Shown here one piece after another: positions 1 to 64,000 of a stretch of 64,000 bases of DNA. Within the stretch, counting starts at the first letter, position 1. Each line of letters starts with the position of its first letter. Source of the stretch: Tildeniella torsiva UHER 1998/13D (GTDB lineage Bacteria > Cyanobacteriota > Cyanobacteriia > Phormidesmidales > Phormidesmidaceae). The stretch is taken from positions 62,001 through 126,000 of the forward strand of contig JAHHIH010000017.1 in the NCBI GenBank assembly GCA_019358835.1, in the 5' to 3' direction. The position numbers and the translations under genes were made by a program. The notes under the pieces are model-generated. The model saw only the letters and a program-made list of their open reading frames with translations, ran no database searches and had not been told where the DNA came from.

Positions 1-822
1 AATAATCTGGGTGCCCTGCTGGGGCTGCCACTGAAGCGCATCGCTAAAGCTAGAGAGACCAAACAGCGCGGGCAACGGGCTGAGTCGCACGGGCGACACG
101 CAAAACACCAGGTAGCGATCGGCCAGCACAAAGTCGTGCAGCAGCGGAATCCCCGCCAGGGGAATCGTGCCTGTTTTCTCTACGACCCCAGCGGCGCTAC
201 AGCGGTAAATCTGAAGAGTGGCATTGCCCCCCGGAATCGTGCCAAAGCTAAAGATCTGGCCGGTGCGGGGGTGGCGCTTAGGGTGGGCCGTAAAGGTGTC
301 GCTGGCCTTGAGGCTCCCCAGATTGTCTAGGCCAAGGGTCTCCAGGGTCTCTAGATCCATGCGGTGAGGTAGGCCCCCTTCCCACAGGGCCAGCAGGCGA
401 TCGGGCAGGGCCAGCACCGAGGTATTCGCGGCATTTTTGACCTGGGTCTGCCAGTGCTGCCAGAACGGGCCGGGGGGCAGACTGCCATAGCCCCGATAGA
501 GACACCGCTCGGCCTCCTCTTCCTCCACATATCCAGCCGAGCGCACGTAGCGGTAGGTGGCCACGGCACTGTCACCATCAAAATTCACCCGCAGCACCGC
601 CCCATCGCCATCGAACCAGTGGTTCACTCGGGTGCCGCTGCGCTCAAACCGGGCCGGGCCGTTGCGGTAGAGGGTGCCCCGCAGGCCATCCGGTAACTGC
701 CCCTCCAGCACAGACAGCGTGGTGGCAGTAAATTCTGTCGCGGGCTGGGCGATCGCCCCCGCCCACAGAGCCGCAGCGGGTGCAGCAGCAGGTTGCGATC
801 GCGACGGTGCCAAAGGAGCCAT
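1..822 (-). CDS. Carotenoid oxygenase family protein (N-terminal 274 residues; cut by window start)
   Basis: Non-heme iron enzyme of the RPE65/carotenoid cleavage dioxygenase family, which cleaves or isomerises carotenoids and apocarotenoids. The reading frame stays open to base 1, so the C-terminal part lies outside the window. Visible family marks are YRNGPARF (about residue 52), HWFDGDGAV (68-76), and two of the four iron-binding histidines, in TAHPK (H180) and LLHDF (H229). The other two histidines would be in the missing part. The ATG at 822 was chosen because family motifs begin about 40 residues later; no strong ribosome-binding site is visible. It follows the anti-sigma gene by 84 bp on the same strand and may be the third gene of that operon. 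Substrate cannot be told from this part. Confidence 0.88.
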   Translation of the reverse strand, partial: MAPLAPSRSQPAAAPAAALWAGAIAQPATEFTATTLSVLEGQLPDGLRGTLYRNGPARFERSGTRVNHWFDGDGAVLRVNFDGDSAVATYRYVRSAGYVEEEEAERCLYRGYGSLPPGPFWQHWQTQVKNAANTSVLALPDRLLALWEGGLPHRMDLETLETLGLDNLGSLKASDTFTAHPKRHPRTGQIFSFGTIPGGNATLQIYRCSAAGVVEKTGTIPLAGIPLLHDFVLADRYLVFCVSPVRLSPLPALFGLSSFSDALQWQPQQGTQII

Positions 823-906
823 AGGTAGAGCGGTAAATATTGCTTGCTCTATTGTGACCCAGGATGCCCTAAAGGGTTGGGCGATCGCCCCCTCACCCCC
901 TACTCC

Positions 907-1695
907 CTACCCCTCACTCTGCATTACCAAATCCCCTGCCGGTACCGGTGGATCGTCCGCCCGCTCGGTCGTAATCAACATCTGCACTGGGGCAGTGCCA
1001 CACACAGCATCGGGCAGCGCCCACTGATTCGTGTCTTCAGCCGTGGCTGGGTTAAATTCTCCGCAAAACACAGGGTCGCTGTCGGCCAGCGCCCAGAGCC
1101 GGTAGATCTGCTCCTCACCCAGAGGCGGCAGATCGGTGGTGACGATCAGCGCGGTTTGGTCGGCGGGGTTGACCACCAGGCGGGCGTTGGCCTGGGGCTC
1201 GGCCTCGGTGCCCGCCAGGGTGTAGAGGCGGTTGGCGGGCTGGCTAAAGCTGGCCACCACAGTCTCGGTTTGGCGCAGGGCCAGGCGCAGGCGCTGGTTT
1301 TCTTGCAGGGCAAAGGCCAGGGCCAGGGCGGTGGCGGCCCAGCCTAGGGCTAGCCCGACTCGACCCCAAGGGAATCGGCGGCGAGGTATCGGCGCTGCAC
1401 TTGGGAACTGATTCGGAATGAGGATCTCTGCGGGACTTGCAGGCTCAGCAGGCACGGCGGCAGCGGCTATAGCGGCGGCTAAGGTGCGATCGCGCAGTTC
1501 GGGTGGCGGCGCTACGGTCGAAAGGCCTAGGGGAAGGCAATCCCAGGTGGCCTGGAGGGACGCCAGTTCAGTTGTCACTTCGGGATGGTGCTCGATCCAC
1601 TGCTCGACCTGGGCCGCTTCTTCAGCGGTGAGGTCGTCGAGCACATACCCGGCCAGCAGCGATCGCCAGTTTTCAGGAAGGGGAGGGGAGGTCAT
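907..1695 (-). CDS. Anti-sigma factor, RskA family
   Basis: Single-pass membrane anti-sigma factor predicted to hold the sigma factor encoded 54 bp upstream. The N-terminal 60 residues form the usual short sigma-binding domain (LLAGYVLDDLTAEEAAQVE). A membrane segment follows at about residues 108-128 (VGLALGWAATALALAFAL), then an extracytoplasmic RskA domain with YRLWALADSDPVFCGEF and an AVCGTAPVQ motif. Two cysteines in the outer domain might respond to redox state, as suggested for mycobacterial RskA; that is inference. The length of 262 residues is normal. Such proteins are inactivated by regulated proteolysis, releasing the sigma factor. Start ATG at 1695. Confidence 0.88.
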   Translation of the reverse strand: MTSPPLPENWRSLLAGYVLDDLTAEEAAQVEQWIEHHPEVTTELASLQATWDCLPLGLSTVAPPPELRDRTLAAAIAAAAVPAEPASPAEILIPNQFPSAAPIPRRRFPWGRVGLALGWAATALALAFALQENQRLRLALRQTETVVASFSQPANRLYTLAGTEAEPQANARLVVNPADQTALIVTTDLPPLGEEQIYRLWALADSDPVFCGEFNPATAEDTNQWALPDAVCGTAPVQMLITTERADDPPVPAGDLVMQSEG

Positions 1696-1749
1696 CGGTG
1701 GGAGGGGTGAGGGGTGGAGGGTGTGGTGTGGGGGGTAGGGAGTAGGGGG

Positions 1750-2337
1750 TTAGTTTTGGTGGGGTTGGAGGAGGGTGCGGAGGCGGAGGAGGCCTTGGCG
1801 GCAGCGAGATTTGACGGTGCCTAGGGGAATACCGAGCTGGGCGGAGATTTCGGCTTGGGTGAGGCCTTGAAAGTAGGCGATTTCTAGCACTTCGCGTTCG
1901 GTGGAGGGGAGCTGGGCGAGGGCGGCGCGTAGGTGCTCATGCTGTTCATGTTGGGTGGCGTAGTCAACCGGGCTGGGCGATCGCGCCGAGGCTTCGGTAA
2001 TGCGCTGAAACCGCTGCAAAATCACGGCCCGCCCGCTGCTGATTCGCAGGCGATCGAGGGCGCGGGAGCGGGTGTTGGTAGCCAGGTAGCTGCCCACGCT
2101 GCCCCGGTTGGCGTCGTACTGTTGCCGCTGCCAAAAGTTGACGAACACCTCCTGGGTGAGGTCTTCGGCTTCGGCGGGGTTAGACAGCATTTTGAGGGCC
2201 AGGGTATAGACCATCGGCGAATAGCGGTCGTAGAGGGTGGCCAGGGCAGCGGTATCACCGGCCCACAGACGGGTAACCAGGTCGCGATCGCTAACTGGAG
2301 AGGGCATCTGGGGGTCGGGGGGCGGCAGTGGGGGCAT
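1750..2337 (-). CDS. ECF RNA polymerase sigma factor, SigK-like
   Basis: Group 4 (extracytoplasmic function) sigma factor of 195 residues. Region 2 is seen as TLYDRYSPMVYTLALKML followed by EAEDLTQEVFVNFWQ. Region 4 is LPSTEREVLEIAYF with the helix-turn-helix LTQAEISAQLGIPLGTVKSR. It is followed by an RskA-type anti-sigma gene, the arrangement of sigK-rskA pairs. The ATG at 2337 lies only about 9 nt after the predicted transcription start, so translation could instead begin at the in-frame ATG at 2307 (residue 11); neither has a clear ribosome-binding site. The promoter matches one serving the divergent ferritin-like gene, which suggests autoregulation and names one likely target. Confidence 0.9.
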   Translation of the reverse strand: MPPLPPPDPQMPSPVSDRDLVTRLWAGDTAALATLYDRYSPMVYTLALKMLSNPAEAEDLTQEVFVNFWQRQQYDANRGSVGSYLATNTRSRALDRLRISSGRAVILQRFQRITEASARSPSPVDYATQHEQHEHLRAALAQLPSTEREVLEIAYFQGLTQAEISAQLGIPLGTVKSRCRQGLLRLRTLLQPHQN

Positions 2338-2352
2338 TAACTACACATTAGG

Positions 2353-2381
2353 AATACGACTCAGACCACCGTTATGGATGG
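2353..2381 (-). promoter_or_regulatory. Predicted ECF (SigK-type) promoter of the sigma/anti-sigma operon
   Basis: Read on the minus strand, CCATCC (2381-2376) is followed after 17 nt by CGTATT (2358-2353). This resembles the CCATCC-N16/17-CCGAAT form known for mycobacterial SigK. The same two hexamers occur in the opposite direction at 2455-2482, upstream of the divergent gene. Transcription would begin near 2346, just before the sigma factor start. Confidence 0.6.
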
Positions 2382-2454
2382 CTGGGGGAGAAACAGATAC
2401 AGAACGCCATGGATGGGCCTAACTCAAAACTCAACCGTCAATTGGGATCGTTCG

Positions 2455-2482
2455 CCATCCACAGACCAAAGCTAGTCGTATT
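2455..2482 (+). promoter_or_regulatory. Predicted ECF (SigK-type) promoter of the ferritin-like gene
   Basis: CCATCC (2455-2460), a 16-nt spacer, then CGTATT (2477-2482). Both elements are identical to those of the minus-strand promoter at 2353-2381. Transcription would begin near 2489, giving a leader of about 50 nt before the ATG at 2540. It also excludes a GTG at 2483 as the start codon of the downstream gene. Confidence 0.6.
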
Positions 2483-2539
2483 GTGGCGGGTCTGATAGCA
2501 ATTACGCTTGCCCACGACATTAGCGCAAAGGATACTGCA

Positions 2540-3241
2540 ATGAATCACGATTTCATGTCTGACGATCTAGCTGCCCCCCGAGCAGGGGTTTCTCGCCGTC
2601 GGGTGATGGTGGGCGGCACGATCGCGGGTCTAGTTGGCACCCTCGGCTTCTCTGCCTTAACCAAGAGCGCAGCCCAGGCCCAGAACGGTAGCGCGGAGAA
2701 CCGCATCCTAGGGGGAATCCGCAGCAGAGCCGCCGCCAACGACGCGGCCATTCTCAACGGAGCGCTCTTCTACGAGCACCAGGCGATCTGGGCTTACGGG
2801 GCTGCCGCTGGGGGGCTCAGCGACACCGATGTGGGCAAAGCCGTGCTGGCGATCGCCCTGGCTAACCAGGCCGACCACATGGCCCACCGCGACCTGCTCA
2901 TCCAGGTCGTGGGCGACCTGGGCGGCACCCCCGTCATGGCCGAAGACAGCTACGACCTGTCGGCCTACCTGGAGCGGGGCGACGGCGGCCTCGACTCGGA
3001 TGTCAACATCGCCAAGCTGGCTCTGGCTCTCGAAACCGACGCTGCGATCGCCTACGCGGGTGAGGTCTCCCGGCTCAAAACCCCTGCGCTGATCTCCGCT
3101 GGGGCCTCCATTGCCGCCGCTGAGGCCGCTCACGCCACCACCATTCGCGCTGCCTTCATTTCTCTGGGGGTCGAGATTCCCTTTGTGCCTGCCCCCTTTG
3201 TCAGCGCCGACACCCGCGAGCAGTGGGTGCTCAAGGTGTGA
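2540..3241 (+). CDS. Exported ferritin-like domain protein
   Basis: Protein of 233 residues with a Tat-type signal (SRRRVMVGGTIAGLVGTLGF, with the AQAQ cleavage region about 20 residues later) and a ferritin-like four-helix domain of the Ferritin_2 type. Helix motifs with putative metal ligands are ALFYEHQAIWAY, NQADHMAHRDLL, LALETDAAIAYAGE and AAAEAAHATTIR. The family is poorly characterised; metal binding is inferred from the E/H pattern. The ATG at 2540 has AAAGGA upstream at good spacing and lies downstream of the predicted promoter. It is divergent from the ECF sigma gene, shares its promoter type and is probably in its regulon. A terminator hairpin follows. Confidence 0.87.
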   Translation: MNHDFMSDDLAAPRAGVSRRRVMVGGTIAGLVGTLGFSALTKSAAQAQNGSAENRILGGIRSRAAANDAAILNGALFYEHQAIWAYGAAAGGLSDTDVGKAVLAIALANQADHMAHRDLLIQVVGDLGGTPVMAEDSYDLSAYLERGDGGLDSDVNIAKLALALETDAAIAYAGEVSRLKTPALISAGASIAAAEAAHATTIRAAFISLGVEIPFVPAPFVSADTREQWVLKV

Positions 3242-3316
3242 GCCATCTGAGGATAGTATCCAACAGTCTTTCCTGAAATCGTCACCATCCAGATCGTCAA
3301 GTCACTCCTGAATGTT

Positions 3317-3343
3317 GCCCGGGGCCTCGCCTCGGGCTTTTTT
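3317..3343 (+). terminator. Rho-independent terminator after the ferritin-like gene
   Basis: An 8-bp GC-rich stem (GCCCGGGG pairing with CCTCGGGC, one G-T pair), a 5-nt loop, then TTTTTT. It lies 75 bp after the stop codon and ends just before the convergent gene. Confidence 0.85.
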
Positions 3344-3345
3344 AT

Positions 3346-6300
3346 TTAGGAGAGAGAGATGGCTGCGACCTCAACCGATTGGGCGATCGCCTGCCAGTCT
3401 TCCGTTGCGCTTAGGTAGCCCACCTCGACCACATAGATGCGATCGCGCTGGGGAATCGGCAGGTACCAGTCTTGGGCAAAGTCGTCGCGGCAGCGCTGTT
3501 CTACCACCGCTGGGGGCAAGGGCATTTGGGTGGTCTGGCCAGTGACATCGTAGAGGCGCAGGGTCATGGTTTCGCCGCCGTCGGCTTTGGCCTGGGCGCG
3601 ATCGCCCTCGTCGATCTGCCATACCGCATAGAATCGATCCCCATCCTGGTCAATGGAGAGGCGAATCCAGCTGTCGGCAGCCACTTCTGCTTCCGGCTCA
3701 GGGCTAGAGGGCACCACTCCAAAGCTGTCGGGCGAGCTGGCCGGAATGCTGGATAGAGCCGCTACAACCTCTGGCGGTAGCCCCTCTATCCCGGACAGAT
3801 CCTCGACCCCAGCCACCTCTTCCGGCGGGGGAACATAGTCGCCGGGCTCTAGGGGCACTGGCGGCGGCACCGGCATGGGGGCCGGTCGCAGGGGAGGCAT
3901 TGTCATGGCAGAGTCAGCCAGATCGCTCTCCAGCGGCGGTTGGTCAGGGTCGGTATTCGGGATCGGGTCATCCCCCAGATGCACCTGACTGAGCAATTCT
4001 TCCTCTAGGGTGCTGGTCATCGGCTCCGACCCCACAAAACCGGCTTCTACAAAACCGGGGGGCATCGTCTCTGGGGTGGTCTCGTCTGGGAAAACAGGCC
4101 CCGGAGCAGTAGGCAGCGAGCCTTGGCCGCCCGCGTCTTCAGCGCGATCGGGCAAACTAGCGGCCTCTGCGGCTAGGTCTGGTGGTACATCGAAGCTGAG
4201 GGTGGAGGTGCCAACCATTTCCACATCGGCGGACGGTAGCCCCTGCACCATCTGTTGTAGCTCTAGGGGCACATCGGGGTCGTAGCCGCCGTAGTCAGCG
4301 GGGGGAGCATACTCGGGCACCACCGCGCCCGGCCCAGGGGCGATGCCTAGATTTGGAGACCCTGGAGCTGTAGATATCCCGTCTCCAGGGATTGGGGTAA
4401 CCTCCACCCCAGGTAGCCCCCAGGTGGGCTCGTCACTGCCCAGGGCAGCGGCCCGATCCAGACAGGCCTGTCCCTCGCTCTGGCGGCCCATCGCAATCAG
4501 CGCTTCCCCTTTGCCCAAAAGAGCTGCTGCCGATGTCGGGTCGAGCTCTAGGGCGGTGTCGAAGCAGAAGATCGATTCTTCGTAGCGGGCCATGGTGTTG
4601 AGCAACCGGCCCTTGCCAATCCAGGCGTCGATGACGCTAGCGTCGAGCCGCAGGGCGGCGTTAAAGCTATCCATTGCGTCGTTAGCCTGACCGAGAAGCG
4701 CCAGGGCATTGCCCCGTTCGGCCTGGGCCTGGGCGGCAATGGCGTTGATGCCTCCGGCTGATGTCCCAGTAGAGTCGGTCTTGCGGCGTTCCACTTCGGT
4801 CGCCTCCACCGCCTGGTTGAAATAGATCAGGGCGTTGTCGTAGCGGCCCTCGCGCATCAGTCGGCGACCCTCGGCCAGATCCATGCGAGCCTGCTCTAGC
4901 TTGCCGGGAGGCACTGCCACCGGGTACTCGTCGCTGGGCACTAGTTCGGCCTCGGGGGGCAAAAGGCCCACCTCGGGCAGGTCGGTTGCGGGGGGAACTG
5001 GCCCAGAGGTAATTGGGGCCTGGCTGCCTACTCCAGAAAAGTCAATATCTAGATCGGGGACAAGACCCACCGCCGGGCTGCGATCGGCGTCGGCATCGGC
5101 CTCTAGCTCTTCATCCTCATCGTCTTGGTCTTTGCCAAACAGCGACCCCGCAATGCCTGCCAGCAGCAGCAGAGCCGGAATTGCCGCCAGCATCCACCAG
5201 GCGCTGGGGGGCAGGTTTTGCAGGCGCTGCCAAAAATCACCCAGGGCGGTAGCGGGGCCGTTGGCATCTGAGCCGCCATCGGCGTTAGACACCAGCTCGC
5301 CCTGGGCGTTGCGAAGCTCGATGGCGCGATCGCTCCCGCCCACCACCAGCAGCCCCTCGGGGGTATAGCCCAGGGAGGCTGCGGGCTCATCGAGCTGTAC
5401 CGGTTCTGCTAGCTGCTTACTGCCATCGGGCGACCAGAGTTGAAGGGTGCCATCGGTACCGGCGGTGGCCAGAGTGCTGCCGTCAGGGCTGTAGGCTACG
5501 GCGCTGACGGCACCCTCATGGGCTTGAATGGTATTCCCCCTAGGCTGAAGAGTGGCGCGATCCCAGTTGCGCAGGCTGCCGTCGCCGCCTGTGGTCGTTA
5601 ACACTTGGCCATCGGGGCTACTGGTAATGGTGGTTACACCTTCCGGGTGGGCGTTAGCGCTCTGGCCAGCGGCGGTGCCATCCGCATTCCAAAGGCCCAG
5701 GCTACCGTTGCTGCTGCCGGTAATCAGCGTTTGGCCCCCCACGGGGTAATGGAGCGCTTGCACCGCCCCGCCGGGGGCAGCGATGGGTGCGCCCACAGCG
5801 GTGCCATCGGCCAGCGACCAGCGCTCTACGGTGCCGTCGGCGCTGCCGCTGGCCACAGTTTGCCCGTCGGGGCTGACGGCCAGGGCCAAAATCGGCCCGC
5901 CCTGCCCGGCGATCGGCTCGCCGATCGGGTTACCGCTGCGATCCCATCGGTGCAGGGTGCCATCGGCTCCGCTAGAGACCACGGTTTGCCCGTCGGGGCT
6001 AACGACTACAGCCGAGACGGCCCCTCGGTGGGCGTCGGCGACCACCGTTTCAGTCGGGTTGCCGTCAGCATCGAGCCATTGCAGCTGACCATCTTCGGTA
6101 CCGCGCACCATGAACTGGCCATCGGGGGCCAGGGCTACGCCACCGGGCAGTTTGTTGGCCCCCACCGTGACGTTAGCGCTGGCGGTTTGCTGGGCCTCGG
6201 CCACGGCGGCTTGGCCTTCCTCGCTGGTGGCAAAGCCCAAAAAGGCCTCGACGGGCACACTGGGCTCACCCCGATAGATGTAGTTGCGCGGCTGGGAATA

Positions 6301-7059
6301 GGGGTAGCGGGGGTCGTCGGGCAGGGTGCCATCCAGGCTCACCGGGCGCACGGCGTCTTGCCCCAGCACTTCGGAGGCGATCGCATAGCTAATGCCGTCG
6401 CTGCCCAGCTCGCGTACCACCGCTGCGGTGTCATCTTCCTCTACCTGCACGGCGGTATCGCCGGTCTCAAAGGGCTGGGTTTGAAAGATTTCGTAGTCGG
6501 CCAGGGCCAACCGGGTGGAGCTTTCAACGGGGCGATCGATAAACCGCAGCGGCACGTTGGGGCCACCCACCTGCGACCAGTTGGTGATCTCGCCGCGAAA
6601 AATGGCGGCAAACTGATCAAAGGTCAAATCGCCCCGAAACGGGTTGTCGCGCCCCACAATGATGGCAATTTTTTCCCGCGCCACCGGAATTGAAGTGAGG
6701 CTGGGATCTTCCTCGGTGTCACTGAGCGATCGCCCCAGGGCCGCTAGATCTACATTGCCGCCCCGCAGTGCCTGGAGCGCCTGCTCGTCACCATTGGTCG
6801 AAGACACCACATCGGTGTCGGGGTAGCGGGCTTCAAAGCCTTCGCCCAGGCTCTCGTTGATCCCCGCCATCGACGGTGACCCATCGATCGAAAGGCTGGT
6901 GCCGGGGGGGACGGTCTCTTGCAGGGTAAAGGTGGGCGTGGGTTCCGCCGTTACTTGAGCCAGCAGCCGAGGCTCAGACCGGAGCGCACTGATCGGCAAC
7001 GCAGCGAGGGCGCTGAACAGCGCCAGCATGGCCAGAGACGGCTTAGGAAACTGATTCAT
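3346..7059 (-). CDS. Substrate-binding/WD40/TPR/DUF4912 multidomain membrane protein
   Basis: A 1237-residue mosaic. Residues 1-35 form a signal peptide or anchor. About 45-295 is a PstS-like periplasmic binding domain (GSPSMAGINESLGEGFEARYP, NVDLAALGRS, FRGEITNWSQVGG, GISYAI). About 300-590 holds WD40-type repeats (VSPDGQTVVSSGADGTLHRW and similar). A membrane segment at about 617-640 (WWMLAAIPALLLLAGIAGSL) is followed by acidic sequence. About 710-870 has TPRs (YDNALIYFNQAVE, YEESIFCFDTALELDP). A long Pro/acidic linker follows, then a C-terminal DUF4912 domain (DRFYAVWQI, RLYDVT, DWYLPIP, YVVEVGYL). One membrane pass puts the binding and propeller domains outside and TPR-DUF4912 inside, so a phosphate or anion sensor is possible. 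That role is inference. Start ATG 7059. Confidence 0.85.
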   Translation of the reverse strand: MNQFPKPSLAMLALFSALAALPISALRSEPRLLAQVTAEPTPTFTLQETVPPGTSLSIDGSPSMAGINESLGEGFEARYPDTDVVSSTNGDEQALQALRGGNVDLAALGRSLSDTEEDPSLTSIPVAREKIAIIVGRDNPFRGDLTFDQFAAIFRGEITNWSQVGGPNVPLRFIDRPVESSTRLALADYEIFQTQPFETGDTAVQVEEDDTAAVVRELGSDGISYAIASEVLGQDAVRPVSLDGTLPDDPRYPYSQPRNYIYRGEPSVPVEAFLGFATSEEGQAAVAEAQQTASANVTVGANKLPGGVALAPDGQFMVRGTEDGQLQWLDADGNPTETVVADAHRGAVSAVVVSPDGQTVVSSGADGTLHRWDRSGNPIGEPIAGQGGPILALAVSPDGQTVASGSADGTVERWSLADGTAVGAPIAAPGGAVQALHYPVGGQTLITGSSNGSLGLWNADGTAAGQSANAHPEGVTTITSSPDGQVLTTTGGDGSLRNWDRATLQPRGNTIQAHEGAVSAVAYSPDGSTLATAGTDGTLQLWSPDGSKQLAEPVQLDEPAASLGYTPEGLLVVGGSDRAIELRNAQGELVSNADGGSDANGPATALGDFWQRLQNLPPSAWWMLAAIPALLLLAGIAGSLFGKDQDDEDEELEADADADRSPAVGLVPDLDIDFSGVGSQAPITSGPVPPATDLPEVGLLPPEAELVPSDEYPVAVPPGKLEQARMDLAEGRRLMREGRYDNALIYFNQAVEATEVERRKTDSTGTSAGGINAIAAQAQAERGNALALLGQANDAMDSFNAALRLDASVIDAWIGKGRLLNTMARYEESIFCFDTALELDPTSAAALLGKGEALIAMGRQSEGQACLDRAAALGSDEPTWGLPGVEVTPIPGDGISTAPGSPNLGIAPGPGAVVPEYAPPADYGGYDPDVPLELQQMVQGLPSADVEMVGTSTLSFDVPPDLAAEAASLPDRAEDAGGQGSLPTAPGPVFPDETTPETMPPGFVEAGFVGSEPMTSTLEEELLSQVHLGDDPIPNTDPDQPPLESDLADSAMTMPPLRPAPMPVPPPVPLEPGDYVPPPEEVAGVEDLSGIEGLPPEVVAALSSIPASSPDSFGVVPSSPEPEAEVAADSWIRLSIDQDGDRFYAVWQIDEGDRAQAKADGGETMTLRLYDVTGQTTQMPLPPAVVEQRCRDDFAQDWYLPIPQRDRIYVVEVGYLSATEDWQAIAQSVEVAAISLS

Positions 7060-7196
7060 GGCGGTACCCAGAGGTCAGTAAACAATCTGCTAAAGGATAC
7101 ACGCTGGGGCGGGGGTTGGAAGGATTTTTTGCCGGGCCAGGGCAGGAGGTTGCCCCCCGCAGCGGCTAGAGTAGAGGCATTCCGTTGGGCGTTGCC

Positions 7197-7526
7197 ATGG
7201 TCGTCGTTATCTTTATTGGGGCGGGTCTGCTGGCCTTTGGCCTCTCGTTCTGGCTAACGCGACGGCTCCAGCGCCCTCGCCCAGCGGGGGATCAGGGATC
7301 TCAGGCTGGCTTGAAGGGGCGATCGCTGCAAACCGGGCCGCAAAATGGGTTCATGCCTCCCTCATCCCCAAACCCGCCCGCTAGCGCCCCAGCCACCGAC
7401 CTCGATCGCCAAGTGCGCGACCTGCTGGGCCAGGGCAGGCTGATCGATGCCGTCAAGCGCGTCCGCGAGGTCAACGGCTGTAGCCTGATCGACGCCAAAG
7501 CCTATGTTGAGGAGCGGCTGCCCTAG
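7197..7526 (+). CDS. Small membrane-anchored protein with an L7/L12 C-terminal-like domain
   Basis: About 109 residues. An N-terminal membrane helix (VVVIFIGAGLLAFGLSFWL) is followed by a polar Pro/Gln linker and a C-terminal segment, LLGQGRLIDAVKRVREVNG then LIDAKAYVEERL. This resembles the helix-turn-helix face of the ribosomal protein L7/L12 C-terminal domain. The function is unknown; the similarity suggests a protein-interaction module rather than a ribosomal role. The start is ambiguous: ATG at 7197 is used, but a TTG at 7185 has GAGG at better spacing and would add four residues. It is divergent from the large binding-protein fusion and 110 bp before the next gene on the same strand. 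Confidence 0.7.
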   Translation: MVVVIFIGAGLLAFGLSFWLTRRLQRPRPAGDQGSQAGLKGRSLQTGPQNGFMPPSSPNPPASAPATDLDRQVRDLLGQGRLIDAVKRVREVNGCSLIDAKAYVEERLP

Positions 7527-7636
7527 CCTAGGGCTAACCCCTTAACCAGCGTTAGGACGAACCATCCTTGCCCTCCTGCCCTGGCAAATCGCGATAAGCT
7601 AATAGAGGCTTGATTTTGCTTACCAGCAGGCGACCT

Positions 7637-8092
7637 ATGGCACTACGTGGGATCTTCACCGCTCTTTTAATCGCGGGCCTTTGGCTCATTAGCGGAGCCG
7701 GTCTAACGGCCCAAGCCTTAACCCCTGTTGAGATTAGCGACCTGAGCTACATCCCCTGCCCCGCCGACTATGCTGAGGGCATGGTGGCCGCTGGCTCAAT
7801 TCAAGAGGCGAAGTGTTTTTTAATTACCGGCAAAGCGATCAACCACACCAATAAAACCGTGATTGACGCCGACATTTTTGGCCGTATTTTTGACGCCGAC
7901 GACAACCCCGTCATGCAAAACCGAGGGCGATTGGGCGGTATTCCAGAAGTTCCCCCCGGCGAGAGCCCCTTTGAACTGCGAATTTCCGTCGCAGCCAGCC
8001 AGCCCGAGCCGCTCAAACTCAAGCAGTTTAAGGCATCGGGGTTTGGTGCTACCGTGCGCCAGTTTTCTGAGACCCCCTCAGCGCGACAATAG
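7637..8092 (+). CDS. Exported protein with FxLYD-like beta-sandwich domain
   Basis: A 151-residue protein with a signal peptide (GIFTALLIAGLWLISGAG, probable cleavage after TAQA) and one small domain. The core pattern is CFLITGKAINHTNKTVIDAD, then FGRIFDADDNPV and a PPGESPFELRI motif near the end. This is the shape of FxLYD-type extracytoplasmic domains, which compare local strands around a DN turn and a P-G-E-S-x-F strand. There are two cysteines (CPADY and KCFL). The ATG at 7637 begins right before the signal peptide; upstream TTG starts are less likely. No operon partner is visible and the next gene is convergent. Specific function unknown. Confidence 0.68.
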   Translation: MALRGIFTALLIAGLWLISGAGLTAQALTPVEISDLSYIPCPADYAEGMVAAGSIQEAKCFLITGKAINHTNKTVIDADIFGRIFDADDNPVMQNRGRLGGIPEVPPGESPFELRISVAASQPEPLKLKQFKASGFGATVRQFSETPSARQ

Positions 8093-8155
8093 CACCCGGT
8101 ATACCGAATTGAGGTTGGCCGATTCCGATTTTTCAGGTGAATGCGATCGCCCCGA

Positions 8156-10006
8156 TTAAGCTTCCTGAAAGCACCAAAAGCGAATGGTTTCATCAGCGCT
8201 GGTGCTTACTAACATGCGGCTGTCGGGGGTGAACGCGATCGCACGCACGCCCCAGGCATGGCGCAGCTGGCTGGTTTGGCCCAGCCCTTGCAGGTTATGC
8301 AGGATTAAGTGGCCATCGTCTGCCCCGATTGCCAGCCATTGCCCGTTAGGGCTAATCGCCAACGCCGTAACCGGGCTAGAAGCTTTGTTGATCACCAGTC
8401 CCGCTTCGGGATTTTCGGTGCTCCAGACCTGAACGTGACCTTCGCGATCGCCGCTGACAATACGGCCATCCTGCGGGTGGCAGGCAAGGGCCGTGATCGG
8501 GGCTTTGGGGGCTGTAAGGGTGCGCGTCAGCCGCCCCGAGGGTAGCGACCAAAGACGAATAGTGCGATCGCGCCCTCCGCTCACCAGTAAATTCCCCACC
8601 ATATCCACCGCCAGCGCCGTCACCTGGTCTTGGTGGTGCACTAGGGTCTTTGCATTCTCCTGAGCCAAAGACCACAGAAAGATGCGCCCGTCACCGCTGC
8701 CCACCGCCAGGGTGTCGCCCGGTGGGGCAATCAGCACTGAGGCAATCTGCCAGCTCGGCACTAGCAACTTCTGGCCTGTGTAATTGTCCAGATTCCACCG
8801 AATTAGCTGACTGTCTTCACCGCCGCTGACGATCGCATCTCCATCGGTCGTAAACGCCACCGCGTTAACGGCACCGCGATGACCCAGGCCCAGCAGGCCC
8901 AGCGATCGCCGAAAGGTGTGAATCAACTCCCCGTTAGTGCAGTCCCACAGGCGCACAGAGCCGTCGGAACAGGCAGTGGCGATCGCCCGCCCGGTTGGAC
9001 TCATCGCCAGTCCGTTTGCCACCACCCCCGGTAGGCTGAGGGCAAACCGCTGCTCCCAGACTGGGGCATCCAGCGCCTTGGTTAATACCTGGGGTGATTT
9101 TTTGTCTTGGCCGTCCAGGGCTAGACCGCTCCAGCGCAGGTCGGCCAGCACCTCCTGGGCGGTGCTATAGCGCTCTTGTAGGCGGCGGTTGACCATGCGA
9201 TCCAACACGCGCCCCAGAGCGGGATTAACGGGTGCCGTCACGTAGGGCCGCCACACCCAGGCATCGTCACTGACAGAATATAGGTCGAAGGGATGCAGCC
9301 CAGTGAGCAGGTGCAGGCAGGTCACCCCTAGGCTAAAAATGTCGCTGGCGTAGACCGCCTTGCCCAATGCCTGCTCTGGGGCGGCGTACCCTGCGCTGCC
9401 GATTACCGTAGCGGTGCGCTTGAGCTGTTCGGGATCAGCGATCGCCTTCGCTGCCCCAAAATCCACCAGAGCCAAGAGTTGCGGCGACGGAGGCACAATG
9501 ATATTGGCAGGCTTGATGTCGCGGTGAATAACGCTGTGGTCGTGAATGTAGGCCAGCACTGGCAGCAGCTCGTAGAGCACTCGCTGCACTAGGGCTTCAC
9601 CACTCAGGTTAGAGGACTGTTGAATCAGCTGGTCGAGGTTGGGGCCGGGAATATATTCCTGCACCAAAAACTTCCCTTGGGCATTGTCGATCACATCCAG
9701 CAGGGCAGGAATTTGGGGGTGCTGGCCCAGAGTAGCCAGGCGATCGGCTTCGCGGTGAAAGCGATCGCGCCTTTCTCTGCGATCGCTTCCCACTACCAAA
9801 GTCATCTGCTTGATCACGCAAGCGACTGGCGGGTTGCTGTTCTCATCTACCGCCAAATACGTGCGCCCAAACCCGCCCTGGCCAAGCAACTGCTGACAAC
9901 AATAGCGATCGGCTATCTGCAGAGGTTGACCACAGCCCTGGCAGACCCTTGCCGCCGACTCATTCTTCGGTTGTGGACAGACAAGATTGACGCAAAGAGT
10001 GGTCAA
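8156..10006 (-). CDS. Serine/threonine protein kinase with zinc ribbon and WD40 repeats
   Basis: A 616-residue Hanks-type kinase. Cys5, Cys10, Cys22 and Cys25 form an N-terminal zinc ribbon. The kinase domain follows with GQGGFG (42-47), the lysine K66, HRDIKPAN (161-168) and DFG (182-184); all catalytic residues are present. From about residue 325 to the end there are WD40 repeats (CSDGSVRLWDC, SGGRDRTIRLWSL, STSADETIRFWCF) forming a propeller that probably selects partners. No membrane segment is evident, so it is likely cytoplasmic. This ribbon/kinase/WD40 layout is common in filamentous cyanobacteria. The most upstream start in this frame is a TTG at 10006, just before the first ribbon cysteine. 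Substrate unknown. Confidence 0.9.
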   Translation of the reverse strand: MTTLCVNLVCPQPKNESAARVCQGCGQPLQIADRYCCQQLLGQGGFGRTYLAVDENSNPPVACVIKQMTLVVGSDRRERRDRFHREADRLATLGQHPQIPALLDVIDNAQGKFLVQEYIPGPNLDQLIQQSSNLSGEALVQRVLYELLPVLAYIHDHSVIHRDIKPANIIVPPSPQLLALVDFGAAKAIADPEQLKRTATVIGSAGYAAPEQALGKAVYASDIFSLGVTCLHLLTGLHPFDLYSVSDDAWVWRPYVTAPVNPALGRVLDRMVNRRLQERYSTAQEVLADLRWSGLALDGQDKKSPQVLTKALDAPVWEQRFALSLPGVVANGLAMSPTGRAIATACSDGSVRLWDCTNGELIHTFRRSLGLLGLGHRGAVNAVAFTTDGDAIVSGGEDSQLIRWNLDNYTGQKLLVPSWQIASVLIAPPGDTLAVGSGDGRIFLWSLAQENAKTLVHHQDQVTALAVDMVGNLLVSGGRDRTIRLWSLPSGRLTRTLTAPKAPITALACHPQDGRIVSGDREGHVQVWSTENPEAGLVINKASSPVTALAISPNGQWLAIGADDGHLILHNLQGLGQTSQLRHAWGVRAIAFTPDSRMLVSTSADETIRFWCFQEA

Positions 10007-10022
10007 AGGATAGTTCTATTCC

Positions 10023-10271
10023 CTAGGTCGGCACTAGCTCGCCAGGACGCAGTTTAGACCACTTGCCCATTTCCTCAGCAAAGCTCTCGCAGCCGACCAC
10101 ATCAAATTCCTTTTCGACCACATCGCCGACGACGCGGAGGTTGGCGTTAACGGTAGGGTTGACGGCCTCAAAGCTGGGGGAATCAGTCAAATGAGGTTGT
10201 TCGTGCAGCTCTTCCACCGCATGGTAGGTGGTGCAGCGATCGACGTAGTGGCAGTTTACACAAATGCACAT
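10023..10271 (-). CDS. ycf34: Ycf34 family protein
   Basis: An 82-residue cyanobacterial/plastid-conserved protein. The N-terminus MCICVNCHYVDRC has Cys2, Cys4, Cys7 and Cys13, followed by TTYHAVEELHEQPHL, and the end is WDVVGCES-like (FDVVGCESF) then GKWSKLRPGELVPT, all hallmarks of Ycf34. In Synechocystis the family binds an iron-sulfur cluster and affects photosynthetic electron transport. The ATG at 10271 is preferred because MCIC is the conserved family start and GGGGG lies 6-7 nt upstream; a 14-codon upstream extension is not family-like. It lies 16 bp upstream of the kinase gene on the same strand and could be co-transcribed with it. Confidence 0.93.
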   Translation of the reverse strand: MCICVNCHYVDRCTTYHAVEELHEQPHLTDSPSFEAVNPTVNANLRVVGDVVEKEFDVVGCESFAEEMGKWSKLRPGELVPT

Positions 10272-10545
10272 AGCACGCCCCCGGCAGGAACACAGCAAGG
10301 TCAAGGCCGACATCTCTAGTCTAGCCAGCCCTCGGCTAAATGGCCGTCATTCTCAAGGCAGTCAAGGGCTTTTGCCGTAAAGGGGATGCGTTTTCTGGTA
10401 GTCTAGCTCAAGTTTTTTGAATGTCCTGGGTGGCCCAGCTCAGATGTTGCAAAATGAAAACCCAGGTCGGGTTTTCGGCTGTTCTCTGCGGGGCCAGGGT
10501 GTCAAGACTAAAAAACCCTGTTGTAATGAAAGAAATGAGGGTTCA

Positions 10546-11838
10546 TTGAATCCAACGCTATCACCCTTCTCCCTTGCAGTGGCTACTGAAAAATCGGCGC
10601 TTTCGCCAAAAACCTGGCCCTTCAGCGTGTCGCTACTGCCACAGCAAGCCTACCTGGTGGGGGGAAGTGTCAGAGATGCCTTGCTGCATCGCCAGGCCGA
10701 CTATTTAGACCTCGACTTTGTGCTGCCTGAGCGGGCGATCGCCACCGCCCAATCCATCGCTCAGCACTATCGCGCGGGCTTTGTGGTGCTCGACACTGAG
10801 CATCAGATCGCGCGGGTGGTGTTTCCCCATGCCACCGTTGACTTTGCCCAGCAGGTGGGGCCAACGATCTACTCCGATCTGCATCGGCGCGACTTTACCA
10901 TCAATGCGATCGCCTATAGCCCCCACAGCGAGACCCTGCTCGACCCCCTCAATGGCTGCACCGACCTGGCCCGCAAGACCCTCTGCATGGTGGCCGCCGA
11001 AAACCTCGAAGACGACCCCCTGCGGCTGCTGCGGGCCTACCGCCAGGCCGCTCAGCTGGGCTTTAGTCTCGACCCCGCCACCCAGCATATGATTCGCAGC
11101 CTGGCTCCAGCCCTGGGGCGCATGGCCGCCGAACGGGTGCGCGGCGAGCTAGACTGCCTGCTCAGCCAGCCCGAGGGATCTATCCTGCTGAGCTTGGCCT
11201 GGCAAGACGGCCTGCTGCAAACCTGGCTGCCCGAGGTCGATCGCACCCATCTAGATCGCTTGGCCACCATCGACCAACTGGCGGCCCAGTACCACGAACG
11301 CTGGCCCGATTTTTCGTACCTGCTGCACAGCTGGGTCAAAGAACAGACGACCCCCGGCTTGCACCGCAGCTGGCTTAAGGCGACCAAGCTCAGCCAGTTG
11401 CTGCCCCCCGATTTAGATAGCGCCGAGACGACCCTGGTTCGACTCAAATACAGCCGTGCTGAGCAGCAGGCGGTGCTGAGCATTCTCAAGGGCTGGCAGT
11501 ATCTGCATCAACACCAGGGCAAAACCGGCCTCCCCCCTGGCCAGCAGTATCAGCTGTTCAAAATTGCCGGGGCGGGCTTTGGGGGCGTTGCCCTGCTGAG
11601 TTTGGCCTACGGCATGCCAGAGTCCTTGATCTTGCCGCTGGTAGAGCGATATCTCACCCCCAGCGACCCCGTTGCCCATCCTCAACCTCTGGTTACAGGC
11701 AAAGACCTGGTTCAGGGGCTTGCCCTCAAACCAGGTCCTAAAATTGGTGAACTGCTAGAGGCCGTTCATCTGGCCCAAGCCGAGGGGCTAGTGGGCAGCC
11801 GCGAAGAGGCCCTGGAGTGGGTCAAGCAGCAGCTCTAG
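10546..11838 (+). CDS. cca: CCA tRNA nucleotidyltransferase (class II)
   Basis: Adds or repairs the 3'-CCA of tRNAs. The class II nucleotidyltransferase core is clear: YLVGGSVRDALL, DLDFVLPE (the catalytic DxD), RRDFTINAIAY, LEDDPLRLLRAYR and ERVRGELDCLL. About 430 residues, near the usual length. The start is uncertain. TTG at 10546 is used because GAAATGAGG lies 5-6 nt upstream; GTG at 10579 gives a shorter N-terminus that also fits the family but has no ribosome-binding site. The frame remains open further upstream to 10417, which looks non-coding. The gene is monocistronic; the next gene is convergent 18 bp away. Many cyanobacteria split CC- and A-addition between two enzymes, so the exact specificity is open. 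Confidence 0.9.
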   Translation: MNPTLSPFSLAVATEKSALSPKTWPFSVSLLPQQAYLVGGSVRDALLHRQADYLDLDFVLPERAIATAQSIAQHYRAGFVVLDTEHQIARVVFPHATVDFAQQVGPTIYSDLHRRDFTINAIAYSPHSETLLDPLNGCTDLARKTLCMVAAENLEDDPLRLLRAYRQAAQLGFSLDPATQHMIRSLAPALGRMAAERVRGELDCLLSQPEGSILLSLAWQDGLLQTWLPEVDRTHLDRLATIDQLAAQYHERWPDFSYLLHSWVKEQTTPGLHRSWLKATKLSQLLPPDLDSAETTLVRLKYSRAEQQAVLSILKGWQYLHQHQGKTGLPPGQQYQLFKIAGAGFGGVALLSLAYGMPESLILPLVERYLTPSDPVAHPQPLVTGKDLVQGLALKPGPKIGELLEAVHLAQAEGLVGSREEALEWVKQQL

Positions 11839-11856
11839 CCCCAGCCTTTGGTCGAG

Positions 11857-12504
11857 TTAGCTACCGGGGGTAGCCTCAGCGGCAGGCTCAGATGCTTCCT
11901 CAATGGTGTTTTTGGCCTCAGAGGCATCAACGGCGTCGGGCGTTTCTTCGACGGTTACGTCAGGATCGATCTCTTCAGCGGCGGCTTCGGGGGCAATCTC
12001 TTCGACGGTGGCTTCGACGTCAGCAGAGTCTTCTGCCTCGGCGTCAACGGCATCGGTATCGGTGATTTCCTCGGTAGCCGCTTCAGGGGCAATGTCATCT
12101 GCGGTGGTTTCTTCAGTCACCGCTTCAGAATCAGCTTCGTCAACAGCGGTTTCTTCAGTCGCCGCTTCAGAGTCAGTTTCTTCAGTCAGGATGTCAGGGG
12201 TGGCGGCTTCGATCGCAGCCTCGCGCTCGGCATCCAGTTCAGCCTCGATCGCCTCGACATCAACCGTAGGCGCGGCGTCAGGGGTGGCGGCTTCGATGCC
12301 AGCTTCGCGCTCGGCATCCAGTTCAGCTTCGATGGCTTCAACGTCAACCGTGGGGGCAACGGCTTCGGTCTCAGGGGCAACGGCTTCAGTGCCTTCGGTT
12401 ACCGCTTCGGCCTTGGGGTCTTCGGCCCGAGCGGGCAGGCTTAGTGCCAAGCCAGCGAGGGTGAGGCTACCGGCAGCGAGGGCAAGCTTACGGTAAATCG
12501 TCAT
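11857..12504 (-). CDS. Exported, extremely acidic Ala/Glu/Thr-rich repeat protein
   Basis: 215 residues: a signal peptide (LALAAGSLTLAGLALSLPARA) followed by sequence made almost entirely of A, E, D, T, V and S. It contains a tandem repeat of about 28 residues (APTVDVEAIEAELDAERE then IEAATPD), two nearly identical copies at about residues 49-104, then degenerate EEx(T/A)xDxEAATEE units. No cysteine and no globular domain are visible. Probably disordered and strongly negatively charged in the periplasm or outside the cell, perhaps binding cations; function unknown. AGGAGAG lies 6 nt before the ATG, so expression seems real. The opposite strand is also open because of codon bias. Repeat copy number may vary between strains. 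Confidence 0.72.
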   Translation of the reverse strand: MTIYRKLALAAGSLTLAGLALSLPARAEDPKAEAVTEGTEAVAPETEAVAPTVDVEAIEAELDAEREAGIEAATPDAAPTVDVEAIEAELDAEREAAIEAATPDILTEETDSEAATEETAVDEADSEAVTEETTADDIAPEAATEEITDTDAVDAEAEDSADVEATVEEIAPEAAAEEIDPDVTVEETPDAVDASEAKNTIEEASEPAAEATPGS

Positions 12505-12893
12505 AATGTCTCTCCTGAAAAAGCGTCTTCCGATGAGGCTGGGGAGTTAATGCTACAAATGTGCTACAAGAACTACTCCCAACGCTTGGTGAACTTATCA
12601 CGGGGTTAAGGGCCGAGCCAAAGGTGTTAAGCAAGAAGTATGAAGTTTTGATTAAGCGATTGGAATAACTTTGATTAAGGCTCTGGCGGGGAACTTTTGC
12701 CGCTGCTGAGCCATCTAAGAGCGATCGCTTACCGCCGCGTTGGTTAAGAAACATTGAAAAAGGCTACATTACCCAAAGAGACAACCTAAGCCGTAGCGCA
12801 TTTTTTTGGGGGAATGCTGAGCGTTGGCAAAGCTAGTCTCAACCGTTCTGCGGTCAGCCTGGCCTGACCCTGTCTACCCATTTCTCGCCGCCC
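12505..12893. promoter_or_regulatory. 389-bp divergent intergenic region with phased TTAAG repeats
   Basis: Lies between the acidic exported protein (minus) and queF (plus). TTAAG occurs at 12606, 12627, 12652, 12675 and 12744; the first four are spaced 21-25 bp apart. Two of them sit in a perfect 10-bp direct repeat, TTTGATTAAG at 12647-12656 and 12670-12679. Such phasing, about two helical turns, resembles response-regulator sites, but no known box is matched exactly. No small gene, RNA or preQ1 riboswitch was recognised. Confidence 0.35.
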
Positions 12894-13325
12894 ATGACTA
12901 TTGCCTCAGCTTCGACCTCTCAGTACGGCGATCGCGCCATCCTCCAGGCCAGCGTAGACCCGCTGGAGAAATGGCCCAATCCTTCAGAGAATGTCTATAC
13001 CGTTCACCTAGAGCACCCAGAGTTTACGGCGCTGTGCCCGCGATCGGGCTACCCAGACTTTGGCACCATCGTGGTGGACTATTGCCCAGGGCCTTGGGTG
13101 GTGGAGCTCAAGGCGTTTAAGCTCTACATCAACAGCTTTCGCGATCAGCGCATCAGCCACGAGACTGTGGCCAACCAAATCGCCGATCGCCTGTGGAATG
13201 AGCTACAGCCCCAGGGGTTGCGGGTAATCGGCGACTACACCCGGCGCGGTGGGGTAAAAACGGTGATTACGGTCAAAAAGGGCAGCTATGAAGGATTTGA
13301 GCCGTACACTCCAAATGTGCTTTAA
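12894..13325 (+). CDS. queF: NADPH-dependent 7-cyano-7-deazaguanine reductase QueF (type I)
   Basis: Reduces the nitrile preQ0 to preQ1 in queuosine synthesis, in the cytoplasm. 143 residues, a typical type I length, with a T-fold. The catalytic cysteine lies in TALCPRSG (Cys48), followed by the catalytic aspartate in YPDFGT (Asp55). The NADPH/substrate motif is VELKAFKLYINSFRDQRISHE, with the QueF-specific stretch ELKxxKxY and the substrate-binding glutamate in SHE. GDYTRRGGV closes the domain. The ATG at 12894 is the natural start; no strong ribosome-binding site is visible. The gene stands alone; no other queuosine genes are nearby. Confidence 0.95.
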   Translation: MTIASASTSQYGDRAILQASVDPLEKWPNPSENVYTVHLEHPEFTALCPRSGYPDFGTIVVDYCPGPWVVELKAFKLYINSFRDQRISHETVANQIADRLWNELQPQGLRVIGDYTRRGGVKTVITVKKGSYEGFEPYTPNVL

Positions 13326-13522
13326 CGCCGGTTCGGGCTTGAGCCAGGTAAGGAAGCCAAAGCAGGTTACCAGACCTGAATACTCAAGCCTGGCAACCTG
13401 CCTACTGCGCAATTAACTGGCGAACCTATGGCAGATGTCTAGTTACTTACGTTCAATTCCCCTGCGAAAGCAGGAGCCAAATTGGTGGTTTCGACCTGCG
13501 ATCGCAGCTCACATGGCACTCA

Positions 13523-15373
13523 TTAGCTTAGATTGCTGAGGTCGTCGAGATCGTCAAGCATTTCGTCAGAGGTGGGCTCTGGCGCAGGCGTATTAAGTAG
13601 GGCGTCGAGATCGAGATTGTCGGTATTAAAGTCGTTGTCTAAGCCAAAATCGTCCATTTGACCACTGTCTGCCTCACCTTCTAGCAGGGCCGCCAGGCCA
13701 AAATCGCTCTCCTCTAACTCGGATGAGGACGCCTCGGGAGCAAACTCATCGATCGCAAACTCGGAGCTAGGTGCTGAGGCCGGTTCGTTGAGCAGGGCAT
13801 TAAGGTCGAGGCTGTCGGCGTTAAAGTCGGCGTCTAGATCGAGGTCATCGACTTGATTGCTGTCGGTGTCATTCTCTAGCAGGCCAGCCAGGCCAAAGTC
13901 GCTTTCATCCAGTGCCGGGGCTGCCTCAGGGGCAAACTCATCCGCCGCAAACTCAGGGCTGGGTGCTGAGGCCGGTTCGTTGAGCAGGGCGTTGAGATCG
14001 AAATTGTCGGTGTCAACGTTGGGTTCTAGGCCAAACTCATCTATTTGGCCGCTGCCCGGTTCATCCTCTACCAGGTCAGCTAAGCCAAAGCCACTCGCTG
14101 CTGACCCTGGCGAGGTCGTTTCTGGGGAAAACTCGTCAGCGTCATCAAAATTCAGCGCAGACAGATCAGAGATGATTTCTGGCTCTGAGGCATTGAATGA
14201 AGACTCTACGTCAAGATCGGCGCTGTCGAGATCGGCGCTGTTGACATCAGCGTCTAGAACCCAATCATCAGCTTGACCGCTGCTGGCCTCATTGTCTAGC
14301 AGGGCCGACAGGTCTGAGTCGCCCTCGTCTACCCCCGGCGAGGGCATCGCTGAGGAGAACTCGTTCATATCCAGGCTGATTTCGCTGTCGGCGATCGCCG
14401 CTTCCGTCGGCATCGCTTCTTCGAGCATGGCCATATCTAAATCAACCGCTGGCTCGTCAGCCACCGGGGCCAACACCTCTGGAAAAGGTGCGACTTGCAG
14501 CTGGAGCCGGGCTTCGTAGGCCTGCTCCAGCTCTTGGGTGCGCTGGGTCAGCTCATCTTGGTAGTGCTCAATCTTTTCGGCCAGTTTTTGCTCGTATTCG
14601 GCTTTGAGTCTCTCCTCTAGCTCTCGCCGCAGGTTTAGCTCTAGTTCTGCGGCAGAGGGGGCGAGGTCTGTGGGCCCTGAGCCACTGGTCTGGGCCGTCT
14701 GTAGCCGGGCCTCGTAGTCTTGCTCCAGTTGGGCCAGGCGCTGGTTGTACTCAGCCTGAAGTCGGGCTTCGACCTCAGCGGTGTCAGCGGTATTTCCACT
14801 GGCTACAGCTGTCGGCTCTGGCACTAGGGCACCTAGAGAAGTCTCGCCCGGAGTGGTCTGGCGGGCCTGCTCTTGGTCTTGGTAGTGGGCGATCGCCTCT
14901 GACAGACGCTGATCGTAGTCTTGCTGGGCCTGCGATCGCGCCTCTGCCAGCTTTTCTTGCAGGTGCTGTTCATAAGCCTGCTGGATCTTGGTGGCCGCTT
15001 CTTTCAAGCGGGTCTCGTACTGCTTGCGAATGCGCTGTTCGGTGGTGCTGTCGGCATCCATGGGGGCACCGCCCATCACGCTTTGGCGAGCGCGGTACTC
15101 AGACTCTAGCTGACCGCGCCGCTCCTCAAGCCGATCCTGATACTGCTCCATTTTCTCAGCGAGCTGCGCTTCGTAATCTCGCTGCAGCTGCTGGGTGGCG
15201 GTGCGCAGCCGCTGCTCGTGCTCTTTCTCTAGATCCTCTTGGCGCTTTTGGCTCTGCTGCAACGCCTCGGTCAGCTCATTCACCTGGCCCTGGCGCAGGT
15301 AATACCCCACAATAACCGCCAGCAGTAAGCCGATTAAAGCAGCAACGATCAGACCTTGCGTAAGTTGAGGCAT
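13523..15373 (-). CDS. Membrane-anchored coiled-coil protein with acidic C-terminal repeats
   Basis: 616 residues. An N-terminal membrane helix (about 7-26, LIVAALIGLLLAVIVGYYL) is followed by long charged coiled coil to about residue 290 with recurring units such as YEARLQ/YEQKLAEKIEHYQDEL. The last 230 residues are acidic and repetitive. A motif close to (D/G)LxxLLExExxSxQxDDxxLDxDxNxDxL occurs four times, alternating with DLNALLNEPASAP. The ATG at 15373 has AGGGGAAG at good spacing; a frame extension to 15466 lacks support. The topology suggests a scaffold whose repeated short motifs bind a partner near the membrane. No known family was recognised and the function is unknown. Confidence 0.75.
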   Translation of the reverse strand: MPQLTQGLIVAALIGLLLAVIVGYYLRQGQVNELTEALQQSQKRQEDLEKEHEQRLRTATQQLQRDYEAQLAEKMEQYQDRLEERRGQLESEYRARQSVMGGAPMDADSTTEQRIRKQYETRLKEAATKIQQAYEQHLQEKLAEARSQAQQDYDQRLSEAIAHYQDQEQARQTTPGETSLGALVPEPTAVASGNTADTAEVEARLQAEYNQRLAQLEQDYEARLQTAQTSGSGPTDLAPSAAELELNLRRELEERLKAEYEQKLAEKIEHYQDELTQRTQELEQAYEARLQLQVAPFPEVLAPVADEPAVDLDMAMLEEAMPTEAAIADSEISLDMNEFSSAMPSPGVDEGDSDLSALLDNEASSGQADDWVLDADVNSADLDSADLDVESSFNASEPEIISDLSALNFDDADEFSPETTSPGSAASGFGLADLVEDEPGSGQIDEFGLEPNVDTDNFDLNALLNEPASAPSPEFAADEFAPEAAPALDESDFGLAGLLENDTDSNQVDDLDLDADFNADSLDLNALLNEPASAPSSEFAIDEFAPEASSSELEESDFGLAALLEGEADSGQMDDFGLDNDFNTDNLDLDALLNTPAPEPTSDEMLDDLDDLSNLS

Positions 15374-15692
15374 GGTGAATCTTCCCCTGTAGAGTTCAAA
15401 GACGAGCCGTAGAGTATCCACGCCTGAGGGGCAGAAAACCAGCCGCCACCCCGCCTTTGCAGCCACTTTTCAGCCGCTAAATATTGACGATCAATGATAT
15501 ACGCTGCGCTCCGTTTGGGATCTCAAACTTTGCCCTACCTCAGGCAGGGCTGGGACTTTCCATAACAGATTATGACCGTGGAGAGAGCTGCTCTGCGACC
15601 CCCCAGAGTCATCCTCTACAATGAAGCTACGGTGTATCGGCGCAGTCAATCTGAACCGCAGCCACCGTAATTGCCCCATTACGTATTTGCGT

Positions 15693-16130
15693 ATGACCCA
15701 GTCTTCCCACCGCCAGCCTGCTGCTACCGATGCCCTTGCGCCCAACCAAACTGAGGACGACGCCCTCAAGCTGGCCTACGCCATCGCTGCCGCCGCCGAT
15801 GAGCGCAAAGCGGGCAACATAACAATTTTGCAGGTGGGAGATGTGTCGTACTTGGCTGACTATTTTGTGGTGGCCACCGGCTTTTCGGCGGTGCAGGTGC
15901 GCGCCATTACCCGCTCCATTGAAGCCACCCTTGAAACTGACCACAACCGTCGCCCCCTACGGGTCGAAGGTCAGGGTGAGGGCAGCTGGATCGTCATGGA
16001 CTACGGCGAAGTTATTGCCCATATCTTTATGCCCGAGGCCCGAGACTACTACGATTTAGAGGCGTTTTGGGGGCACGCCAACCAAATTCTTTACCAGCCC
16101 TCGGGCCAGCACTTTAGCCCAGCCCAGTAG
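15693..16130 (+). CDS. rsfS: Ribosomal silencing factor RsfS
   Basis: 145-residue Iojap/RsfS protein (DUF143). It binds ribosomal protein uL14 on the large subunit and blocks subunit joining during slow growth. Seen directly: ADERKAGNITILQVGDVSYLADYFVVATG, the family core, then RVEGQGEGSWIVMDYGEVIAHIFMPEARDYYDLEAFW in shortened form (WIVMDYGEVIAHIF, YYDLEAFW). The ATG at 15693 was chosen over a longer frame starting 72 nt upstream because family proteins begin near the helix DALKLAYAIAAAADE. It is followed after 142 bp by the CGLD27 gene on the same strand, a neighbour pair that is frequent in cyanobacteria. Confidence 0.94.
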   Translation: MTQSSHRQPAATDALAPNQTEDDALKLAYAIAAAADERKAGNITILQVGDVSYLADYFVVATGFSAVQVRAITRSIEATLETDHNRRPLRVEGQGEGSWIVMDYGEVIAHIFMPEARDYYDLEAFWGHANQILYQPSGQHFSPAQ

Positions 16131-16272
16131 CCCAGCCCAGTTCTAAGCCCAAGCTAAAATTGCCCCTCACCCTCTTGGCCACTGTCCGCTAAAACACATA
16201 TTCCCAGTCAGCGATTCCTATTGGTAGGCAATTCGTTTAGGCTATAGCTAGATTTGCATATTGTCGGTGGCC

Positions 16273-16761
16273 ATGTCTCAACGATGTCCAGTGCCGGCTG
16301 AGCAGCAGCCCATCAACGAATATCAGGATGTGCGTGAGTCCTGGTTTTACGGCTGGGGCAGCCGTGATTTGACAGGCTATCTCAAACCCCTGATTGTTCT
16401 TTGGCTGGTCGGCTGGGTTGTGGCTGGGCCAATGGCCGCCGCCAGCTTTGCCCCGGCTAAACACCCGCTTCCCTTTGGCCTCAGCGGAGCTCTCGGGGCC
16501 ATGGTGCTGCCCATGCTGACGCTGCTACAGCTCTACGTCGGCTGGGCCCACGTGGGCGGGCGTCTGCGAGAGAGCACTGTACCCTACGAAGAGTCGGGCT
16601 GGTACGACGGCCAGCTTTGGGTCAAGCCCGAAGAGGTTTCAAACCGCGATCGCCTAATCGTAGATTATGAGGTGCAGCCCGTGCTCCAGCGCATTCGCCG
16701 CACGCTGGGCGTCATGGCCCTCTTGCTGGCCGGGGGGCTGATTGCTTGGCCCCTGGTATAG
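16273..16761 (+). CDS. CGLD27 family membrane protein (DUF1230)
   Basis: 162-residue protein of the 'conserved in green lineage and diatoms 27' family, found in cyanobacteria and plastids. The N-terminal signature CPVPAEQQPINEYQDVRESWFYGW is present (given here as CPVPAEQQPINEY and SWFYGW). Two or three membrane helices follow: LIVLWLVGWVVAGPMAAA, LGAMVLPMLTLLQLYVGW and a C-terminal VMALLLAGGLIAWPL. A plant member has been linked to iron status; in cyanobacteria the role is unknown. The ATG at 16273 fits the family; a TTG 12 nt upstream is less likely. Located between rsfS and the asparaginase gene, all on the plus strand with short gaps, so a three-gene transcript is possible. Confidence 0.88.
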   Translation: MSQRCPVPAEQQPINEYQDVRESWFYGWGSRDLTGYLKPLIVLWLVGWVVAGPMAAASFAPAKHPLPFGLSGALGAMVLPMLTLLQLYVGWAHVGGRLRESTVPYEESGWYDGQLWVKPEEVSNRDRLIVDYEVQPVLQRIRRTLGVMALLLAGGLIAWPLV

Positions 16762-16807
16762 TGGGCATCGCCGCATTACCCTTGTACACCACCGCAGAGC
16801 ATTCCCT

Positions 16808-17770
16808 ATGACCAGCAGTCGGGTTAATCGACACCAAACCAAAGAGCTAGAAATTCAGCTACTGCGGGAGGGCATTGCAGAGTCTACCCACCTGGCCCAT
16901 GTGGCAGTCTGTGACGACCGGGGTCGCACGTTGTCGGTGGCAGGCAACGGTGAGCTGGGTACGTTTATTCGCTCCGCCCTCAAACCCTTTCAAGCCCTGG
17001 CGGTGACGGCAGCTGGGGCGCTAGAGCGCTACGGCCTTGACGATCGCGACTTGGCCATCATGTGCGGCTCGCACCAGGGCACCATTGAGCAGGCGCGCCA
17101 GGCCTTTCACATTCTCTGGCAGGCCGATCTTGACCCCACAGCCCTACGCTGCCCAACCCCAGCAGGCAAAAAAAGCCCCCTTGAGCACAACTGCTCCGGC
17201 AAGCACGCCGGTATGCTAGCCGTCTGTCAGCAGCGCAACTGGCCCCTAGCCACCTATCTCGATCGCGGCCATCCGATTCAAAAGCTGATCTTGACCCGCA
17301 TTTCAGAGCTGCTGGGCATGCCCTCTGACGAGTTTATCTGCGCCCACGATGACTGCGGTGCCCCAACCTACTTCATGCAGCTCAGCCAGATGGCTTCCCT
17401 GTTTGCCATGCTCTCCTCTGGCAACAATCTCGATATGGAGCGCATTGTCCGGGCCATGACCAACCACCCCGACATGGTGGGTGGGCCAGGTACCTTTGAT
17501 ACCACGTTGATGAATCTCACCCACGGAGCCTTGGTCAGCAAATCGGGAGCCGAGGGCATTCAGTGCATTGGCCGGGTGGGCGAAGGGCTGGGCCTGTCGA
17601 TTAAGGTGATCGACGGTGCTAAGCGGGCCAAGTACGCCACCGCTATCTTTACCCTGCGGCAGCTCGGCTGGATCACGCCTACCGTAGCCGACACCCTGGC
17701 CGAAACCTATATGAAAGTTGGCGAGTTTACCCGGCTCGATGTCATGGGTGAGCTGCCCATGATGTACTAA
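16808..17770 (+). CDS. Asparaginase, Rhizobium-type (AsparaginaseII family)
   Basis: 320-residue member of the PF06089 family, which hydrolyses L-asparagine to aspartate and ammonia and is unrelated to the E. coli-type enzymes. Recognised stretches are VAVCDDRGRTL, IRSALKPFQALAV, AIMCGSHQGT, HNCSGKHAGMLA (a conserved active-site Cys-Ser-Gly-Lys-His region), AHDDCGAPTY and NHPDMVGGPGTFDT. All the conserved blocks are present and the length is normal. No signal peptide; cytoplasmic. Start ATG at 16808 is 46 bp after the CGLD27 stop. A bulged hairpin follows at about 17812-17849 without a U-tract. Confidence 0.9.
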   Translation: MTSSRVNRHQTKELEIQLLREGIAESTHLAHVAVCDDRGRTLSVAGNGELGTFIRSALKPFQALAVTAAGALERYGLDDRDLAIMCGSHQGTIEQARQAFHILWQADLDPTALRCPTPAGKKSPLEHNCSGKHAGMLAVCQQRNWPLATYLDRGHPIQKLILTRISELLGMPSDEFICAHDDCGAPTYFMQLSQMASLFAMLSSGNNLDMERIVRAMTNHPDMVGGPGTFDTTLMNLTHGALVSKSGAEGIQCIGRVGEGLGLSIKVIDGAKRAKYATAIFTLRQLGWITPTVADTLAETYMKVGEFTRLDVMGELPMMY

Positions 17771-17949
17771 ACTCCCAGGGCGTTCCCTTCCCCGTCTGAT
17801 AACACGGACTGTTGGCGTTGCCCGTCTGAAAGACAGACAACGCTGCCTAGGAAAGGTCATAGTTCAGCTACTCGATCGCCTAGGATGCCCTTAGGGTAAA
17901 GGATTCGGACCGATCGCTCCAAAAAAGTCCAGCTCAAAAGAAAAATAGA

Positions 17950-17979
17950 TTGTTATCTGAGAACATTTAGCGCTATAGT
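17950..17979 (+). promoter_or_regulatory. Promoter of the initiator tRNA gene
   Basis: TTGTTA (17950-17955), an 18-nt spacer, then TATAGT (17974-17979), a good sigma-70 type match. Transcription would begin near 17986, five bases before the mature tRNA. Confidence 0.6.
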
Positions 17980-17990
17980 AGTAAAGCCGA

Positions 17991-18067
<77 letters not shown>

Positions 18068-18071
18068 AAGC

Positions 18072-18111
18072 AAAAAAGAAACGCCTAGCAATTGCTAGGC
18101 GTTTCTTTTTT
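18072..18111. terminator. 40-bp perfect palindrome, bidirectional terminator
   Basis: 18072-18091 is the exact reverse complement of 18092-18111. The GC-rich core around ACGCCTAGC is flanked by AAAAAAGAA on the left and TTCTTTTTT on the right, so a hairpin with a U-tract forms on either strand. It ends the tRNA transcript; on the other strand it would stop transcription arriving from the right. Confidence 0.92.
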
Positions 18112-18200
18112 GTTTGACCGATTTCCTGATGCCCCAGCTTGGCCAACGCGCCTCCAATGGGCGATAGTGATTTTTGTTCACTCCGTCGAGGCCGGCACCG

Positions 18201-19520
18201 ATGGCTCAGCCCAAAATCATTGTGTTAGACGACGACCCCACCGGGTCTCAGACGGTGCACAGCTGTCTGCTGCTCATGCAGTGGGATGTAGCCACGCTGC
18301 GCCAGGGGCTGCACGATGCCTCGCCGATTTTCTTTGTGCTGACCAACACCCGCGCCCTCACGGCCACCGCTGCTGAGCAAGTGACTAGAGAGGTTTGCCA
18401 GAATTTAAAGCAGGCGATCGCCCTCGAAGGCCTCCAGGATTTTCTCGTCGTTAGCCGCTCCGACTCGACTCTGCGGGGGCATTACCCGGTGGAGACGGAT
18501 GCGATCGCCCAGGAACTCGGCCCCTTCGATGCCCACTTTTTGGTGCCCGCCTTTTTTGAAGGGGGGCGCATCACCCGCGACAGCGTTCACTATCTGATGG
18601 TGAATGGCGTACCCACGCCGGTTCACGAGACTGAATTCGCCAAAGATTCGGTGTTTGGCTACAGCACCAGCTATTTACCCGACTACGTAGCCGAAAAGAC
18701 CGCTGGGCGCATCCCGGCTGCATCTGTAGAACGCTTTACCCTTGGGGACATTCGGGCGGGTTCATTAGACCGGCTGATGGGCCTAGAGCACAACGTCTGC
18801 TGCGCCGTGGATGGCGAAACCCAGGCTGACCTGAACCAGTTCGCTCAGGATTTGCTTGCCGCCGCCGCCCAGGGCAAAAAATTTCTGTTTCGCAGCGCCG
18901 CCAGCATTCTCACCGCCCTGGCCGCCCTTCCCCCCCAGCCTATCGACGCCGACCACATGGGCACCTACGTGCGCGGCGGCTGCCCCGGAGCCATCATCGT
19001 CGGCTCCCACGTCAAGAAGACCACCCAGCAGCTTGAGCAGCTATTGCAGGAAACTGGGGTGACCGGCATTGAAGTAGACGTGGCACAGCTCCGAGACGGA
19101 GAACCAGGCCATCACAAAGCGGTGCTAGCAGATATTCTTGACCGCGTGAACAAGGCCCACAACGCTGGACAGGTACCCGTGGTCTACACCAGCCGCCAGG
19201 AACTCACCTTTGACACCGTTCAAGCCCGTCTCGACTTTGGTGTCGAAGTCTCTTCCCTGCTGATGAACGTGGTTAAAGGATTACCCGACGATCTTGGATT
19301 CCTGATCAGCAAAGGTGGCATCACCTCCAACGACACCCTCAGTACCGGCCTGGCTCTGCGCACTGCCCGCCTGCTGGGGCAGGTTCTCCCCGGTGTCTCG
19401 GCGGTGTGTACCCCCGCTGACCATCCCCAGTTCCCCAATCTGCCAGTAGTGCTATTCCCCGGCAATGTGGGCGATGGGGATGCGCTGGCGCTGACCTATC
19501 GGCGATTGACGGGCCGATAG
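18201..19520 (+). CDS. Four-carbon acid sugar kinase family protein (DUF1537)
   Basis: 439-residue kinase of the DUF1537/OtnK-DtnK-PdxK2-like family, which phosphorylates four-carbon acid sugars such as threonate and erythronate, or 4-hydroxythreonine. The N-terminal domain starts IIVLDDDPTGSQTVH, with SRSDSTLRGHYPVE and VPAFFEGGRIT; the C-terminal nucleotide-binding domain has IIVGSHVKKTTQQ, SKGGITSNDT and LFPGNVGDGDAL. All the conserved motifs are intact. In heterotrophs it sits with dehydrogenases and isomerases for acid-sugar breakdown; none is here, so the substrate is open. The ATG at 18201 fits the family. It ends 1 bp before the convergent hslO stop. Confidence 0.9.
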   Translation: MAQPKIIVLDDDPTGSQTVHSCLLLMQWDVATLRQGLHDASPIFFVLTNTRALTATAAEQVTREVCQNLKQAIALEGLQDFLVVSRSDSTLRGHYPVETDAIAQELGPFDAHFLVPAFFEGGRITRDSVHYLMVNGVPTPVHETEFAKDSVFGYSTSYLPDYVAEKTAGRIPAASVERFTLGDIRAGSLDRLMGLEHNVCCAVDGETQADLNQFAQDLLAAAAQGKKFLFRSAASILTALAALPPQPIDADHMGTYVRGGCPGAIIVGSHVKKTTQQLEQLLQETGVTGIEVDVAQLRDGEPGHHKAVLADILDRVNKAHNAGQVPVVYTSRQELTFDTVQARLDFGVEVSSLLMNVVKGLPDDLGFLISKGGITSNDTLSTGLALRTARLLGQVLPGVSAVCTPADHPQFPNLPVVLFPGNVGDGDALALTYRRLTGR

Positions 19521-19521
19521 G

Positions 19522-20433
19522 TCAACGTCTCGCTTCCTGGCGCTTCTCTCGTAGATCTTCGATCAGCTGAGCCAGCTGGTCGCTGTTGGTGTGGTAGATC
19601 TCGTTGCAGAAGTGGCAGATCGCCTCGGCTCCATTGTCGGTTTCGATCATGTCTTGCAGCTCGTCTTCACCCAGCATTTTGAGCGCTCCCAGCATGCGAT
19701 CGAAGGAGCAGGGGCAAGAAAACTGCACCATTTGGGTTTCGGGCAAAATCTCTAGCCCCAGGTCACCCACCAGTTCATCAAAAATCTGAGGTAGCGTCTT
19801 GTTCGCCCGCAGCAGGGGAGTAAAGCCGGTTAATCCAGCGAGGCGACTTTCGATTAGATCCACTATTTCAGTGTCTTCTGCGGCGCGGGGCAAAATTTGC
19901 AGCAGCAGGCCCCCAGCCGCCTCGACCCCGTCGGCCCCGACAAACACACCTAATATCAGGGCCGAGGGGGTCTGCTCAGAGCTCACTAGGTAGTGAGTGA
20001 GGTCGTCGCCAATTTCCCCTGAGACCAGCTCAACGGTGCTGGAATAGGGGTAGCCGTAGCCCATATCGCGCACCACGTAGACGTAGCCGTTGCGGCCGAC
20101 AGCTCCGCCGACGTCGAGTTTGCCCTGGGCATTGGGGGGCAACTCCACGGCGGGATTGTCCACGTAGCCGCGAGCGGTGCCATCCATACCAGCATCCACC
20201 AAAACGCCGCCCAGGGGGCCATCGCCCCGCACGCGAATGTTCACTCGTCCCTGGGGTTGCTTCATGCTAGAAGCTAGCAGCAGCCCTGCCGAGAGGGTAC
20301 GGCCTAAGGCAGCAGTGGCCACATAGGAGAGGTTGTGGCGTTGCCGAGCCACCTCGGTAAGTTTAGTGGTGATGACGCCGACCACCCGTATACCACCATC
20401 GGCGGCAGTAGCCCGAATCAGTTGATCTACCAT
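19522..20433 (-). CDS. hslO: Redox-regulated chaperone Hsp33
   Basis: 303-residue cytoplasmic holdase activated by oxidation. The C-terminal zinc site is FSCPCSFDR (CxC) and ICHFCNEIY (CxxC), the four cysteines that release zinc and form disulfides under oxidative stress. The N-terminal core has DQLIRATAADGGIRVVGV-type sequence (TAADGGIRV), GRTLSAGLLLASSMK and VRGDGPLGGVLVDAG, which are family signatures. Full length, ATG at 20433. It is convergent with the acid-sugar kinase and has no co-directional neighbour within 1 kb except the Nudix gene further downstream of its promoter side. Confidence 0.96.
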   Translation of the reverse strand: MVDQLIRATAADGGIRVVGVITTKLTEVARQRHNLSYVATAALGRTLSAGLLLASSMKQPQGRVNIRVRGDGPLGGVLVDAGMDGTARGYVDNPAVELPPNAQGKLDVGGAVGRNGYVYVVRDMGYGYPYSSTVELVSGEIGDDLTHYLVSSEQTPSALILGVFVGADGVEAAGGLLLQILPRAAEDTEIVDLIESRLAGLTGFTPLLRANKTLPQIFDELVGDLGLEILPETQMVQFSCPCSFDRMLGALKMLGEDELQDMIETDNGAEAICHFCNEIYHTNSDQLAQLIEDLREKRQEARR

Positions 20434-20610
20434 GCGCGGCCCCAGTTTTCCCTTAATATTGCTTATTAATAATTGTAAGAGGTTTGGGGATACGGGTTTG
20501 GGGTGGTTTACCTACCCCGAGCCAAGACGTTAGGGGGCAGCGCTAATCCCCATCTCCATCGATTTCTTTTGGCATACTGAGAAGTGTTGTTTGCGGGCCA
20601 TCACCGTCCT

Positions 20611-20997
20611 ATGCTAGGCACATTTCAGCGCAGCCACCTCCGCATTGAGGTCAACGCTACTCAAGAGCATATTCAGGCCAGCTTGGTGCAGCCTAGTCAG
20701 TTTTGCCGGTGGCTTTGGCCCCAGCGGTTTAGCCAGGGATTGCCTAGCGAGATCTGCGGTGGGCTGAGCTTCACCAGCTACCTCGGGCCAATTGAAATTC
20801 ACCATGAGGTCAAGCAGGTCAACGACCACAGTCTCTATATGGTGTTGTCCGGAGGCATTGATGGCTTTCACGAATGGTATTGGGGCGACCAGTGGGTGCA
20901 GTCGCGCCTAGAGGGTGTGTCGGCGCTACCTCTCAATTTAGGCCAAAGCCTAGTCGTGGCGAGACTGCGGCAGTTTTTACAGCAGCCTGCCGATTAA
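20611..20997 (+). CDS. Conserved cyanobacterial SRPBCC-like protein
   Basis: 128 residues without signal peptide or membrane segment. The pattern LRIEVNATQEHIQASLVQP with later hydrophobic strands (GGLSFTSYLGPIEIHHEVKQV, LYMVLSGGIDGFHEWYWG) and a C-terminal helix (LVVARLRQFLQ) is compatible with a START/SRPBCC hydrophobic-pocket fold, but no motif proves it. Start ATG 20611; a TTG 27 nt upstream is possible but less natural. It is divergent from hslO and convergent with the Nudix gene. Function unknown. Confidence 0.65.
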   Translation: MLGTFQRSHLRIEVNATQEHIQASLVQPSQFCRWLWPQRFSQGLPSEICGGLSFTSYLGPIEIHHEVKQVNDHSLYMVLSGGIDGFHEWYWGDQWVQSRLEGVSALPLNLGQSLVVARLRQFLQQPAD

Positions 20998-21013
20998 CGT
21001 TTGCCTTGGGGCA

Positions 21014-21487
21014 TTAGGCTAGGGGCACCTGGCCCAGCACCTGCACCAGTTCGTCTAAAAACTGGCCCTGGGCTTTGATGATGCGTTTTCTGGCCTCTTC
21101 TAGCTCAAACCAGGCGGCCTGGTCAACCTCGGGAAACTCACGCAACACGCCGGAGTTGGGCGGCCACTCTAGCATGAAGGTATTGCTGTGCAGATGTGCG
21201 GGGTTAAAGTTGCCCTCAAAGGCCCAGGCAAAGACCAGTTTGCCCCCCGCCTGCCGCACCGGCTGTAGCGGACGAAAGCTGCCTATAGGAGCCTGGCCGG
21301 TCTCTTCTAAAAACTCTCGCTTGGCGGCCTCGAAGGTGTCTTCTCCAGGATCGATTTCACCCTTGGGAATTGTCCAGGCTTGCCAGCGGCGATTGGCCCA
21401 GTAGGGACCGCCGGAGTGCACCAACAGCACTTCCAGGCGGTGATCCTGGGTTCTATACATGAGTAGCCCTGCGCTTTTTTTAGCCAT
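21014..21487 (-). CDS. NUDIX hydrolase
   Basis: 157-residue cytoplasmic pyrophosphohydrolase. The Nudix box is complete: GEIDPGEDTFEAAKREFLEETG fits G-x5-E-x7-R-E-x2-E-E-x-G (key stretch REFLEETG). The N-terminus KKSAGLLMYRTQDHRLEVLLVH and the insert GPYWANRRWQAWTIPKG (read as WTIPKG) are typical of the small housekeeping Nudix proteins close to Orf17/YfcD-like or bis-phosphate hydrolases. The substrate cannot be deduced. Start ATG at 21487; normal length. The plus-strand gene before it is convergent with a 16-bp gap. Confidence 0.93.
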   Translation of the reverse strand: MAKKSAGLLMYRTQDHRLEVLLVHSGGPYWANRRWQAWTIPKGEIDPGEDTFEAAKREFLEETGQAPIGSFRPLQPVRQAGGKLVFAWAFEGNFNPAHLHSNTFMLEWPPNSGVLREFPEVDQAAWFELEEARKRIIKAQGQFLDELVQVLGQVPLA

Positions 21488-21818
21488 GGCAGCGATCGCG
21501 CCATACCCTCAGCCCATCTAGCTAGCCTTGGGCATGTCATCCTTAAGTGATTAGCAGTTACAACTACAACCTCAGACCAGGAACTCCTTCGACCATCCGA
21601 TTGTAGCGGGTGGGTCTGAAAACGCTCGGTCTGACCTTCCCTCAGAATTCCCAAAACCCCTCAACCGGCATCCCTAACTAGCCAAAGACGAGCCAGCTCA
21701 GACAAAGACATTCTGGAGAAACCCACTCGATGCCAGTGTCTTGGCCTAGCATACCGATAGCTGAGGTCTAACGGCTGAAGCCTGCTTTAGGTCATTGACA
21801 AGATTGGCCAAAATAACT
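21488..21818. other. 331-bp divergent intergenic region
   Basis: Separates the Nudix gene (minus) from the Met-rich zinc-ribbon gene (plus). No RNA gene, repeat or small reading frame with a ribosome-binding site was recognised; it presumably holds both promoters. Confidence 0.4.
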
Positions 21819-22340
21819 ATGCCCTACTCCTGCGAGCTTGGCCCTAGCCAAAAGATATATCTCGATAACGCTGGCCCGATGACCCTGATAACCCTGGCTA
21901 GTGGCAGTGCTGGCCAGCAGCAGCAGTCGAGTACCCAGGTGCATACTGGCCCCTGGACAGAGGTGCCTCAAATAGCTAGGCTAGGCAGTGGGGTGCTCCT
22001 GCGCTGTGTCACAGCCCAAGGGACTTATATCTGGCAGATTCAGGGCATGCAAATTGGGGTCGCCCCCACAAATGCCTGGGTTGCCGACCAGGCTACCCCC
22101 ATGCAGGCTATCGAGGTTGGCCCGTCGCCGATGTCGCCCATGCAGCCGATGGAACCCATGGCCCCGATGCGCATGGGCGATATGCAGATGTCGATGAATC
22201 CTATGACGATGCGCATGGGCAACATGACTCTGGGACTCGACGCTCCAGCGGCTAGCATCCAGCAATTTTGCACTCAGTGCGGTGGGGCGATCGCCCCAGG
22301 CGATCGCTTCTGCGGTAGCTGCGGGCATCAGCTGCATTAG
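21819..22340 (+). CDS. Zinc-ribbon protein with methionine-rich segment
   Basis: 173 residues in three parts. About 1-90 is a beta-rich domain (GPMTLITLASGSAGQ, GTYIWQIQGMQIG). About 91-138 is rich in Met and Pro (PMSPMQPMEPMAPMRMGDM and onward) with 14 methionines. The C-terminus is a zinc ribbon, FCTQCGGAIAPGDRFCGSCG, with two CxxC pairs. Met-rich runs can bind Cu(I) or Ag(I); no test of that is possible here. Start ATG 21819 follows no obvious ribosome-binding site; a TTG 24 nt upstream is the alternative. It is convergent with aqpZ. Zinc-ribbon proteins of this kind are common and functionally unassigned in cyanobacteria. Confidence 0.72.
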   Translation: MPYSCELGPSQKIYLDNAGPMTLITLASGSAGQQQQSSTQVHTGPWTEVPQIARLGSGVLLRCVTAQGTYIWQIQGMQIGVAPTNAWVADQATPMQAIEVGPSPMSPMQPMEPMAPMRMGDMQMSMNPMTMRMGNMTLGLDAPAASIQQFCTQCGGAIAPGDRFCGSCGHQLH

Positions 22341-22353
22341 CCTTAGATACCCA

Positions 22354-22384
22354 CAAAAAAAATCGGGAGAATGCTTCCCCCGAT
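22354..22384 (-). terminator. Rho-independent terminator of aqpZ
   Basis: On the minus strand ATCGGG and CCCGAT form the base of a hairpin (22384-22379 with 22367-22362), followed by a run of eight T. It lies about 75 bp after the aqpZ stop. Confidence 0.75.
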
Positions 22385-22459
22385 CTAATCCGACAGTTGA
22401 GATGTGATTTAGCCCTAAGCTCTCCGTTTGGCCAGAGAGCTAGGGCCTGGGCGTTGGCT

Positions 22460-23227
22460 CTAGACAACTGGCTTGGGGCTTTCAGCCTGAACGGCACTCT
22501 CCCGATCGACCGCAAAGAACGTGGCATAGAACCATCCCGCCAGCAGGGCCCCCAGAATAGGCGCCACCCAGAAGAGCCACAGCTGGCCAAACAGTGGCCC
22601 CCCAACAAACAGCGCTGGACCCGTGCTGCGAGCCGGGTTCACTGAGGTATTGGTCACCGGAATGCTGATCAGGTGAATTAGCGTCAGTGCTAGGCCAATC
22701 GCCACCGGGGCCAGGCCCACAGGGGCGCGAAAGTCAGTAGCTCCCAGGATAATCATCAAGAAAAAGAAGGTCATCACCACTTCGCACACGAAGCAAGCCA
22801 AGAGGCTAAATCCACCGGGCGAATGAGCCCCAAACCCATTGGTAGCCAAGGGATTTCCTACAGAGGGGTCAATGGCAAACCCCGGCTGGCCAGTGGCAAT
22901 AATATAGATAATGCCAGCACCTAAGATGCCACCCAATACCTGGGCCACAATGTAGGGCAGCAGCTCACTACTGGGAAACCGTCCCCCGGCCCACAGCCCG
23001 AAGGAGACCGCCGGATTGAGGTGACAACCAGAAATGTGACCAATGGCGTAGGCCATGGTCAGTACCGTCAAACCAAACGCCAGGGAAACACCTAAAAAGC
23101 CAATGCCCAGGTTAAAGGCACCACTGCTGTCTAAAAACTTGCCTGCCAGTACGGCACTACCACAGCCGCCCAGCACTAGCCACAACGTACCAAAAAATTC
23201 AGCCACACAACGCTTTGTGAGAGGCAT
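22460..23227 (-). CDS. aqpZ: Aquaporin Z
   Basis: 255-residue inner-membrane water channel of the MIP family. It has six membrane helices and both pore loops: HLNPAVSFG and VNPARSTGP, each with the NPA motif. The N-terminus [24 protein letters not shown] is the AqpZ signature (seen as [19 protein letters not shown]). The arginine after the second NPA and the histidine in [19 protein letters not shown] (ar/R filter) point to a water rather than glycerol channel. The ATG at 23227 has AGGAG 8 nt upstream; the 6-codon extension beginning with GTG is unlikely. In cyanobacteria AqpZ supports water flow in osmotic stress. It ends at its own terminator. Confidence 0.95.
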
Positions 23228-23502
23228 TGTCACCACTCCTACCAATGAAGTTTATAAAGCCGATTAGTATTGTCAAATACAGATCAGAACGACAACCTAT
23301 ATCTCTCCGCAAGATTACCTCAAGACTATAAAAGTTTGATAAGTCCCAGAGAGACCAAACCCCTCTTGCCATGGCCACGCCCATTCCCCTAGCCTGGTAC
23401 CCTGGGATAGGCGCAGCGCAGTAGCGCCTCAGAACCGGCTCAATAGGCCAGCCGCTTCAGCGTCGTCAATCTTCAGGGTCGTTAACAACTACAGCACTCA
23501 CC

Positions 23503-25662
23503 ATGGGAATGCAAGTTTGGCCAGGTCGTCCCCATCCCCTGGGTGCCACCTGGGATGGCACAGGTACCAACTTCGCCCTGTTTTCAGAAAATGCTACAGG
23601 GGTTGACCTCTGTCTCTTTGACCCAGCCAACCAGGAAACTCGAATTCCCCTGACTGAGGTTGATAACTATGTGTGGCACGGCTATCTCGTTGGGGTCGGG
23701 CCTGGGCAGCGCTACGGCTTTCGGGTAAGCGGGCCCCATCGGCCTAGGGCTGGACAGCGGTTTAACCCCCACAAGCTGCTGATCGACCCCTACGCCAAAG
23801 CCGTAGACGGCGATGTGCAGTTTGACCCCGCTATTTTTAGCTATGACCTGGAGGCAACCAACGACCTCGAAAACCTCGATCTATCGTTTTCTGCGGTCGA
23901 TAGCGCCCCGTTTATGCCCAAGGCGGTGGTAATTGACCCTGGTTTTGACTGGGAGGGCGATCGCCCCCTCGATATTCCCTGGCATCGCACCATCATCTAC
24001 GAAACCCACGTTAAAGGGCTGACCCAATGCCACCCCGATGTACCAGAGCGGCTAAGAGGCACCTATGCCGGGCTAGCCCAGCCAGCCGTCATTGACCACC
24101 TCAGCCGCCTAGGGGTGACCGCTGTAGAGCTTCTGCCTGTCCACCATTTCCATGCCTATCCGGGGCATCTAGCCAACACAGGACTGCGCAACTACTGGGG
24201 CTATGACTCCCTCAGCTACCTGGCTCCCTACGGTGACTACAGCAGTGCTGGGCAAGCGGGGGGGCAGGTCAACGAGTTTAAGCAGATGGTTAAAGCCCTG
24301 CACCAGGCTGGCATTGAAGTCATTTTAGACGTGGTCTACAACCACACTGGAGAAGGCAGTCACCTGGGGCCAACTATCAGTCTGCGGGGCATCGACAACG
24401 CCGCCTACTACCGCCTAGTCGAAGATGCGCCCCGCTACTACATGGACTTCACTGGCTGCGGCAATTCCCTCAACGTGCGCCATCCCCAGGTGCTCAAGCT
24501 GATCATGGATAGCTTGCGCTACTGGGTGCTGGAGATGCATGTTGACGGCTTTCGGTTTGACCTGGCCTCGGCTCTGGCTCGGGAACTGTACGAAGTAGAC
24601 AGTTTGGCGGCGTTCTTCGACATCATTCACCAAGACCCGGTGCTGTCTACCATTAAGCTGATTGCCGAGCCTTGGGATTTAGGGGAAGGGGGCTACCAGG
24701 TGGGTAACTTTCCGCTGCTGTGGTCGGAGTGGAATGGCAAATACCGCGACTCCATGCGCGACTTTTGGCGCGACCACGACTGCCGTCTGGGGGAGTTTGC
24801 CTTTCGAATTACCGGGAGCTCTGACATCTACAAGGCCAATGGCAAGCGTCCCCACGCCAGTATCAACTTCATCACCTGCCACGATGGCTTTACCCTGCGG
24901 GATTTGGTCAGCTACAACGAAAAACATAACTTGGCCAACCACGAAAACAACCGCGACGGCGAGAGCTACAACCGATCCTGGAATTGCGGTGCCGAGGGTG
25001 AGACCGAGGATCCGGCTATTCTGACCCTGCGGCACAAGCAGCAGCGCAACTTGCTGGCTACGCTGCTGCTCTCCCAGGGAGTACCCATGCTGCTCGGCGG
25101 CGACGAACTCGGCCGTACCCAGCAGGGCAACAACAACACCTACTGCCAAGATAGCGAGTTGTCTTGGTTCGATTGGGATCTGAGCCTCCTAGGGCGTGAC
25201 CTGCTGTCTTTTACGAGCAAGCTCATTCAGCTTAGACAAACCCACCCTGTCTTTGCCCGTCGTCACTGGTTTCAGGGACGCGCCATTCACGGGTCTGGGG
25301 TTCACGACATTGGTTGGTACAACCCCAACGGCAGCGAAATCACGGACAATCAGTGGCACGACGGCGCAGCCAAAGCCATTGCGGTATTTCTCAACGGCGA
25401 AGAGTTGATGAGCTTTGAGCCCCAGGGGCAGCGGCTGGTGGACGACAGTTTTTTGCTGTTTTTTAATGCCCAGGCCGACCCTCAAAAATTTCATGTCCCG
25501 CCTTTGCTTAAAAACCAGTCCTGGTTGATGGTGATCAATACTGAAAGGTCTTCTGGGTTTGTGGAGGATAGGCAGGTTTACCACCCTGGAGATGCGATCG
25601 CAGTGGCCGACTTTTCGCTGGTGGTGCTCACCAGCCCCCGCTCTAAACCTACTGCGGGCTAA
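23503..25662 (+). CDS. glgX: Glycogen debranching enzyme GlgX
   Basis: 719-residue isoamylase-type GH13 enzyme that removes alpha-1,6 branches from glycogen. The N-terminal CBM48-like domain starts with GRPHPLGATWDGTGTNFALFSENA. Catalytic regions are VILDVVYNHTGEG, DGFRFDLAS (nucleophile Asp), LIAEPWDLGEGGYQVG (acid Glu), and FITCHDGFTLRDLV (Asp). The GlgX stretch LLGGDELGRTQQGNNNTYCQD is present. Length is normal for the family. ATG at 23503 chosen; a second in-frame ATG lies two codons later. Only 4 bp separate its stop from the alkyltransferase-like gene, so the two are probably co-transcribed. Confidence 0.96.
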   Translation: MGMQVWPGRPHPLGATWDGTGTNFALFSENATGVDLCLFDPANQETRIPLTEVDNYVWHGYLVGVGPGQRYGFRVSGPHRPRAGQRFNPHKLLIDPYAKAVDGDVQFDPAIFSYDLEATNDLENLDLSFSAVDSAPFMPKAVVIDPGFDWEGDRPLDIPWHRTIIYETHVKGLTQCHPDVPERLRGTYAGLAQPAVIDHLSRLGVTAVELLPVHHFHAYPGHLANTGLRNYWGYDSLSYLAPYGDYSSAGQAGGQVNEFKQMVKALHQAGIEVILDVVYNHTGEGSHLGPTISLRGIDNAAYYRLVEDAPRYYMDFTGCGNSLNVRHPQVLKLIMDSLRYWVLEMHVDGFRFDLASALARELYEVDSLAAFFDIIHQDPVLSTIKLIAEPWDLGEGGYQVGNFPLLWSEWNGKYRDSMRDFWRDHDCRLGEFAFRITGSSDIYKANGKRPHASINFITCHDGFTLRDLVSYNEKHNLANHENNRDGESYNRSWNCGAEGETEDPAILTLRHKQQRNLLATLLLSQGVPMLLGGDELGRTQQGNNNTYCQDSELSWFDWDLSLLGRDLLSFTSKLIQLRQTHPVFARRHWFQGRAIHGSGVHDIGWYNPNGSEITDNQWHDGAAKAIAVFLNGEELMSFEPQGQRLVDDSFLLFFNAQADPQKFHVPPLLKNQSWLMVINTERSSGFVEDRQVYHPGDAIAVADFSLVVLTSPRSKPTAG

Positions 25663-25666
25663 GCCC

Positions 25667-26029
25667 ATGCTGACCTACGAACGCATCTACGCCGTAGTCC
25701 GCCAAATTCCTCGAGGTCAAGTCGCCACCTATGGACAGGTTGCCGAGCTGGCGGGTCTAGTAGGTAAACCCCGCTTGGTAGGCTATGCCCTCTACCAGGT
25801 CGATATGGCCACCGATGATGTGCCCTGGCAGCGGGTGATCAACGCTAAGGGAGAAGTCTCTAAGTCTCCCCGGCGCAACGGCAGCGACTATGTTCAGCGG
25901 GCCATGCTAGAGGATGAGGGTATTGAGTTCGACCACCGGGGCCGCATTGATTTGAGCCAATATAGATGGTGCCCGCCCGATGAAGTCATCGAGCGGGCAC
26001 TGGCGGTATTTAGAGAGCAGTTAGACTAA
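25667..26029 (+). CDS. atl: Alkyltransferase-like (ATL) protein
   Basis: 120-residue MGMT-family DNA-binding domain that lacks the alkyl-accepting cysteine. The usual PCHRV is replaced by PWQRV in DDVPWQRVINAKG, so it cannot accept the alkyl group. Known ATL proteins (E. coli YbaZ, fission yeast Atl1) have the same Cys-to-Trp change, bind O6-alkylguanine and hand the lesion to nucleotide excision repair. The DNA-binding helix-turn-helix is GQVATYGQVAELAGLVGKPRLVGYAL, with the arginine finger equivalent in this stretch (read as KPRLVGYAL). The start ATG is 4 bp after glgX. The link to glycogen metabolism is probably only transcriptional. Confidence 0.9.
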   Translation: MLTYERIYAVVRQIPRGQVATYGQVAELAGLVGKPRLVGYALYQVDMATDDVPWQRVINAKGEVSKSPRRNGSDYVQRAMLEDEGIEFDHRGRIDLSQYRWCPPDEVIERALAVFREQLD

Positions 26030-26038
26030 GCGCTGAGC

Positions 26039-27016
26039 CTAGTCTACGGCCACAGCCACCTCTTCCTCTTCGTAGACTTCCTCGGGTTCGTCGGTCACTT
26101 CCCCGGCTTGCTCAGCGGCCTGACGGCGCATGGCTTCGCGGTACTTGGCGGCCATCTCCTCGGCCTTGTCGTAGACCAGGTCAGGGTTCTTCACCATGTC
26201 GCCAGGCTCGGGCTCTAGCTGCTTGGTCGAGAGTGAGATCCGCCCGCGCTCGGCATCGAGGTCGATAATCATGACCTTGATTTCGTCATTGACGTTGAGC
26301 ACGCTATGGGGCGTGTCGATGTGGTCATGGGAAATCTCAGAGATGTGCAGCAGACCGCTGACACCGCCGATATCGATAAAGGCACCGTAGGGTTTGAGGC
26401 CGCGCACGGCACCCAGCACCACTTCGCCCACCTGTAGACCATTCATCTTGCGCTCAACCAGCGCACGACGGTGGCTGAGCACTAGGCGGTTGCGCTCTTC
26501 GTCTACTTCCAGAAACTTCAGGGGCAGGTCTTCGCCTACTAGGTCTTCCTTGGGCTTGCGGGTGCTGATGTGGGAGCCAGGAATAAAGCCCCGCAGACCC
26601 TCAATCCGCACCAGAGCTCCACCTCGGTTGGTGGCAAACACCCCAGAACGCACGGTGGCATCTTCTTGCTGAAGCTGGCGAACCCGCTCCCAGGCGCGCA
26701 TGTACTCAATGCGGCGAATGGAAAGGGTCAGCTGACCATCTTCGTTCTCATCGGTGAGAATAAAGAACTCGCGGGTTTCGTTGGAGCGCAGCACCTCTTC
26801 AGGATGATCAACTCTGTTGATCGACATTTCCTGAATCGGCAGATAGGCGGCGGTTTTAGCACCGATATCAATCAGGGCGCCCCTGGGCTCAAGGCTAAAC
26901 ACGGTACCAGAAACCGTATCGCCTGGGTTGAAGTGATAGTCGTACTTGTCTAAAAGTGCGGCAAAGTCTTCGTGTGTAAACCCGATGTCAGCGTCCTTTA
27001 CGTCCTGATTGAGCAT
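26039..27016 (-). CDS. rpsA: 30S ribosomal protein S1 (short cyanobacterial type)
   Basis: 325 residues with three S1 RNA-binding domains: about 30-100 (GDTVSGTVFSLEPRGALIDIG), 117-185 (VRSGVFATNRGGALVRIEG) and 199-268 (GEVVLGAVRGLKPYGAFIDIG, GLLHISEIS). The C-terminus is acidic (EEVYEEEEVAVAVD). Cyanobacterial S1 has three domains instead of six and supports translation initiation, often independently of Shine-Dalgarno pairing. ATG at 27016 has only a weak AGGA at 10-nt spacing. It is convergent with the ATL gene (9-bp gap), and 222 bp downstream of nrdR on the same strand. Confidence 0.96.
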   Translation of the reverse strand: MLNQDVKDADIGFTHEDFAALLDKYDYHFNPGDTVSGTVFSLEPRGALIDIGAKTAAYLPIQEMSINRVDHPEEVLRSNETREFFILTDENEDGQLTLSIRRIEYMRAWERVRQLQQEDATVRSGVFATNRGGALVRIEGLRGFIPGSHISTRKPKEDLVGEDLPLKFLEVDEERNRLVLSHRRALVERKMNGLQVGEVVLGAVRGLKPYGAFIDIGGVSGLLHISEISHDHIDTPHSVLNVNDEIKVMIIDLDAERGRISLSTKQLEPEPGDMVKNPDLVYDKAEEMAAKYREAMRRQAAEQAGEVTDEPEEVYEEEEVAVAVD

Positions 27017-27238
27017 GCTAGTGTTGTCCTATTATTTCTCCGTAATACTGCGGTTTCCGTGTAGACGTACAAAACAATCAACTCAGATATGTGACAGCCA
27101 GCCCCCACGCAGCAGCGTGCCGACATAGACAGCCCGATAAACCCACAGGATTAAAATTATAGCCGAAGAGGCGGTGTTGTTGATCTACGTCGCTAGGATT
27201 GGTTGAGGTTTGGCCTCAAACTCGCTGCCAATACTAGC

Positions 27239-27763
27239 TTATAGCGATTGAGCAGAAACTACGTAGGTGGAGGACTGACCATTCTCGGGGTTACCCATGG
27301 GGCGATCGCCCCGGTCATCCTGAAGCTGGCTCAACGTTTCTGCAAAATCGCGAATGCCCTGAAACTGACGATACACCGAGGCGAACCGCACAAAGGCTAC
27401 CTCATTCATGGCCTGGAGCTTGGCCAGCACCATGTCGCCAATTTCGGCGCTGCTCACCTCGCGGGTGGCCCGCTGCTGAAGTTCGGCTTCAATGTCATCG
27501 ACGATCGCCTCCATGGCCAGGGACGACACCGGAGTTTTTTCGCAGGCCCGCACAATGCCCCGCAGCACCTTGGAGCGCTCAAACAGTTCTCGGTCTTCGC
27601 TGCGCTTGATGACTGTAACGGGCACATACTCAATGCGTTCATAGGTCGTGAATCGTCGCTCACACTGCAGACACTCTCGCCGCCTGCGAATACTGCGTCC
27701 CGCTTCCGCCGATCGCGATTCTAAGACTCGGTTGTTCAGATGCTGACAGAACGGGCAATGCAT
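27239..27763 (-). CDS. nrdR: Transcriptional repressor NrdR
   Basis: 174-residue repressor of ribonucleotide reductase genes. The N-terminal zinc ribbon has Cys3, Cys6, Cys31 and Cys34 (MHCPFC and [13 protein letters not shown]), followed by an ATP-cone from about 49 to 139 ([22 protein letters not shown], shortened here as [11 protein letters not shown]). ATP or dATP binding controls DNA binding. The ATG at 27763 with GGGAG 7 nt upstream is the family start; a 12-codon extension upstream is not family-like. The last 20 residues, rich in N, Q and S, are an extra tail. No reductase gene is in the window. It follows the psbB-psbT unit, separated by a terminator. Confidence 0.95.
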
Positions 27764-27821
27764 AGACACACTCCCAATGGGAGAAAAGAACCCAGCCACA
27801 GTGCTTTAGAGCCCTTGCAGC

Positions 27822-27867
27822 CGGGAAAAATAAAGGCAAACCTTCCCATTAGCGGAAAGGCTTGCCT
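27822..27867 (-). terminator. Terminator of the psbB-psbT transcript
   Basis: On the minus strand AGGCAAGCCTTTCC and GGAAGGTTTGCCT (27867-27854 with 27846-27834) form a long hairpin with one small mismatch, followed by TTTATTTTT. It lies about 105 bp after psbT. Confidence 0.8.
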
Positions 27868-27972
27868 CTATATTAATTAAATTGTGAGAAAACAATCGAA
27901 ATGGCTCAAAAGTCCCGTCAAATTTGCGTAAACCTCAACCCATCATCGGTCTAAAGGCATAGCCCGACAGGA

Positions 27973-28071
27973 CTAGTCCTTAGAAATACGGGGGGGTTCG
28001 CGAAAGGCGATCGCAAAGAACAGGGTGCCAATGATGCAGGCAAAAATGAAGATGTAAGCGACAGCTTCCAT
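27973..28071 (-). CDS. psbT: Photosystem II protein PsbT
   Basis: A 32-residue single-helix protein. It begins [20 protein letters not shown] and ends [10 protein letters not shown], which matches PsbT closely. PsbT sits at the photosystem II dimer interface near D1 and CP47 and helps repair of the acceptor side. The start ATG is at 28071. It lies 114 bp downstream of psbB on the same strand, the usual psbB-psbT order, and is followed by a clear terminator. It is too short for standard gene-length cut-offs but the match is unambiguous. Confidence 0.97.
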
Positions 28072-28185
28072 GGTGAAAAAGGCTCCTATCTCAACCGGGT
28101 TGTCTTTAGTTTACAAAGATTAGATGTAACGTGCCCGACGGATGATGTTTTACAATCACCGCCGGGCACCTTAACTCACGCGAAA

Positions 28186-29718
28186 CTAAACCGTTTCTTC
28201 TTTACGAGTGGTGGTATCGCCCACCTTCGCGAAGAAACCCCATTCCACCTGCTCGGGGGACAGGTCGGGATCGACACCCGCAAACACATCGCGGAACAGG
28301 GTACGAGCCCCGTGCCAGATGTGACCAAAGAAAAACAGCAGCGCAAACACCGCGTGACCGTAGGTAAACCAGCCCCGAGTGCTCGTGCGGAACACCCCGT
28401 CAGAGCCGAGGGTTTCGCGGTCGAACTCGAAGGGTTCACCCAGCTGCGCCTTGCGGGCGTAGCGCTTCACTAGGGCAGGCTCAGAGATCGTTTGACCGCC
28501 GAGTTCACCGCCGTAGAAGGTCGCAGTTACGCCAGTCTGCTCAAAGCTGTACTTCGATTCAGCCCGACGGAAGGGAATGTCAGCGCGAACGACGCCATCC
28601 TTATCGACCAGCACCACGGGGAAGGTCTCGAAGAAGTTGGGCAGACGACGCACAAACAGTTCGCGCCCTTCCTTATCTTCGAAGACCGGATGACCCAGCC
28701 AGCCCTCGGCGATACCATCGCCTTGAACCATGGGGCCAACCCGGAACAAACCGCCCTTAGCAGGGCTGTTGCCCACGTAGTCGTAGAAAGCCAGTTTCTC
28801 AGGAATACCGGCGTAGGCGTCGGCCAGGGAGTACCCGGCGTTGACATCGGCCTGCACCCGACGCTGAATCTCTTGCTTGAAGTAGTCGCCATCCCACTGG
28901 TAGCGGGTGGGGCCAAACAGCTCGATGGGGGTAGCGGCACTGCCGTACCACATCGTGCCTGCCACCACAAAGGCCGCAAAAAACACCGCTGCGATACTGC
29001 TAGACAGCACCGTCTCGATGTTACCCATGCGCAGTGCCTTGTAGAGGCGCTGCGGCGGGCGCACCGTCAGGTGAAACAAGCCAGCAATAATGCCCACAAT
29101 GCCGGCGGCGATGTGGTGAGCCACAATACCGCCAGGGTTGAAGGGGTTAAAGCCTGCGGAACCCCACTCGGGGGCGACCCCCTGCACGTGGCCAGTGAGA
29201 CCGTAGGGGTCAGATACCCACATGCCAGGCCCCCAGAGGCCGGTCAGGTGGAAAGCACCAAAGCCAAAGCAAAGGAGACCCGATAGAAATAGGTGAATGC
29301 CAAACATCTTGGGCAGATCCAGCGCCGGTTCCCCGGTACGAGGATCGCGGAATAGGTCTAGATCCCAAAAGACCCAGTGCCAGCAGGCGGCTAAAAATAG
29401 CAGCCCGGCCAGCACGATGTGAGCCGCAGCCACGCCCTCAAAGGACCAGAAGCCAGGGTTTCCGGCGGATGCGCCAGTTACGCTCCAGCCGCCCCACGAC
29501 TGAGTTACGCCCAGTCGGGCCATAAAGGGTAGAACAAACATACCCTGCCGCCACATGGGGTTCAGCACGGGGTCGCTGGGGTCAAAGGTGGACAGTTCAA
29601 AGAGAGCCATCGAGCCGGCCCAGCCAGCTACCAGGGCCGTATGCATTAGGTGTACAGCAATCAGTCGCCCGGGATCGTTAACGACGACCGTGTGTACCCG
29701 GTACCAGGGTAGTCCCAT
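28186..29718 (-). CDS. psbB: Photosystem II chlorophyll-binding protein CP47
   Basis: 510-residue inner antenna protein of photosystem II with six membrane helices and a large lumenal loop E. The N-terminus [19 protein letters not shown] and conserved His residues in the helices ([48 protein letters not shown]) bind chlorophyll. Length equals that of other CP47 proteins. AGGAGGAG stands 8 nt before the ATG at 29718, a strong ribosome-binding site. psbT follows. The divergent upstream region is shared with a ferredoxin gene that leads to psbM. Confidence 0.99.
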
Positions 29719-30068
29719 TGACTACGCTCCTCCTCTAGGTAAAACAATGTTGTTTTGGGAATTGTCTTAAGCATGCCAGTACTGATTAGCCTATCAGAAT
29801 CAGGCTCTCAGTATTGCTCCAATTGCCCCGGCATCCCGCCGTTGCCTGAGGGGCTACGTCATTGTTGGATGCGGAATCATTTGGTACAGATGAGATGTAA
29901 CAATGAAATTACTTAACGAAGTGTAACTAGTCCCAATTTCTCTCGCAACTAGCTTGGGCTTTAGCCGAGGGCGATCGCGAGGGTTACGATTCAGAGACAC
30001 CTCGCCCCAGCGGCTAAAGGCCTGATTTACCGCTGCTAACGACGCTGAACGCGAAGGAGATTCCCTCA
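29719..30068. promoter_or_regulatory. 350-bp divergent regulatory region between psbB and the ferredoxin gene
   Basis: Holds the promoters of psbB (minus) and the ferredoxin gene (plus). On the minus strand GTTACACT (29927-29920) and GTTACATC (29901-29894) form a direct repeat with 26-bp period. Each half resembles the half-site of HLR1, the RpaB box of high-light genes, but the spacing is not the canonical 12 bp. A HIP1 octamer lies at about 29970. AAGGAG stands 9 nt before the ferredoxin ATG. No RNA gene was seen. Confidence 0.35.
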
Positions 30069-30407
30069 ATGGCTAATGTTAAGTTTGTTAACGAAGACAC
30101 CGAGATTGTCGTTGCCGATGGGGCCAACCTGCGTTTTAAGGCCTTAGAAAATCGCATTGACATCTATACGTTCAGCGGCAAGCTGATGAACTGCGGCGGC
30201 TACGGCCAGTGCGGCACCTGCGTCGTCGATGTGGTGGCGGGGGGCGAAAACCTTTCGCCCCGCACCCAGGTGGAAGAGCGCAAGTTAAAGAAGTGGCCTG
30301 AGAGCTGCCGATTGGCCTGTCAGACTACGGTGCACGGCCCGGTTTCAGTGGTTACGAAGCCCAACCGCAAGGCCAAGGCATCTACCCAGGCTTCGAAGAG
30401 CGCTTAG
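30069..30407 (+). CDS. [2Fe-2S] ferredoxin of the psbB locus
   Basis: 112-residue soluble electron carrier. The cluster motif is [16 protein letters not shown] (C-x5-C-x2-C) with the fourth cysteine in CRLACQT; this spacing differs from plant-type PetF (C-x4-C-x2-C) and is closer to the adrenodoxin-like and Fdx5-type cyanobacterial ferredoxins. The basic C-terminal tail ([16 protein letters not shown]) is an extension. ATG at 30069 with AAGGAG 9 nt upstream. It is divergent from psbB and 201 bp upstream of psbM on the same strand, which points to a role tied to photosystem II biogenesis or to a membrane-near redox step. The redox partner is unknown. Confidence 0.9.
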
Positions 30408-30608
30408 CTCTGATTGGTGAGCATAGCGAAGGGCTCTGGGTTGGCGCTGCATTCTCATCGGGTAGAGTGATATTCTGAAGTCGTTGGGTCTCTGGTGCAG
30501 TGAGTCTTGGGCGAGTTGGGCTAAAACAGGCTTGACAAGGGCAAGGATTGCTAGCGTTAGACGCTCGATGCGACGTTGTTGGGTTGAGAGTAGTAGAGGC
30601 AAGCACTG

Positions 30609-30719
30609 ATGGAAGTCAATAAGCTTGGTTTTGTAGCCAGCATTCTCTTTGTTCTGGTACCGACGGTTTTTCTGCTAATTCTGTACATTCAAACCTCTAG
30701 CAAGCAAACCGGATCGTAA
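30609..30719 (+). CDS. psbM: Photosystem II protein PsbM
   Basis: A 36-residue single-helix subunit. The sequence starts [19 protein letters not shown], continues with the helix end [11 protein letters not shown] and ends KQTGS, as in known PsbM. PsbM lies at the dimer interface of photosystem II. ATG at 30609. It is downstream of the ferredoxin gene and followed 90 bp later by a terminator. No strong ribosome-binding site is seen. Confidence 0.97.
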
Positions 30720-30809
30720 GGTCGCGGTTGGGGGCTGTTGCGCTTGGTCGCTGTTTCGCTGGCTTAAGGGACAGCGGGCCGGGCCATGGGAATTAGGTGT
30801 ATTCTTAGG

Positions 30810-30834
30810 GCGCTGGGTTAACCGGCGCTTTTTT
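30810..30834 (+). terminator. Terminator after psbM
   Basis: A 7-bp stem GCGCTGG/CCGGCGC (one G-T pair), loop GTTAA, then TTTTTT (30829-30834). It separates ferredoxin-psbM from the Anbu gene. Confidence 0.85.
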
Positions 30835-30905
30835 GCGGTTTTTATAGGTTGCGGCAGCCTAAACCTATGGGCTACGAGGCCGCCATGACGTACCGTTGGA
30901 AACCC

Positions 30906-31682
30906 ATGACCTACTGTTTAGGTATTTTGGTGAAGGAAGGGTTGGTGCTGGCTGCCGACTCTAGAACCAATGCTGGGGTTGACTATATTTCGTCGTACCG
31001 CAAGCTGTTTGATTTTTCTAAGCCGGGCGATCGCGTCATTTTGCTCTGTACTTCGGGCAACCTGTCGATTACCCAGGCGGTGGTGCATAAGCTAGAGCAA
31101 GATATTAAGCACGATCGCGAGCCCAATCTGCACAGCCTGCACAGCCTCTACGACATAGCTCGCCACCTGGGGGAGCAAATTCGCACCCTGCAGGAGGCCG
31201 ATCGCGCCTGGCTGGCCCAGGACAAAATTGATTTTAAGTGCAGCTTTTTGCTGGGGGGGCAGGTGCAGGGGGAGCTGCCAGAGCTGTTTTTAATCTACAG
31301 CCAGGGCAACTGCATCAAAGCCACCCCCGAGACACCATTTTTGCAGATTGGCGAAACCAAGTACGGCAAGCCCATCCTCGATCGCACCCTGGGGTTTGAC
31401 GTGCCCCTCGATGCGGTGGCCAAGTGCGCCCTGCTATCGATTGACTCGACCATGCGATCGAACCTGTCGGTGGGGCCGCCGATTCATATGGCCATGTACC
31501 AGACCGACAGCTTTGAAATTCGCCATCGGGCAAAGTTTCAGGCAGGGGATCCTTACCTGATCAAAATGCGGAAGCACTGGGAGGTGGCCCTGCGGGAAGC
31601 CTCGCTCAGCATGCCCGATATTTCGTGGAACCACGATGACACCCTTTTGCCCCTAGGGATTCCCAATCCGGGCGACACCTAG
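30906..31682 (+). CDS. Anbu-type proteasome-like peptidase
   Basis: 258-residue Ntn-hydrolase of the Anbu family, the bacterial relative of 20S proteasome beta subunits. Removal of the initial Met exposes the catalytic Thr1 (MTYCLGILVKEGLVLAADSRT). In mature numbering Asp17 and Lys32 sit where the catalytic Asp/Lys pair is expected. Anbu forms an open helical ring. In many proteobacteria it lies in an operon with a transglutaminase, a DUF403 protein and an ATP-grasp enzyme; none is adjacent here. The ATG at 30906 was chosen because it exposes the catalytic Thr; the frame extends 57 nt upstream with a less likely start. Peptide substrates are unknown. Confidence 0.92.
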   Translation: MTYCLGILVKEGLVLAADSRTNAGVDYISSYRKLFDFSKPGDRVILLCTSGNLSITQAVVHKLEQDIKHDREPNLHSLHSLYDIARHLGEQIRTLQEADRAWLAQDKIDFKCSFLLGGQVQGELPELFLIYSQGNCIKATPETPFLQIGETKYGKPILDRTLGFDVPLDAVAKCALLSIDSTMRSNLSVGPPIHMAMYQTDSFEIRHRAKFQAGDPYLIKMRKHWEVALREASLSMPDISWNHDDTLLPLGIPNPGDT

Positions 31683-31708
31683 GCAGGGGAGGCGATCTGA
31701 GGTTAGCT

Positions 31709-32497
31709 CTAGCTAGGCCAGTCCCCGGCTAGGACGGCAGCGGGGGTCGTTGGCCAAAGGTGCAACTGCTCTGGCCCTAGGTGAGGAGCTTGAACGGCGA
31801 TCGCACCCACGTAGCCTGGCCCTGGGTACCACTGATAGAGCTGACCTGGATGGGCTGACTTCGGTGCCGTCACCACGTTCACCGCAGTCGGCATCAAGGT
31901 CAGATCTGGAGTTTCTAAGCGTAACTCTAGGGTCTGCATGGAGTCGGCTATGCCCATGCCAAAGGATTTTAGCCAGGCTTCTTTACCCGTCCAGTAGCGC
32001 AAAAAGCGATGGTCGGCCTGGGGGTGCGGCAGGGTGAGCACGGTTTCGGCCTCGGTGGCTGTGAGGTAGCGGCGACAGAGGCCTAACAGCTGTTTCACCG
32101 ATCGTAGGGCTTCGATATCTACCCCGATCGCGCTCACGTCATCGGCGGTGCTAATGGCCACCAGCAGCCGCTGCCTGCTGTGGGACAGGTTGAACCGTGG
32201 CGGTGGAAAGGGTTGATCGCCATCTGGGCTGAGTTCTGGCTTGCCCTTAGGGCCGTAGGCAAAGGTAAGCGCGGCTGGCGTTTGGCCAGTGTAGCGGCTA
32301 AGCAAATAGCGTAGGCAGCCGCGACTGGTCAGAAATTGGTGCTGGGCCACAGGCCGGTGGATGTGCTGTAGCTGAGCCCGTTCTGTAGGCGATAGACAGG
32401 CTTTAAGGGCTGCTTGTACCGTCGGCTCCAGGGTTTCGGTGGCGAGCAGCCAAAGGTCGATGGCAGGTGATAGGCAGCCCTGGTAAAACTCAGACAT
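31709..32497 (-). CDS. 4'-phosphopantetheinyl transferase, Sfp/HetI type
   Basis: 262-residue enzyme that transfers phosphopantetheine from CoA to a serine of acyl or peptidyl carrier proteins. Motifs seen: FNLSHSRQRLLVA, GVDIEAL (metal-binding D and E) and FLRYWTGKEAWLKSFGMG (W-x-x-KE-A-x-x-K), the Sfp-type signature. This length is the broad-range Sfp/HetI type rather than the short AcpS; in cyanobacteria this one enzyme usually serves fatty acid synthase and natural-product carriers. ATG at 32497 is chosen because MSEFYQG begins close to the first strand. It is divergent from the NDH-2 gene. Confidence 0.93.
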   Translation of the reverse strand: MSEFYQGCLSPAIDLWLLATETLEPTVQAALKACLSPTERAQLQHIHRPVAQHQFLTSRGCLRYLLSRYTGQTPAALTFAYGPKGKPELSPDGDQPFPPPRFNLSHSRQRLLVAISTADDVSAIGVDIEALRSVKQLLGLCRRYLTATEAETVLTLPHPQADHRFLRYWTGKEAWLKSFGMGIADSMQTLELRLETPDLTLMPTAVNVVTAPKSAHPGQLYQWYPGPGYVGAIAVQAPHLGPEQLHLWPTTPAAVLAGDWPS

Positions 32498-32592
32498 AGA
32501 TGAGCCGTAACGGTGACGAGTAGCCGGGGCCACCTAGCGCTATTGTGCAGTAAGCTGGGCACCCTTGGCACAGCCCCCGCGTTTCTTCACCT

Positions 32593-33798
32593 ATGCCTGC
32601 GAAGCGTGCTATCTCTGCTAACTCAGAATCTGTGACTGGCGCTGTGCGAGTCTGCATTTTGGGCGGTGGCTTTGGCGGGCTGTACTGCGCGCTGGCTCTA
32701 CACCAGGGGCTGAAAAAATCGCCCCGGCCCATCCACATCACCCTGGTTGAGCCGCGCGATCGCTTCAACTTTACCCCGCTGCTCTACGAATTGCTCACCC
32801 AGGAACTGGCCCCCTGGGAGATCGCCCCCGCCTACCGAGAGTTGCTCAAACACACTGTCGTTAACTTGCGCCAGGACTGGGCCGAGCACATTGACATGGC
32901 GCAGCAGCGCGTCACCCTGCGCCACGGTGAACCAATCCCTTACGACTATTTAGTGGTGGCACTCGGTAGCCAAATGCGACCACCCGCTACCCCCGGCAGC
33001 CAGACCCATACGCTGCCATTTAACACCTTGCAGGATGCTGAACAGCTAGAGCGACGATTAAACGACCTCGAACAATCTCCCCAGGTGCGGGTGGTGGTGG
33101 CCGGGGCTGGCCCCAGCGGCGTAGAGCTGGCCTGCAAACTGAGCGATCGCCTTGGCAGCCGAGGCCACGTTACCGTGGTCGATCGGCGGGGCGAAATTCT
33201 GCGATCGTACCCCGAACGCATCCAGCGGGCGGCGGCACGGGCCTTGGCCAAACGGGGAATAGCGGTCTATCTGGATGCTGCGATCGAGTCGGTCGATGCC
33301 AGCGGGTTGACCTTTGGCTACGACGGTCAAATTCGCCACTGCCAGGCTGATATCACCCTGTGGACCGTGGGTACGGTGCCGCGATCGTGGCTTGGTAGCA
33401 ACCAACTGAAGCCGACTCTCTTTGGCCAATGCCCAGTGCGCCCCACCCTACAGTTGGTCGATCATCCCAACGTGTTTGTGCTGGGGGATATGGCCGCTAT
33501 GCCCGCTCCCGGACGCGATCGCGCCCCCACCACGGCCCAGGCCGCCTACCAGGCTGGTCCTGCGGTCGCCCACAATCTGCTTGCGCTGATCGCCAAGCGC
33601 CCCCTCAAACCCTTTTTTTACAACCATCTGGGCGATATGCTCACCCTCGGCCAGGGGGAAGCTGTGGTGTGCGGGTTTGGGCTGTGCATCACGGGGCGCT
33701 TGGGAGCTGTTTCGCGCCGCTGGGCCTACTGGCTGCGGCTGCCCACCCACGCCCATCGGTGGCGGGTACTTAAGCACTGGCTAGGTTTCAAGGCTTAG
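32593..33798 (+). CDS. Type II NAD(P)H dehydrogenase (NDH-2 family)
   Basis: 401-residue FAD enzyme that passes electrons from NAD(P)H to quinones without pumping protons. FAD motif: VCILGGGFGGLYCALAL; NAD(P)H motif: RVVVAGAGPSGVELACKL; second FAD contact: VFVLGDMAAMP; plus PLLYELLTQELAPWEIAP, the quinone-site stretch. The C-terminal amphipathic/hydrophobic segment (RRWAYWLRLPTHAHRW) would anchor the protein to a membrane face. Cyanobacteria have several copies (NdbA/B/C); NdbB of Synechocystis is a demethylphylloquinone reductase. Which class this belongs to cannot be judged by eye. ATG at 32593 fits. Confidence 0.9.
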   Translation: MPAKRAISANSESVTGAVRVCILGGGFGGLYCALALHQGLKKSPRPIHITLVEPRDRFNFTPLLYELLTQELAPWEIAPAYRELLKHTVVNLRQDWAEHIDMAQQRVTLRHGEPIPYDYLVVALGSQMRPPATPGSQTHTLPFNTLQDAEQLERRLNDLEQSPQVRVVVAGAGPSGVELACKLSDRLGSRGHVTVVDRRGEILRSYPERIQRAAARALAKRGIAVYLDAAIESVDASGLTFGYDGQIRHCQADITLWTVGTVPRSWLGSNQLKPTLFGQCPVRPTLQLVDHPNVFVLGDMAAMPAPGRDRAPTTAQAAYQAGPAVAHNLLALIAKRPLKPFFYNHLGDMLTLGQGEAVVCGFGLCITGRLGAVSRRWAYWLRLPTHAHRWRVLKHWLGFKA

Positions 33799-33935
33799 AC
33801 AGTCCAAGAATTTCCTTGGCGGTAGTTTATACGGCAATCTGTTTAGAGCAATTGGGCTAGAGTCGGCTTTCAGCAGGGGTTTGCTCGGATACCCTGCGGG
33901 GTTTCTGTAGCGCCCGGTGGGCAGAGATCAAGGCC

Positions 33936-35951
33936 GTGAAGAGTTTTCCTAGGGGTTGGCGAGCAAAGGGGCTGAGGTATGTGTGGGTGAGTGCGATCGC
34001 CTTGGTTCTCATCGCCACCCTCACCCTGCGTCCGGCCCCGGCCCAGTCGCCCCCCCATCCCCTCGATCCACTGACCGCTGACGAAATTCAGACGGCGGTG
34101 GCGGTGGTTAAGGCCGCCCATCCCCTGTCAGAGGAGGCTCGATTCCCCAATATTTCGCTGCAAGAACCGGATAAAACCTTGGTATGGGCCTTCCAGCCAG
34201 GAGACGCAGTACCCCGCGCCGCCTTTGTGGTGGTGCTAGAGCCGGTGAAAAATATCACCTACGAAGCCGTGGTCGATTTGACCACCGCCGAACTCACCGC
34301 ATGGGACGAGATCTCTGGCGTGCAGCCCGCCATTCTCGACGAAGACTTTGAAGTGCTGAGTGAGCTGGCCAAGGCCGACCCCCGCTGGCAGGCCGCGATG
34401 ACCAATCGCGGCATTACCGACTTTGAAAGCGCCGTGGTCGATGGTTGGGCACCGGGCATGCTCAGCCCCGCCGAGCGCGCCAGCGGCAAGCGACTGATGC
34501 GTGGCTATACCTACTATCAGCCCAACTACGTCAACTACTACGGTGCCCCCATTGAAGGGCTCATGGTGGTGGTCAACCTCACCGATCGCGAAGTCATGGA
34601 TGTAGTTGATACCGGTGCCCAGCCCTTCTCAAAGGCGAACTTTGACTACGACGAAGAGACTACCGCGCCGCTTCAGCCCTCCCCTAAGGCGCTGACGATT
34701 CAGCAGCCCGATGGCAAGACCTTCGGGCTAGACGGCAACACGGTCACCTGGCAAAACTGGAAATTTCGCTACATTTTGCACCCCCGCGAGGGGCTGACTC
34801 TCTACCAAGTCACCTACGCCAAGGACGAGGTCGAACGGCCCATTCTCTACCGGGCTGGCCTGTCAGAGATGGTGGTGCCCTATGCCGAAACCGGCCCCAC
34901 ATGGGCGGTGAAGAGCGCCTTTGACGTGGGCGAGTACCGTTTTGGCTGGCTCTCGACCACCATGTATCTGGGTAACGAGGTGCCCCAAAATGCAGTGCTG
35001 TTGGACGCTCTGATGGCCGACGACCTGGGCGAACCCACCGTGCTAGAAGATGTGATCGCTCTCTACGAGCGCGACGGCGGCATTCTCTGGCGACACTACG
35101 ATTTTAATAGCGACACCCATGAGGGGCGGCGCAGCCGCGAGCTGGTGATGACTACCGTGGCGGCGATCGGCAACTACGACTATGCCATTAGCTGGATTTT
35201 CCACGAAGATGGCACCCTCGAAGAGCAGACCGACCTCACCGGTATCATGCTGGTCAAGGCCACCGAAGATGTGACCGAAACCCACGATCACCTGGGTCAC
35301 TTGGTTGCGCCCAACGTCGTGGCCGTCAATCACCAGCACTTCCTCAACTTTCGCCTCGACTTTGATGTGGATGGCCCCACCAACAGCGTGGCTGAGATGA
35401 ATGTGGCGACCGTGCCCCAGGGGAACAGCAACCCCTACGGCAACGCCTTCGCCATGGAGACGACCCCGCTCGCCTCCGAAGCTAAAGCCGTGCGCGACAT
35501 GAGTATGGCCAACAGCCGTACCTGGATGGTGATGGGGGGCAAGGAGAATGAGCTGGGCATGCCCGCCGCATACATGCTGATGCCCGGTAGCAATTCTGCC
35601 TTCTTCCCCGCAGCAGAGTCGAACGTGCGGCAGCGGGGCGAGTTTGCTGGGCACCACCTGTGGGTGACCCAGTACAAGCCCAGCGAGCTGTACGCGGCGG
35701 GTGACTATCCCAACCAGAGCCTACCTAGCCAAGGCTTGCCTGAGTGGGTAGCTGACGATGAGCCGCTAGCCGGTGAAGATGTGGTGCTCTGGTACACCCA
35801 AGGGGTTACCCACATTCCCCGTCCGGAGGAATGGCCGATCATGACCGTCCACAAGACCGGGTTTAAGATTATGTCCCATGGGTTCTTCCCTCAAAACCCG
35901 GTGCTCAATGTGGCTGCCCCAGAGCCGGTGCTGACGGCAGAAACGCCTTAG
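33936..35951 (+). CDS. Copper amine oxidase (primary-amine oxidase)
   Basis: 671-residue topaquinone enzyme that oxidises primary amines to aldehydes with release of ammonia and H2O2. An N-terminal signal anchor (about 12-35, YVWVSAIALVLIATLTL, then APAQS) sends it to the periplasm. The TPQ precursor is Tyr414 in GNYDYAISW. The base is likely Asp330 in AFDVGEYRFGW. Copper ligands are His466 and His468 in NHQHFLNFRLD and His626 in VTHIPRPEEWPIM. All are present, so it should be active. Start is the GTG at 33936, 17 bases after the last purine-rich stretch; the predicted signal peptide supports it. It lies 137 bp after NDH-2. Amine oxidases of this type are not usual in cyanobacteria. Confidence 0.93.
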   Translation: MKSFPRGWRAKGLRYVWVSAIALVLIATLTLRPAPAQSPPHPLDPLTADEIQTAVAVVKAAHPLSEEARFPNISLQEPDKTLVWAFQPGDAVPRAAFVVVLEPVKNITYEAVVDLTTAELTAWDEISGVQPAILDEDFEVLSELAKADPRWQAAMTNRGITDFESAVVDGWAPGMLSPAERASGKRLMRGYTYYQPNYVNYYGAPIEGLMVVVNLTDREVMDVVDTGAQPFSKANFDYDEETTAPLQPSPKALTIQQPDGKTFGLDGNTVTWQNWKFRYILHPREGLTLYQVTYAKDEVERPILYRAGLSEMVVPYAETGPTWAVKSAFDVGEYRFGWLSTTMYLGNEVPQNAVLLDALMADDLGEPTVLEDVIALYERDGGILWRHYDFNSDTHEGRRSRELVMTTVAAIGNYDYAISWIFHEDGTLEEQTDLTGIMLVKATEDVTETHDHLGHLVAPNVVAVNHQHFLNFRLDFDVDGPTNSVAEMNVATVPQGNSNPYGNAFAMETTPLASEAKAVRDMSMANSRTWMVMGGKENELGMPAAYMLMPGSNSAFFPAAESNVRQRGEFAGHHLWVTQYKPSELYAAGDYPNQSLPSQGLPEWVADDEPLAGEDVVLWYTQGVTHIPRPEEWPIMTVHKTGFKIMSHGFFPQNPVLNVAAPEPVLTAETP

Positions 35952-36005
35952 AAACCTACGTTCTAGTGGGTTAGACTGGGGGCAGTTTGGTGCTGGTAGA
36001 CCACG

Positions 36006-36620
36006 ATGGTGCAGGCTGTTCCCCAGGTCACTACTTTTGATGAGTTCATTGCCTGGTACCCAGAACAGGGCCGCTACGAACTGATCAACGGCAGGGTGCA
36101 AGACGTGAAACCAACTGGAGTTCACGAGCAGGTGGGCGGCTATTTGAATGGTCGGCTAGCGGTGGAAATTGCCCGACTGGCGCTGCCCTACTTTATCCCT
36201 AAAAGCTGCACGGTTAAACCCTTTAGCGAACAGTCAGGCTACTTACCCGATGTGGTTGTAGTTGACTCTGCCCAGCTCAAACACGAGCCCCGCTGGCAGC
36301 GAGAATCTACCCTGACGCAGGGAGAATCAATGCCCTTGGTGGTCGAAATTGTCAGCACAAACTGGCGCGATGACTACCAGCGCAAAGCCGCAGACTACGA
36401 AGAAATGGGCATCCCAGAATTTTGGATTGTGGACTACCTAGGGTTAGGCGGACGACGCTACATCGGCACACCCAAGCAGCCCACGTTTTCGGTCTACCAG
36501 TGGGTAGAGGGGGAATATCAGGTGGCACTCTTTCGCGGGAATGAAGCGATCGCGTCCCCCACGTTTCCAGAATTAGACCTGACCCTGGCCCAGGTGCTTC
36601 AGGAGAGTCAGCCCCATTAG
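36006..36620 (+). CDS. Uma2 family (DUF820) putative endonuclease
   Basis: 204-residue member of the large cyanobacterial DUF820/Uma2 family with a PD-(D/E)xK nuclease fold. Core motifs are FIAWYPEQGRYELINGRVQD, LPDVVVVDSAQL, PLVVEIVSTNWRDDYQRKAADYEEMGIPEFWIVDY; catalytic positions are the D in LPDVVVV, the E in VVEIVS and the K in QRKAADY. These proteins occur in tens of copies per genome; their role is unknown and they are often linked with transposition or toxin-like modules. ATG at 36006. It precedes the first NYN locus on the same strand by 104 bp. Confidence 0.9.
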   Translation: MVQAVPQVTTFDEFIAWYPEQGRYELINGRVQDVKPTGVHEQVGGYLNGRLAVEIARLALPYFIPKSCTVKPFSEQSGYLPDVVVVDSAQLKHEPRWQRESTLTQGESMPLVVEIVSTNWRDDYQRKAADYEEMGIPEFWIVDYLGLGGRRYIGTPKQPTFSVYQWVEGEYQVALFRGNEAIASPTFPELDLTLAQVLQESQPH

Positions 36621-36724
36621 TTGGAAAACTGGGCACCCTAGGGCAGGGAAACCGTACCTTTGGATTTTGGGAAAGTTCATCGGGCGTTGTGTAATTTCAA
36701 ACATTGACTCTTAGGCCCGCCAGT

Positions 36725-37024
36725 ATGACTCGCTCTCCTGAGTTACCCAACCTAGCTCTATGTGAAGAGATAAGCCGACTACTCACCACCACGCTGGTTA
36801 CAGCTCAAACACAAAACTCTAAACTGCTTACCGAAGCCTGTAGCCATTGGTTAAAGACGGCCTCTCAAGAGGCACAAACAGCCAAAATTACCGCGCTGCT
36901 TCACAGACAGACCGATGTTCCGGCTCTGCTTAAGGCTGTTGACCACGTTCTGGACAAGTTCTTTATCCCCGCTTTTCAGGGCTCTAAGAGCCATAGCCAA
37001 GTTGTGCAACGGGTTAAGGGCTAA
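36725..37024 (+). CDS. N-terminal module of a split NYN-OST-HTH-type gene
   Basis: 99-residue, mostly helical protein. It begins MTRSPELPN and ends FIPAFQGSKSHSQVVQRVKG, and is clearly homologous to the first 95 residues of the intact protein encoded at 39047-40501 (MTRFPEPPN to FIPAFKGSKPYRQVLQQVQR). A stop at 37022-37024 ends it. The NYN protein that would normally follow lies one frame away, with its frame open from 37018, so a shift of one base near 37014-37022 would join the two. It is therefore either half of a broken gene or a natural two-gene version of the fused paralog. The helical module alone has no recognised domain. Confidence 0.75.
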   Translation: MTRSPELPNLALCEEISRLLTTTLVTAQTQNSKLLTEACSHWLKTASQEAQTAKITALLHRQTDVPALLKAVDHVLDKFFIPAFQGSKSHSQVVQRVKG

Positions 37025-37059
37025 TCGCGGCGAGGGCCACCCTGCCCGCTACGCCGTTT

Positions 37060-38220
37060 ATGGGAGAGACAAAACCGGCTGAAGGCAGCCAGGGCAACCG
37101 AGAGTATGAGAATTCCCTAAACTCTGGATGGGCAGGGCTCTTACTGGTTGATGCCGAAAATATGACCCCGCCTAAGGAGCTAGAAGCCTTTTTGCAAGAT
37201 CTGGGTCAGTATCCCATCCGCCACCGGCTTGCCTTTGGCAATTGGCGCAATCTGGGTGGACGCGATCGGGAGTTTTACCAGCGGGGATATCACATGGTGC
37301 ATGTCCCTCCCGGTAAAAACAGTGCAGATATCAAAATGTCCCTGGATGCATCATTAATCTCTCTTTGGAATCCCTCTGTTCGTGAGGTGTTTATCTGCTC
37401 TACCGACACCGACTTGCTGCACTTGGGCCACACGCTTCTCAATTTGGGGGTTATCCCCTATCGCGTTAGCCGCCGCCAAGACTGCTTTGATGTTCTCAAT
37501 ATTGCCAACCAGACCACTCATGTATTTCATTTGCCCCAGGTGGGTAAAGAGGCCGAAGGGAGTGCTCCGACCAAGGATGATCCATTACCTGAGACTGCCA
37601 ATGCCCCTGAGAACCAGGCAGTAGAAAACCCTGGGCCTGCCACAGTCCCTACCGTAGCCCAGATGCAGCGATGGCTCAAAATCTTGATTCTGCAAGAGCA
37701 GCAGGCTAACCCAGGCCAACCTATCACCATTGGTCGGTTAGGCACACTCTTTCGCCAGCGCAATCAGATTGCTGCTAACCAGGCGCTTCAAGCCAACTCT
37801 GACTACAAGACTCTGAAGCAGTTTCTCGCAGCCCATGATGCGTTTGAGCTATCGCCTTTGCCCGATGGTCAGCACATGGAGGTGAGATTGAAGGCACCTG
37901 CTTCAGAGCCAGCCATAGTTGATCAGGGCAGTCAGCCCAGTCCCCCTGGAGCCGCCCCTAAGAAAATTACCGATGCCCACACCCTAGAGCAGGCTCTAGT
38001 CAAACTCTTGTGGAGTTTGTCTTCTGGCCAGTCTGGTAGCCAGGTCAGCCTCTCAGCTTTAGGAATAGCCTTTGCCCAAGTCCACAAGGAACCCCTGAGC
38101 AAGGTGCTGAAGCGGATTGGAGAACCCAAAGGTCTGCCAAAGTTTTTCGCTAAGTGCCGATCCCTGCGCCTTCAAAAGCATGACAAAGATTGGCGGGTAG
38201 CGTTGGCCTGTGTGAGCTAG
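37060..38220 (+). CDS. NYN-domain ribonuclease-like protein with two OST-HTH-like domains
   Basis: 386 residues. An NYN (PIN-like) nuclease domain spans about 25-150 with complete acidic residues: Asp31 in LLVDAENM, Asp90 in KNSADIKM, Asp96, and Asp116/Asp118 in STDTDLLHL. After a Pro-rich linker come two winged-helix-like modules that look like OST-HTH/LOTUS domains: ITIGRLGTLFRQRNQ with LKQFLAAHDAFELSPLP (about 225-310), and the C-terminal LEQALVKLLWSLSSG to DWRVALACVS. NYN plus OST-HTH is the layout of LabA/MARF1-type RNA regulators. It is paralogous to 39047-40501, which carries the N-terminal module in the same chain; here that module is the separate gene just upstream. ATG at 37060. Confidence 0.82.
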   Translation: MGETKPAEGSQGNREYENSLNSGWAGLLLVDAENMTPPKELEAFLQDLGQYPIRHRLAFGNWRNLGGRDREFYQRGYHMVHVPPGKNSADIKMSLDASLISLWNPSVREVFICSTDTDLLHLGHTLLNLGVIPYRVSRRQDCFDVLNIANQTTHVFHLPQVGKEAEGSAPTKDDPLPETANAPENQAVENPGPATVPTVAQMQRWLKILILQEQQANPGQPITIGRLGTLFRQRNQIAANQALQANSDYKTLKQFLAAHDAFELSPLPDGQHMEVRLKAPASEPAIVDQGSQPSPPGAAPKKITDAHTLEQALVKLLWSLSSGQSGSQVSLSALGIAFAQVHKEPLSKVLKRIGEPKGLPKFFAKCRSLRLQKHDKDWRVALACVS

Positions 38221-38262
38221 GAAGATCTAGATATCTTTTGAAGAACCTTAGACGGTGTCAGG

Positions 38263-38838
38263 TTAGGAGGTCAGCGCTCTTTCGATGCGGCGATCGGGGA
38301 TCAGCCACATGATGGCGACGCAGACATAGAGCAGTAGGGACAGCCAAGATTTGAGGAAGGCGAGGGGAATGGCGATCGCATAGATCACCACCGAAATTTT
38401 GCCTTTCCAGTCGCGGCCCACCGCGATCGCCAGGGCAGAGTCGCGACCCTCGCAGGCAATTAGCGTTCGACAGAGGATATAGTAGGCGATCGCAGCCGCC
38501 ATGAGCACCCCACCGTAAAACGCCACCGGCAGCGCCGCAAAGTGGTTTTCCCCGGTCCACCCCGTCACAAAGGGAATCAGCGATAGCCAAAACAGCAGAT
38601 GCAGGTTGGCCCACAGCACATTGCCATTCACCTGGCGCACCGCCTGCAGCAGATGGTGGTGGTTGTTCCAGTAGATACCGATGTAGACAAAGCTCAGCAC
38701 GTAGCTCAAAAAAACTGGAATCAGCGGTTGCAGCGCCGTCAACTCAGCCTCGTGGGGTATTTTTAGCTCTAGCACCATAATCGTGATGATGATGGCGAGC
38801 ACGCCGTCGCTAAAGGCTTCGATTCTGCCCTTGCCCAT
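38263..38838 (-). CDS. TMEM175-family (DUF1211) potassium channel-like membrane protein
   Basis: 191 residues with six hydrophobic helices. The first helix carries RIEAFSDGVLAIIITIMVLEL, in which the RxxxFSD motif defines the TMEM175/DUF1211 family, a group of potassium-selective channels found in bacteria and lysosomes. Other marks are YWNNHHHLLQAV and ANLHLLFWLSLIPFVTGW. Only one six-helix repeat is present, as in bacterial members that work as tetramers. The ATG at 38838 opens at MGKGRIEAFSD; an upstream 17-codon extension is less likely. It lies on the opposite strand between two NYN paralogs, convergent with the first and divergent from the second. Confidence 0.9.
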   Translation of the reverse strand: MGKGRIEAFSDGVLAIIITIMVLELKIPHEAELTALQPLIPVFLSYVLSFVYIGIYWNNHHHLLQAVRQVNGNVLWANLHLLFWLSLIPFVTGWTGENHFAALPVAFYGGVLMAAAIAYYILCRTLIACEGRDSALAIAVGRDWKGKISVVIYAIAIPLAFLKSWLSLLLYVCVAIMWLIPDRRIERALTS

Positions 38839-39046
38839 GGTGTCAGCGCTCCATATACGCCAGTGTAGATATCGTTCACTACAGCACATGCCTAGACATG
38901 CTGAAGTTTACCCCGCTTAGCCCAGCGGCGGCATAGAGCCAGGGAAACAGGGGGAGCCTAACCGCGATCGCTCCCGTCACCATCCTTGGAGCAGGATTAA
39001 TTTTCTATCGTGTAGACTAAGCCATTAATTTCTTAGTGTCACCGAG

Positions 39047-40501
39047 ATGACTCGCTTCCCTGAGCCGCCTAACCCAGAGCGCAGTGAGAAAATGGCTCGT
39101 TGCCTGTGTGCCGCACTCCTCAAAACCCAGCAGCAGAGAGCGGATCTGCTGACAGAGGCTGGCAGAACGTGGTTGCAAACCACCTCTGCCGAAGGGCAAA
39201 TCGCCAAGCTAACGACCCTGCTGGAGCAGCCGTCCACTGTGCCAGATCTGCTGAGGGCGGTCGAGCGGATTCTAGAAAAGCTGTTTATTCCTGCCTTCAA
39301 AGGCTCTAAACCCTACCGCCAAGTTTTACAGCAGGTGCAGCGATTAGCGATTCCGGTACGGTTCGCTTCGCGAATCGCCCCCCTCTCCCCTACCTCCCCC
39401 ACCCTCCCTAAGCAATTCCCCCAGGACAAACCCTCTAACCTTCCCTGGGTCGGGCTTCTGCTGGTGGATGCCGAAAACATGAACCCGCCCAAGGGACTGG
39501 AGGCATTCCTGCAAACCGTGGGTCGATATCCCCTTCGGCATCGTTTGGCCTTTGGTAACTGGCGCAAGCTGGGTCGGCGCGATCGCGAGCTGTACCTGCG
39601 GGGCTACCAAATGGTGCATGTGCCTTCGGGCAAAAATAGCGCCGACATCAAAATGGCCGTAGATACCTCCCTAATTACCCTCCGCAATCCGTCGATCCGC
39701 GAGGTGTTTGTCTGCTCTGCGGATACCGATCTGCTGCATCTGAGTTATGCGTTGCTCAGCCTGGGGGTCAGCGTCTATCGCGTTAGCCACCGCCACAACG
39801 GCTGGTTCGAGGTGCTCAATCTAGCTCAGCAAACCACCCAAAAGGTTTACTTCGACTCAGCTGAGGGGGCTGAGTCGGCCACCGGGTCAGCTCAGCAGGT
39901 GATCAAGGTGCCCACTTTGGCAGAAACGGGGCGATCGCTCAAACAACTGCTGGCCCAAGCCCACCAGGATCAGCCCGACCAGCCGATTACCATTGGCCAT
40001 CTGGGCAAGCTGTTTCGCGATCGCCACCACCTCTCCGCCAACGAGGCCCTCCAGGCTAACTCGGGCTACAAGACCCTGGGGCAGTTTCTCAAAGCCCACA
40101 CCGCCTTTGTCCTTTCCCCTTTGCCTGACAGCAAGCAGATCGTTGTCACTCTCAAGGCCGCTACCAACGACAATACCCCGGCCCCGCAGACTGCGGATAT
40201 CCCCACCCCCCTACTCCCCGAGGGTCTCCCCCCGGTGCTCTTACCCATTACCGACGCCCAAACCCTTGAGCAGGCCATCATCAAACTCCTCTGGAGCCTG
40301 TCATCCGGGCAGCCCGACGGCCAAATTCGCCTAGCGGTACTGGCAGCCTACTTTGCCCACGTTCACCAAGAGTCTATGAGCGCAGCGCTAAAACGCATCG
40401 GTGAGCCCAAAGGCCTGCCAAAATTTTTGGCCAAATGTCGTTCTCTGCGGGTACAAAAACAGGGCGAAGACTGGCGGATCGCCCTGGCCTGCGTCAGCTA
40501 G
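39047..40501 (+). CDS. NYN-domain protein with helical N-terminus and two OST-HTH-like domains (intact paralog)
   Basis: 484 residues. About 1-98 is the helical module also seen at 36725-37024; 99-133 is a Pro/Ser linker. The NYN nuclease domain runs about 134-260 with Asp141 (LLVDAENM), Asp200 (KNSADIKM), Asp206 and Asp226/Asp228 (SADTDLLHL). OST-HTH-like modules are at about 295-372 (ITIGHLGKLFRDRHH) and 400-484, ending DWRIALACVS. The NYN block and both C-terminal modules align closely to the split paralog, so the two arose by duplication. ATG at 39047 with the conserved MTR start. Function unrecognised, but probably RNA cleavage or binding. Its promoter region (38839-39046) is shared with TMEM175. 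Confidence 0.85.
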   Translation: MTRFPEPPNPERSEKMARCLCAALLKTQQQRADLLTEAGRTWLQTTSAEGQIAKLTTLLEQPSTVPDLLRAVERILEKLFIPAFKGSKPYRQVLQQVQRLAIPVRFASRIAPLSPTSPTLPKQFPQDKPSNLPWVGLLLVDAENMNPPKGLEAFLQTVGRYPLRHRLAFGNWRKLGRRDRELYLRGYQMVHVPSGKNSADIKMAVDTSLITLRNPSIREVFVCSADTDLLHLSYALLSLGVSVYRVSHRHNGWFEVLNLAQQTTQKVYFDSAEGAESATGSAQQVIKVPTLAETGRSLKQLLAQAHQDQPDQPITIGHLGKLFRDRHHLSANEALQANSGYKTLGQFLKAHTAFVLSPLPDSKQIVVTLKAATNDNTPAPQTADIPTPLLPEGLPPVLLPITDAQTLEQAIIKLLWSLSSGQPDGQIRLAVLAAYFAHVHQESMSAALKRIGEPKGLPKFLAKCRSLRVQKQGEDWRIALACVS

Positions 40502-40509
40502 AGCGATCC

Positions 40510-42051
40510 CTAGGTGGCCACCGGCTCTTTAGCCTCAAACTTGAGCTTGGCCCGTTTAAAGGGTTCAGGAATTTCCACCGGATATTTGCCCGTAAAGCAG
40601 GCAGAGCAGAAGCTGCCAGGCTCCTGATGAGTGGCTTCCAGCATACCTTTCCAGCTCAAGTAGGCTAATGAGTCCACATTGATTTGATCAGCAATTTCTT
40701 CTAGGGACTTGGTGGCCGCAATCAGCTGATCTTGGTTGTCGGTGTCGATGCCATAGAAACAGGGGTGAGTGACCGGCGGCGACGAAATCCGCATGTGTAC
40801 TTCGGTCGCCCCAGCATCCCGCAGCGCCTGCACGATCTTGCGGCTGGTGGTGCCCCGCACAATCGAGTCATCCACAATCAAAATTCGCTTGCCCTCCAGC
40901 ACGTCCTTGAGGGGGTTGAGCTTCATGCGAATGCCTACTTCCCGCATCGACTGGGTGGGCTGAATAAAGGTGCGCCCCACATAGCGGTTTTTAATCAGCC
41001 CCTCCGCGTAGGGAATTTTGGACTGTTGCGAAAAACCGATCGCCGCAGGCACCCCAGAGTCGGGCACCGCCATGACTAAATCCACATCGGCGGGCGATTC
41101 TTTGGCCAGTTGGTGGCCCAGGCGGCGACGATAGCTGTAGAGACTCTCGCCGTTGACAATGCTATCGGGCCGCGAGAAGTAAATCATCTCAAACACGCAG
41201 AGCTTGCGCTGGGTTGCCTCCGCCCACTGCCGAGAGCTAATGCCCTCGGGGGTAATCCACACCAGCTCGCCCGGTTCAATATCGCGTACGTAGGTCGCCC
41301 CGATGATGTCAAGGGCGCAGGTCTCTGAGGCCAGCACGTAGTGAGCGGGCTGCCCCACCTCAGGAATCTCATGATCTAGCACGCCTAACACCAGCGGACG
41401 AATGCCTTGCTGGTCACGGGCACCCAGAATGCCGTTGGGGGTGCCAATCACTAGGCTAAAGGCCCCATAGCAGCGGTTAAAGGCTTTCTCTGCCGCGTTT
41501 ACCCAGTCAGCCCCATCGTTGACGGCCTCGGCCAGGGCAAAGGCAATCATCTCAGAGTCGGTGGTGGTGATCAGATCGTGGTTGCGATCGATCAGCTCTT
41601 CACGCAGGTCGGCGGCGTTGACCAGGTTGCCATTGTGGGCCAGGGCCAGATTGCCCAAACGGGTGGGCACCACCGCAGGCTGAGCGTTGCACACGTGGCT
41701 CGACCCGGTAGTGGAGTAGCGGGTATGCCCCACCGCAATATGCCCTGTCAGATCTTTCAGAATTTGGTCGTCAAACACCTGCGACACCAAGCCCATGTGC
41801 TTGTAGCAGTGACTACCCGACGCGTCGAAGGTGGCGATGCCTGCCGACTCTTGACCGCGATGTTGTAGGGCAAATAGACCAAAGTAAGCCAGTCGAGCCA
41901 CCTCTTCGTCGGGGGCGTAGAGGCCAAAGATGCCGCAGGCTTCTTCGAGCTTATCGGGGCGATCGGGAAGCGACTCGGAACGAGTATCGGCGCCGTGATC
42001 CTGGAGGGAATCACAGGACTCGTCTAGGAAAGATTTAGAAGGGAACGTCAT
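40510..42051 (-). CDS. purF: Amidophosphoribosyltransferase PurF
   Basis: 513-residue first enzyme of purine synthesis, making phosphoribosylamine from PRPP and glutamine. A 38-residue propeptide precedes the catalytic Cys39 in EEACGIFGLYA (Ntn-hydrolase glutaminase, exposed after processing). Then come FALQHRGQESAGIATF and, in the C-terminal phosphoribosyltransferase domain, the PRPP loop ILIVDDSIVRGTTSRKIVQ. Full length and intact. ATG at 42051, with a Bacillus-type propeptide as usual in cyanobacteria. It follows purL after 309 bp on the same strand and is convergent with the NYN gene, 8 bp away. Confidence 0.97.
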   Translation of the reverse strand: MTFPSKSFLDESCDSLQDHGADTRSESLPDRPDKLEEACGIFGLYAPDEEVARLAYFGLFALQHRGQESAGIATFDASGSHCYKHMGLVSQVFDDQILKDLTGHIAVGHTRYSTTGSSHVCNAQPAVVPTRLGNLALAHNGNLVNAADLREELIDRNHDLITTTDSEMIAFALAEAVNDGADWVNAAEKAFNRCYGAFSLVIGTPNGILGARDQQGIRPLVLGVLDHEIPEVGQPAHYVLASETCALDIIGATYVRDIEPGELVWITPEGISSRQWAEATQRKLCVFEMIYFSRPDSIVNGESLYSYRRRLGHQLAKESPADVDLVMAVPDSGVPAAIGFSQQSKIPYAEGLIKNRYVGRTFIQPTQSMREVGIRMKLNPLKDVLEGKRILIVDDSIVRGTTSRKIVQALRDAGATEVHMRISSPPVTHPCFYGIDTDNQDQLIAATKSLEEIADQINVDSLAYLSWKGMLEATHQEPGSFCSACFTGKYPVEIPEPFKRAKLKFEAKEPVAT

Positions 42052-42360
42052 GGGTGGTGCAGGGTGGCTTTAGGAACGCGATGGCAAAGGAGCAGAACGT
42101 CTCAACACATTTGGCTGCCGCATTTTGCCCTCAATGCGAGCCCAGCTTCATCATAGGGTGAGGGATTTAGAAGCAGTATTAGAAACTACCGAACCTCCCT
42201 AACCTATTTAATAGTTCCTTAACATATGGAGCGATCATAACACCTGCCGCATTCCCGTTAGGCGGCTCCGAAGGCCCGACGCAGAAAGGATTTTCGGGCT
42301 GCAATAAAGTACGGACAGGCACGGCCCCACGCTGCTGTTGCGGAACGTCCTCGGCCTGTT
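42052..42360. other. 309-bp purL-purF intergenic region
   Basis: Between the purL stop and the purF start, both on the minus strand. No gene, RNA or PurR-like box was recognised. A-T-rich stretches near 42180-42245 could hold a purF promoter. No terminator hairpin with a T-run was found after purL, so read-through is possible. Confidence 0.4.
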
Positions 42361-44745
42361 CTAGCTCTCCCCTGCCAGCCGTCGCTCAATGGCTGTATTC
42401 CATGTCTGTGTCAGGGGCGCGATCGCTTCAGCAATCAGGGTTTGGCCGTCTTGACTAACGAGCGTCAAGGTGTCGCTCTGAACGGTGCCCAGCCATTGCC
42501 ACGCGCCCGCCAGATGATGGCTCAGGTAGGCCTCCCAGTGGGCCTGATGCTGAGGGCTCACCGAGACCACAATTCTTGCGCCGCCTTCCCCAAACAGCAG
42601 CCGATCCCACCGCTGGCTGGTTTGACTGGCCTCTAGCGATAGCTGAATCGTAGCCCCCTGCTGACCCGTAATGCACGATTCTGCCAACGCTACGGCCAGC
42701 CCGCCCTCGGCACAGTCATGGGCCGATTGCACCCATCCCTGGGCAATGCCGTGGCGGCAAGCAGCCTGCACCCGCTTCTCTAGCGCCATATCGATCGCGG
42801 GGGGATGCCCGGTCGCCTGACCATGAACCCCTGCCAGGTACTCTGACCCACCCAGGGTGATTAGGGGATGATCATCCACCACCGTCGATGTGGTTTGCTC
42901 TACCGGAATGCCTAATAGATAGATGAAATCTCCGTCCTGCTGCCAGCCCTGGCCACAGGTGCGGCTCAGGTCGTCAATCAGCCCTACCATGCCGACTACG
43001 GGGGTTGGGTAGATGGGCTGGGGATTGCCCTGGCTATCCACGGTTTCGTTGTAGAGGGAGACATTGCCGCCGGTCACCGGGGTCTCAAACTCACGGCAGG
43101 CGTCGGCTAAGCCCCGGCAGGCATTGGCCAGTTGCCAGTAGCCGATGGGCTTTTCGGGGCTACCAAAGTTGAGATTATCCGTCACCGCCAGGGGCAGGGC
43201 ACCGACGCAGCTGAGGTTGCGGGCGGCTTCGGCCACGGCGGCTTTAGCGCCTTCATAGGGATTCAGATATACGTAGCGGGCGTTGCAGTCTACGGTGGCG
43301 GCCAGCCCTCGGGTCACCGCTCCGGGCTGATACCCCGGCACCGCTTCCAACGGACGCAGGCGAATGACGGCGGCGTCGCCCTGGCCGGGGTAGCGGACGG
43401 TGTTATTTTGCACCTGGTGGTCGTACTGGCGGTAGACCCAGGCTTTGGATGCGATCGTGGGCTGGCTCAATAGCTGATGGAGAACTCCCGTCCAGGTTGT
43501 TTCGCCTAGTTCAGGAAGCGCTATCCCCGCCGCAGAGCAGGGAGGCAGACTGTCTTCGCTCCAGGCCCAGGCTTTTTGGGCGTAGTCGGGTGGTTCTGGC
43601 AGCAAGTCACGGTGGTAGATGGGCGTATTTTCTGACAGAGCCAGGGCAGGAATTTCGGCAGCGACATCCCCCTGGAACAGAATCCGCACAATGGGATCGG
43701 CAATGACGGTGCCCGCGACCACAGCGTGGAGGCCCCAGCGCTCAAAGATTTCGATCACCTCGGCTTCGCGGCCCTTGGCGACCACAAACAGCATGCGCTC
43801 TTGGGACTCAGACAGCAGGTACTCGTAGGGCACCATGCCGGTTTCGCGCACCGGGATCAAGTCTAGATCTAGCTCGATACCGACGCCGCCCTTAGCCGCC
43901 ATCTCGGCGGTGGAACAGGTGAGGCCTGCTGCCCCCATGTCTTGGGCGGCGACGATCGCCCCTGTCTTAAACGCCTCTAAACAGGCTTCCACTAGCGATT
44001 TTTCTAAAAACGGATCGCCGACCTGGACAGCGGGGCGATTGGCTTCAGACTCGTCGGTGAGTTCGGCACTGGCGAAACTGGCCCCGCCCATGCCGTCGCG
44101 CCCGGTGGTTGAACCGACGTACACCACCGGATTGCCGAGGCCTGCCGCGCCGGATTTGACGATATCGTCGGTTTCCATAATGCCGATCGCCATAGCATTC
44201 ACCAGCGGGTTGCCGTTGTAGGCGGCGTCGAAGTACACCTCACCGCCTACGGTGGGCACCCCAAAGCAGTTGCCGTAGTGGGCAATGCCCGACACCACGC
44301 CCTGGCACAGGCGGCGGGTGCGGGCGTCGTTTAAGTCGCCAAATCGCAGGGAGTTGAGTACGGCGATCGGCCGTGCGCCCATGGTGAAAATATCCCGCAG
44401 AATGCCACCGACCCCGGTGGCTGCGCCCTGAAAGGGTTCTACCGCAGAAGGATGGTTGTGGGACTCGATCTTGAAGGCTACCCGCAGGCCATCGCCCGCA
44501 TCGATCACCCCCGCGTTTTCCCCCGGCCCCACCAGCACCCGTGGCCCCTCGGTGGGGAACTGCTTGAGCAGTGGGCGCGAATTCTTGTAGCAGCAGTGCT
44601 CTGACCACATCACCCCAAACATACCCAACTCGGCGCGGTTGGGGTGGCGGCCCAGGCGCTGCACAATGTCGTCGTACTCCTCGGGTTTGATGCCTTCGGA
44701 GGCGATTTCGGCGGGGCTGAAGGGGGCAGTGGAGTAAGCTGTCAT
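42361..44745 (-). CDS. purL: Phosphoribosylformylglycinamidine synthase PurL
   Basis: 794-residue synthetase subunit, the small form that works with PurQ and PurS, converting FGAR to FGAM with ATP and ammonia. Marks: [52 protein letters not shown] (shown as [14 protein letters not shown]), [34 protein letters not shown] and [16 protein letters not shown]. Two AIRS-type halves are complete. ATG at 44745 is chosen since [14 protein letters not shown] fits the family N-terminus; the frame is open 13 codons upstream. purF follows. No purQ or purS is in the window. Confidence 0.97.
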
Positions 44746-44849
44746 GCGGTTGGCGGGGAAGTTGCCTACCGATCTTAGCCCCATTGGGGATTTTGGATTT
44801 GCGATTTTAGATGGGGATGAGGGCGATCGCGAGGATGGGGGAGGTAGTG

Positions 44850-46085
44850 TTAGCCCAGACTCAGGCGGAGCCGCGCAAGTAGAAAATCTCGGATGGCAGC
44901 ATCCTCAGAAAGGCCGATCGCGCGTTGGTAGGCATCTTTTGCAGCGGCGGCTTGGTTCAGGTTGTGCAACAGGTGAGCCTTTAAGGCCCAGTAAGGTTGG
45001 TAGTTTTTGACGGCGTCGGGGGGAATGGTCTCTAGGGCTTGCAGGCTGGCGGTGAAACCTTGTGCTTCGGCGATCGCAGCGGCCTGGCTTACCCTGGCCC
45101 CCAGGGTCGGCGCAATCTGGAGCAATCCCTCATAAAGCAGCACGATCGCATCCCAGTCGGGGGCTTGACCACGCGATCGCTGCATGTGGGCCGATTGAAT
45201 TGCCGCTTCTAGCTGAAAGCGGCCCAGACGCTGTGCTGCCGCTGCCTGCCTGAGGTGCTGCTCGGCCTCGTGCAGCATATCCTGCGACCACAGCTCGGTA
45301 TTTTGCTCCGACAGCGGCACGTAGGCCCCCTCAGCGGTGCGACGGGCCTGGGCGCGGGCTTCGCAAAACAGCATCAGGGCCAACAGCCCCTTGGCCTCGG
45401 GTTCCTCGGGCATGAGGTCTACACACAGGTGAGCCAGCCAGATAGCCTCTTCCGTCAGTCCCTGGTGGCGAGCATCACTGCCGGCGACATTGTCCCAACC
45501 CAGGGTGTAGACAGCGTAGATGGCTTCTAGCACTGCCTGTAGCCGGACGGGCAGATCCTTAACTTCAGGAATTTCAAAGGCAATGCCCGCATCGCGAATT
45601 TTGGCTTTAGCCCGCACCAGTCGCTGCCCCATGGTGGTGGGCGACACCAAAAACGCTGAGGCAATTTGGTGGGCATTGAGCCCCAGAATGGTTTGCAGCA
45701 TCAGCGGGGTATGAATGCTGGCATCGATCGCCGGGTGGGCGCAGACAAACAGCAGCTTCAGCCGCTCGTCGGGAAAGGTCAGCTCCTCTAGATCAGGCAT
45801 GGTGGTAGTGGTGCGACCGCCCGTTTCTAGCCAGTGCACCACCTTGTCCTGGGTTTTGCCGCGCCGCGCCCCGTCGATTAGCTTCCGTTTGGCCGCCAGC
45901 AGTAGCCAGGCCTCCGGGTTCGGCGGCGTGCCTTGGGCTGGCCAGGTTTGCAGCGCCGCCATAAAGGCATCGCCGAGGGCATCTTCCGCCGCCATTACAT
46001 CTCGCGATCGGCTAGCTAAATAGGCCAGCAAACGACCGTAGGAGGCGCGGGCGGTGGTTTCTACCACTCGGCGAGCATCGGTCAT
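44850..46085 (-). CDS. ECF42-type RNA polymerase sigma factor with C-terminal TPR-like extension
   Basis: 411 residues. Region 2: [34 protein letters not shown]; a linker [24 protein letters not shown] and region 4 ([30 protein letters not shown]). About 230 further residues are helical repeats (DUF6596/TPR-like: [33 protein letters not shown]). This matches ECF group 42, which has no anti-sigma and uses its C-terminal domain for control. The gene is 4 bp downstream of a DGPF/YciI protein, the standard partner of this group. ATG at 46085; upstream frame beyond that overlaps the partner gene and is not coding. Activating signal unknown. Confidence 0.9.
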
Positions 46086-46089
46086 GGGA

Positions 46090-46452
46090 TTAGGCCATCG
46101 CCGGGGCGGGCAGCACGGGCCGCACCTCCACCGCCCCATACCCTGCCGCTGGGCAGCGGGCCGCCCAGTCGAGGGCAGCATCTAGGTCGGGCACATCAAT
46201 CAGAATAAAACCGCCGAGCTGCTCTTTGGTGTCGGCGTAGGGGCCATCTTGCACCTGGCGCTGGCCCTCCTTAAGGCGCACGGTGGTGCCCGTGTGACCC
46301 GGTTGGAGAATGCCTCCACTGGTGTCGAGGCCCGCTGCCTTGAGGGCTCCGGCGTAGGCCTGGTAGGCCCCCCAGTAAGGCCCGGCCTCGGCTTCATCGG
46401 TGCGGTTGCCAAAGGCTTGCTCGGTTTCGTAGATCAGAATGGCGTACTGCAT
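46090..46452 (-). CDS. YciI/DGPF family protein
   Basis: 120-residue ferredoxin-fold protein. The N-terminus MQYAILIYETEQAF and the motif QVQDGPYADTKEQLGGFILIDVPDLDAAL are those of DGPF-domain proteins, with DGPY in place of DGPF. Such proteins are almost always encoded with ECF42 sigma factors and may sense a small molecule; the biochemical role is not established. It is upstream of the sigma gene by 4 bp, clearly the same operon, so it is likely to be the first gene. ATG at 46452. A repeat cluster begins about 140 bp upstream. Confidence 0.92.
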   Translation of the reverse strand: MQYAILIYETEQAFGNRTDEAEAGPYWGAYQAYAGALKAAGLDTSGGILQPGHTGTTVRLKEGQRQVQDGPYADTKEQLGGFILIDVPDLDAALDWAARCPAAGYGAVEVRPVLPAPAMA

Positions 46453-46588
46453 GAGTTGAGACTCCGTAGTTGGGTGAGTGTTAGAAGGTGTTTGGTGACC
46501 TTCTGTAATGACAACGAATGGGGGAGAGGCATTTCGACAGCGATCGCAGAATTTTCTGAATTTCAGGGTGAGTTAGGGGTATCTATCA

Positions 46589-46684
46589 GGTTGGCAGGTT
46601 AAAAGGTTGGCAGGTTAAAAGGTTGAAAGGTTCTAACCCTCAGTCCCTCAACCTTCAAAGCCTCCAACCCCCAAACCTGCCAAC
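46589..46684. repeat. GGTTGGCAGGTTAAAA tandem repeat with inverted copy
   Basis: Two perfect 16-bp copies (46589-46604 and 46605-46620) with a degenerate third half (GGTTGAAAGGTT), then AACCTGCCAAC at 46674-46684, the reverse complement of the repeat core, so the segment can fold into a long hairpin. Heptamer-like AACCTTC/AACCTGC runs of this kind are common short repeats between cyanobacterial genes. It lies between the YciI operon and the GNAT gene, both leftward. Confidence 0.6.
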
Positions 46685-46698
46685 TTTCCAACCTTCCC

Positions 46699-47208
46699 CT
46701 ACTCACAGTCCGCAAACTCCGGGCGATACCGCACCAGCCCTCGGCAATTCTGTAACGCCCCCGGCTCCAGTTCCAGCACCCGAAATGCGCCATTGGGCAC
46801 CGTGTACTCGCACCGCAGCGCCCTTTCTTCAGCAGGAATAAAGCCAAACCGGGCATAAAACTGTGGATCGCCCAGCACCACAATCGCTCTACTGCCCATT
46901 TGACGACACTGTTCTACCCCCTGGAGAACGAGCTGTGTCCCAATGCCCTGGCGCTGGTGTTCTGGCTGCACCGCCACCGGCCCTAGGCCTAAAACCATTG
47001 GGCTCTCTGGATTGACGTTTTCAAAAGTGACAGGACTGAAGAAGATGTGGCCCACGATCGCATCCCCCACCACCGCCACTAGCGATAGGGTGTGGGGCAA
47101 CCCCCGCAGCCGAGCAACCAGCTTGGCCTCATGCTCGCGGCCAAAGGCGATCGCATTGACCTGGTAAATCGCCGCAATATCCGCCGGATGCTCCGCTCGA
47201 ATCATCAT
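46699..47208 (-). CDS. GNAT family N-acetyltransferase
   Basis: 169-residue acetyltransferase. The acetyl-CoA motif A is VLGLGPVAVQPEHQRQGIGTQLVLQGVEQC, with QRQGIG as the pyrophosphate-binding R/Q-x-x-G-x-G/A. Strand-helix pattern MIRAEHPADIAAIYQV and the later DPQFYARFGF fit YhbS-like members. A Cys-rich C-terminal tail is absent; the last residues end EFADCE. ATG at 47208 preferred; a second ATG is one codon later and a TTG at 47229 overlaps the preceding cyclase end. Substrate unknown. It lies 17 bp downstream of the FHA-cyclase gene on the same strand and may share its transcript. Confidence 0.9.
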   Translation of the reverse strand: MMIRAEHPADIAAIYQVNAIAFGREHEAKLVARLRGLPHTLSLVAVVGDAIVGHIFFSPVTFENVNPESPMVLGLGPVAVQPEHQRQGIGTQLVLQGVEQCRQMGSRAIVVLGDPQFYARFGFIPAEERALRCEYTVPNGAFRVLELEPGALQNCRGLVRYRPEFADCE

Positions 47209-47225
47209 TTCGCCGTGAGCAGGGG

Positions 47226-48206
47226 TCAACAGGACTTGGCCAAGAACTTATTTAAGTCGGCGAAGGTGCCAGCACGGGTGTTGATGGGCTCTTCGTAGCC
47301 TTTCATCTCTACGGTAAAGCACTTAAAACAGGGGGCATCTACCCCGGCTTTTTGCAGGTATTCATAGGTGGTTTCGCCAATGGCGATGTCTAGCCCCAGC
47401 GGCTTGGTGGCTGACTCGAGGCGAAAGGCTGCGTTGACAGTATCGCCCAGGGCCGTGTAGTCGGGGCGATCGCTGCTGCCAGTATTGCCGACCATGGCAT
47501 AGCCGGTGTTGATGCCCGCCCCAATGCGCAGTGGAAACGGCAGCGGAAACTGCTCGTGAAGCTGGCTGGTCATTTCGGCCAGGGTGCTCACCGCCTGCAA
47601 AATCTTTACGATGCTGGCCTGGTCGGCCCCCTCTGGGCCATGTACCCACACCGTCATCACCGCATCGCCAATGTATTTATCGACCCAGCTGCCGTACTGG
47701 CCAATGATTTCTCCGGCGCGGCGAAACCAGGTGCCAATGGCTTCGGAGAGAATTTTTTCGTCGATTTGGCGGGTCAGTACGGTGAAGTCGCGAATATCGA
47801 CCACCATCACCGAAATCAGCTGCCGCACATGGAGCATGGCGGTGGCTTCTTGGCTTCGGGCACCACCCAGAGTAGCATCGGCTGCTCTAGAGGCATCGAC
47901 GGGCGAAAAAAAGCGGAATTCAGTCTGACCAAAGGTCAGCAGGTCGCCATCGTGGAGAATGACCGGCACGCTGACCCGTCGCCCGTTGACAAAGGTGCCG
48001 TTGCGGCTGCCCAAATCGATCAGGTAAAACTGACCACTGTCGCTGCCCTGAAGCATGGCGTGGTTGCGGGAAATCCAGCGGTCGGGCAGCACAAAATTGT
48101 TGTCGTCGCCGCGCCCCACCGTCCAGCAGGCGCCGCCCACCAGAGAGAGCTGGCGATCGCCGGAGTTGGTTTTAAGCGCAAGGTAGGGGCCAGAAGAAGA
48201 AGTCAC
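47226..48206 (-). CDS. FHA-domain adenylate/guanylate cyclase
   Basis: 326-residue class III nucleotide cyclase. An N-terminal FHA domain (about 25-95) shows WTVGRGDDNNFVL, SRNHAML, LIDLGSRNGTFVNG, which binds phosphothreonine peptides. The catalytic domain (about 130-310) has metal ligands Asp137 (VVDIRDFT) and Asp181 (KYIGDAVMTVW), then DYTALGDTVNAAFRLES with the Asn and Arg of the transition state. Lys177 in DKYIGD and Asp in DYTALGD are the substrate-selecting pair expected of adenylate cyclases. No membrane helix. FHA input suggests control by a Ser/Thr kinase. Start is GTG at 48206, with weak spacing upstream. GNAT gene follows. Confidence 0.93.
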   Translation of the reverse strand: MTSSSGPYLALKTNSGDRQLSLVGGACWTVGRGDDNNFVLPDRWISRNHAMLQGSDSGQFYLIDLGSRNGTFVNGRRVSVPVILHDGDLLTFGQTEFRFFSPVDASRAADATLGGARSQEATAMLHVRQLISVMVVDIRDFTVLTRQIDEKILSEAIGTWFRRAGEIIGQYGSWVDKYIGDAVMTVWVHGPEGADQASIVKILQAVSTLAEMTSQLHEQFPLPFPLRIGAGINTGYAMVGNTGSSDRPDYTALGDTVNAAFRLESATKPLGLDIAIGETTYEYLQKAGVDAPCFKCFTVEMKGYEEPINTRAGTFADLNKFLAKSC

Positions 48207-48342
48207 GACATTATGCTATGGGCACAAACTAAGAATGATTGGGCGCAATCGGCTCAAAACTCAGCTGCGATCGCGGCAGACAACCCCAAAATATCCCTGA
48301 GCTGACCCCATTATGCCAGAGATGCTAGCCCCAGCGCTCAGC

Positions 48343-49059
48343 CTAAGCCAGAGCCGCCGTTAGAAAGAACAAACCATCCACAACTAGCGTGCTAAACACA
48401 GCTCCGCCAAAGGCCCACCAGGCCAGCTGTCGAGAGGTACTGAGGGCGATCGCGGTAGCCACCAGTAAAAATAAGACTAGAATCACCGCCCGACAGGCGG
48501 CCACATCGGTTTGAAGCGTGGCGCTGGCGGCCCGCAATATTAAGGGTGCTGCATCCGGACTGGTGAGCATCAGCTGCCGCCAGGTGGGAAACAGATGCAT
48601 CCAATTGATGTAGAGATCGGTGATAGCAGTGCCCAGCAACGACCCCAGAAAAAAGTAGCTCCCCACGCGCCCCCAGCCCTGGTACAGGCACACCAGCGCA
48701 ATGGGCAACCCCAGGGCTTCAATGGGCAAATGAACCACTGGATCCCATCGAAACCAGCCCCAGTACAGCGAGCCCGTCAGCCAGATCCACCCAAAGCCAA
48801 CGATCAAATCGCCCCAAATGCTCCAGCGGGGCCGCTTCATGAGCCACGTCCCCAGCACTAGCCAAAGGGGAGTAATCGCCAGGCTCACCCAAGGAAAGTA
48901 GCGCACCAGGGGTGCCTGTACAAACACCGGCAGAATCACCAAGCCAAGCGCTGCCCCAAAAACCTTGATTTGGAGAGTCGACCGCAATGCCCAGCTCTGT
49001 ACGAGAGCCAGCAGCGGCAAGATCCCCTTAACTGAAGCAGAACTATAGGAAAGACTCAA
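48343..49059 (-). CDS. DUF3120 family membrane protein
   Basis: About 238 residues with six or seven hydrophobic helices (VFGAALGLVILPVFVQAPLV, VSLAITPLWLVLGTW, VILVLFLLVATAIAL, WAFGGAVFSTLVVDGLFFL). WGRVGSYFFLGSLLGTAITDLYINWM (read as LGTAITDLYINWMHL) marks the cyanobacterial DUF3120 family, of unknown function. The start is a TTG at 49059; no better start exists until residue 75, and no ribosome-binding site is clear, so the N-terminus is uncertain. It is divergent from the candidate small protein at 49141 and 136 bp upstream of the cyclase on the same strand. Confidence 0.8.
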   Translation of the reverse strand: MSLSYSSASVKGILPLLALVQSWALRSTLQIKVFGAALGLVILPVFVQAPLVRYFPWVSLAITPLWLVLGTWLMKRPRWSIWGDLIVGFGWIWLTGSLYWGWFRWDPVVHLPIEALGLPIALVCLYQGWGRVGSYFFLGSLLGTAITDLYINWMHLFPTWRQLMLTSPDAAPLILRAASATLQTDVAACRAVILVLFLLVATAIALSTSRQLAWWAFGGAVFSTLVVDGLFFLTAALA

Positions 49060-49416
49060 GGTAATTCTGAGTATTTAGTTAATCATTGTTAACATAGCAT
49101 GCCCCAGGGGGGCATTGGGCAGACTGGATGAGGATTGACGATGGTTAACGCAGTATTAAAGGTTTTCTTCAAGTTCACAGTTGACCCCACGGCTAATCAA
49201 GCCCGCAAGAAGAAGTCAAAACCCTGCAAACAGCGATGACCAAATCTCTACAATAGTTAACGATCGCCGTTGGCTGGCCAGGTCGTTACCCTGATTGGTG
49301 TATTTATCTTAAGAGAATCTCCCCGCTGCGGCAATTTAGAGATTTTGTGGCCTGTGGCCGGGCGAAGACTGTGCTCACTGACCGGTTCTGCCAGTTGTCT
49401 ATATGCGCAATAACTT
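49060..49416. other. 357-bp intergenic region, mostly non-coding
   Basis: Between DUF3120 (minus) and uppP (plus). The only structured item is the candidate 32-codon frame at 49141-49239. The rest is A-T-richer than neighbouring genes and contains TTAAC and GTTAAC stretches at both ends, with no recognised RNA or repeat. Confidence 0.4.
49141..49239 (+). CDS. Candidate 32-residue basic small protein
   Basis: ATG at 49141 has GAGG 7 nt upstream and reads MVNAVLKVFFKFTVDPTANQ, then ARKKKSKPCKQR to a TGA at 49237. It is short, with a hydrophobic first half and a strongly basic end (pattern KKKSKPCKQR). Codon bias at this length cannot decide whether it is real. It could be a small membrane-associated peptide or a leader for a downstream transcript (uppP, 177 bp later). 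No homolog is recognised by eye. Confidence 0.3.
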   Translation: MVNAVLKVFFKFTVDPTANQARKKKSKPCKQR

Positions 49417-50364
49417 ATGAGTAATGTTATGGGTAGCTTAGTCTCGGCTCTGACTTGGGCCGCTCCAGTAGCCCAGGTACCAGTAGCCCAGGTAAGCGAG
49501 GCTGCTTCTACCGCTGCGATGGCACCTATCACTCTGTTTCAGGCCATTGTCATTGGTATTGTGCAGGGGCTCACGGAGTTCTTGCCGATTAGCAGCACCG
49601 CCCACGTCAAAATGGTGCCGGTAGTGCTGGGCTGGGGAGATCCGGGGGTAGCTTTTACGGCGGTCATTCAGCTGGGCAGCATTGCGGCAATGATCTGGTA
49701 TTTTTGGGCCGATCTGCGTCAGGTGGTGGGCGGGATGGCTCAGGCGGCCCTCGGCGGCAAATACAACTCCCCAGACTTTCGCCTCGGCCTAGGGATTTTA
49801 TTAGGCACTCTCCCGATTGTGGTGGGGGGGCTGTTGATTAAAGCCTTCATCCCTGATTTTGATAACTCGCCTCTGCGGAGTAGCGCCACCATTGCCATCG
49901 TGTCTATTGTGATGGCGCTGCTGCTGGGGGTAGCGGAGATGTTCAGCACCCGTCAGCGTACCTTTGAGGCCCTGACCCTCAAAGATGGCGTAACCATGGG
50001 ATTTGCCCAAGCGCTGGCCCTGATTCCTGGGGTGTCGCGATCGGGATCTACCCTGACCGCTGGCCTGTTCATGGGGCTGGAGCGGGCCACGGCAGCCCGG
50101 TTCTCCTTTTTGCTGGGCATTCCGGCCATCACCCTGGCCGGTCTGGTGGAACTAAAGGGAGTGCTTGCAGGCGGGGTGGGCGCCGTTGGGCTAGTCCCAT
50201 TAATCGGCGGGTTAATGGCCGCCCTAGTGTCGTCTTACCTGGCGATTTTCTGGCTGCTGCGGTTCTTAAAGGAGCACAGCACCTGGGTCTTTGTGTGGTA
50301 TCGCCTGGCGTTTGGCGCGGCAATCTTGCTGGCGCTGGCCACCGGAAAAATGCAAAACATCTAA
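49417..50364 (+). CDS. uppP: Undecaprenyl-diphosphatase UppP
   Basis: 315-residue membrane phosphatase (BacA) that recycles undecaprenyl pyrophosphate for peptidoglycan and polysaccharide synthesis and gives bacitracin resistance. Catalytic motifs are QGLTEFLPISSTAHVKMV (with the E and the PISSTAH loop) and FAQALALIPGVSRSGSTLTAGL (PGxSRSG). Eight hydrophobic helices fit the family. The N-terminus is about 30 residues longer than in E. coli, with an Ala-rich stretch (VAQVPVAQVSEAAS) before the first helix. ATG at 49417 was used; initiation at an internal site is possible. The next gene follows after 42 bp, so the two may be co-transcribed. Confidence 0.95.
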   Translation: MSNVMGSLVSALTWAAPVAQVPVAQVSEAASTAAMAPITLFQAIVIGIVQGLTEFLPISSTAHVKMVPVVLGWGDPGVAFTAVIQLGSIAAMIWYFWADLRQVVGGMAQAALGGKYNSPDFRLGLGILLGTLPIVVGGLLIKAFIPDFDNSPLRSSATIAIVSIVMALLLGVAEMFSTRQRTFEALTLKDGVTMGFAQALALIPGVSRSGSTLTAGLFMGLERATAARFSFLLGIPAITLAGLVELKGVLAGGVGAVGLVPLIGGLMAALVSSYLAIFWLLRFLKEHSTWVFVWYRLAFGAAILLALATGKMQNI

Positions 50365-50406
50365 GATGGGAAGGCACATTTTGCGTCCCAAAGGCTTCCC
50401 TGAGCT

Positions 50407-51864
50407 ATGGCTGCTTCGGCTATTCGCCCTGCCCGCATCACCCGGGTGCTGCCCGACTCCATTGCCGAAGAGATTGGCTTTGAGCCCGGCGATGCCCTAG
50501 TGGCGATCAACGGTCAGCCGCCGCGCGATTTAATTGACTATCGCTTTCTCTGCGCCGATGAAGACCTAACCCTGGAGGTGCTAGACACCAAGGGCAAAGC
50601 CCACCGGGTCGAGATTGAAAAAGACATTGACGACGATCTGGGGCTAGAGTTTGAAACGGCCCTCTTTGATGGGCTGATGCAGTGCAACAACGCCTGTCCC
50701 TTTTGCTTTATTGACCAGCAGCCTCCGGGCAAGCGCGGCACCCTCTACCTCAAAGACGACGACTACCGCCTGAGCTTTCTCTACGGCAGCTATCTGACCC
50801 TCACCAACCTGCTGCCCCAGGAGTGGGAGCGCATCGCCCAGATGCGGCTTTCGCCTCTGTATGTGTCAGTGCACGCCACGGAGCCAGAGGTGCGATCGCG
50901 CCTGCTGAAAAACCCCCGAGCCGGGCAAATTCTCGATCAGCTGGCCTGGTTTCAAGCCCAGCGGCTGCAAATTCATGCCCAGGTGGTGGTCTGCCCCGGC
51001 ATCAACGATGGCGATCACTTAGCCACCACCCTGCAAGACCTAGCCCGCTTTCACGAAGGGGAGGTACCTGCGGTCGCCTCAGCGGCGGTGGTGCCCGTAG
51101 GGCTAACCCGGTTTCGCCCGCCAGGGGATGAGCTAACTCCAGTGACCCAGGCTCAGGCTCGACAGGCGATCGCCCAGGTGCAGGCGTTTCAGGCAGACTG
51201 TCGGCGGCGGTTTGGCACCAACTTTGTGTGGCTAGCCGACGAGTGGTTTTTAATCGCCCAGCAAGAGGTGCCCGACGAGGGCCACTATGAAGACTACCCC
51301 CAGTTGGGTAACGGGGTGGGGTCGATTCGGCAGTTTCTCAAAGCGTTTCAGCAGTCTGCGGATGACTACCTGCCGGAGACCGTCAGCCCACCGCGAACCC
51401 TGACATGGGTGGTGGGCAACGCGGTCGGGCACGCCTTCCAGCCCATCGTCGATCGCCTCAACACCGTCCAGGGGCTGACGGTGCGCCTAGCCGCCTTAGC
51501 CAGCGACTACTGGGGGCGAGACCTGACAGTGACGGGTCTGCTGACCGGCCACGATCTGTTGCTGGGGCTGCGCGATGGTTCTGATGTCCCCAGCCCGGCT
51601 CAGGATGGGCCGCCGTCCCGGCATCGCTCTCTGGGCGATGCTCTGCTGCTGCCTACAGTGATGCTGAAGCCCAGCGACTCGGGCGACGCTAAAGATACCC
51701 TGTTTCTGGACGACCTCAGTGTGGCTGAAATCAGCCAGCGACTTGGCTGCCCAGTTATCCCCATAGACGATACCGACGCTCTGGTGCGAGCCTGCTGTGG
51801 CGCTCTGCCGGACGACAGCTTCACCGATTTACAGCCCGCCGCTGGCTATTGGACGCCATCGTGA
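50407..51864 (+). CDS. TIGR03279 radical-SAM/DUF512 protein, cyanobacterial
   Basis: 485 residues. An N-terminal PDZ-like domain (IAEEIGFEPGDALVAINGQPPRDLIDYRF, shown as IGFEPGDALVAINGQPP) is followed by an atypical radical-SAM cluster motif CNNACPFCFI (C-x3-C-x2-C), then FLYGSYLTLTNL and the C-terminal DUF512 region (DNYPQLGNGVGS-like: YEDYPQLGNGVGSIRQF). This is the TIGR03279 family of putative Fe-S oxidoreductases found in almost all cyanobacteria. The reaction is unknown. Cysteines in the C-terminus (CCGALP) are extra. ATG at 50407. Neighbours are uppP and tolC; no functional link is evident. Confidence 0.93.
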   Translation: MAASAIRPARITRVLPDSIAEEIGFEPGDALVAINGQPPRDLIDYRFLCADEDLTLEVLDTKGKAHRVEIEKDIDDDLGLEFETALFDGLMQCNNACPFCFIDQQPPGKRGTLYLKDDDYRLSFLYGSYLTLTNLLPQEWERIAQMRLSPLYVSVHATEPEVRSRLLKNPRAGQILDQLAWFQAQRLQIHAQVVVCPGINDGDHLATTLQDLARFHEGEVPAVASAAVVPVGLTRFRPPGDELTPVTQAQARQAIAQVQAFQADCRRRFGTNFVWLADEWFLIAQQEVPDEGHYEDYPQLGNGVGSIRQFLKAFQQSADDYLPETVSPPRTLTWVVGNAVGHAFQPIVDRLNTVQGLTVRLAALASDYWGRDLTVTGLLTGHDLLLGLRDGSDVPSPAQDGPPSRHRSLGDALLLPTVMLKPSDSGDAKDTLFLDDLSVAEISQRLGCPVIPIDDTDALVRACCGALPDDSFTDLQPAAGYWTPS

Positions 51865-52069
51865 TTGTACTAAACCGTTTAGTTTGCTAAGCTGGTGACT
51901 GAAAATTTTGTGGCTGATCCTTCTTTCTATTGAGATAGGTTTGTCTCTGTCTAGGGGGATAGATCAGGCTGCGGCAGGCCTAACTTAAGCCCGATGCCGA
52001 TATGCTAAAAAAACTGTGGCAGAAATTTTCATTTTTCCGTTGGTGACTTAACCTCGTTACTGATAGCCC

Positions 52070-53749
52070 ATGGTGCCTATGCTTTACTCCTATTGCCGCT
52101 GTCTCCTATCGCTAAGCTTAGGCATTACGCTATCTAGCTGGGCTGCTGCTGGGCTGGCCGCCCCCGCCCCTCGTGCCCTAGCCGGTGATGGTTCGGAAAT
52201 CAATGTTAGCCAGGCCGAAACTGAAGCCTTAGAGCCGTCAGACCCTGTTGTTGTCCCGGAGGGTTCCCCTGCCGCTGGGGCAACCGAGCCAGGGCTAGAA
52301 CCTGGCGAAGAGGCTCAGCCTCTGGGGGCGGGCGAAACCACGTCGTCTTCACCGGGGAATGGCCCTTTGATCCCCCAGTCCGATCGCCCCACCGACCAGG
52401 GCTTTGTCACGCCGCCCGATTACCTGACCCCAACCCCCAACCCCCTGCTGGTGCCCACTCGGCCTGAGGAGGTAGAAATTCTGGGTACCCAGCCGCTGTC
52501 CCTCGAAACGGCCCTCGATCTGGCCTATCGCAACAGCGAGACCCTGCGCGCGGCCCAGCTTCAGCTAGAGCGCAGCCAGGCGGGGCTGCGGGCTCAACAG
52601 GCTACCCAACTGCCCACCGTAGATCTGGGTGCCGATGTGCAAACCAGCAATCAATCTTCGTCTGGGGGAGGGGGAACGTTCGACTCGACCAGCACCACCG
52701 CAGGCGCTACCCTGCGCACCGATTATGATCTGGGTCTTTCGGGGGAGCGATCGGCTCGGATTCGGGCGGCCGAGCGCCAGGTGCGAATTACGGAACTTCA
52801 GGTGGAACAAACCCGTGAAGAACTGCGGCTGAATACCACCACCGACTACTACGCGGTGCAGGAGGCCATTGAGCAAATTCGCATCAACCAGGCCTTTTTA
52901 GACGCCGCCGAGCGCAACCTGCGCGACACCCAGCTGCGAGAAGAGGTAGGGGTCGGCACTCGCTTTGACGTGCTGCAAGCCGAGGTGCAGGTGGCCAATG
53001 CGCGCCAAACCCTGACCCAGGCCATCAGCCAGCGACAGATTTCCCAGCGCCAGCTGGCCCGGCGGCTCAACATTCAGCCTTCGATCGACCTGACGACTTT
53101 AGCCGTCAACATTGCCGGGGCCTGGCCTCTCTCGCTGGAGGAAAGTATTGTGCTGGCTTTCCAGAACCGGGCCGAGCTGGAGCAGTTCTTAGTTGAGCGA
53201 GAGCTTAACGATGCCCAGCGTCAGGCCAGCCTGGCGGCGGTGCGCCCCAACCTGGGGGTGTTTGCCCAGTACGGGGCGCAGAGCTTGCTGACGTCGTCGT
53301 CGGGGGCATCGTCGAGCATTGACGACGGGTTTTCGGTGGGGGCACAGCTCAACTGGCGGCTGTTTGACGGCGGGGCCGCTCGAGCGATCGCCGCCCAGAG
53401 TGAAATCGACATCGAAACCGATGAGTCGGAATTCGAGAACGCCCGCAATGACATTCGCGTTCAGGTCGAAGAAGCCTACTACACCCTGGTGTCGAACCAA
53501 TCCAATATCGACACAGCCTCGGTGGCCGTCAACCAGGCTGAGGAGGCGCTGGAATTGGCCAACCTGCGGTTCAATGCCGGGGTGGGCACCCAGCTAGAGG
53601 TGATCAACGCCATTCGAGATCTGACTGAAGCCCAGGGCAACTTGGTAACCGCTGTGCTCGAATACAACCGCGCCCTGGCTCGGCTAGAGCGATCGGTGAG
53701 TAACTTGGATACCCCAACTGGCGATACTCCAGAAACAGTTGAAGAATAG
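52070..53749 (+). CDS. TolC family outer membrane efflux protein
   Basis: 559 residues. A signal peptide (CLLSLSLGITLSSWAAAGLAA) is followed by a long Glu/Pro-rich linker (to about residue 120), then the duplicated TolC barrel-tunnel domain: LSLETALDLAYRNSETLRAAQLQLERSQAGLRAQQA and LSLEESIVLAFQNRAELEQFLVERELN. The ends of the helices show TolC repeats (VEEAYYTLVSNQSNIDTA). It forms the outer membrane channel for type I secretion and RND/ABC efflux. In cyanobacteria the single TolC-type protein is often used for many systems; no inner membrane partner is adjacent. ATG at 52070, or the ATG at 52079. The acidic linker is unusual but seen in other cyanobacterial homologs. Confidence 0.93.
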   Translation: MVPMLYSYCRCLLSLSLGITLSSWAAAGLAAPAPRALAGDGSEINVSQAETEALEPSDPVVVPEGSPAAGATEPGLEPGEEAQPLGAGETTSSSPGNGPLIPQSDRPTDQGFVTPPDYLTPTPNPLLVPTRPEEVEILGTQPLSLETALDLAYRNSETLRAAQLQLERSQAGLRAQQATQLPTVDLGADVQTSNQSSSGGGGTFDSTSTTAGATLRTDYDLGLSGERSARIRAAERQVRITELQVEQTREELRLNTTTDYYAVQEAIEQIRINQAFLDAAERNLRDTQLREEVGVGTRFDVLQAEVQVANARQTLTQAISQRQISQRQLARRLNIQPSIDLTTLAVNIAGAWPLSLEESIVLAFQNRAELEQFLVERELNDAQRQASLAAVRPNLGVFAQYGAQSLLTSSSGASSSIDDGFSVGAQLNWRLFDGGAARAIAAQSEIDIETDESEFENARNDIRVQVEEAYYTLVSNQSNIDTASVAVNQAEEALELANLRFNAGVGTQLEVINAIRDLTEAQGNLVTAVLEYNRALARLERSVSNLDTPTGDTPETVEE

Positions 53750-53781
53750 GCACGGGGCAGTGTTGGCAATTCTCCTGTGCT

Positions 53782-54303
53782 ATGGCTGATCTTTACCTTG
53801 ATGTCGACAGCTACCAAGCCATAGTCGAAGCGGCTGTCGCTGGCTATCCCAAAGAATGCTGTGGGCTGCTAGTGGGTCAGCGTAGGTCTGGGGAAGAGCC
53901 GTCCGGCGAGGCCGACTGTCGCACTGTAGTAGAGGTTGTCGCCCTAAACAATGCCTGGGAGCCTTCGCTGCTGGACTACACTGACCCCGCAGGCGATGGA
54001 GACCACAGCCTGAACGATCGCTACTGGATCGACCCCGCCGATATGCTGGCAGTGCAGCGAACGGCGCGGGAGCGAGGGCTGGAGATTATTGGCGTATTTC
54101 ACTCGCACCCCGACCATGTAGCAGTGCCGTCGGAGTGCGATCGCACCCTTGCCTGGCCCGTCTATTCTTACGTGATTGTGTCTGTGGTCGAGGGCGAAGT
54201 CGCCGATCTCAAAAGCTGGCGACTCAACGACCAAAACCAGTTCGAGCCCGAGCCTGTGAAAATGATTGGATCATCTGCCAACAAAGCCCCATTCTTGTCC
54301 TAA
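53782..54303 (+). CDS. M67 family (JAMM/MPN+) metallopeptidase
   Basis: 173-residue zinc peptidase with the JAMM motif intact: ECCGLLVGQ (catalytic Glu) and FHSHPDHVAVPSECD (H-x-H-x10-D). Bacterial members cut ubiquitin-like sulfur carrier proteins or act beside them; Mec+ proteins in cysteine synthesis remove C-terminal residues from CysO. The next gene is an E1-like MoeB, fitting this link, but no small ThiS/MoaD/CysO-like gene is adjacent. ATG at 53782 is 32 bp after tolC. A terminator separates it from moeB. Confidence 0.92.
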   Translation: MADLYLDVDSYQAIVEAAVAGYPKECCGLLVGQRRSGEEPSGEADCRTVVEVVALNNAWEPSLLDYTDPAGDGDHSLNDRYWIDPADMLAVQRTARERGLEIIGVFHSHPDHVAVPSECDRTLAWPVYSYVIVSVVEGEVADLKSWRLNDQNQFEPEPVKMIGSSANKAPFLS

Positions 54304-54317
54304 GCTGAAAAGACGTG

Positions 54318-54350
54318 AAAAACGGTCGTGCCCCAGACCGTTTTTTGTTT
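54318..54350 (+). terminator. Rho-independent terminator between the M67 and moeB genes
   Basis: A 10-bp stem (AAAAACGGTC at 54318-54327 with GACCGTTTTT at 54336-54345), 8-nt loop, then more T residues. It lies just 29 bp before the moeB ATG, so moeB needs its own promoter or read-through. Confidence 0.88.
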
Positions 54351-54378
54351 TTACTGCCACAGTTTCTCTGCCGAGGCC

Positions 54379-55551
54379 ATGCTCAACCCAAACCTGGACG
54401 ACATTCAGCTCACCAAAGAGGAGTACGAGCGCTACTCCCGCCACATCATTCTGCCGGAGGTAGGTCTCGACGGGCAGAAGAAGCTCAAGGCCGCCAGCGT
54501 GCTCTGCGTGGGCACTGGGGGATTGGGTTCACCGCTGCTGCTGTACCTGGCCGCCGCTGGCATTGGCCGCATCGGCATTGTTGACTTTGACACGGTCGAT
54601 CAGTCGAACCTCCACCGCCAGGTAATCCACAGCGAGTCGTGGGTGGGCAAGCCCAAAATCGAGTCAGCCAAGAGCCGCATTCTCGAAATCAATCCCCACT
54701 GTCAGGTTGACCTCTACGAAACCCGCCTCAGCGCTGAGAATGCCCTGGGGATCTTCGAGCCCTACGACGTCGTGGTTGACGGCACCGACAACTTCCCCAC
54801 CCGCTACCTGGTCAATGACGCCTGCGTGCTGCTGGGCAAGCCCAACGTCTACGGCTCTATCTTTCGCTTTGAGGGGCAGGCCACAGTTTTTAACTATCAA
54901 GACGGCCCCAACTACCGCGACCTCTACCCCGAGCCGCCGCCGCCGGGGCTGGTGCCCTCCTGTGCCGAGGGCGGCGTGCTGGGCGTGCTGCCCGGCATCA
55001 TTGGCGTCATCCAAGCCAACGAGACCATCAAAGTGATTTTGGGCACGGGCACCACTCTCAGCGGTCGACTGCTGCTCTACAATGCCTTGGAGATGACCTT
55101 TAGAGAACTGAAGCTACGGCCCAACCCCGTACGCCCGGTGATCGATAAGTTGATCGACTACGAAGAGTTCTGCGGCATTCCCCAGGCGCGTATGGAGGCA
55201 GAGAAGGAATTGGCTGACATCTCCGAAATGACCGTCACCGAACTCAAACAGGTGCTCGATAGCGGTGACGATAACGTTCTGCTGCTCGACGTGCGCAACC
55301 CTAACGAGTACGAAATTGCCCGCATCCCCGGCTCGGTGCTGGTGCCTCTGCCCGACATTGAGAATGGCGACGGGGTTGACAAGGTCAAGAGCCTGCTCAA
55401 CGGCCATCGGCTAATTGTGCACTGCAAGATGGGGGGGCGATCGGCCAAAGCCCTAGGCATTCTCAAGCAGCACGGCATTGAGGGCACCAATGTGAAAGGC
55501 GGCATCACCGCCTGGAGCCAAGAGGTCGATGCTTCTGTACCCGAGTATTAA
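54379..55551 (+). CDS. moeB: Molybdopterin-synthase adenylyltransferase MoeB with C-terminal rhodanese domain
   Basis: 390 residues. The E1-like domain has YSRHIILPEVGLDGQKKL, ATP loop GTGGLGSP, FDTVDQSNLHRQV and VPSCAEGGVLGVLPG; the C-terminal rhodanese domain has LLLDVRNPNEYEIARIPGSV and the active cysteine in VHCKMGGRSAKAL. It adenylates the C-terminus of a sulfur carrier (MoaD or ThiS) and passes sulfur, like eukaryotic MOCS3/Uba4. The zinc-binding CxxC pairs of E. coli MoeB are missing (residues NPVRP stand in the second place). The ATG at 54379 is chosen since it starts MLNPNLDDIQLT; the frame is open upstream through the terminator, which argues against a longer start. Confidence 0.95.
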   Translation: MLNPNLDDIQLTKEEYERYSRHIILPEVGLDGQKKLKAASVLCVGTGGLGSPLLLYLAAAGIGRIGIVDFDTVDQSNLHRQVIHSESWVGKPKIESAKSRILEINPHCQVDLYETRLSAENALGIFEPYDVVVDGTDNFPTRYLVNDACVLLGKPNVYGSIFRFEGQATVFNYQDGPNYRDLYPEPPPPGLVPSCAEGGVLGVLPGIIGVIQANETIKVILGTGTTLSGRLLLYNALEMTFRELKLRPNPVRPVIDKLIDYEEFCGIPQARMEAEKELADISEMTVTELKQVLDSGDDNVLLLDVRNPNEYEIARIPGSVLVPLPDIENGDGVDKVKSLLNGHRLIVHCKMGGRSAKALGILKQHGIEGTNVKGGITAWSQEVDASVPEY

Positions 55552-55556
55552 CCTGT

Positions 55557-55577
55557 AGGGTGGGCAGTGCCCACCCT
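55557..55577. repeat. Short palindromic repeat (AGGGTGGGC-type)
   Basis: A perfect 9-bp stem (AGGGTGGGC / GCCCACCCT) with a 3-nt AGT loop. Near-identical GTAGGGTGGGCA-TGCCCACC hairpins are scattered through many cyanobacterial genomes. It lies 6 bp after the moeB stop. Confidence 0.65.
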
Positions 55578-55613
55578 CAACCCCGATCGGGCTAGCCGAT
55601 CGCTGCCCAATGC

Positions 55614-55651
55614 AGAATGCCCCGGTGGAAACCCCTCCATCGGGGCATTCT
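55614..55651 (+). terminator. Possible terminator hairpin after moeB
   Basis: AGAATGCCCCG (55614-55624) pairs with CGGGGCATTCT (55641-55651), an 11-bp perfect core extended inward by imperfect pairs. The following GTTTAGC is a weak T-run, so it may be a terminator or a processing hairpin. Confidence 0.5.
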
Positions 55652-55704
55652 GTTTAGCAGGGGCATCCAACCCTATTGATCCGTTAAGCTAGAGACATCC
55701 ACGC

Positions 55705-56205
55705 ATGGTTCCGTGGCTCAACTTTCTATCGCTAATCCCGGCCACGACGGTCACACTGCTGCTAATCAGCATCGCCTTTCTGCGGTTTTATAATGAGCAA
55801 GATTTTACCTTCCTCGGCCTCATCGCCAACCCCAGAGTCTGGAGTAACCGACTCACTGTGGCGGCCTTCCTGGCTGCGATGGCTAATTTCGGCATTGAGT
55901 GGGACCGTCGAAATCGAGAAACAGACCGCCTGGCTGAGGAAGAGCAACGAAGAGCTGAGGAAGAGCAACGAAGAGCTGAGGAAGAGCAACGAAGAGCTGA
56001 GGAAGAGCAACGAAGAGTTGCGGCAGAACGAGCAGAAGGAAATCGAAGAGCTGCGGCAGAAGAACAGGCGGCTCGCCGAGCTGCAGTCGAAATTGAACGA
56101 GATTTTGCATTCTTAAGCTATCTGCTTGAGCCCTCCTCTGAGAATCAACGTCGATTGTCTCAGGTCATTGCTCTGCTGGGCGAGTATCGCGACACGCTAG
56201 GGTAA
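55705..56205 (+). CDS. Membrane protein with perfect heptad coiled-coil repeat
   Basis: 166 residues. Two hydrophobic segments (WLNFLSLIPATTVTLLLISIAFL, LTVAAFLAAMANFGIEW) are followed by a coiled coil in which AEEEQRR is repeated four times without change, then a further charged helix and an ordered C-terminal region (FLSYLLEPSSENQRRLSQVIALLGEYRDTL). The heptad run is encoded by four identical 21-bp repeats at 55933-56016. ATG at 55705; the frame choice is supported by the natural-looking ends. A second frame is open through the repeat and also reads as heptads, but its upstream part does not look coding. No known family was recognised. Confidence 0.65.
   Translation: MVPWLNFLSLIPATTVTLLLISIAFLRFYNEQDFTFLGLIANPRVWSNRLTVAAFLAAMANFGIEWDRRNRETDRLAEEEQRRAEEEQRRAEEEQRRAEEEQRRVAAERAEGNRRAAAEEQAARRAAVEIERDFAFLSYLLEPSSENQRRLSQVIALLGEYRDTLG
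55933..56016 (+). repeat. Four perfect 21-bp tandem repeats inside the coiled-coil gene
   Basis: Unit GCTGAGGAAGAGCAACGAAG plus A, copied exactly at 55933, 55954, 55975 and 55996. Twenty-one bases give seven codons, matching one heptad, so unit number can change without disturbing frame or coiled-coil phase. Perfect identity suggests recent slippage or a strain-variable length. Confidence 0.95.
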
Positions 56206-56304
56206 ATGGCTCTAGCTACACGTGCTTTCAATCAAGCATTCAAGTGATGCGTTATGCCTCAGAGTTGTTATCATCGGGCACGGGTTCCTTGGGAGGTAGG
56301 GCAG

Positions 56305-56934
56305 ATGATGAGGTTTAAACGTAGTCTTAGGGGTGCGCTCTTCCCGATGGAAGTGCCTTGGGCCATCGCCCTAAAGAGCGGGTCTCTAGCCCTTGCCGCC
56401 CTAGCGCTCACTACCCATCCCGGCTGGGCACTGCCAGGGCAAACGGTGAACCTAACCGAGTCGTGGATTCGCAACAACCCCACCCTTAGGCCTGGCCCCA
56501 ACGAGCGCCTGGCGATCAACCGACTAGTTGCCCCTGGGCAGCGGTTTACTTTCCAAGCGTCGGTGTTTCCCATCAGTGGCGTAGCGCCCGATCAAAACCC
56601 TCGCCAGATTCGTTCTGAGCGCTTTAGCCTGTCCGACCATGCCAACCCCATCACCGTAGAACGGCTTGATGAGTCGTTGCGAGCCATCTACGGGCAAGAA
56701 ATTTTTAACGACTATCGCCAGGCGACAGTGCTGCTGCGCTACCCGGCCCGAGGGGCGAGACCAGCCCCGACCGATAATCCCAATCTGGTGCTACGGGGTG
56801 AAGTGCGGCAGGGAGAGCGGTTTGCCTATTGGCAAGAGATTGCTTACGATCGCGCCGGTACTGCCTACCTGGGCCGCATGGCCGTCTTTGTCAAAGATGA
56901 CCTGCCAGCCCTACAAACCCAGCTTGCTCCCTAG
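56305..56934 (+). CDS. Exported hypothetical protein
   Basis: 209 residues with a signal or anchor at about 20-45 (IALKSGSLALAALALTTHPGWALPG, shown as SLALAALALTTHPGWAL). The mature part (TVNLTESWIRNNPTLRPGPNERLAINRL) resembles beta-rich periplasmic proteins; later YRQATVLLRYP and YWQEIAYDRAGTAYLGRM are also strand-like. GGGAGG stands 8 nt before the ATG at 56305; a second ATG is 3 nt later. It is convergent with the petP-like gene. No family is recognised. The last residues (VKDDLPALQTQLAP) lack any anchor. Confidence 0.7.
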   Translation: MMRFKRSLRGALFPMEVPWAIALKSGSLALAALALTTHPGWALPGQTVNLTESWIRNNPTLRPGPNERLAINRLVAPGQRFTFQASVFPISGVAPDQNPRQIRSERFSLSDHANPITVERLDESLRAIYGQEIFNDYRQATVLLRYPARGARPAPTDNPNLVLRGEVRQGERFAYWQEIAYDRAGTAYLGRMAVFVKDDLPALQTQLAP

Positions 56935-56944
56935 GGGCGATCGC

Positions 56945-57820
56945 TCACATATGTAGCCAAGTGGCCGCTAAGGGCAGGGCTACAGCAACTAGCCTGGCTA
57001 GCCGTCCTCCTCGGCGGGTCGGAAGGGTCGTCATGGGGTTGGATTCTACTAAAGCGTTGACCCGCTGCTCTAGGCGAGTGAGCGATAAAGCCTCATTGAA
57101 GCCTACACAGGAGGTGATTTCGGCCTCTAGGGGGTGAGGGATGGAAGCCAGGGCCATCTGGCGGGCCAGTTTCACCAAAAGTTCTGCCAAGAGGAGCGGA
57201 TCGCTGGTGTTAGCGGCTTGGTGGTCGGCCCGCATCTCTCGCAGCAGCAGCAGTTCTTCCCACAGAGATGTGGTATTGGGTAGCCAGCAGGCAAAGCGCC
57301 GCACGACCCCTAGCCAGAAGAACCAAAAAGGGTCGCGATAGTCAGCGTGGGCCTGTTCGTGGGCCAGTATGGCCTGCTGTTCGGCAGGGGTCAGCTGCTC
57401 TAGCCAGCCCCGACTGACCAGCAGGGTCGATCTCCACAGCCCTACCTGGGCCGCCATGGGCCAATCGAGGGGCAAACATCGGGCTGGCCCCACCTCGGGC
57501 AAGATCACCACAGGATATTGTCGCAGCCGCCACTGGGTTCGTACTGTCTGCCCCAGCGCATGGGCAAAAACTCCACCGGCCAAGGTCAACACTCCCAGGC
57601 TGAGCCAGCACCCGACTGGGCTCACCGACCAGCCCAGCATGGTGCCATGGTGACCCATGGCCAGGACAGCACCAGCGGCCAGCATCACCATCAGCGGCGG
57701 CAAACAAAAGGCGCTCAGGGCAGATTCCCAACGGGTTTGCCAGGGGCCAGTGGGCCGTTGCCATCGCCACCGCCAAACTACAGCAACCAAAATTGTGAAC
57801 ACTATGAGGCTGCTGTGCAT
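56945..57820 (-). CDS. petP: M56/BlaR1-type membrane metalloprotease, PetP-like
   Basis: 291 residues with four membrane segments and an M56-type zinc protease domain: HEXXH is in ILAHEQAHADYRDPF, and a third ligand in LLLREMRADHQAA. It lacks the penicillin-binding C-terminal domain of BlaR1. In Synechocystis, PetP (slr0241) is such a protease and inactivates PetR (slr0240) on copper, switching petE/petJ expression. Here the BlaI-type gene is directly upstream and petJ divergent from both, so the same role is likely; the symbol is by context. The ATG at 57820 overlaps the upstream TGA by one base (TGATG), a translational coupling; a GTG one codon earlier is less likely. Confidence 0.82.
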   Translation of the reverse strand: MHSSLIVFTILVAVVWRWRWQRPTGPWQTRWESALSAFCLPPLMVMLAAGAVLAMGHHGTMLGWSVSPVGCWLSLGVLTLAGGVFAHALGQTVRTQWRLRQYPVVILPEVGPARCLPLDWPMAAQVGLWRSTLLVSRGWLEQLTPAEQQAILAHEQAHADYRDPFWFFWLGVVRRFACWLPNTTSLWEELLLLREMRADHQAANTSDPLLLAELLVKLARQMALASIPHPLEAEITSCVGFNEALSLTRLEQRVNALVESNPMTTLPTRRGGRLARLVAVALPLAATWLHM

Positions 57821-58272
57821 CACGCGTCCTTCTCCTCGGATTGGCTGTCCTGGGTGTGGCGCAGGGCTCGCAGGCGGGCGGCGATCGCATCCAATTTATC
57901 CAAATCAGCCACATCTAGGCTGTCGGCAAAGGCGGCCACAATGTCGGGGCTGCCCACCGCCAAAAAACTTTGAAGCTGCTGGTGAGCCGTCAGCAGGGCT
58001 GCCTCCTGTTGAGACACCGTCGGCTGCCACTGATAAACCTGGCGAGTTTTCCCCGCCTGAATGGCCTCGCGTCTGAGCCAGCCTTTTTTAGCTAGCCGCT
58101 GAAGCACTGTCGTCACCGAAGCCTGGGTCAGGTCGCGATCGGGGTCAGCCAGAATATGGTCGTGAATCACCTTGACGGTGGCCCCGCCTTTAGCCCAGAT
58201 GATGGCGAGGATCTCGGCCTCTAGAGGCCCAAGGGAGAGTTGACGGGGACGGTGGCGAGGGAGGGGGGACAT
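57820..58272 (-). CDS. petR: BlaI/MecI/CopY-family repressor, PetR-like
   Basis: 150-residue winged-helix repressor. N-terminal LGPLEAEILAIIWAKGGATVKVIHDHIL and the recognition helix TQASVTTVLQRLAKKGWLRRE match the BlaI/MecI/CopY family (visible piece SVTTVLQRLAKKGWL); the C-terminal half has the dimer helices AALLTAHQQLQSFLAVGS. In Synechocystis PetR (slr0240) represses or activates the copper-dependent switch between plastocyanin (petE) and cytochrome c6 (petJ). The gene is divergent from petJ with 155 bp between, and a protease partner overlaps its 3' end, so a copper switch at this locus is a strong inference. ATG at 58272. Confidence 0.87.
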   Translation of the reverse strand: MSPLPRHRPRQLSLGPLEAEILAIIWAKGGATVKVIHDHILADPDRDLTQASVTTVLQRLAKKGWLRREAIQAGKTRQVYQWQPTVSQQEAALLTAHQQLQSFLAVGSPDIVAAFADSLDVADLDKLDAIAARLRALRHTQDSQSEEKDA

Positions 58273-58427
58273 GGGTGGGCGGGGGTGGGGATAAGCCTTA
58301 GTTTAGGGGATGGGGCCGCCTGGGCAGTGGGCTTGCATTCTGTAATAGTTGACGGGCTGTCTTTTGATGTCAATGGCCTGTTGCCAGACAATGCCTCAGG
58401 AGAGGATGTTTTGGCTGTTGACAATCT
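58273..58427. promoter_or_regulatory. petR/petJ divergent control region
   Basis: The 155-bp region between the PetR-like gene and petJ should hold the PetR operators. Candidate symmetrical elements are TTGAC (58349-58353) with GTCAA (58369-58373), and GAC-N5-GTC at 58351-58361. AGGAGAGG lies at about 58397-58404, far (over 20 nt) from the petJ ATG. No perfect CopY/BlaI-type TACA-N2-TGTA palindrome is seen. Confidence 0.35.
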
Positions 58428-58760
58428 ATGAAAAAGTTTGCGTTTGTGTTGGCGGCTGCGATCGCAGCCCTCGCCCTGTGGATTGCTCCAGTAGCCCAGA
58501 CCGCCGACTTGGGGCATGGTGGCCAGGTGTTTGGCAACAACTGCGCCGCCTGTCACATTGGCGGCAATAACGTGGTCAACGGGGCTAAAACCCTGAAGCA
58601 GGCGGACCTCGAAAAGTATGATATGGCTTCTGTGGAAGCGATTGTAGCTCAGGTAACCAACGGCAAAAATGCCATGCCCGCCTTTAAGGGTCGCCTCAGC
58701 GATGGGGATATCGTCGATGTGGCCACCTACGTGCTCAGCCAGGCTGAGCAGGGTTGGTAG
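58428..58760 (+). CDS. petJ: Cytochrome c6
   Basis: 110-residue lumenal electron carrier between cytochrome b6f and photosystem I, used instead of plastocyanin when copper is scarce. A signal peptide ([21 protein letters not shown]) is cut before ADLGHGG. The heme site is CAACH (Cys39, Cys42, His43) and the axial methionine is Met83 in NAMPAF. Mature length is normal. ATG at 58428. The divergent PetR/PetP pair is the expected copper control. The TPR gene begins 91 bp downstream on the same strand. Confidence 0.97.
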
Positions 58761-58851
58761 ATCAGGTTCAATTATGTTCCCTAGCCCCCTCGCCGCTGTG
58801 GCCCTCGCTGCTATGGCTGGAAGGGTTTTTATTGACATAGAGGTGATGGTG

Positions 58852-59628
58852 ATGGGCTTTTATCGACTGCTGCTGGCCTTGGGTTTAGGGCTGTTGCTAG
58901 GGTTGGGTGGGCCGGGGGATTGGGCACGGGCTGACCCAGCGCCCGGCGATCGCTGTTTCCTAGAGGTGCAGCTAGAGCATTACCCAGCGGCGATCGCCCT
59001 CTGTACCGAGGCCCTCGATCGACAGCCTGACGCCGCAGACTATCGCCTCAGCCGAGGATTGGCCCTCTACCGCATTGGTCACTACGCCGAGGCGCTGATG
59101 GACAATAGCCAGGTCTTGGCGGCCCATCCAGAGGACTATCGGGCTTTCTACAACCAGGGACTAGTTCGGGTGGCGCTGCACGATTTTCAGAGTGCGATCG
59201 CAGACTTTGACCGAGCCGCCGATCTCACCGCCGAGCCAAATCCCTTGGTCGAGATTTATGACGATCGCGGCCTCGCTAAACTCATGGCCGCCCAGCCCCA
59301 GGCAGCCCTAAACGACTTTGAGCGGGCTCTCGCCATCAACAGCAAAGACACCCGTGCCCTGTTTAACCACGGCTGCGCCTGTCACCAGTTGGGCCACATC
59401 AATGCTGCGCTGGCCGACCTGAATCGAGTGCTGGTGCTGGAGCCCGACCATGCTCGCACCTACTTGAAGCGAGGGGTGATGCGCCAGTCGCTGGGCGACA
59501 GTGCCGGTGGACTGGCCGATCTCCGGCAGGCTGCCCACTGCGCCCAGGTTCAGGGGCAACCCCACCTGCACCACTACATCCTCACTCTGCTGAATGAGTG
59601 GAAAACCCCTACCACATCCCTGGGGTAG
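58852..59628 (+). CDS. Membrane-anchored or exported TPR protein
   Basis: 258 residues: a hydrophobic start (LLLALGLGLLLGLGGPG, probably cleaved after ARA) and about five TPR repeats to the end (YPAAIALCTEALDRQPDA, YAEALMDNSQVLAAHPEDY, FQSAIADFDRAADL, PQAALNDFERALAINSKD, INAALADLNRVLVLEPDH). TPRs act as scaffolds; partners are unknown. The ATG at 58852 has GAGG 8 nt upstream; the frame is open further upstream into petJ but lacks support. The TPR type with Cys-x-x-Cys-like CACHQLG is a minor oddity (Cys pair). It is convergent with the hydrolase gene. Confidence 0.82.
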   Translation: MGFYRLLLALGLGLLLGLGGPGDWARADPAPGDRCFLEVQLEHYPAAIALCTEALDRQPDAADYRLSRGLALYRIGHYAEALMDNSQVLAAHPEDYRAFYNQGLVRVALHDFQSAIADFDRAADLTAEPNPLVEIYDDRGLAKLMAAQPQAALNDFERALAINSKDTRALFNHGCACHQLGHINAALADLNRVLVLEPDHARTYLKRGVMRQSLGDSAGGLADLRQAAHCAQVQGQPHLHHYILTLLNEWKTPTTSLG

Positions 59629-59651
59629 CGCCAATCCTTCTCACCTGCGAT

Positions 59652-60566
59652 TCATAACTCATCATCCTGATTGGCTATCTCCAACACCCACTCCCGCAGC
59701 AGCCCGTTCACCTGGTCAGGCACTTCATCATGGGGGCAGTGGCCCGCCTGGAGGTAGTGCTCCGTCAGCGTGGGGTAATACTGACGGAACTGCGCTCCCT
59801 TCTGGCGGCAGTTCATCCAGGGGTCGCCTTCGCCCCAGAGCATGAGCAGAGGGCAGCTGAGCTTTTGCAGTAGCTCATCGACCTTTTCGCCCTGGCGGGA
59901 TTTGAAGACTGAGGCAAACACCTTGGGGGCACCGGGGTCGAGGGCGGGGCGGCGAATGTCTTCCACGAGCTGGTCGGTAATGGCGGTTTTATCGAGATAC
60001 ACCTGTTGCAGGGTGCGGCGAATGGTAGCGGGCTGGCGCACATACTGAAACAGCAGCCAACTGGGCAGCGGTTGTAGCATCAGTGACTGGATTGCTTTTG
60101 CGATCGGGTTTGGGGGTGGTGGGGGCGTTTGAGCGGGGCTAGAAAACGGCCCGGCGCTATTGATCAGCACTAGCCCGGCTACAGATTCGGGATGGTTAGC
60201 CGCCACACACAGCGACGCATAGCCGCCGAGGGAATTGCCCGCCAGCACTGCCGGGCGACCAATCACCTCGACGATGAATTCGTGGAGCTGCGCCTGCCAC
60301 AGGTCGCCGCTATACTGCCAGTCGGGCTTGGGCGATCGCCCAAACCCCAGCAGGTCGATCGCCCACACTTGAAAGTCGGCCTGTAGGCCCTGGATGTTTT
60401 TGCGCCAGTGGTCGGTGGATGCGCCAAAGCCGTGAACCAGCAGCAGGGGAGGGCGATTCTCCTGTGGAGAGGCTTCGCCAGCTACCACGTAGTGAATGGC
60501 CTGACCGCGCCAAGTCCAGTAGGTGCCCTGGGCGCTGTTGATGAGTTGAGAGGCAGTGGCAGTCAT
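59652..60566 (-). CDS. Alpha/beta hydrolase
   Basis: 304-residue serine hydrolase of the alpha/beta fold. Nucleophile Ser112 is in LAGNSLGGYASLC, the oxyanion stretch is LLVHGFGAS, the acid is in WGEGDPWM (Asp) and the histidine is in AGHCPHDEVPDQVN. All triad residues are present. Cyanobacterial and plastid homologs include pheophytinase-like and other esterases; the motif order and length are similar, but the substrate cannot be deduced. No signal peptide. ATG at 60566. Convergent with the TPR gene. Confidence 0.93.
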   Translation of the reverse strand: MTATASQLINSAQGTYWTWRGQAIHYVVAGEASPQENRPPLLLVHGFGASTDHWRKNIQGLQADFQVWAIDLLGFGRSPKPDWQYSGDLWQAQLHEFIVEVIGRPAVLAGNSLGGYASLCVAANHPESVAGLVLINSAGPFSSPAQTPPPPPNPIAKAIQSLMLQPLPSWLLFQYVRQPATIRRTLQQVYLDKTAITDQLVEDIRRPALDPGAPKVFASVFKSRQGEKVDELLQKLSCPLLMLWGEGDPWMNCRQKGAQFRQYYPTLTEHYLQAGHCPHDEVPDQVNGLLREWVLEIANQDDEL

Positions 60567-60701
60567 AGGGGGTCAGCAAGGGACTTTGTAAACAAGTGTT
60601 AATTAAAAGGGTAGCGAATCTGCGGGCGACCAACCCTATGAGGATGACAAACGGGCGAATACCAGGCATTGTTGCAGGTAAACGCTCGTAAGCCTGGTGC
60701 C

Positions 60702-62186
60702 ATGGCCGCCCTTTCTCGCCCCCGCCGATCGCCGAACCGTCGCGAATTTTCTAAGTACGATGCCCGTCGCCTGAGGGCTCGCTGGTTTGAGCGCATCATG
60801 GCGATGGTGGCGTTGATCAATCTAGCGCTAGTAATCGGCGATCTGAGCTACATTCCTCTGCGCGACATGTACCTGAGATTGCTGCCTGGCTTAACCACCT
60901 GGTATGGCGAAACGTTTAAAGGCATGGAGCCCCACCGCTTCACGGCCAACTACCTCGACACGGTTGACAGCCTAGAAGAACAGGTGGCCCAAACTGGGCT
61001 GACCTCGATTCAGGCGCAGTCGATCTTGAGCGATTTGCAACAGCAGAGCGCGGCCATGATCTCGGAGAATCCGTTTCAAATTGCCAATCGCTCGGGCAAT
61101 TTGGAGCAGATCAAAAACGAGATGCGCGATCGCATTGGGCTAGAGTCCGCTACCGAAGCCATGACCGAGTTTTGGAGCGTCGACCACCTCAGCGAGGCCG
61201 GATTTTCTGCCGAGATGGCCTTTTTCAGAAGCGAAGTACAACCTTTGGTCGAGACCAACTTTTTTCGGCGTACGGCTGTCCACGGCGGGTTTGTAGACCT
61301 GTTTTGGCGCATCGACATCTGGTTTAACGTGCTGTTTGGCCTAGAGCTGCTGGCCCGCAGCATCTACCTCGATCGCCGCTACAAAAACTTCACCTGGCGC
61401 GATGCGATTCTGTGGCGCTGGTACGACATTCTGCTGATTGTTCCGTTCAGCGCCCTACGATTGCCCTGGCTGGCCCTGTCGCGCATCATCCCGGTCACCA
61501 TTCGCGTCAACCAGTCCAACCTGATCAACCTAGAGCCTATCCAAAGCCGCATTAGTCGCTTTGTGATTAGCCAGGTCGCCGTCGAAATTACTGAAATTGT
61601 GGTGCTGCGCATTCTCGACCAAATGCAGTCGCTGGTGCGCGATGGCAGCGTTACCAAAGCTCTTTTAGAGCCTAACTCCCGCCGCTACATTGAGGTCGGC
61701 GGCGTAAATGAGCTAGAGGTTATTTCCCAACGGCTGGCTGCGCTCACGGTCTATAACGTACTGCCCCAGGTCAAGCCCGAGGTAGATGCCCTGCTCAAGC
61801 ACACCGTTACCCAAGCCTTTGATCGCGCTCCCGGCTACCATGGGTTTCGCCAACTGCCCGGCGTCGGCAACCTGCCCGATCAACTGGCCGAACAGGTAGT
61901 CTCTCAGCTTTCGGCCAATCTCTACGATGCGATGAAGGGGGCTTTAGAAAACAAATCTGGCGGCGATCTGACCGAGGCCCTTGTGCAAAAGCTCGGCGAA
62001 ACCTTCAAGGTTCAGCTTAAAGAAAACGAAAATATCGACGAGATAGAAGCTTTAGTCGTAGATTTTCTAGAGGAATTTAAGCTCAACTATGTTAAACGTC
62101 TGGCCGCTGCCGATGTCGATCGCCTGATCGAAGATCGCTACCAGCTTTACAACGTTTCCCAGGGCAGCCTCAAGGGCGATCGCTAA
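60702..62186 (+). CDS. Conserved cyanobacterial multi-helix membrane protein
   Basis: 494 residues. Basic N-terminus (RPRRSPNRREFSKYDARRLRAR), first membrane helix (FERIMAMVALINLALVIGDLSYIPL), a long extracytoplasmic stretch of helices, a second helix (WFNVLFGLELLARSIYL), a third possible segment (WRWYDILLIVPFSALRLPWLALSRIIPV, shown as YDILLIVPFSALRLPWLAL), then a large, predominantly helical cytoplasmic C-terminus. The layout of charged RxxR-type residues in the last membrane segment faintly recalls an ion-channel helix, but no selectivity filter is seen. The ATG at 60702 was preferred over the open upstream frame. Function unknown. Confidence 0.75.
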   Translation: MAALSRPRRSPNRREFSKYDARRLRARWFERIMAMVALINLALVIGDLSYIPLRDMYLRLLPGLTTWYGETFKGMEPHRFTANYLDTVDSLEEQVAQTGLTSIQAQSILSDLQQQSAAMISENPFQIANRSGNLEQIKNEMRDRIGLESATEAMTEFWSVDHLSEAGFSAEMAFFRSEVQPLVETNFFRRTAVHGGFVDLFWRIDIWFNVLFGLELLARSIYLDRRYKNFTWRDAILWRWYDILLIVPFSALRLPWLALSRIIPVTIRVNQSNLINLEPIQSRISRFVISQVAVEITEIVVLRILDQMQSLVRDGSVTKALLEPNSRRYIEVGGVNELEVISQRLAALTVYNVLPQVKPEVDALLKHTVTQAFDRAPGYHGFRQLPGVGNLPDQLAEQVVSQLSANLYDAMKGALENKSGGDLTEALVQKLGETFKVQLKENENIDEIEALVVDFLEEFKLNYVKRLAAADVDRLIEDRYQLYNVSQGSLKGDR

Positions 62187-62383
62187 AGCCAACCACACCT
62201 TGAGATACAACCTTATCTTCCCTAGGAAAGATAGCAGGAACATTGATCTCATCCTCTTAGCTCCCCTCTTAGGTAGAGACAACCCTATCTCCTCTGTTGC
62301 TACCTTAGGCAAAGTTTGAACGGCGTCTACGGAAGATTAAAAACTTCTTATTCCCAATCGCCTATTAATAGGAGAACGATACT

Positions 62384-62908
62384 ATGTCTACACGCAATAC
62401 TGACCCCCGCAACAGAGATTTTGAAACTTCAATTAATACTCGTCCTGCTACCAGCGACGAAATTGCCTATCGCGATGGCTATATTCGAGGCAAGTCGGCT
62501 GAACAGCTAGAGTACGATCGCCGCCGGGCTGCTGAAGCCAGAATGCATGAAGAAAACGCCAGGCTGCGGGCCGACAACGGCGTCTCAACCGGCCTGATTT
62601 TGGGTTTGGTGTTGGCAGCGGTTGCAGCCGTAGTGGGTGGTCTTGTCTACGTCTCTAGCACAGACGGTGTTGGCACAGTGACTCCGACTCCAGAGGCGAC
62701 CACACCAGAGCCAGCCAGCGAGACAACCGTCATTGAGCGCACTATTGAGCGCACCCAAGAAGTTGTTCCCGCACCGAGTGCTGTGGAACCCCCCGAAATC
62801 AATGTAGAGCTGAACAATCCTTTAGAAACGGCTCCTAGCGCTGCCCCGGAGGCTGCTCCTGAGGCTGCGCCCAGTCAGCCTGAGGCCCAAGAGACCCAGC
62901 CTCAATAA
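62384..62908 (+). CDS. Single-pass membrane protein with acidic Pro/Ala-rich tail
   Basis: 174 residues. An N-terminal cytoplasmic charged region (RDGYIRGKSAEQLEYDRRRAAEARMHEENARLR, of which the visible helix is RRRAAEARMHEENARL) is followed by one membrane helix (GLILGLVLAAVAAVVGGLVYV) and a low-complexity tail rich in P, E, A and T (APEAAPEAAPSQPEA). AGGAGA stands 9-10 nt before the ATG at 62384. A terminator follows. No domain recognised. Confidence 0.72.
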   Translation: MSTRNTDPRNRDFETSINTRPATSDEIAYRDGYIRGKSAEQLEYDRRRAAEARMHEENARLRADNGVSTGLILGLVLAAVAAVVGGLVYVSSTDGVGTVTPTPEATTPEPASETTVIERTIERTQEVVPAPSAVEPPEINVELNNPLETAPSAAPEAAPEAAPSQPEAQETQPQ

Positions 62909-62934
62909 TCGCTAGCTTGTATAAGTGAAGACCT

Positions 62935-62966
62935 AAGGGGAACCGTCAACGACGATTCCCCTTTTT
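62935..62966 (+). terminator. Rho-independent terminator
   Basis: An 8-bp stem (AAGGGGAA at 62935-62942 with TTCCCCTT at 62956-62963), 13-nt loop, then a T-run (CTTTTTG). It is 27 bp after the stop of the single-pass membrane protein. Confidence 0.75.
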
Positions 62967-63047
62967 GATGTGACAGGCTAATGGTTTTGACCTAGGCGAT
63001 CGCTGGTTCCTTGCAAAGACAAAATAAATTCCAGCGCAATGTAAGTG

Positions 63048-63317
63048 CTACGAATCGGCGAACACATAGCGGGTTAGCACCCGCATTGACTCTTGCTGGC
63101 GATCGGTGGGAATGGGTTTACTCCACTCAATTGAGTCAGAGAAGCCCAAATGGCTCATCTCTAAAATGACTCGATTGACGGCTGTGGGGCGACCAACGAC
63201 GAGAATGCGCACCTTGTCGCGGTGCTCTGAGACCGGCCCTTTGAGGCGATCGCCCCCCAGAGAAGACGTGGCCTCATCGTCGGGAGAGGCGCTGGCATAC
63301 AAGAAAGTTTTAGGCAT
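63048..63317 (-). CDS. Conserved small hypothetical protein
   Basis: 89 residues, no signal or membrane helix. It starts MPKTFLYASASPDDE and includes VRILVVGRPTAVNRVILEMSHLGFSDSIEWSKPIP (read as VVGRPTAVNRVILEMSHLGF), which looks like a compact alpha/beta core. The ATG at 63317 fits the start; no clear ribosome-binding site is seen. It is divergent from the downstream helicase region (600 bp away) and convergent with the single-pass membrane protein gene. I do not recognise a family. Confidence 0.68.
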   Translation of the reverse strand: MPKTFLYASASPDDEATSSLGGDRLKGPVSEHRDKVRILVVGRPTAVNRVILEMSHLGFSDSIEWSKPIPTDRQQESMRVLTRYVFADS

Positions 63318-63916
63318 AGTTAGTTAGGGGATAGGGGGTTCAACATACATCTGCGGTGACGATTCAGGCAGTGGTCAAAACGTTGAATAACCCAGCGAGA
63401 GACGGTGATCGCCATACTCCCAAGGCATTGAGGTACACCTACCCCCAGCGTATTCACAATACCGATAGTCGGTAAGGTTACGCAGGCAGTTTACAGAGAT
63501 TTCAAAACGGTTGAAATAGCGATGCTTAGCCAGATTTAGCCAATAATTCTGGCTAAAGTTAAAATCGGCCCTAAAGTGAGCTGTGCGGCTAGAGCTAAGG
63601 CCTCATCAAGGCTTTGCAGAGATGGGGTAAAACGGCGATCGCCCACCAGTTCTAGAGATGTAAGGCCCAACCCTGGGTGCTCAACCTGCGCTGCTAAACC
63701 CTACAGACTGGTCTGGAGTTGAGCTGGGGGACTGTTTTCTGGCTCTGCGTCAATCTTTTGACTTATCTGCTAGACTATAGCTTCGTCCAGCCATCCGGTC
63801 TGCGCTGGCCAACAGAATTTGCTTAGCAGCCGTTCTTTTGATTAAATTCACTGCTCTTATGACTGGGCCCAGGTAGTTGATTTGGGATAGGGGCACCATT
63901 CGGAGCAAAAAACTAA
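63318..63916. promoter_or_regulatory. 599-bp upstream region of the DEAD-box helicase gene
   Basis: Non-coding as far as seen. A 9-bp perfect inverted repeat, TTAGCCAGA (63526-63534) with TCTGGCTAA (63548-63556), could form a hairpin. The stretch before the ATG has GGAG 12-15 nt upstream. A TTGACT and a TATAGC at 63758-63781 are only 12 bp apart and so do not form a normal promoter. Long leaders are known for cold-induced cyanobacterial RNA helicases; whether this is one is not shown. Confidence 0.35.
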
Positions 63917-64000
63917 ATGACTTTTGAGCAACTCGGTCTTACGGCCGGTTTACTTAGCGCGGTTGCCGATCAGGGCTATACCGAGCCCACGCCAATTCAG
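63917..64000 (+). CDS. DEAD-box RNA helicase (first 28 codons; cut by window end)
   Basis: The partial frame begins MTFEQLGLTAGLLSAVADQG and continues to YTEPTPIQ at the window edge. F-x2-LGL...L-x-A-V...GY-x-x-P-T-P-I-Q is the N-terminal Q motif of bacterial DEAD-box helicases of the RhlE/CrhR type. All further motifs are outside the window. ATG at 63917 is the natural start. Cyanobacterial CrhR-type enzymes rearrange RNA in the cold and are redox-regulated; that this is CrhR cannot be shown from 28 residues. Confidence 0.88.
   Translation, partial: MTFEQLGLTAGLLSAVADQGYTEPTPIQ

Follow-up and report, generated by a model that had tools for sequence, protein, structure and literature searches.

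Our results point to two divergent promoters within one intergenic region of the window (the whole stretch of DNA analysed here, 64,000 nt). They would be read by an ECF sigma factor paired with an RskA-type anti-sigma factor, the likeliest candidate being the product of the adjacent gene at 1750-2337, and the ferritin-like gene on the other side of the region would be a conserved target of this branch of ECF factors. We put the probability of this reading, judged from comparative sequence evidence, at about 0.85.

Probable divergent promoters in the window

The intergenic region (2338-2539) splits an ECF sigma factor gene on the minus strand (1750-2337, 195 aa, with a conserved start codon) from a plus-strand Ferritin_2 gene whose product carries a Tat signal (2540-3241, 233 aa). 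Behind the sigma gene, also on the minus strand, lie an RskA-type anti-sigma gene (907-1695, 262 aa) and then a gene for a carotenoid oxygenase of the RPE65 family (PF03055; 1-822), which is cut by the window edge and is a downstream neighbour, not part of the core. The nearest named relatives of the contig among public genomes are Nodosilinea and Leptolyngbya. Downstream of the ferritin-like gene, a consensus scan found a terminator-like hairpin with a T run (3317-3337, plus strand), which would end the ferritin-like transcript. Further along, a minus-strand ORF of 1237 aa (3346-7059) appears by eye to have a phosphate-binding-like N-terminal part together with WD40-like and TPR-like repeats.

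The promoter of the sigma operon, P1, occupies 2353-2381 on the minus strand and consists of CCATCC (2381-2376), a 17-nt spacer and CGTATT (2358-2353). The promoter of the ferritin-like gene, P2, occupies 2455-2482 on the plus strand, with CCATCC (2455-2460) and CGTATT (2477-2482) separated by 16 nt. These are the hexamer pairs of the preliminary description, whose positions and spacings proved exact. The pattern CCATCC-N16/17-CGTATT has exactly two matches in the window, namely P1 and P2, compared to 0.02 expected from shuffles, and no shuffled window contained two. The 9-mer inverted repeat AATACGACT/AGTCGTATT noted earlier also exists, with arms at 2353-2361 and 2474-2482, and is the only inverted repeat of at least 9 nt inside the intergenic region. 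The repeat amounts to no more than the extended -10 elements of both promoters, lying in opposite orientations.

Across the whole genome, four CCATCC/CGTATT pairs were found at spacings of 14 to 19 nt. The genome-wide search that had been suggested thus recovered P1 and P2, while its other two matches, both with an 18-nt spacer, are unconvincing as promoters. We rejected the match at C12:45239, which lies inside a long ORF, and the match at C32:47115, which lies on the strand opposite crtB and probably within a neighbouring gene.

The ferritin-like gene has a 5' leader (2483-2539, plus strand) that contains, between P2 and the start codon, a block, TTAGCGCAAAGGATACTGCA, conserved in the intergenic alignment. 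The strongly conserved stretch in this leader, TTAGCGCAAAGGATACTGC, exceeds a simple ribosome-binding site.

Conservation among relatives and across the class

Relatives were gathered from whole genomes and public contigs. In Nodosilinea and its family, we compared 18 distinct intergenic regions from which the sigma gene and the ferritin-like gene diverge; all of them keep both promoters, at sigma protein identities of 57-100%. The minus-strand site always lay in front of the sigma gene and its plus-strand counterpart in front of the ferritin-like gene, and their distances to the start codons fell within a narrow range. In contrast, the intergenic region was anywhere between 131 and 435 nt long, and the stretch between the promoters was unalignable and unconserved. 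Since the -35 element reads AATCC in Halomicronema-like relatives and, on the ferritin side, AATCT in the most distant relative (L020), the core of the motif reduces to [CA]ATCC and CGTAT. The 17-bp spacer of P1 is found in most Nodosilinea copies. It looks derived from a class norm of 16, because sigma-side sites outside the Nodosilinea group have 16.

Throughout the family-level group, the P1 -10 element ends about 15 nt (14-18 nt) before the sigma start codon (2338-2358 in the window). With a usual transcription start point, the leader would measure only ~8-10 nt and could not accommodate an ordinary ribosome-binding site, which suggests that the sigma mRNA is nearly leaderless. More distant type-A copies have a longer gap between the -10 element and the start codon. 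The two genes also occur together. Among 34 genomes of the family, counting sigma orthologues at 57% identity or more, 16 had both the sigma and the ferritin-like gene, none had the sigma gene only, one had the ferritin-like gene only and 17 had neither (Fisher test, 1.5e-8, a statistic that ignores phylogeny). The conservation, orientation and spacing of the twin promoters and the co-occurrence of the sigma and ferritin-like genes are direct observations.

We then searched 290 genomes of the class for the ferritin-like gene, which was present in 86 at an E-value of 1e-25 or better. Pooling the class-wide and relatives searches gave 89 orthologues whose upstream region could be read. The class motif was defined as [ACG]ATCC-N16/17-CGTA within 250 nt upstream, allowing A, C or G before ATCC. 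It was present in 71 of the 89 orthologues, including ones without an adjacent sigma gene. The spacer was 16 nt in 69 of these 71 cases and 17 nt in two, and never 15 or 18 nt; the base before ATCC was mostly A or C. By comparison, mononucleotide shuffles gave a mean of 0.35 and at most 3, and the reversed pattern gave none. Elsewhere in these loci, 250-nt stretches carried the motif at a rate of 0.6% each, which predicts 0.5 instead of 71. The 89 orthologues include several close relatives, and the count by genus (39/43) is therefore the fairer figure; by family, the count was 14/16. The motif was missing upstream of the remaining 18 ferritin-like genes, many of which belong to two genera (g21, 0/5; g63, 1/7), with some single genomes besides. 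In one genome (L192 and L259; G040 C15:66670-67288), the match to the ferritin-like gene was split into two parts that lie in different reading frames, indicating a pseudogene or a sequencing error.

The same motif was found at other RskA-ECF genes. Among those without a ferritin neighbour, 45 of 88 carried it within 300 nt upstream, always with a 16-nt spacer. Together with the class-wide conservation on the ferritin side, this makes it very probable that the motif is the autoregulatory promoter of this ECF branch, which would also have a widely conserved target in the ferritin-like gene. The pairs in the window fit this cyanobacterial RskA-ECF promoter class, which we define as [ACG]ATCC-N16-CGTA, P1 having N17. 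The proposal of the preliminary description that the sigma operon and the ferritin-like gene each stand behind a promoter of a SigK-related ECF factor is thus favoured by the comparative evidence, as the motif precedes RskA-paired ECF genes.

A divergent arrangement of an RskA-type ECF gene and the ferritin-like gene was seen in 25 further entries, which include a few second fetches of one locus. Where the sigma type was close to that of the window (HMM 245-275), in further families, both P1 and P2 were usually present. Where it was more distant (HMM 160-182), P2 was found but P1 was not. This distant RskA-like ECF type stands divergent from the ferritin-like gene in L185, L186, L228, L232-L234, L236, L237 and L239-L242.

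We searched for further members of the regulon with three patterns: CATCC-N16/17-TCGTATT (11 genomes), CATCC-N16/17-CGTAT (4 genomes) and AATCCR-N15/16-CGTAT (4 genomes). These strict searches, covering up to 11 genomes, yielded no site common to all genomes besides the twin promoters, and the additional matches were near the level of the reversed-pattern control. Weaker additional targets may exist.

The sigma factor and its probable ferritin-like target

The sigma protein matches Pfam Sigma70_r2 at residues 35-98 and r4 at 139-187 and has no region 3 match. Hence, it is an ECF factor (group 4 of the sigma-70 family), with regions 2 and 4 only. Its partner is encoded by the adjacent, co-directional gene, which matches RskA_C at 49.1 bits (cut-off 29.4) and an NCBIfam anti-sigma factor model above its cut-off, making this an RskA-type sigma/anti-sigma pair. 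The anti-sigma gene lies downstream of the sigma gene in nearly all relatives.

SigK promoters have a CCATCC-like -35 element with a spacing of 16-17 nt, and the system had been called SigK-type in the preliminary description. Kinship with SigK holds, as the best solved-structure match of the sigma protein is M. tuberculosis SigK (PDB 4nqw, E 1.4e-23). Membership does not. The protein scores 138 bits against the SigK model NCBIfam PRK09646, below the cut-off of 226, whereas it scores 232 bits against NCBIfam PRK12519, above the cut-off of 222. Furthermore, the SigK cysteine pair C133/C183, which we located in the alignment by its 50-residue distance, is replaced by Ala and Leu at the aligned positions. 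By these two tests, the protein is best described as an RskA-paired ECF factor related to SigK but not SigK itself. A literature search for a published SigK promoter consensus gave nothing usable. The cysteine pair is conserved in 94% of ECF18 and 56% of ECF19 members (PMC7509140).

Comparison with known systems shows both likenesses and differences. Like the window, the SigK-RskA system of Mycobacterium tuberculosis (ECF18/ECF19 area) has an anti-sigma factor with an RskA_C domain encoded directly behind the sigma factor. In contrast, the conserved target in the window is a Tat-signal ferritin-like protein, while the SigK targets used in PMC7509140 are mpt70/MPT83. SigG, SigH and SigI of PCC 6803, PCC 7002 and Nostoc are cyanobacterial ECF factors, as is the window sigma. 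SigG is co-transcribed with its partner gene sapG, the product of which binds SigG, and a 2009 review described promoter recognition by the Synechocystis factors SigG, SigH and SigI as unclear (PMC2758279). The word "ferritin" occurs nowhere in PMC2758279 or PMC11119718. Autoregulation is common among ECF factors and serves to define group-specific motifs (PMC8103513). The architecture in the window, a probably autoregulated ECF factor with a neighbouring putative target, is of this known general kind. It differs from it in that the ferritin target keeps the motif class-wide even when unlinked from the sigma gene.

The ferritin-like protein passes the gathering cut-off of Ferritin_2 (PF13668) with 75.6 versus 24.7 bits. 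Among its 89 orthologues, 87 carry an RR signal, and E79, H113, H116, E165, E195 and H198 are nearly invariant. The resulting putative ligand pattern is E79, HxxH (113/116), E165 and ExxH (195/198), compared to E, ExxH, E and ExxH in the di-iron pattern. Thus, His replaces Glu in helix 2, which gives HxxH rather than ExxH. These features fit an exported helical protein with a putative di-metal site to which helix 2 would contribute the HxxH. The structure model is all-helical but of low confidence (pLDDT 50). Its fold matches were Rv2844, Dps and bacterioferritin, none with an E-value below 0.001, and are no more than consistent with the Pfam assignment. A sequence search for a solved homologous structure found none.

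Proposed regulation and its meaning

We propose that both promoters are read by RNA polymerase carrying an RskA-paired ECF factor, with the product of 1750-2337 as the likeliest candidate. At P1 the sigma factor would amplify its own sigma/anti-sigma operon, and at P2 it would switch on the adjacent Tat-signal ferritin-like gene. By analogy with the RskA family, the sigma factor would stay bound to the RskA-like protein as long as there is no signal, and an envelope or oxidative signal would release it. The ferritin-like gene would be a target of the ECF branch across cyanobacteria, with or without a neighbouring sigma gene, and the carotenoid oxygenase a lineage-specific downstream neighbour, transcribed by read-through at most. 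Recognition by the adjacent sigma factor, the RskA-like release, the nature of the signal and the activity of the ferritin-like protein are what we infer.

Which RskA-ECF factor acts on the ferritin promoter is likewise a matter of inference. The genome has a second RskA-ECF gene (C47:71193), located behind a CHRD-domain gene; this second system (L129:40-2502; G000 C47:70039-72501) comprises a CHRD-domain protein, an ECF sigma factor and an RskA-type anti-sigma factor. Upstream of this locus is CATCCA-N16-CGTACT, nearly identical to the window motif, so that related promoters exist and cross-recognition is possible. P2, and perhaps P1, might then be read mainly by another RskA-type ECF factor such as that of C47, or by several overlapping ones. 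In most ferritin-like loci, moreover, the motif occurs without an adjacent sigma gene, and hence another factor must read P2 there; P2 is also present without P1 beside the distant sigma type. However, in the family of the window the ferritin-like gene tracks the adjacent-type sigma gene (16/17) and is absent without it even though other RskA-ECF factors remain, and P1 and P2 have the longer AGTCGTATT in common, which differs from the GCGTACT of C47. We therefore consider a main role of another factor in the window unlikely. Far less probable still is a reading in which a dimeric repressor or activator uses the inverted repeat as its operator, the -35-like hexamers being only incidental. The repeat is perfect over 9 bp, but its arms are 112 nt apart and their separation varies freely among relatives, whereas the -35-like element is fixed at 16-17 nt from each arm, even at unlinked ferritin-like genes where only one arm exists. 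We rejected the operator reading on these grounds.

The preliminary description had also placed the oxygenase in the sigma regulon, which would join carotenoid cleavage to metal or oxidant handling. The oxygenase gene has the same orientation as the anti-sigma gene and follows it after 84 nt, this order is kept in the inner clade of closest relatives, and a search for a terminator-like site in the gap found none. Read-through from the sigma promoter may occur. Yet, although most Nodosilinea have an oxygenase orthologue, it adjoins the anti-sigma gene only in this inner clade and is unlinked in most, and unlinked copies also occur in genomes without these sigma and ferritin-like genes. The class promoter motif was found upstream of none of the copies, linked or unlinked. 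Instead, linked and many unlinked copies have in common a conserved, CACAATAGA-like block a short distance ahead of the start codon. In the window, a CACAATAGAG-like conserved block upstream of the oxygenase (823-906) probably marks a promoter region of its own. Because linkage is confined to the inner clade, the motif is lacking and the gene has its own conserved block, the data do not support a regulon joining carotenoid cleavage and metal handling as a conserved unit, and control of the oxygenase as an operon member is doubtful.

Twin promoters that are probably read by an RskA-paired ECF factor point to a conserved and apparently undescribed stress regulon, which would tie this ECF branch to the ferritin-like gene; we did not find the class-wide tie in the literature searched, which covered the ECF papers in part. 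The analysis also corrects the proposed link to carotenoid cleavage, which is attractive but has weak support. With an exact promoter motif assigned to an ECF branch that can be delimited, and to a single conserved target gene, the regulon can be tested directly by reporter fusion in many species. We consider it more likely than not that cyanobacteria share a class-wide RskA-type ECF regulon with the promoter [CA]ATCC[AG]-N16-CGTAT, and that the output conserved best is an exported protein of the ferritin-like kind, probably with a di-metal site, serving in oxidant or metal defence of the envelope and periplasm. If so, the target would keep its promoter through gene shuffling and through changes in the subtype of the neighbouring sigma factor. 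This suggests a common periplasmic response to oxidants or metals in oxygen-producing bacteria.
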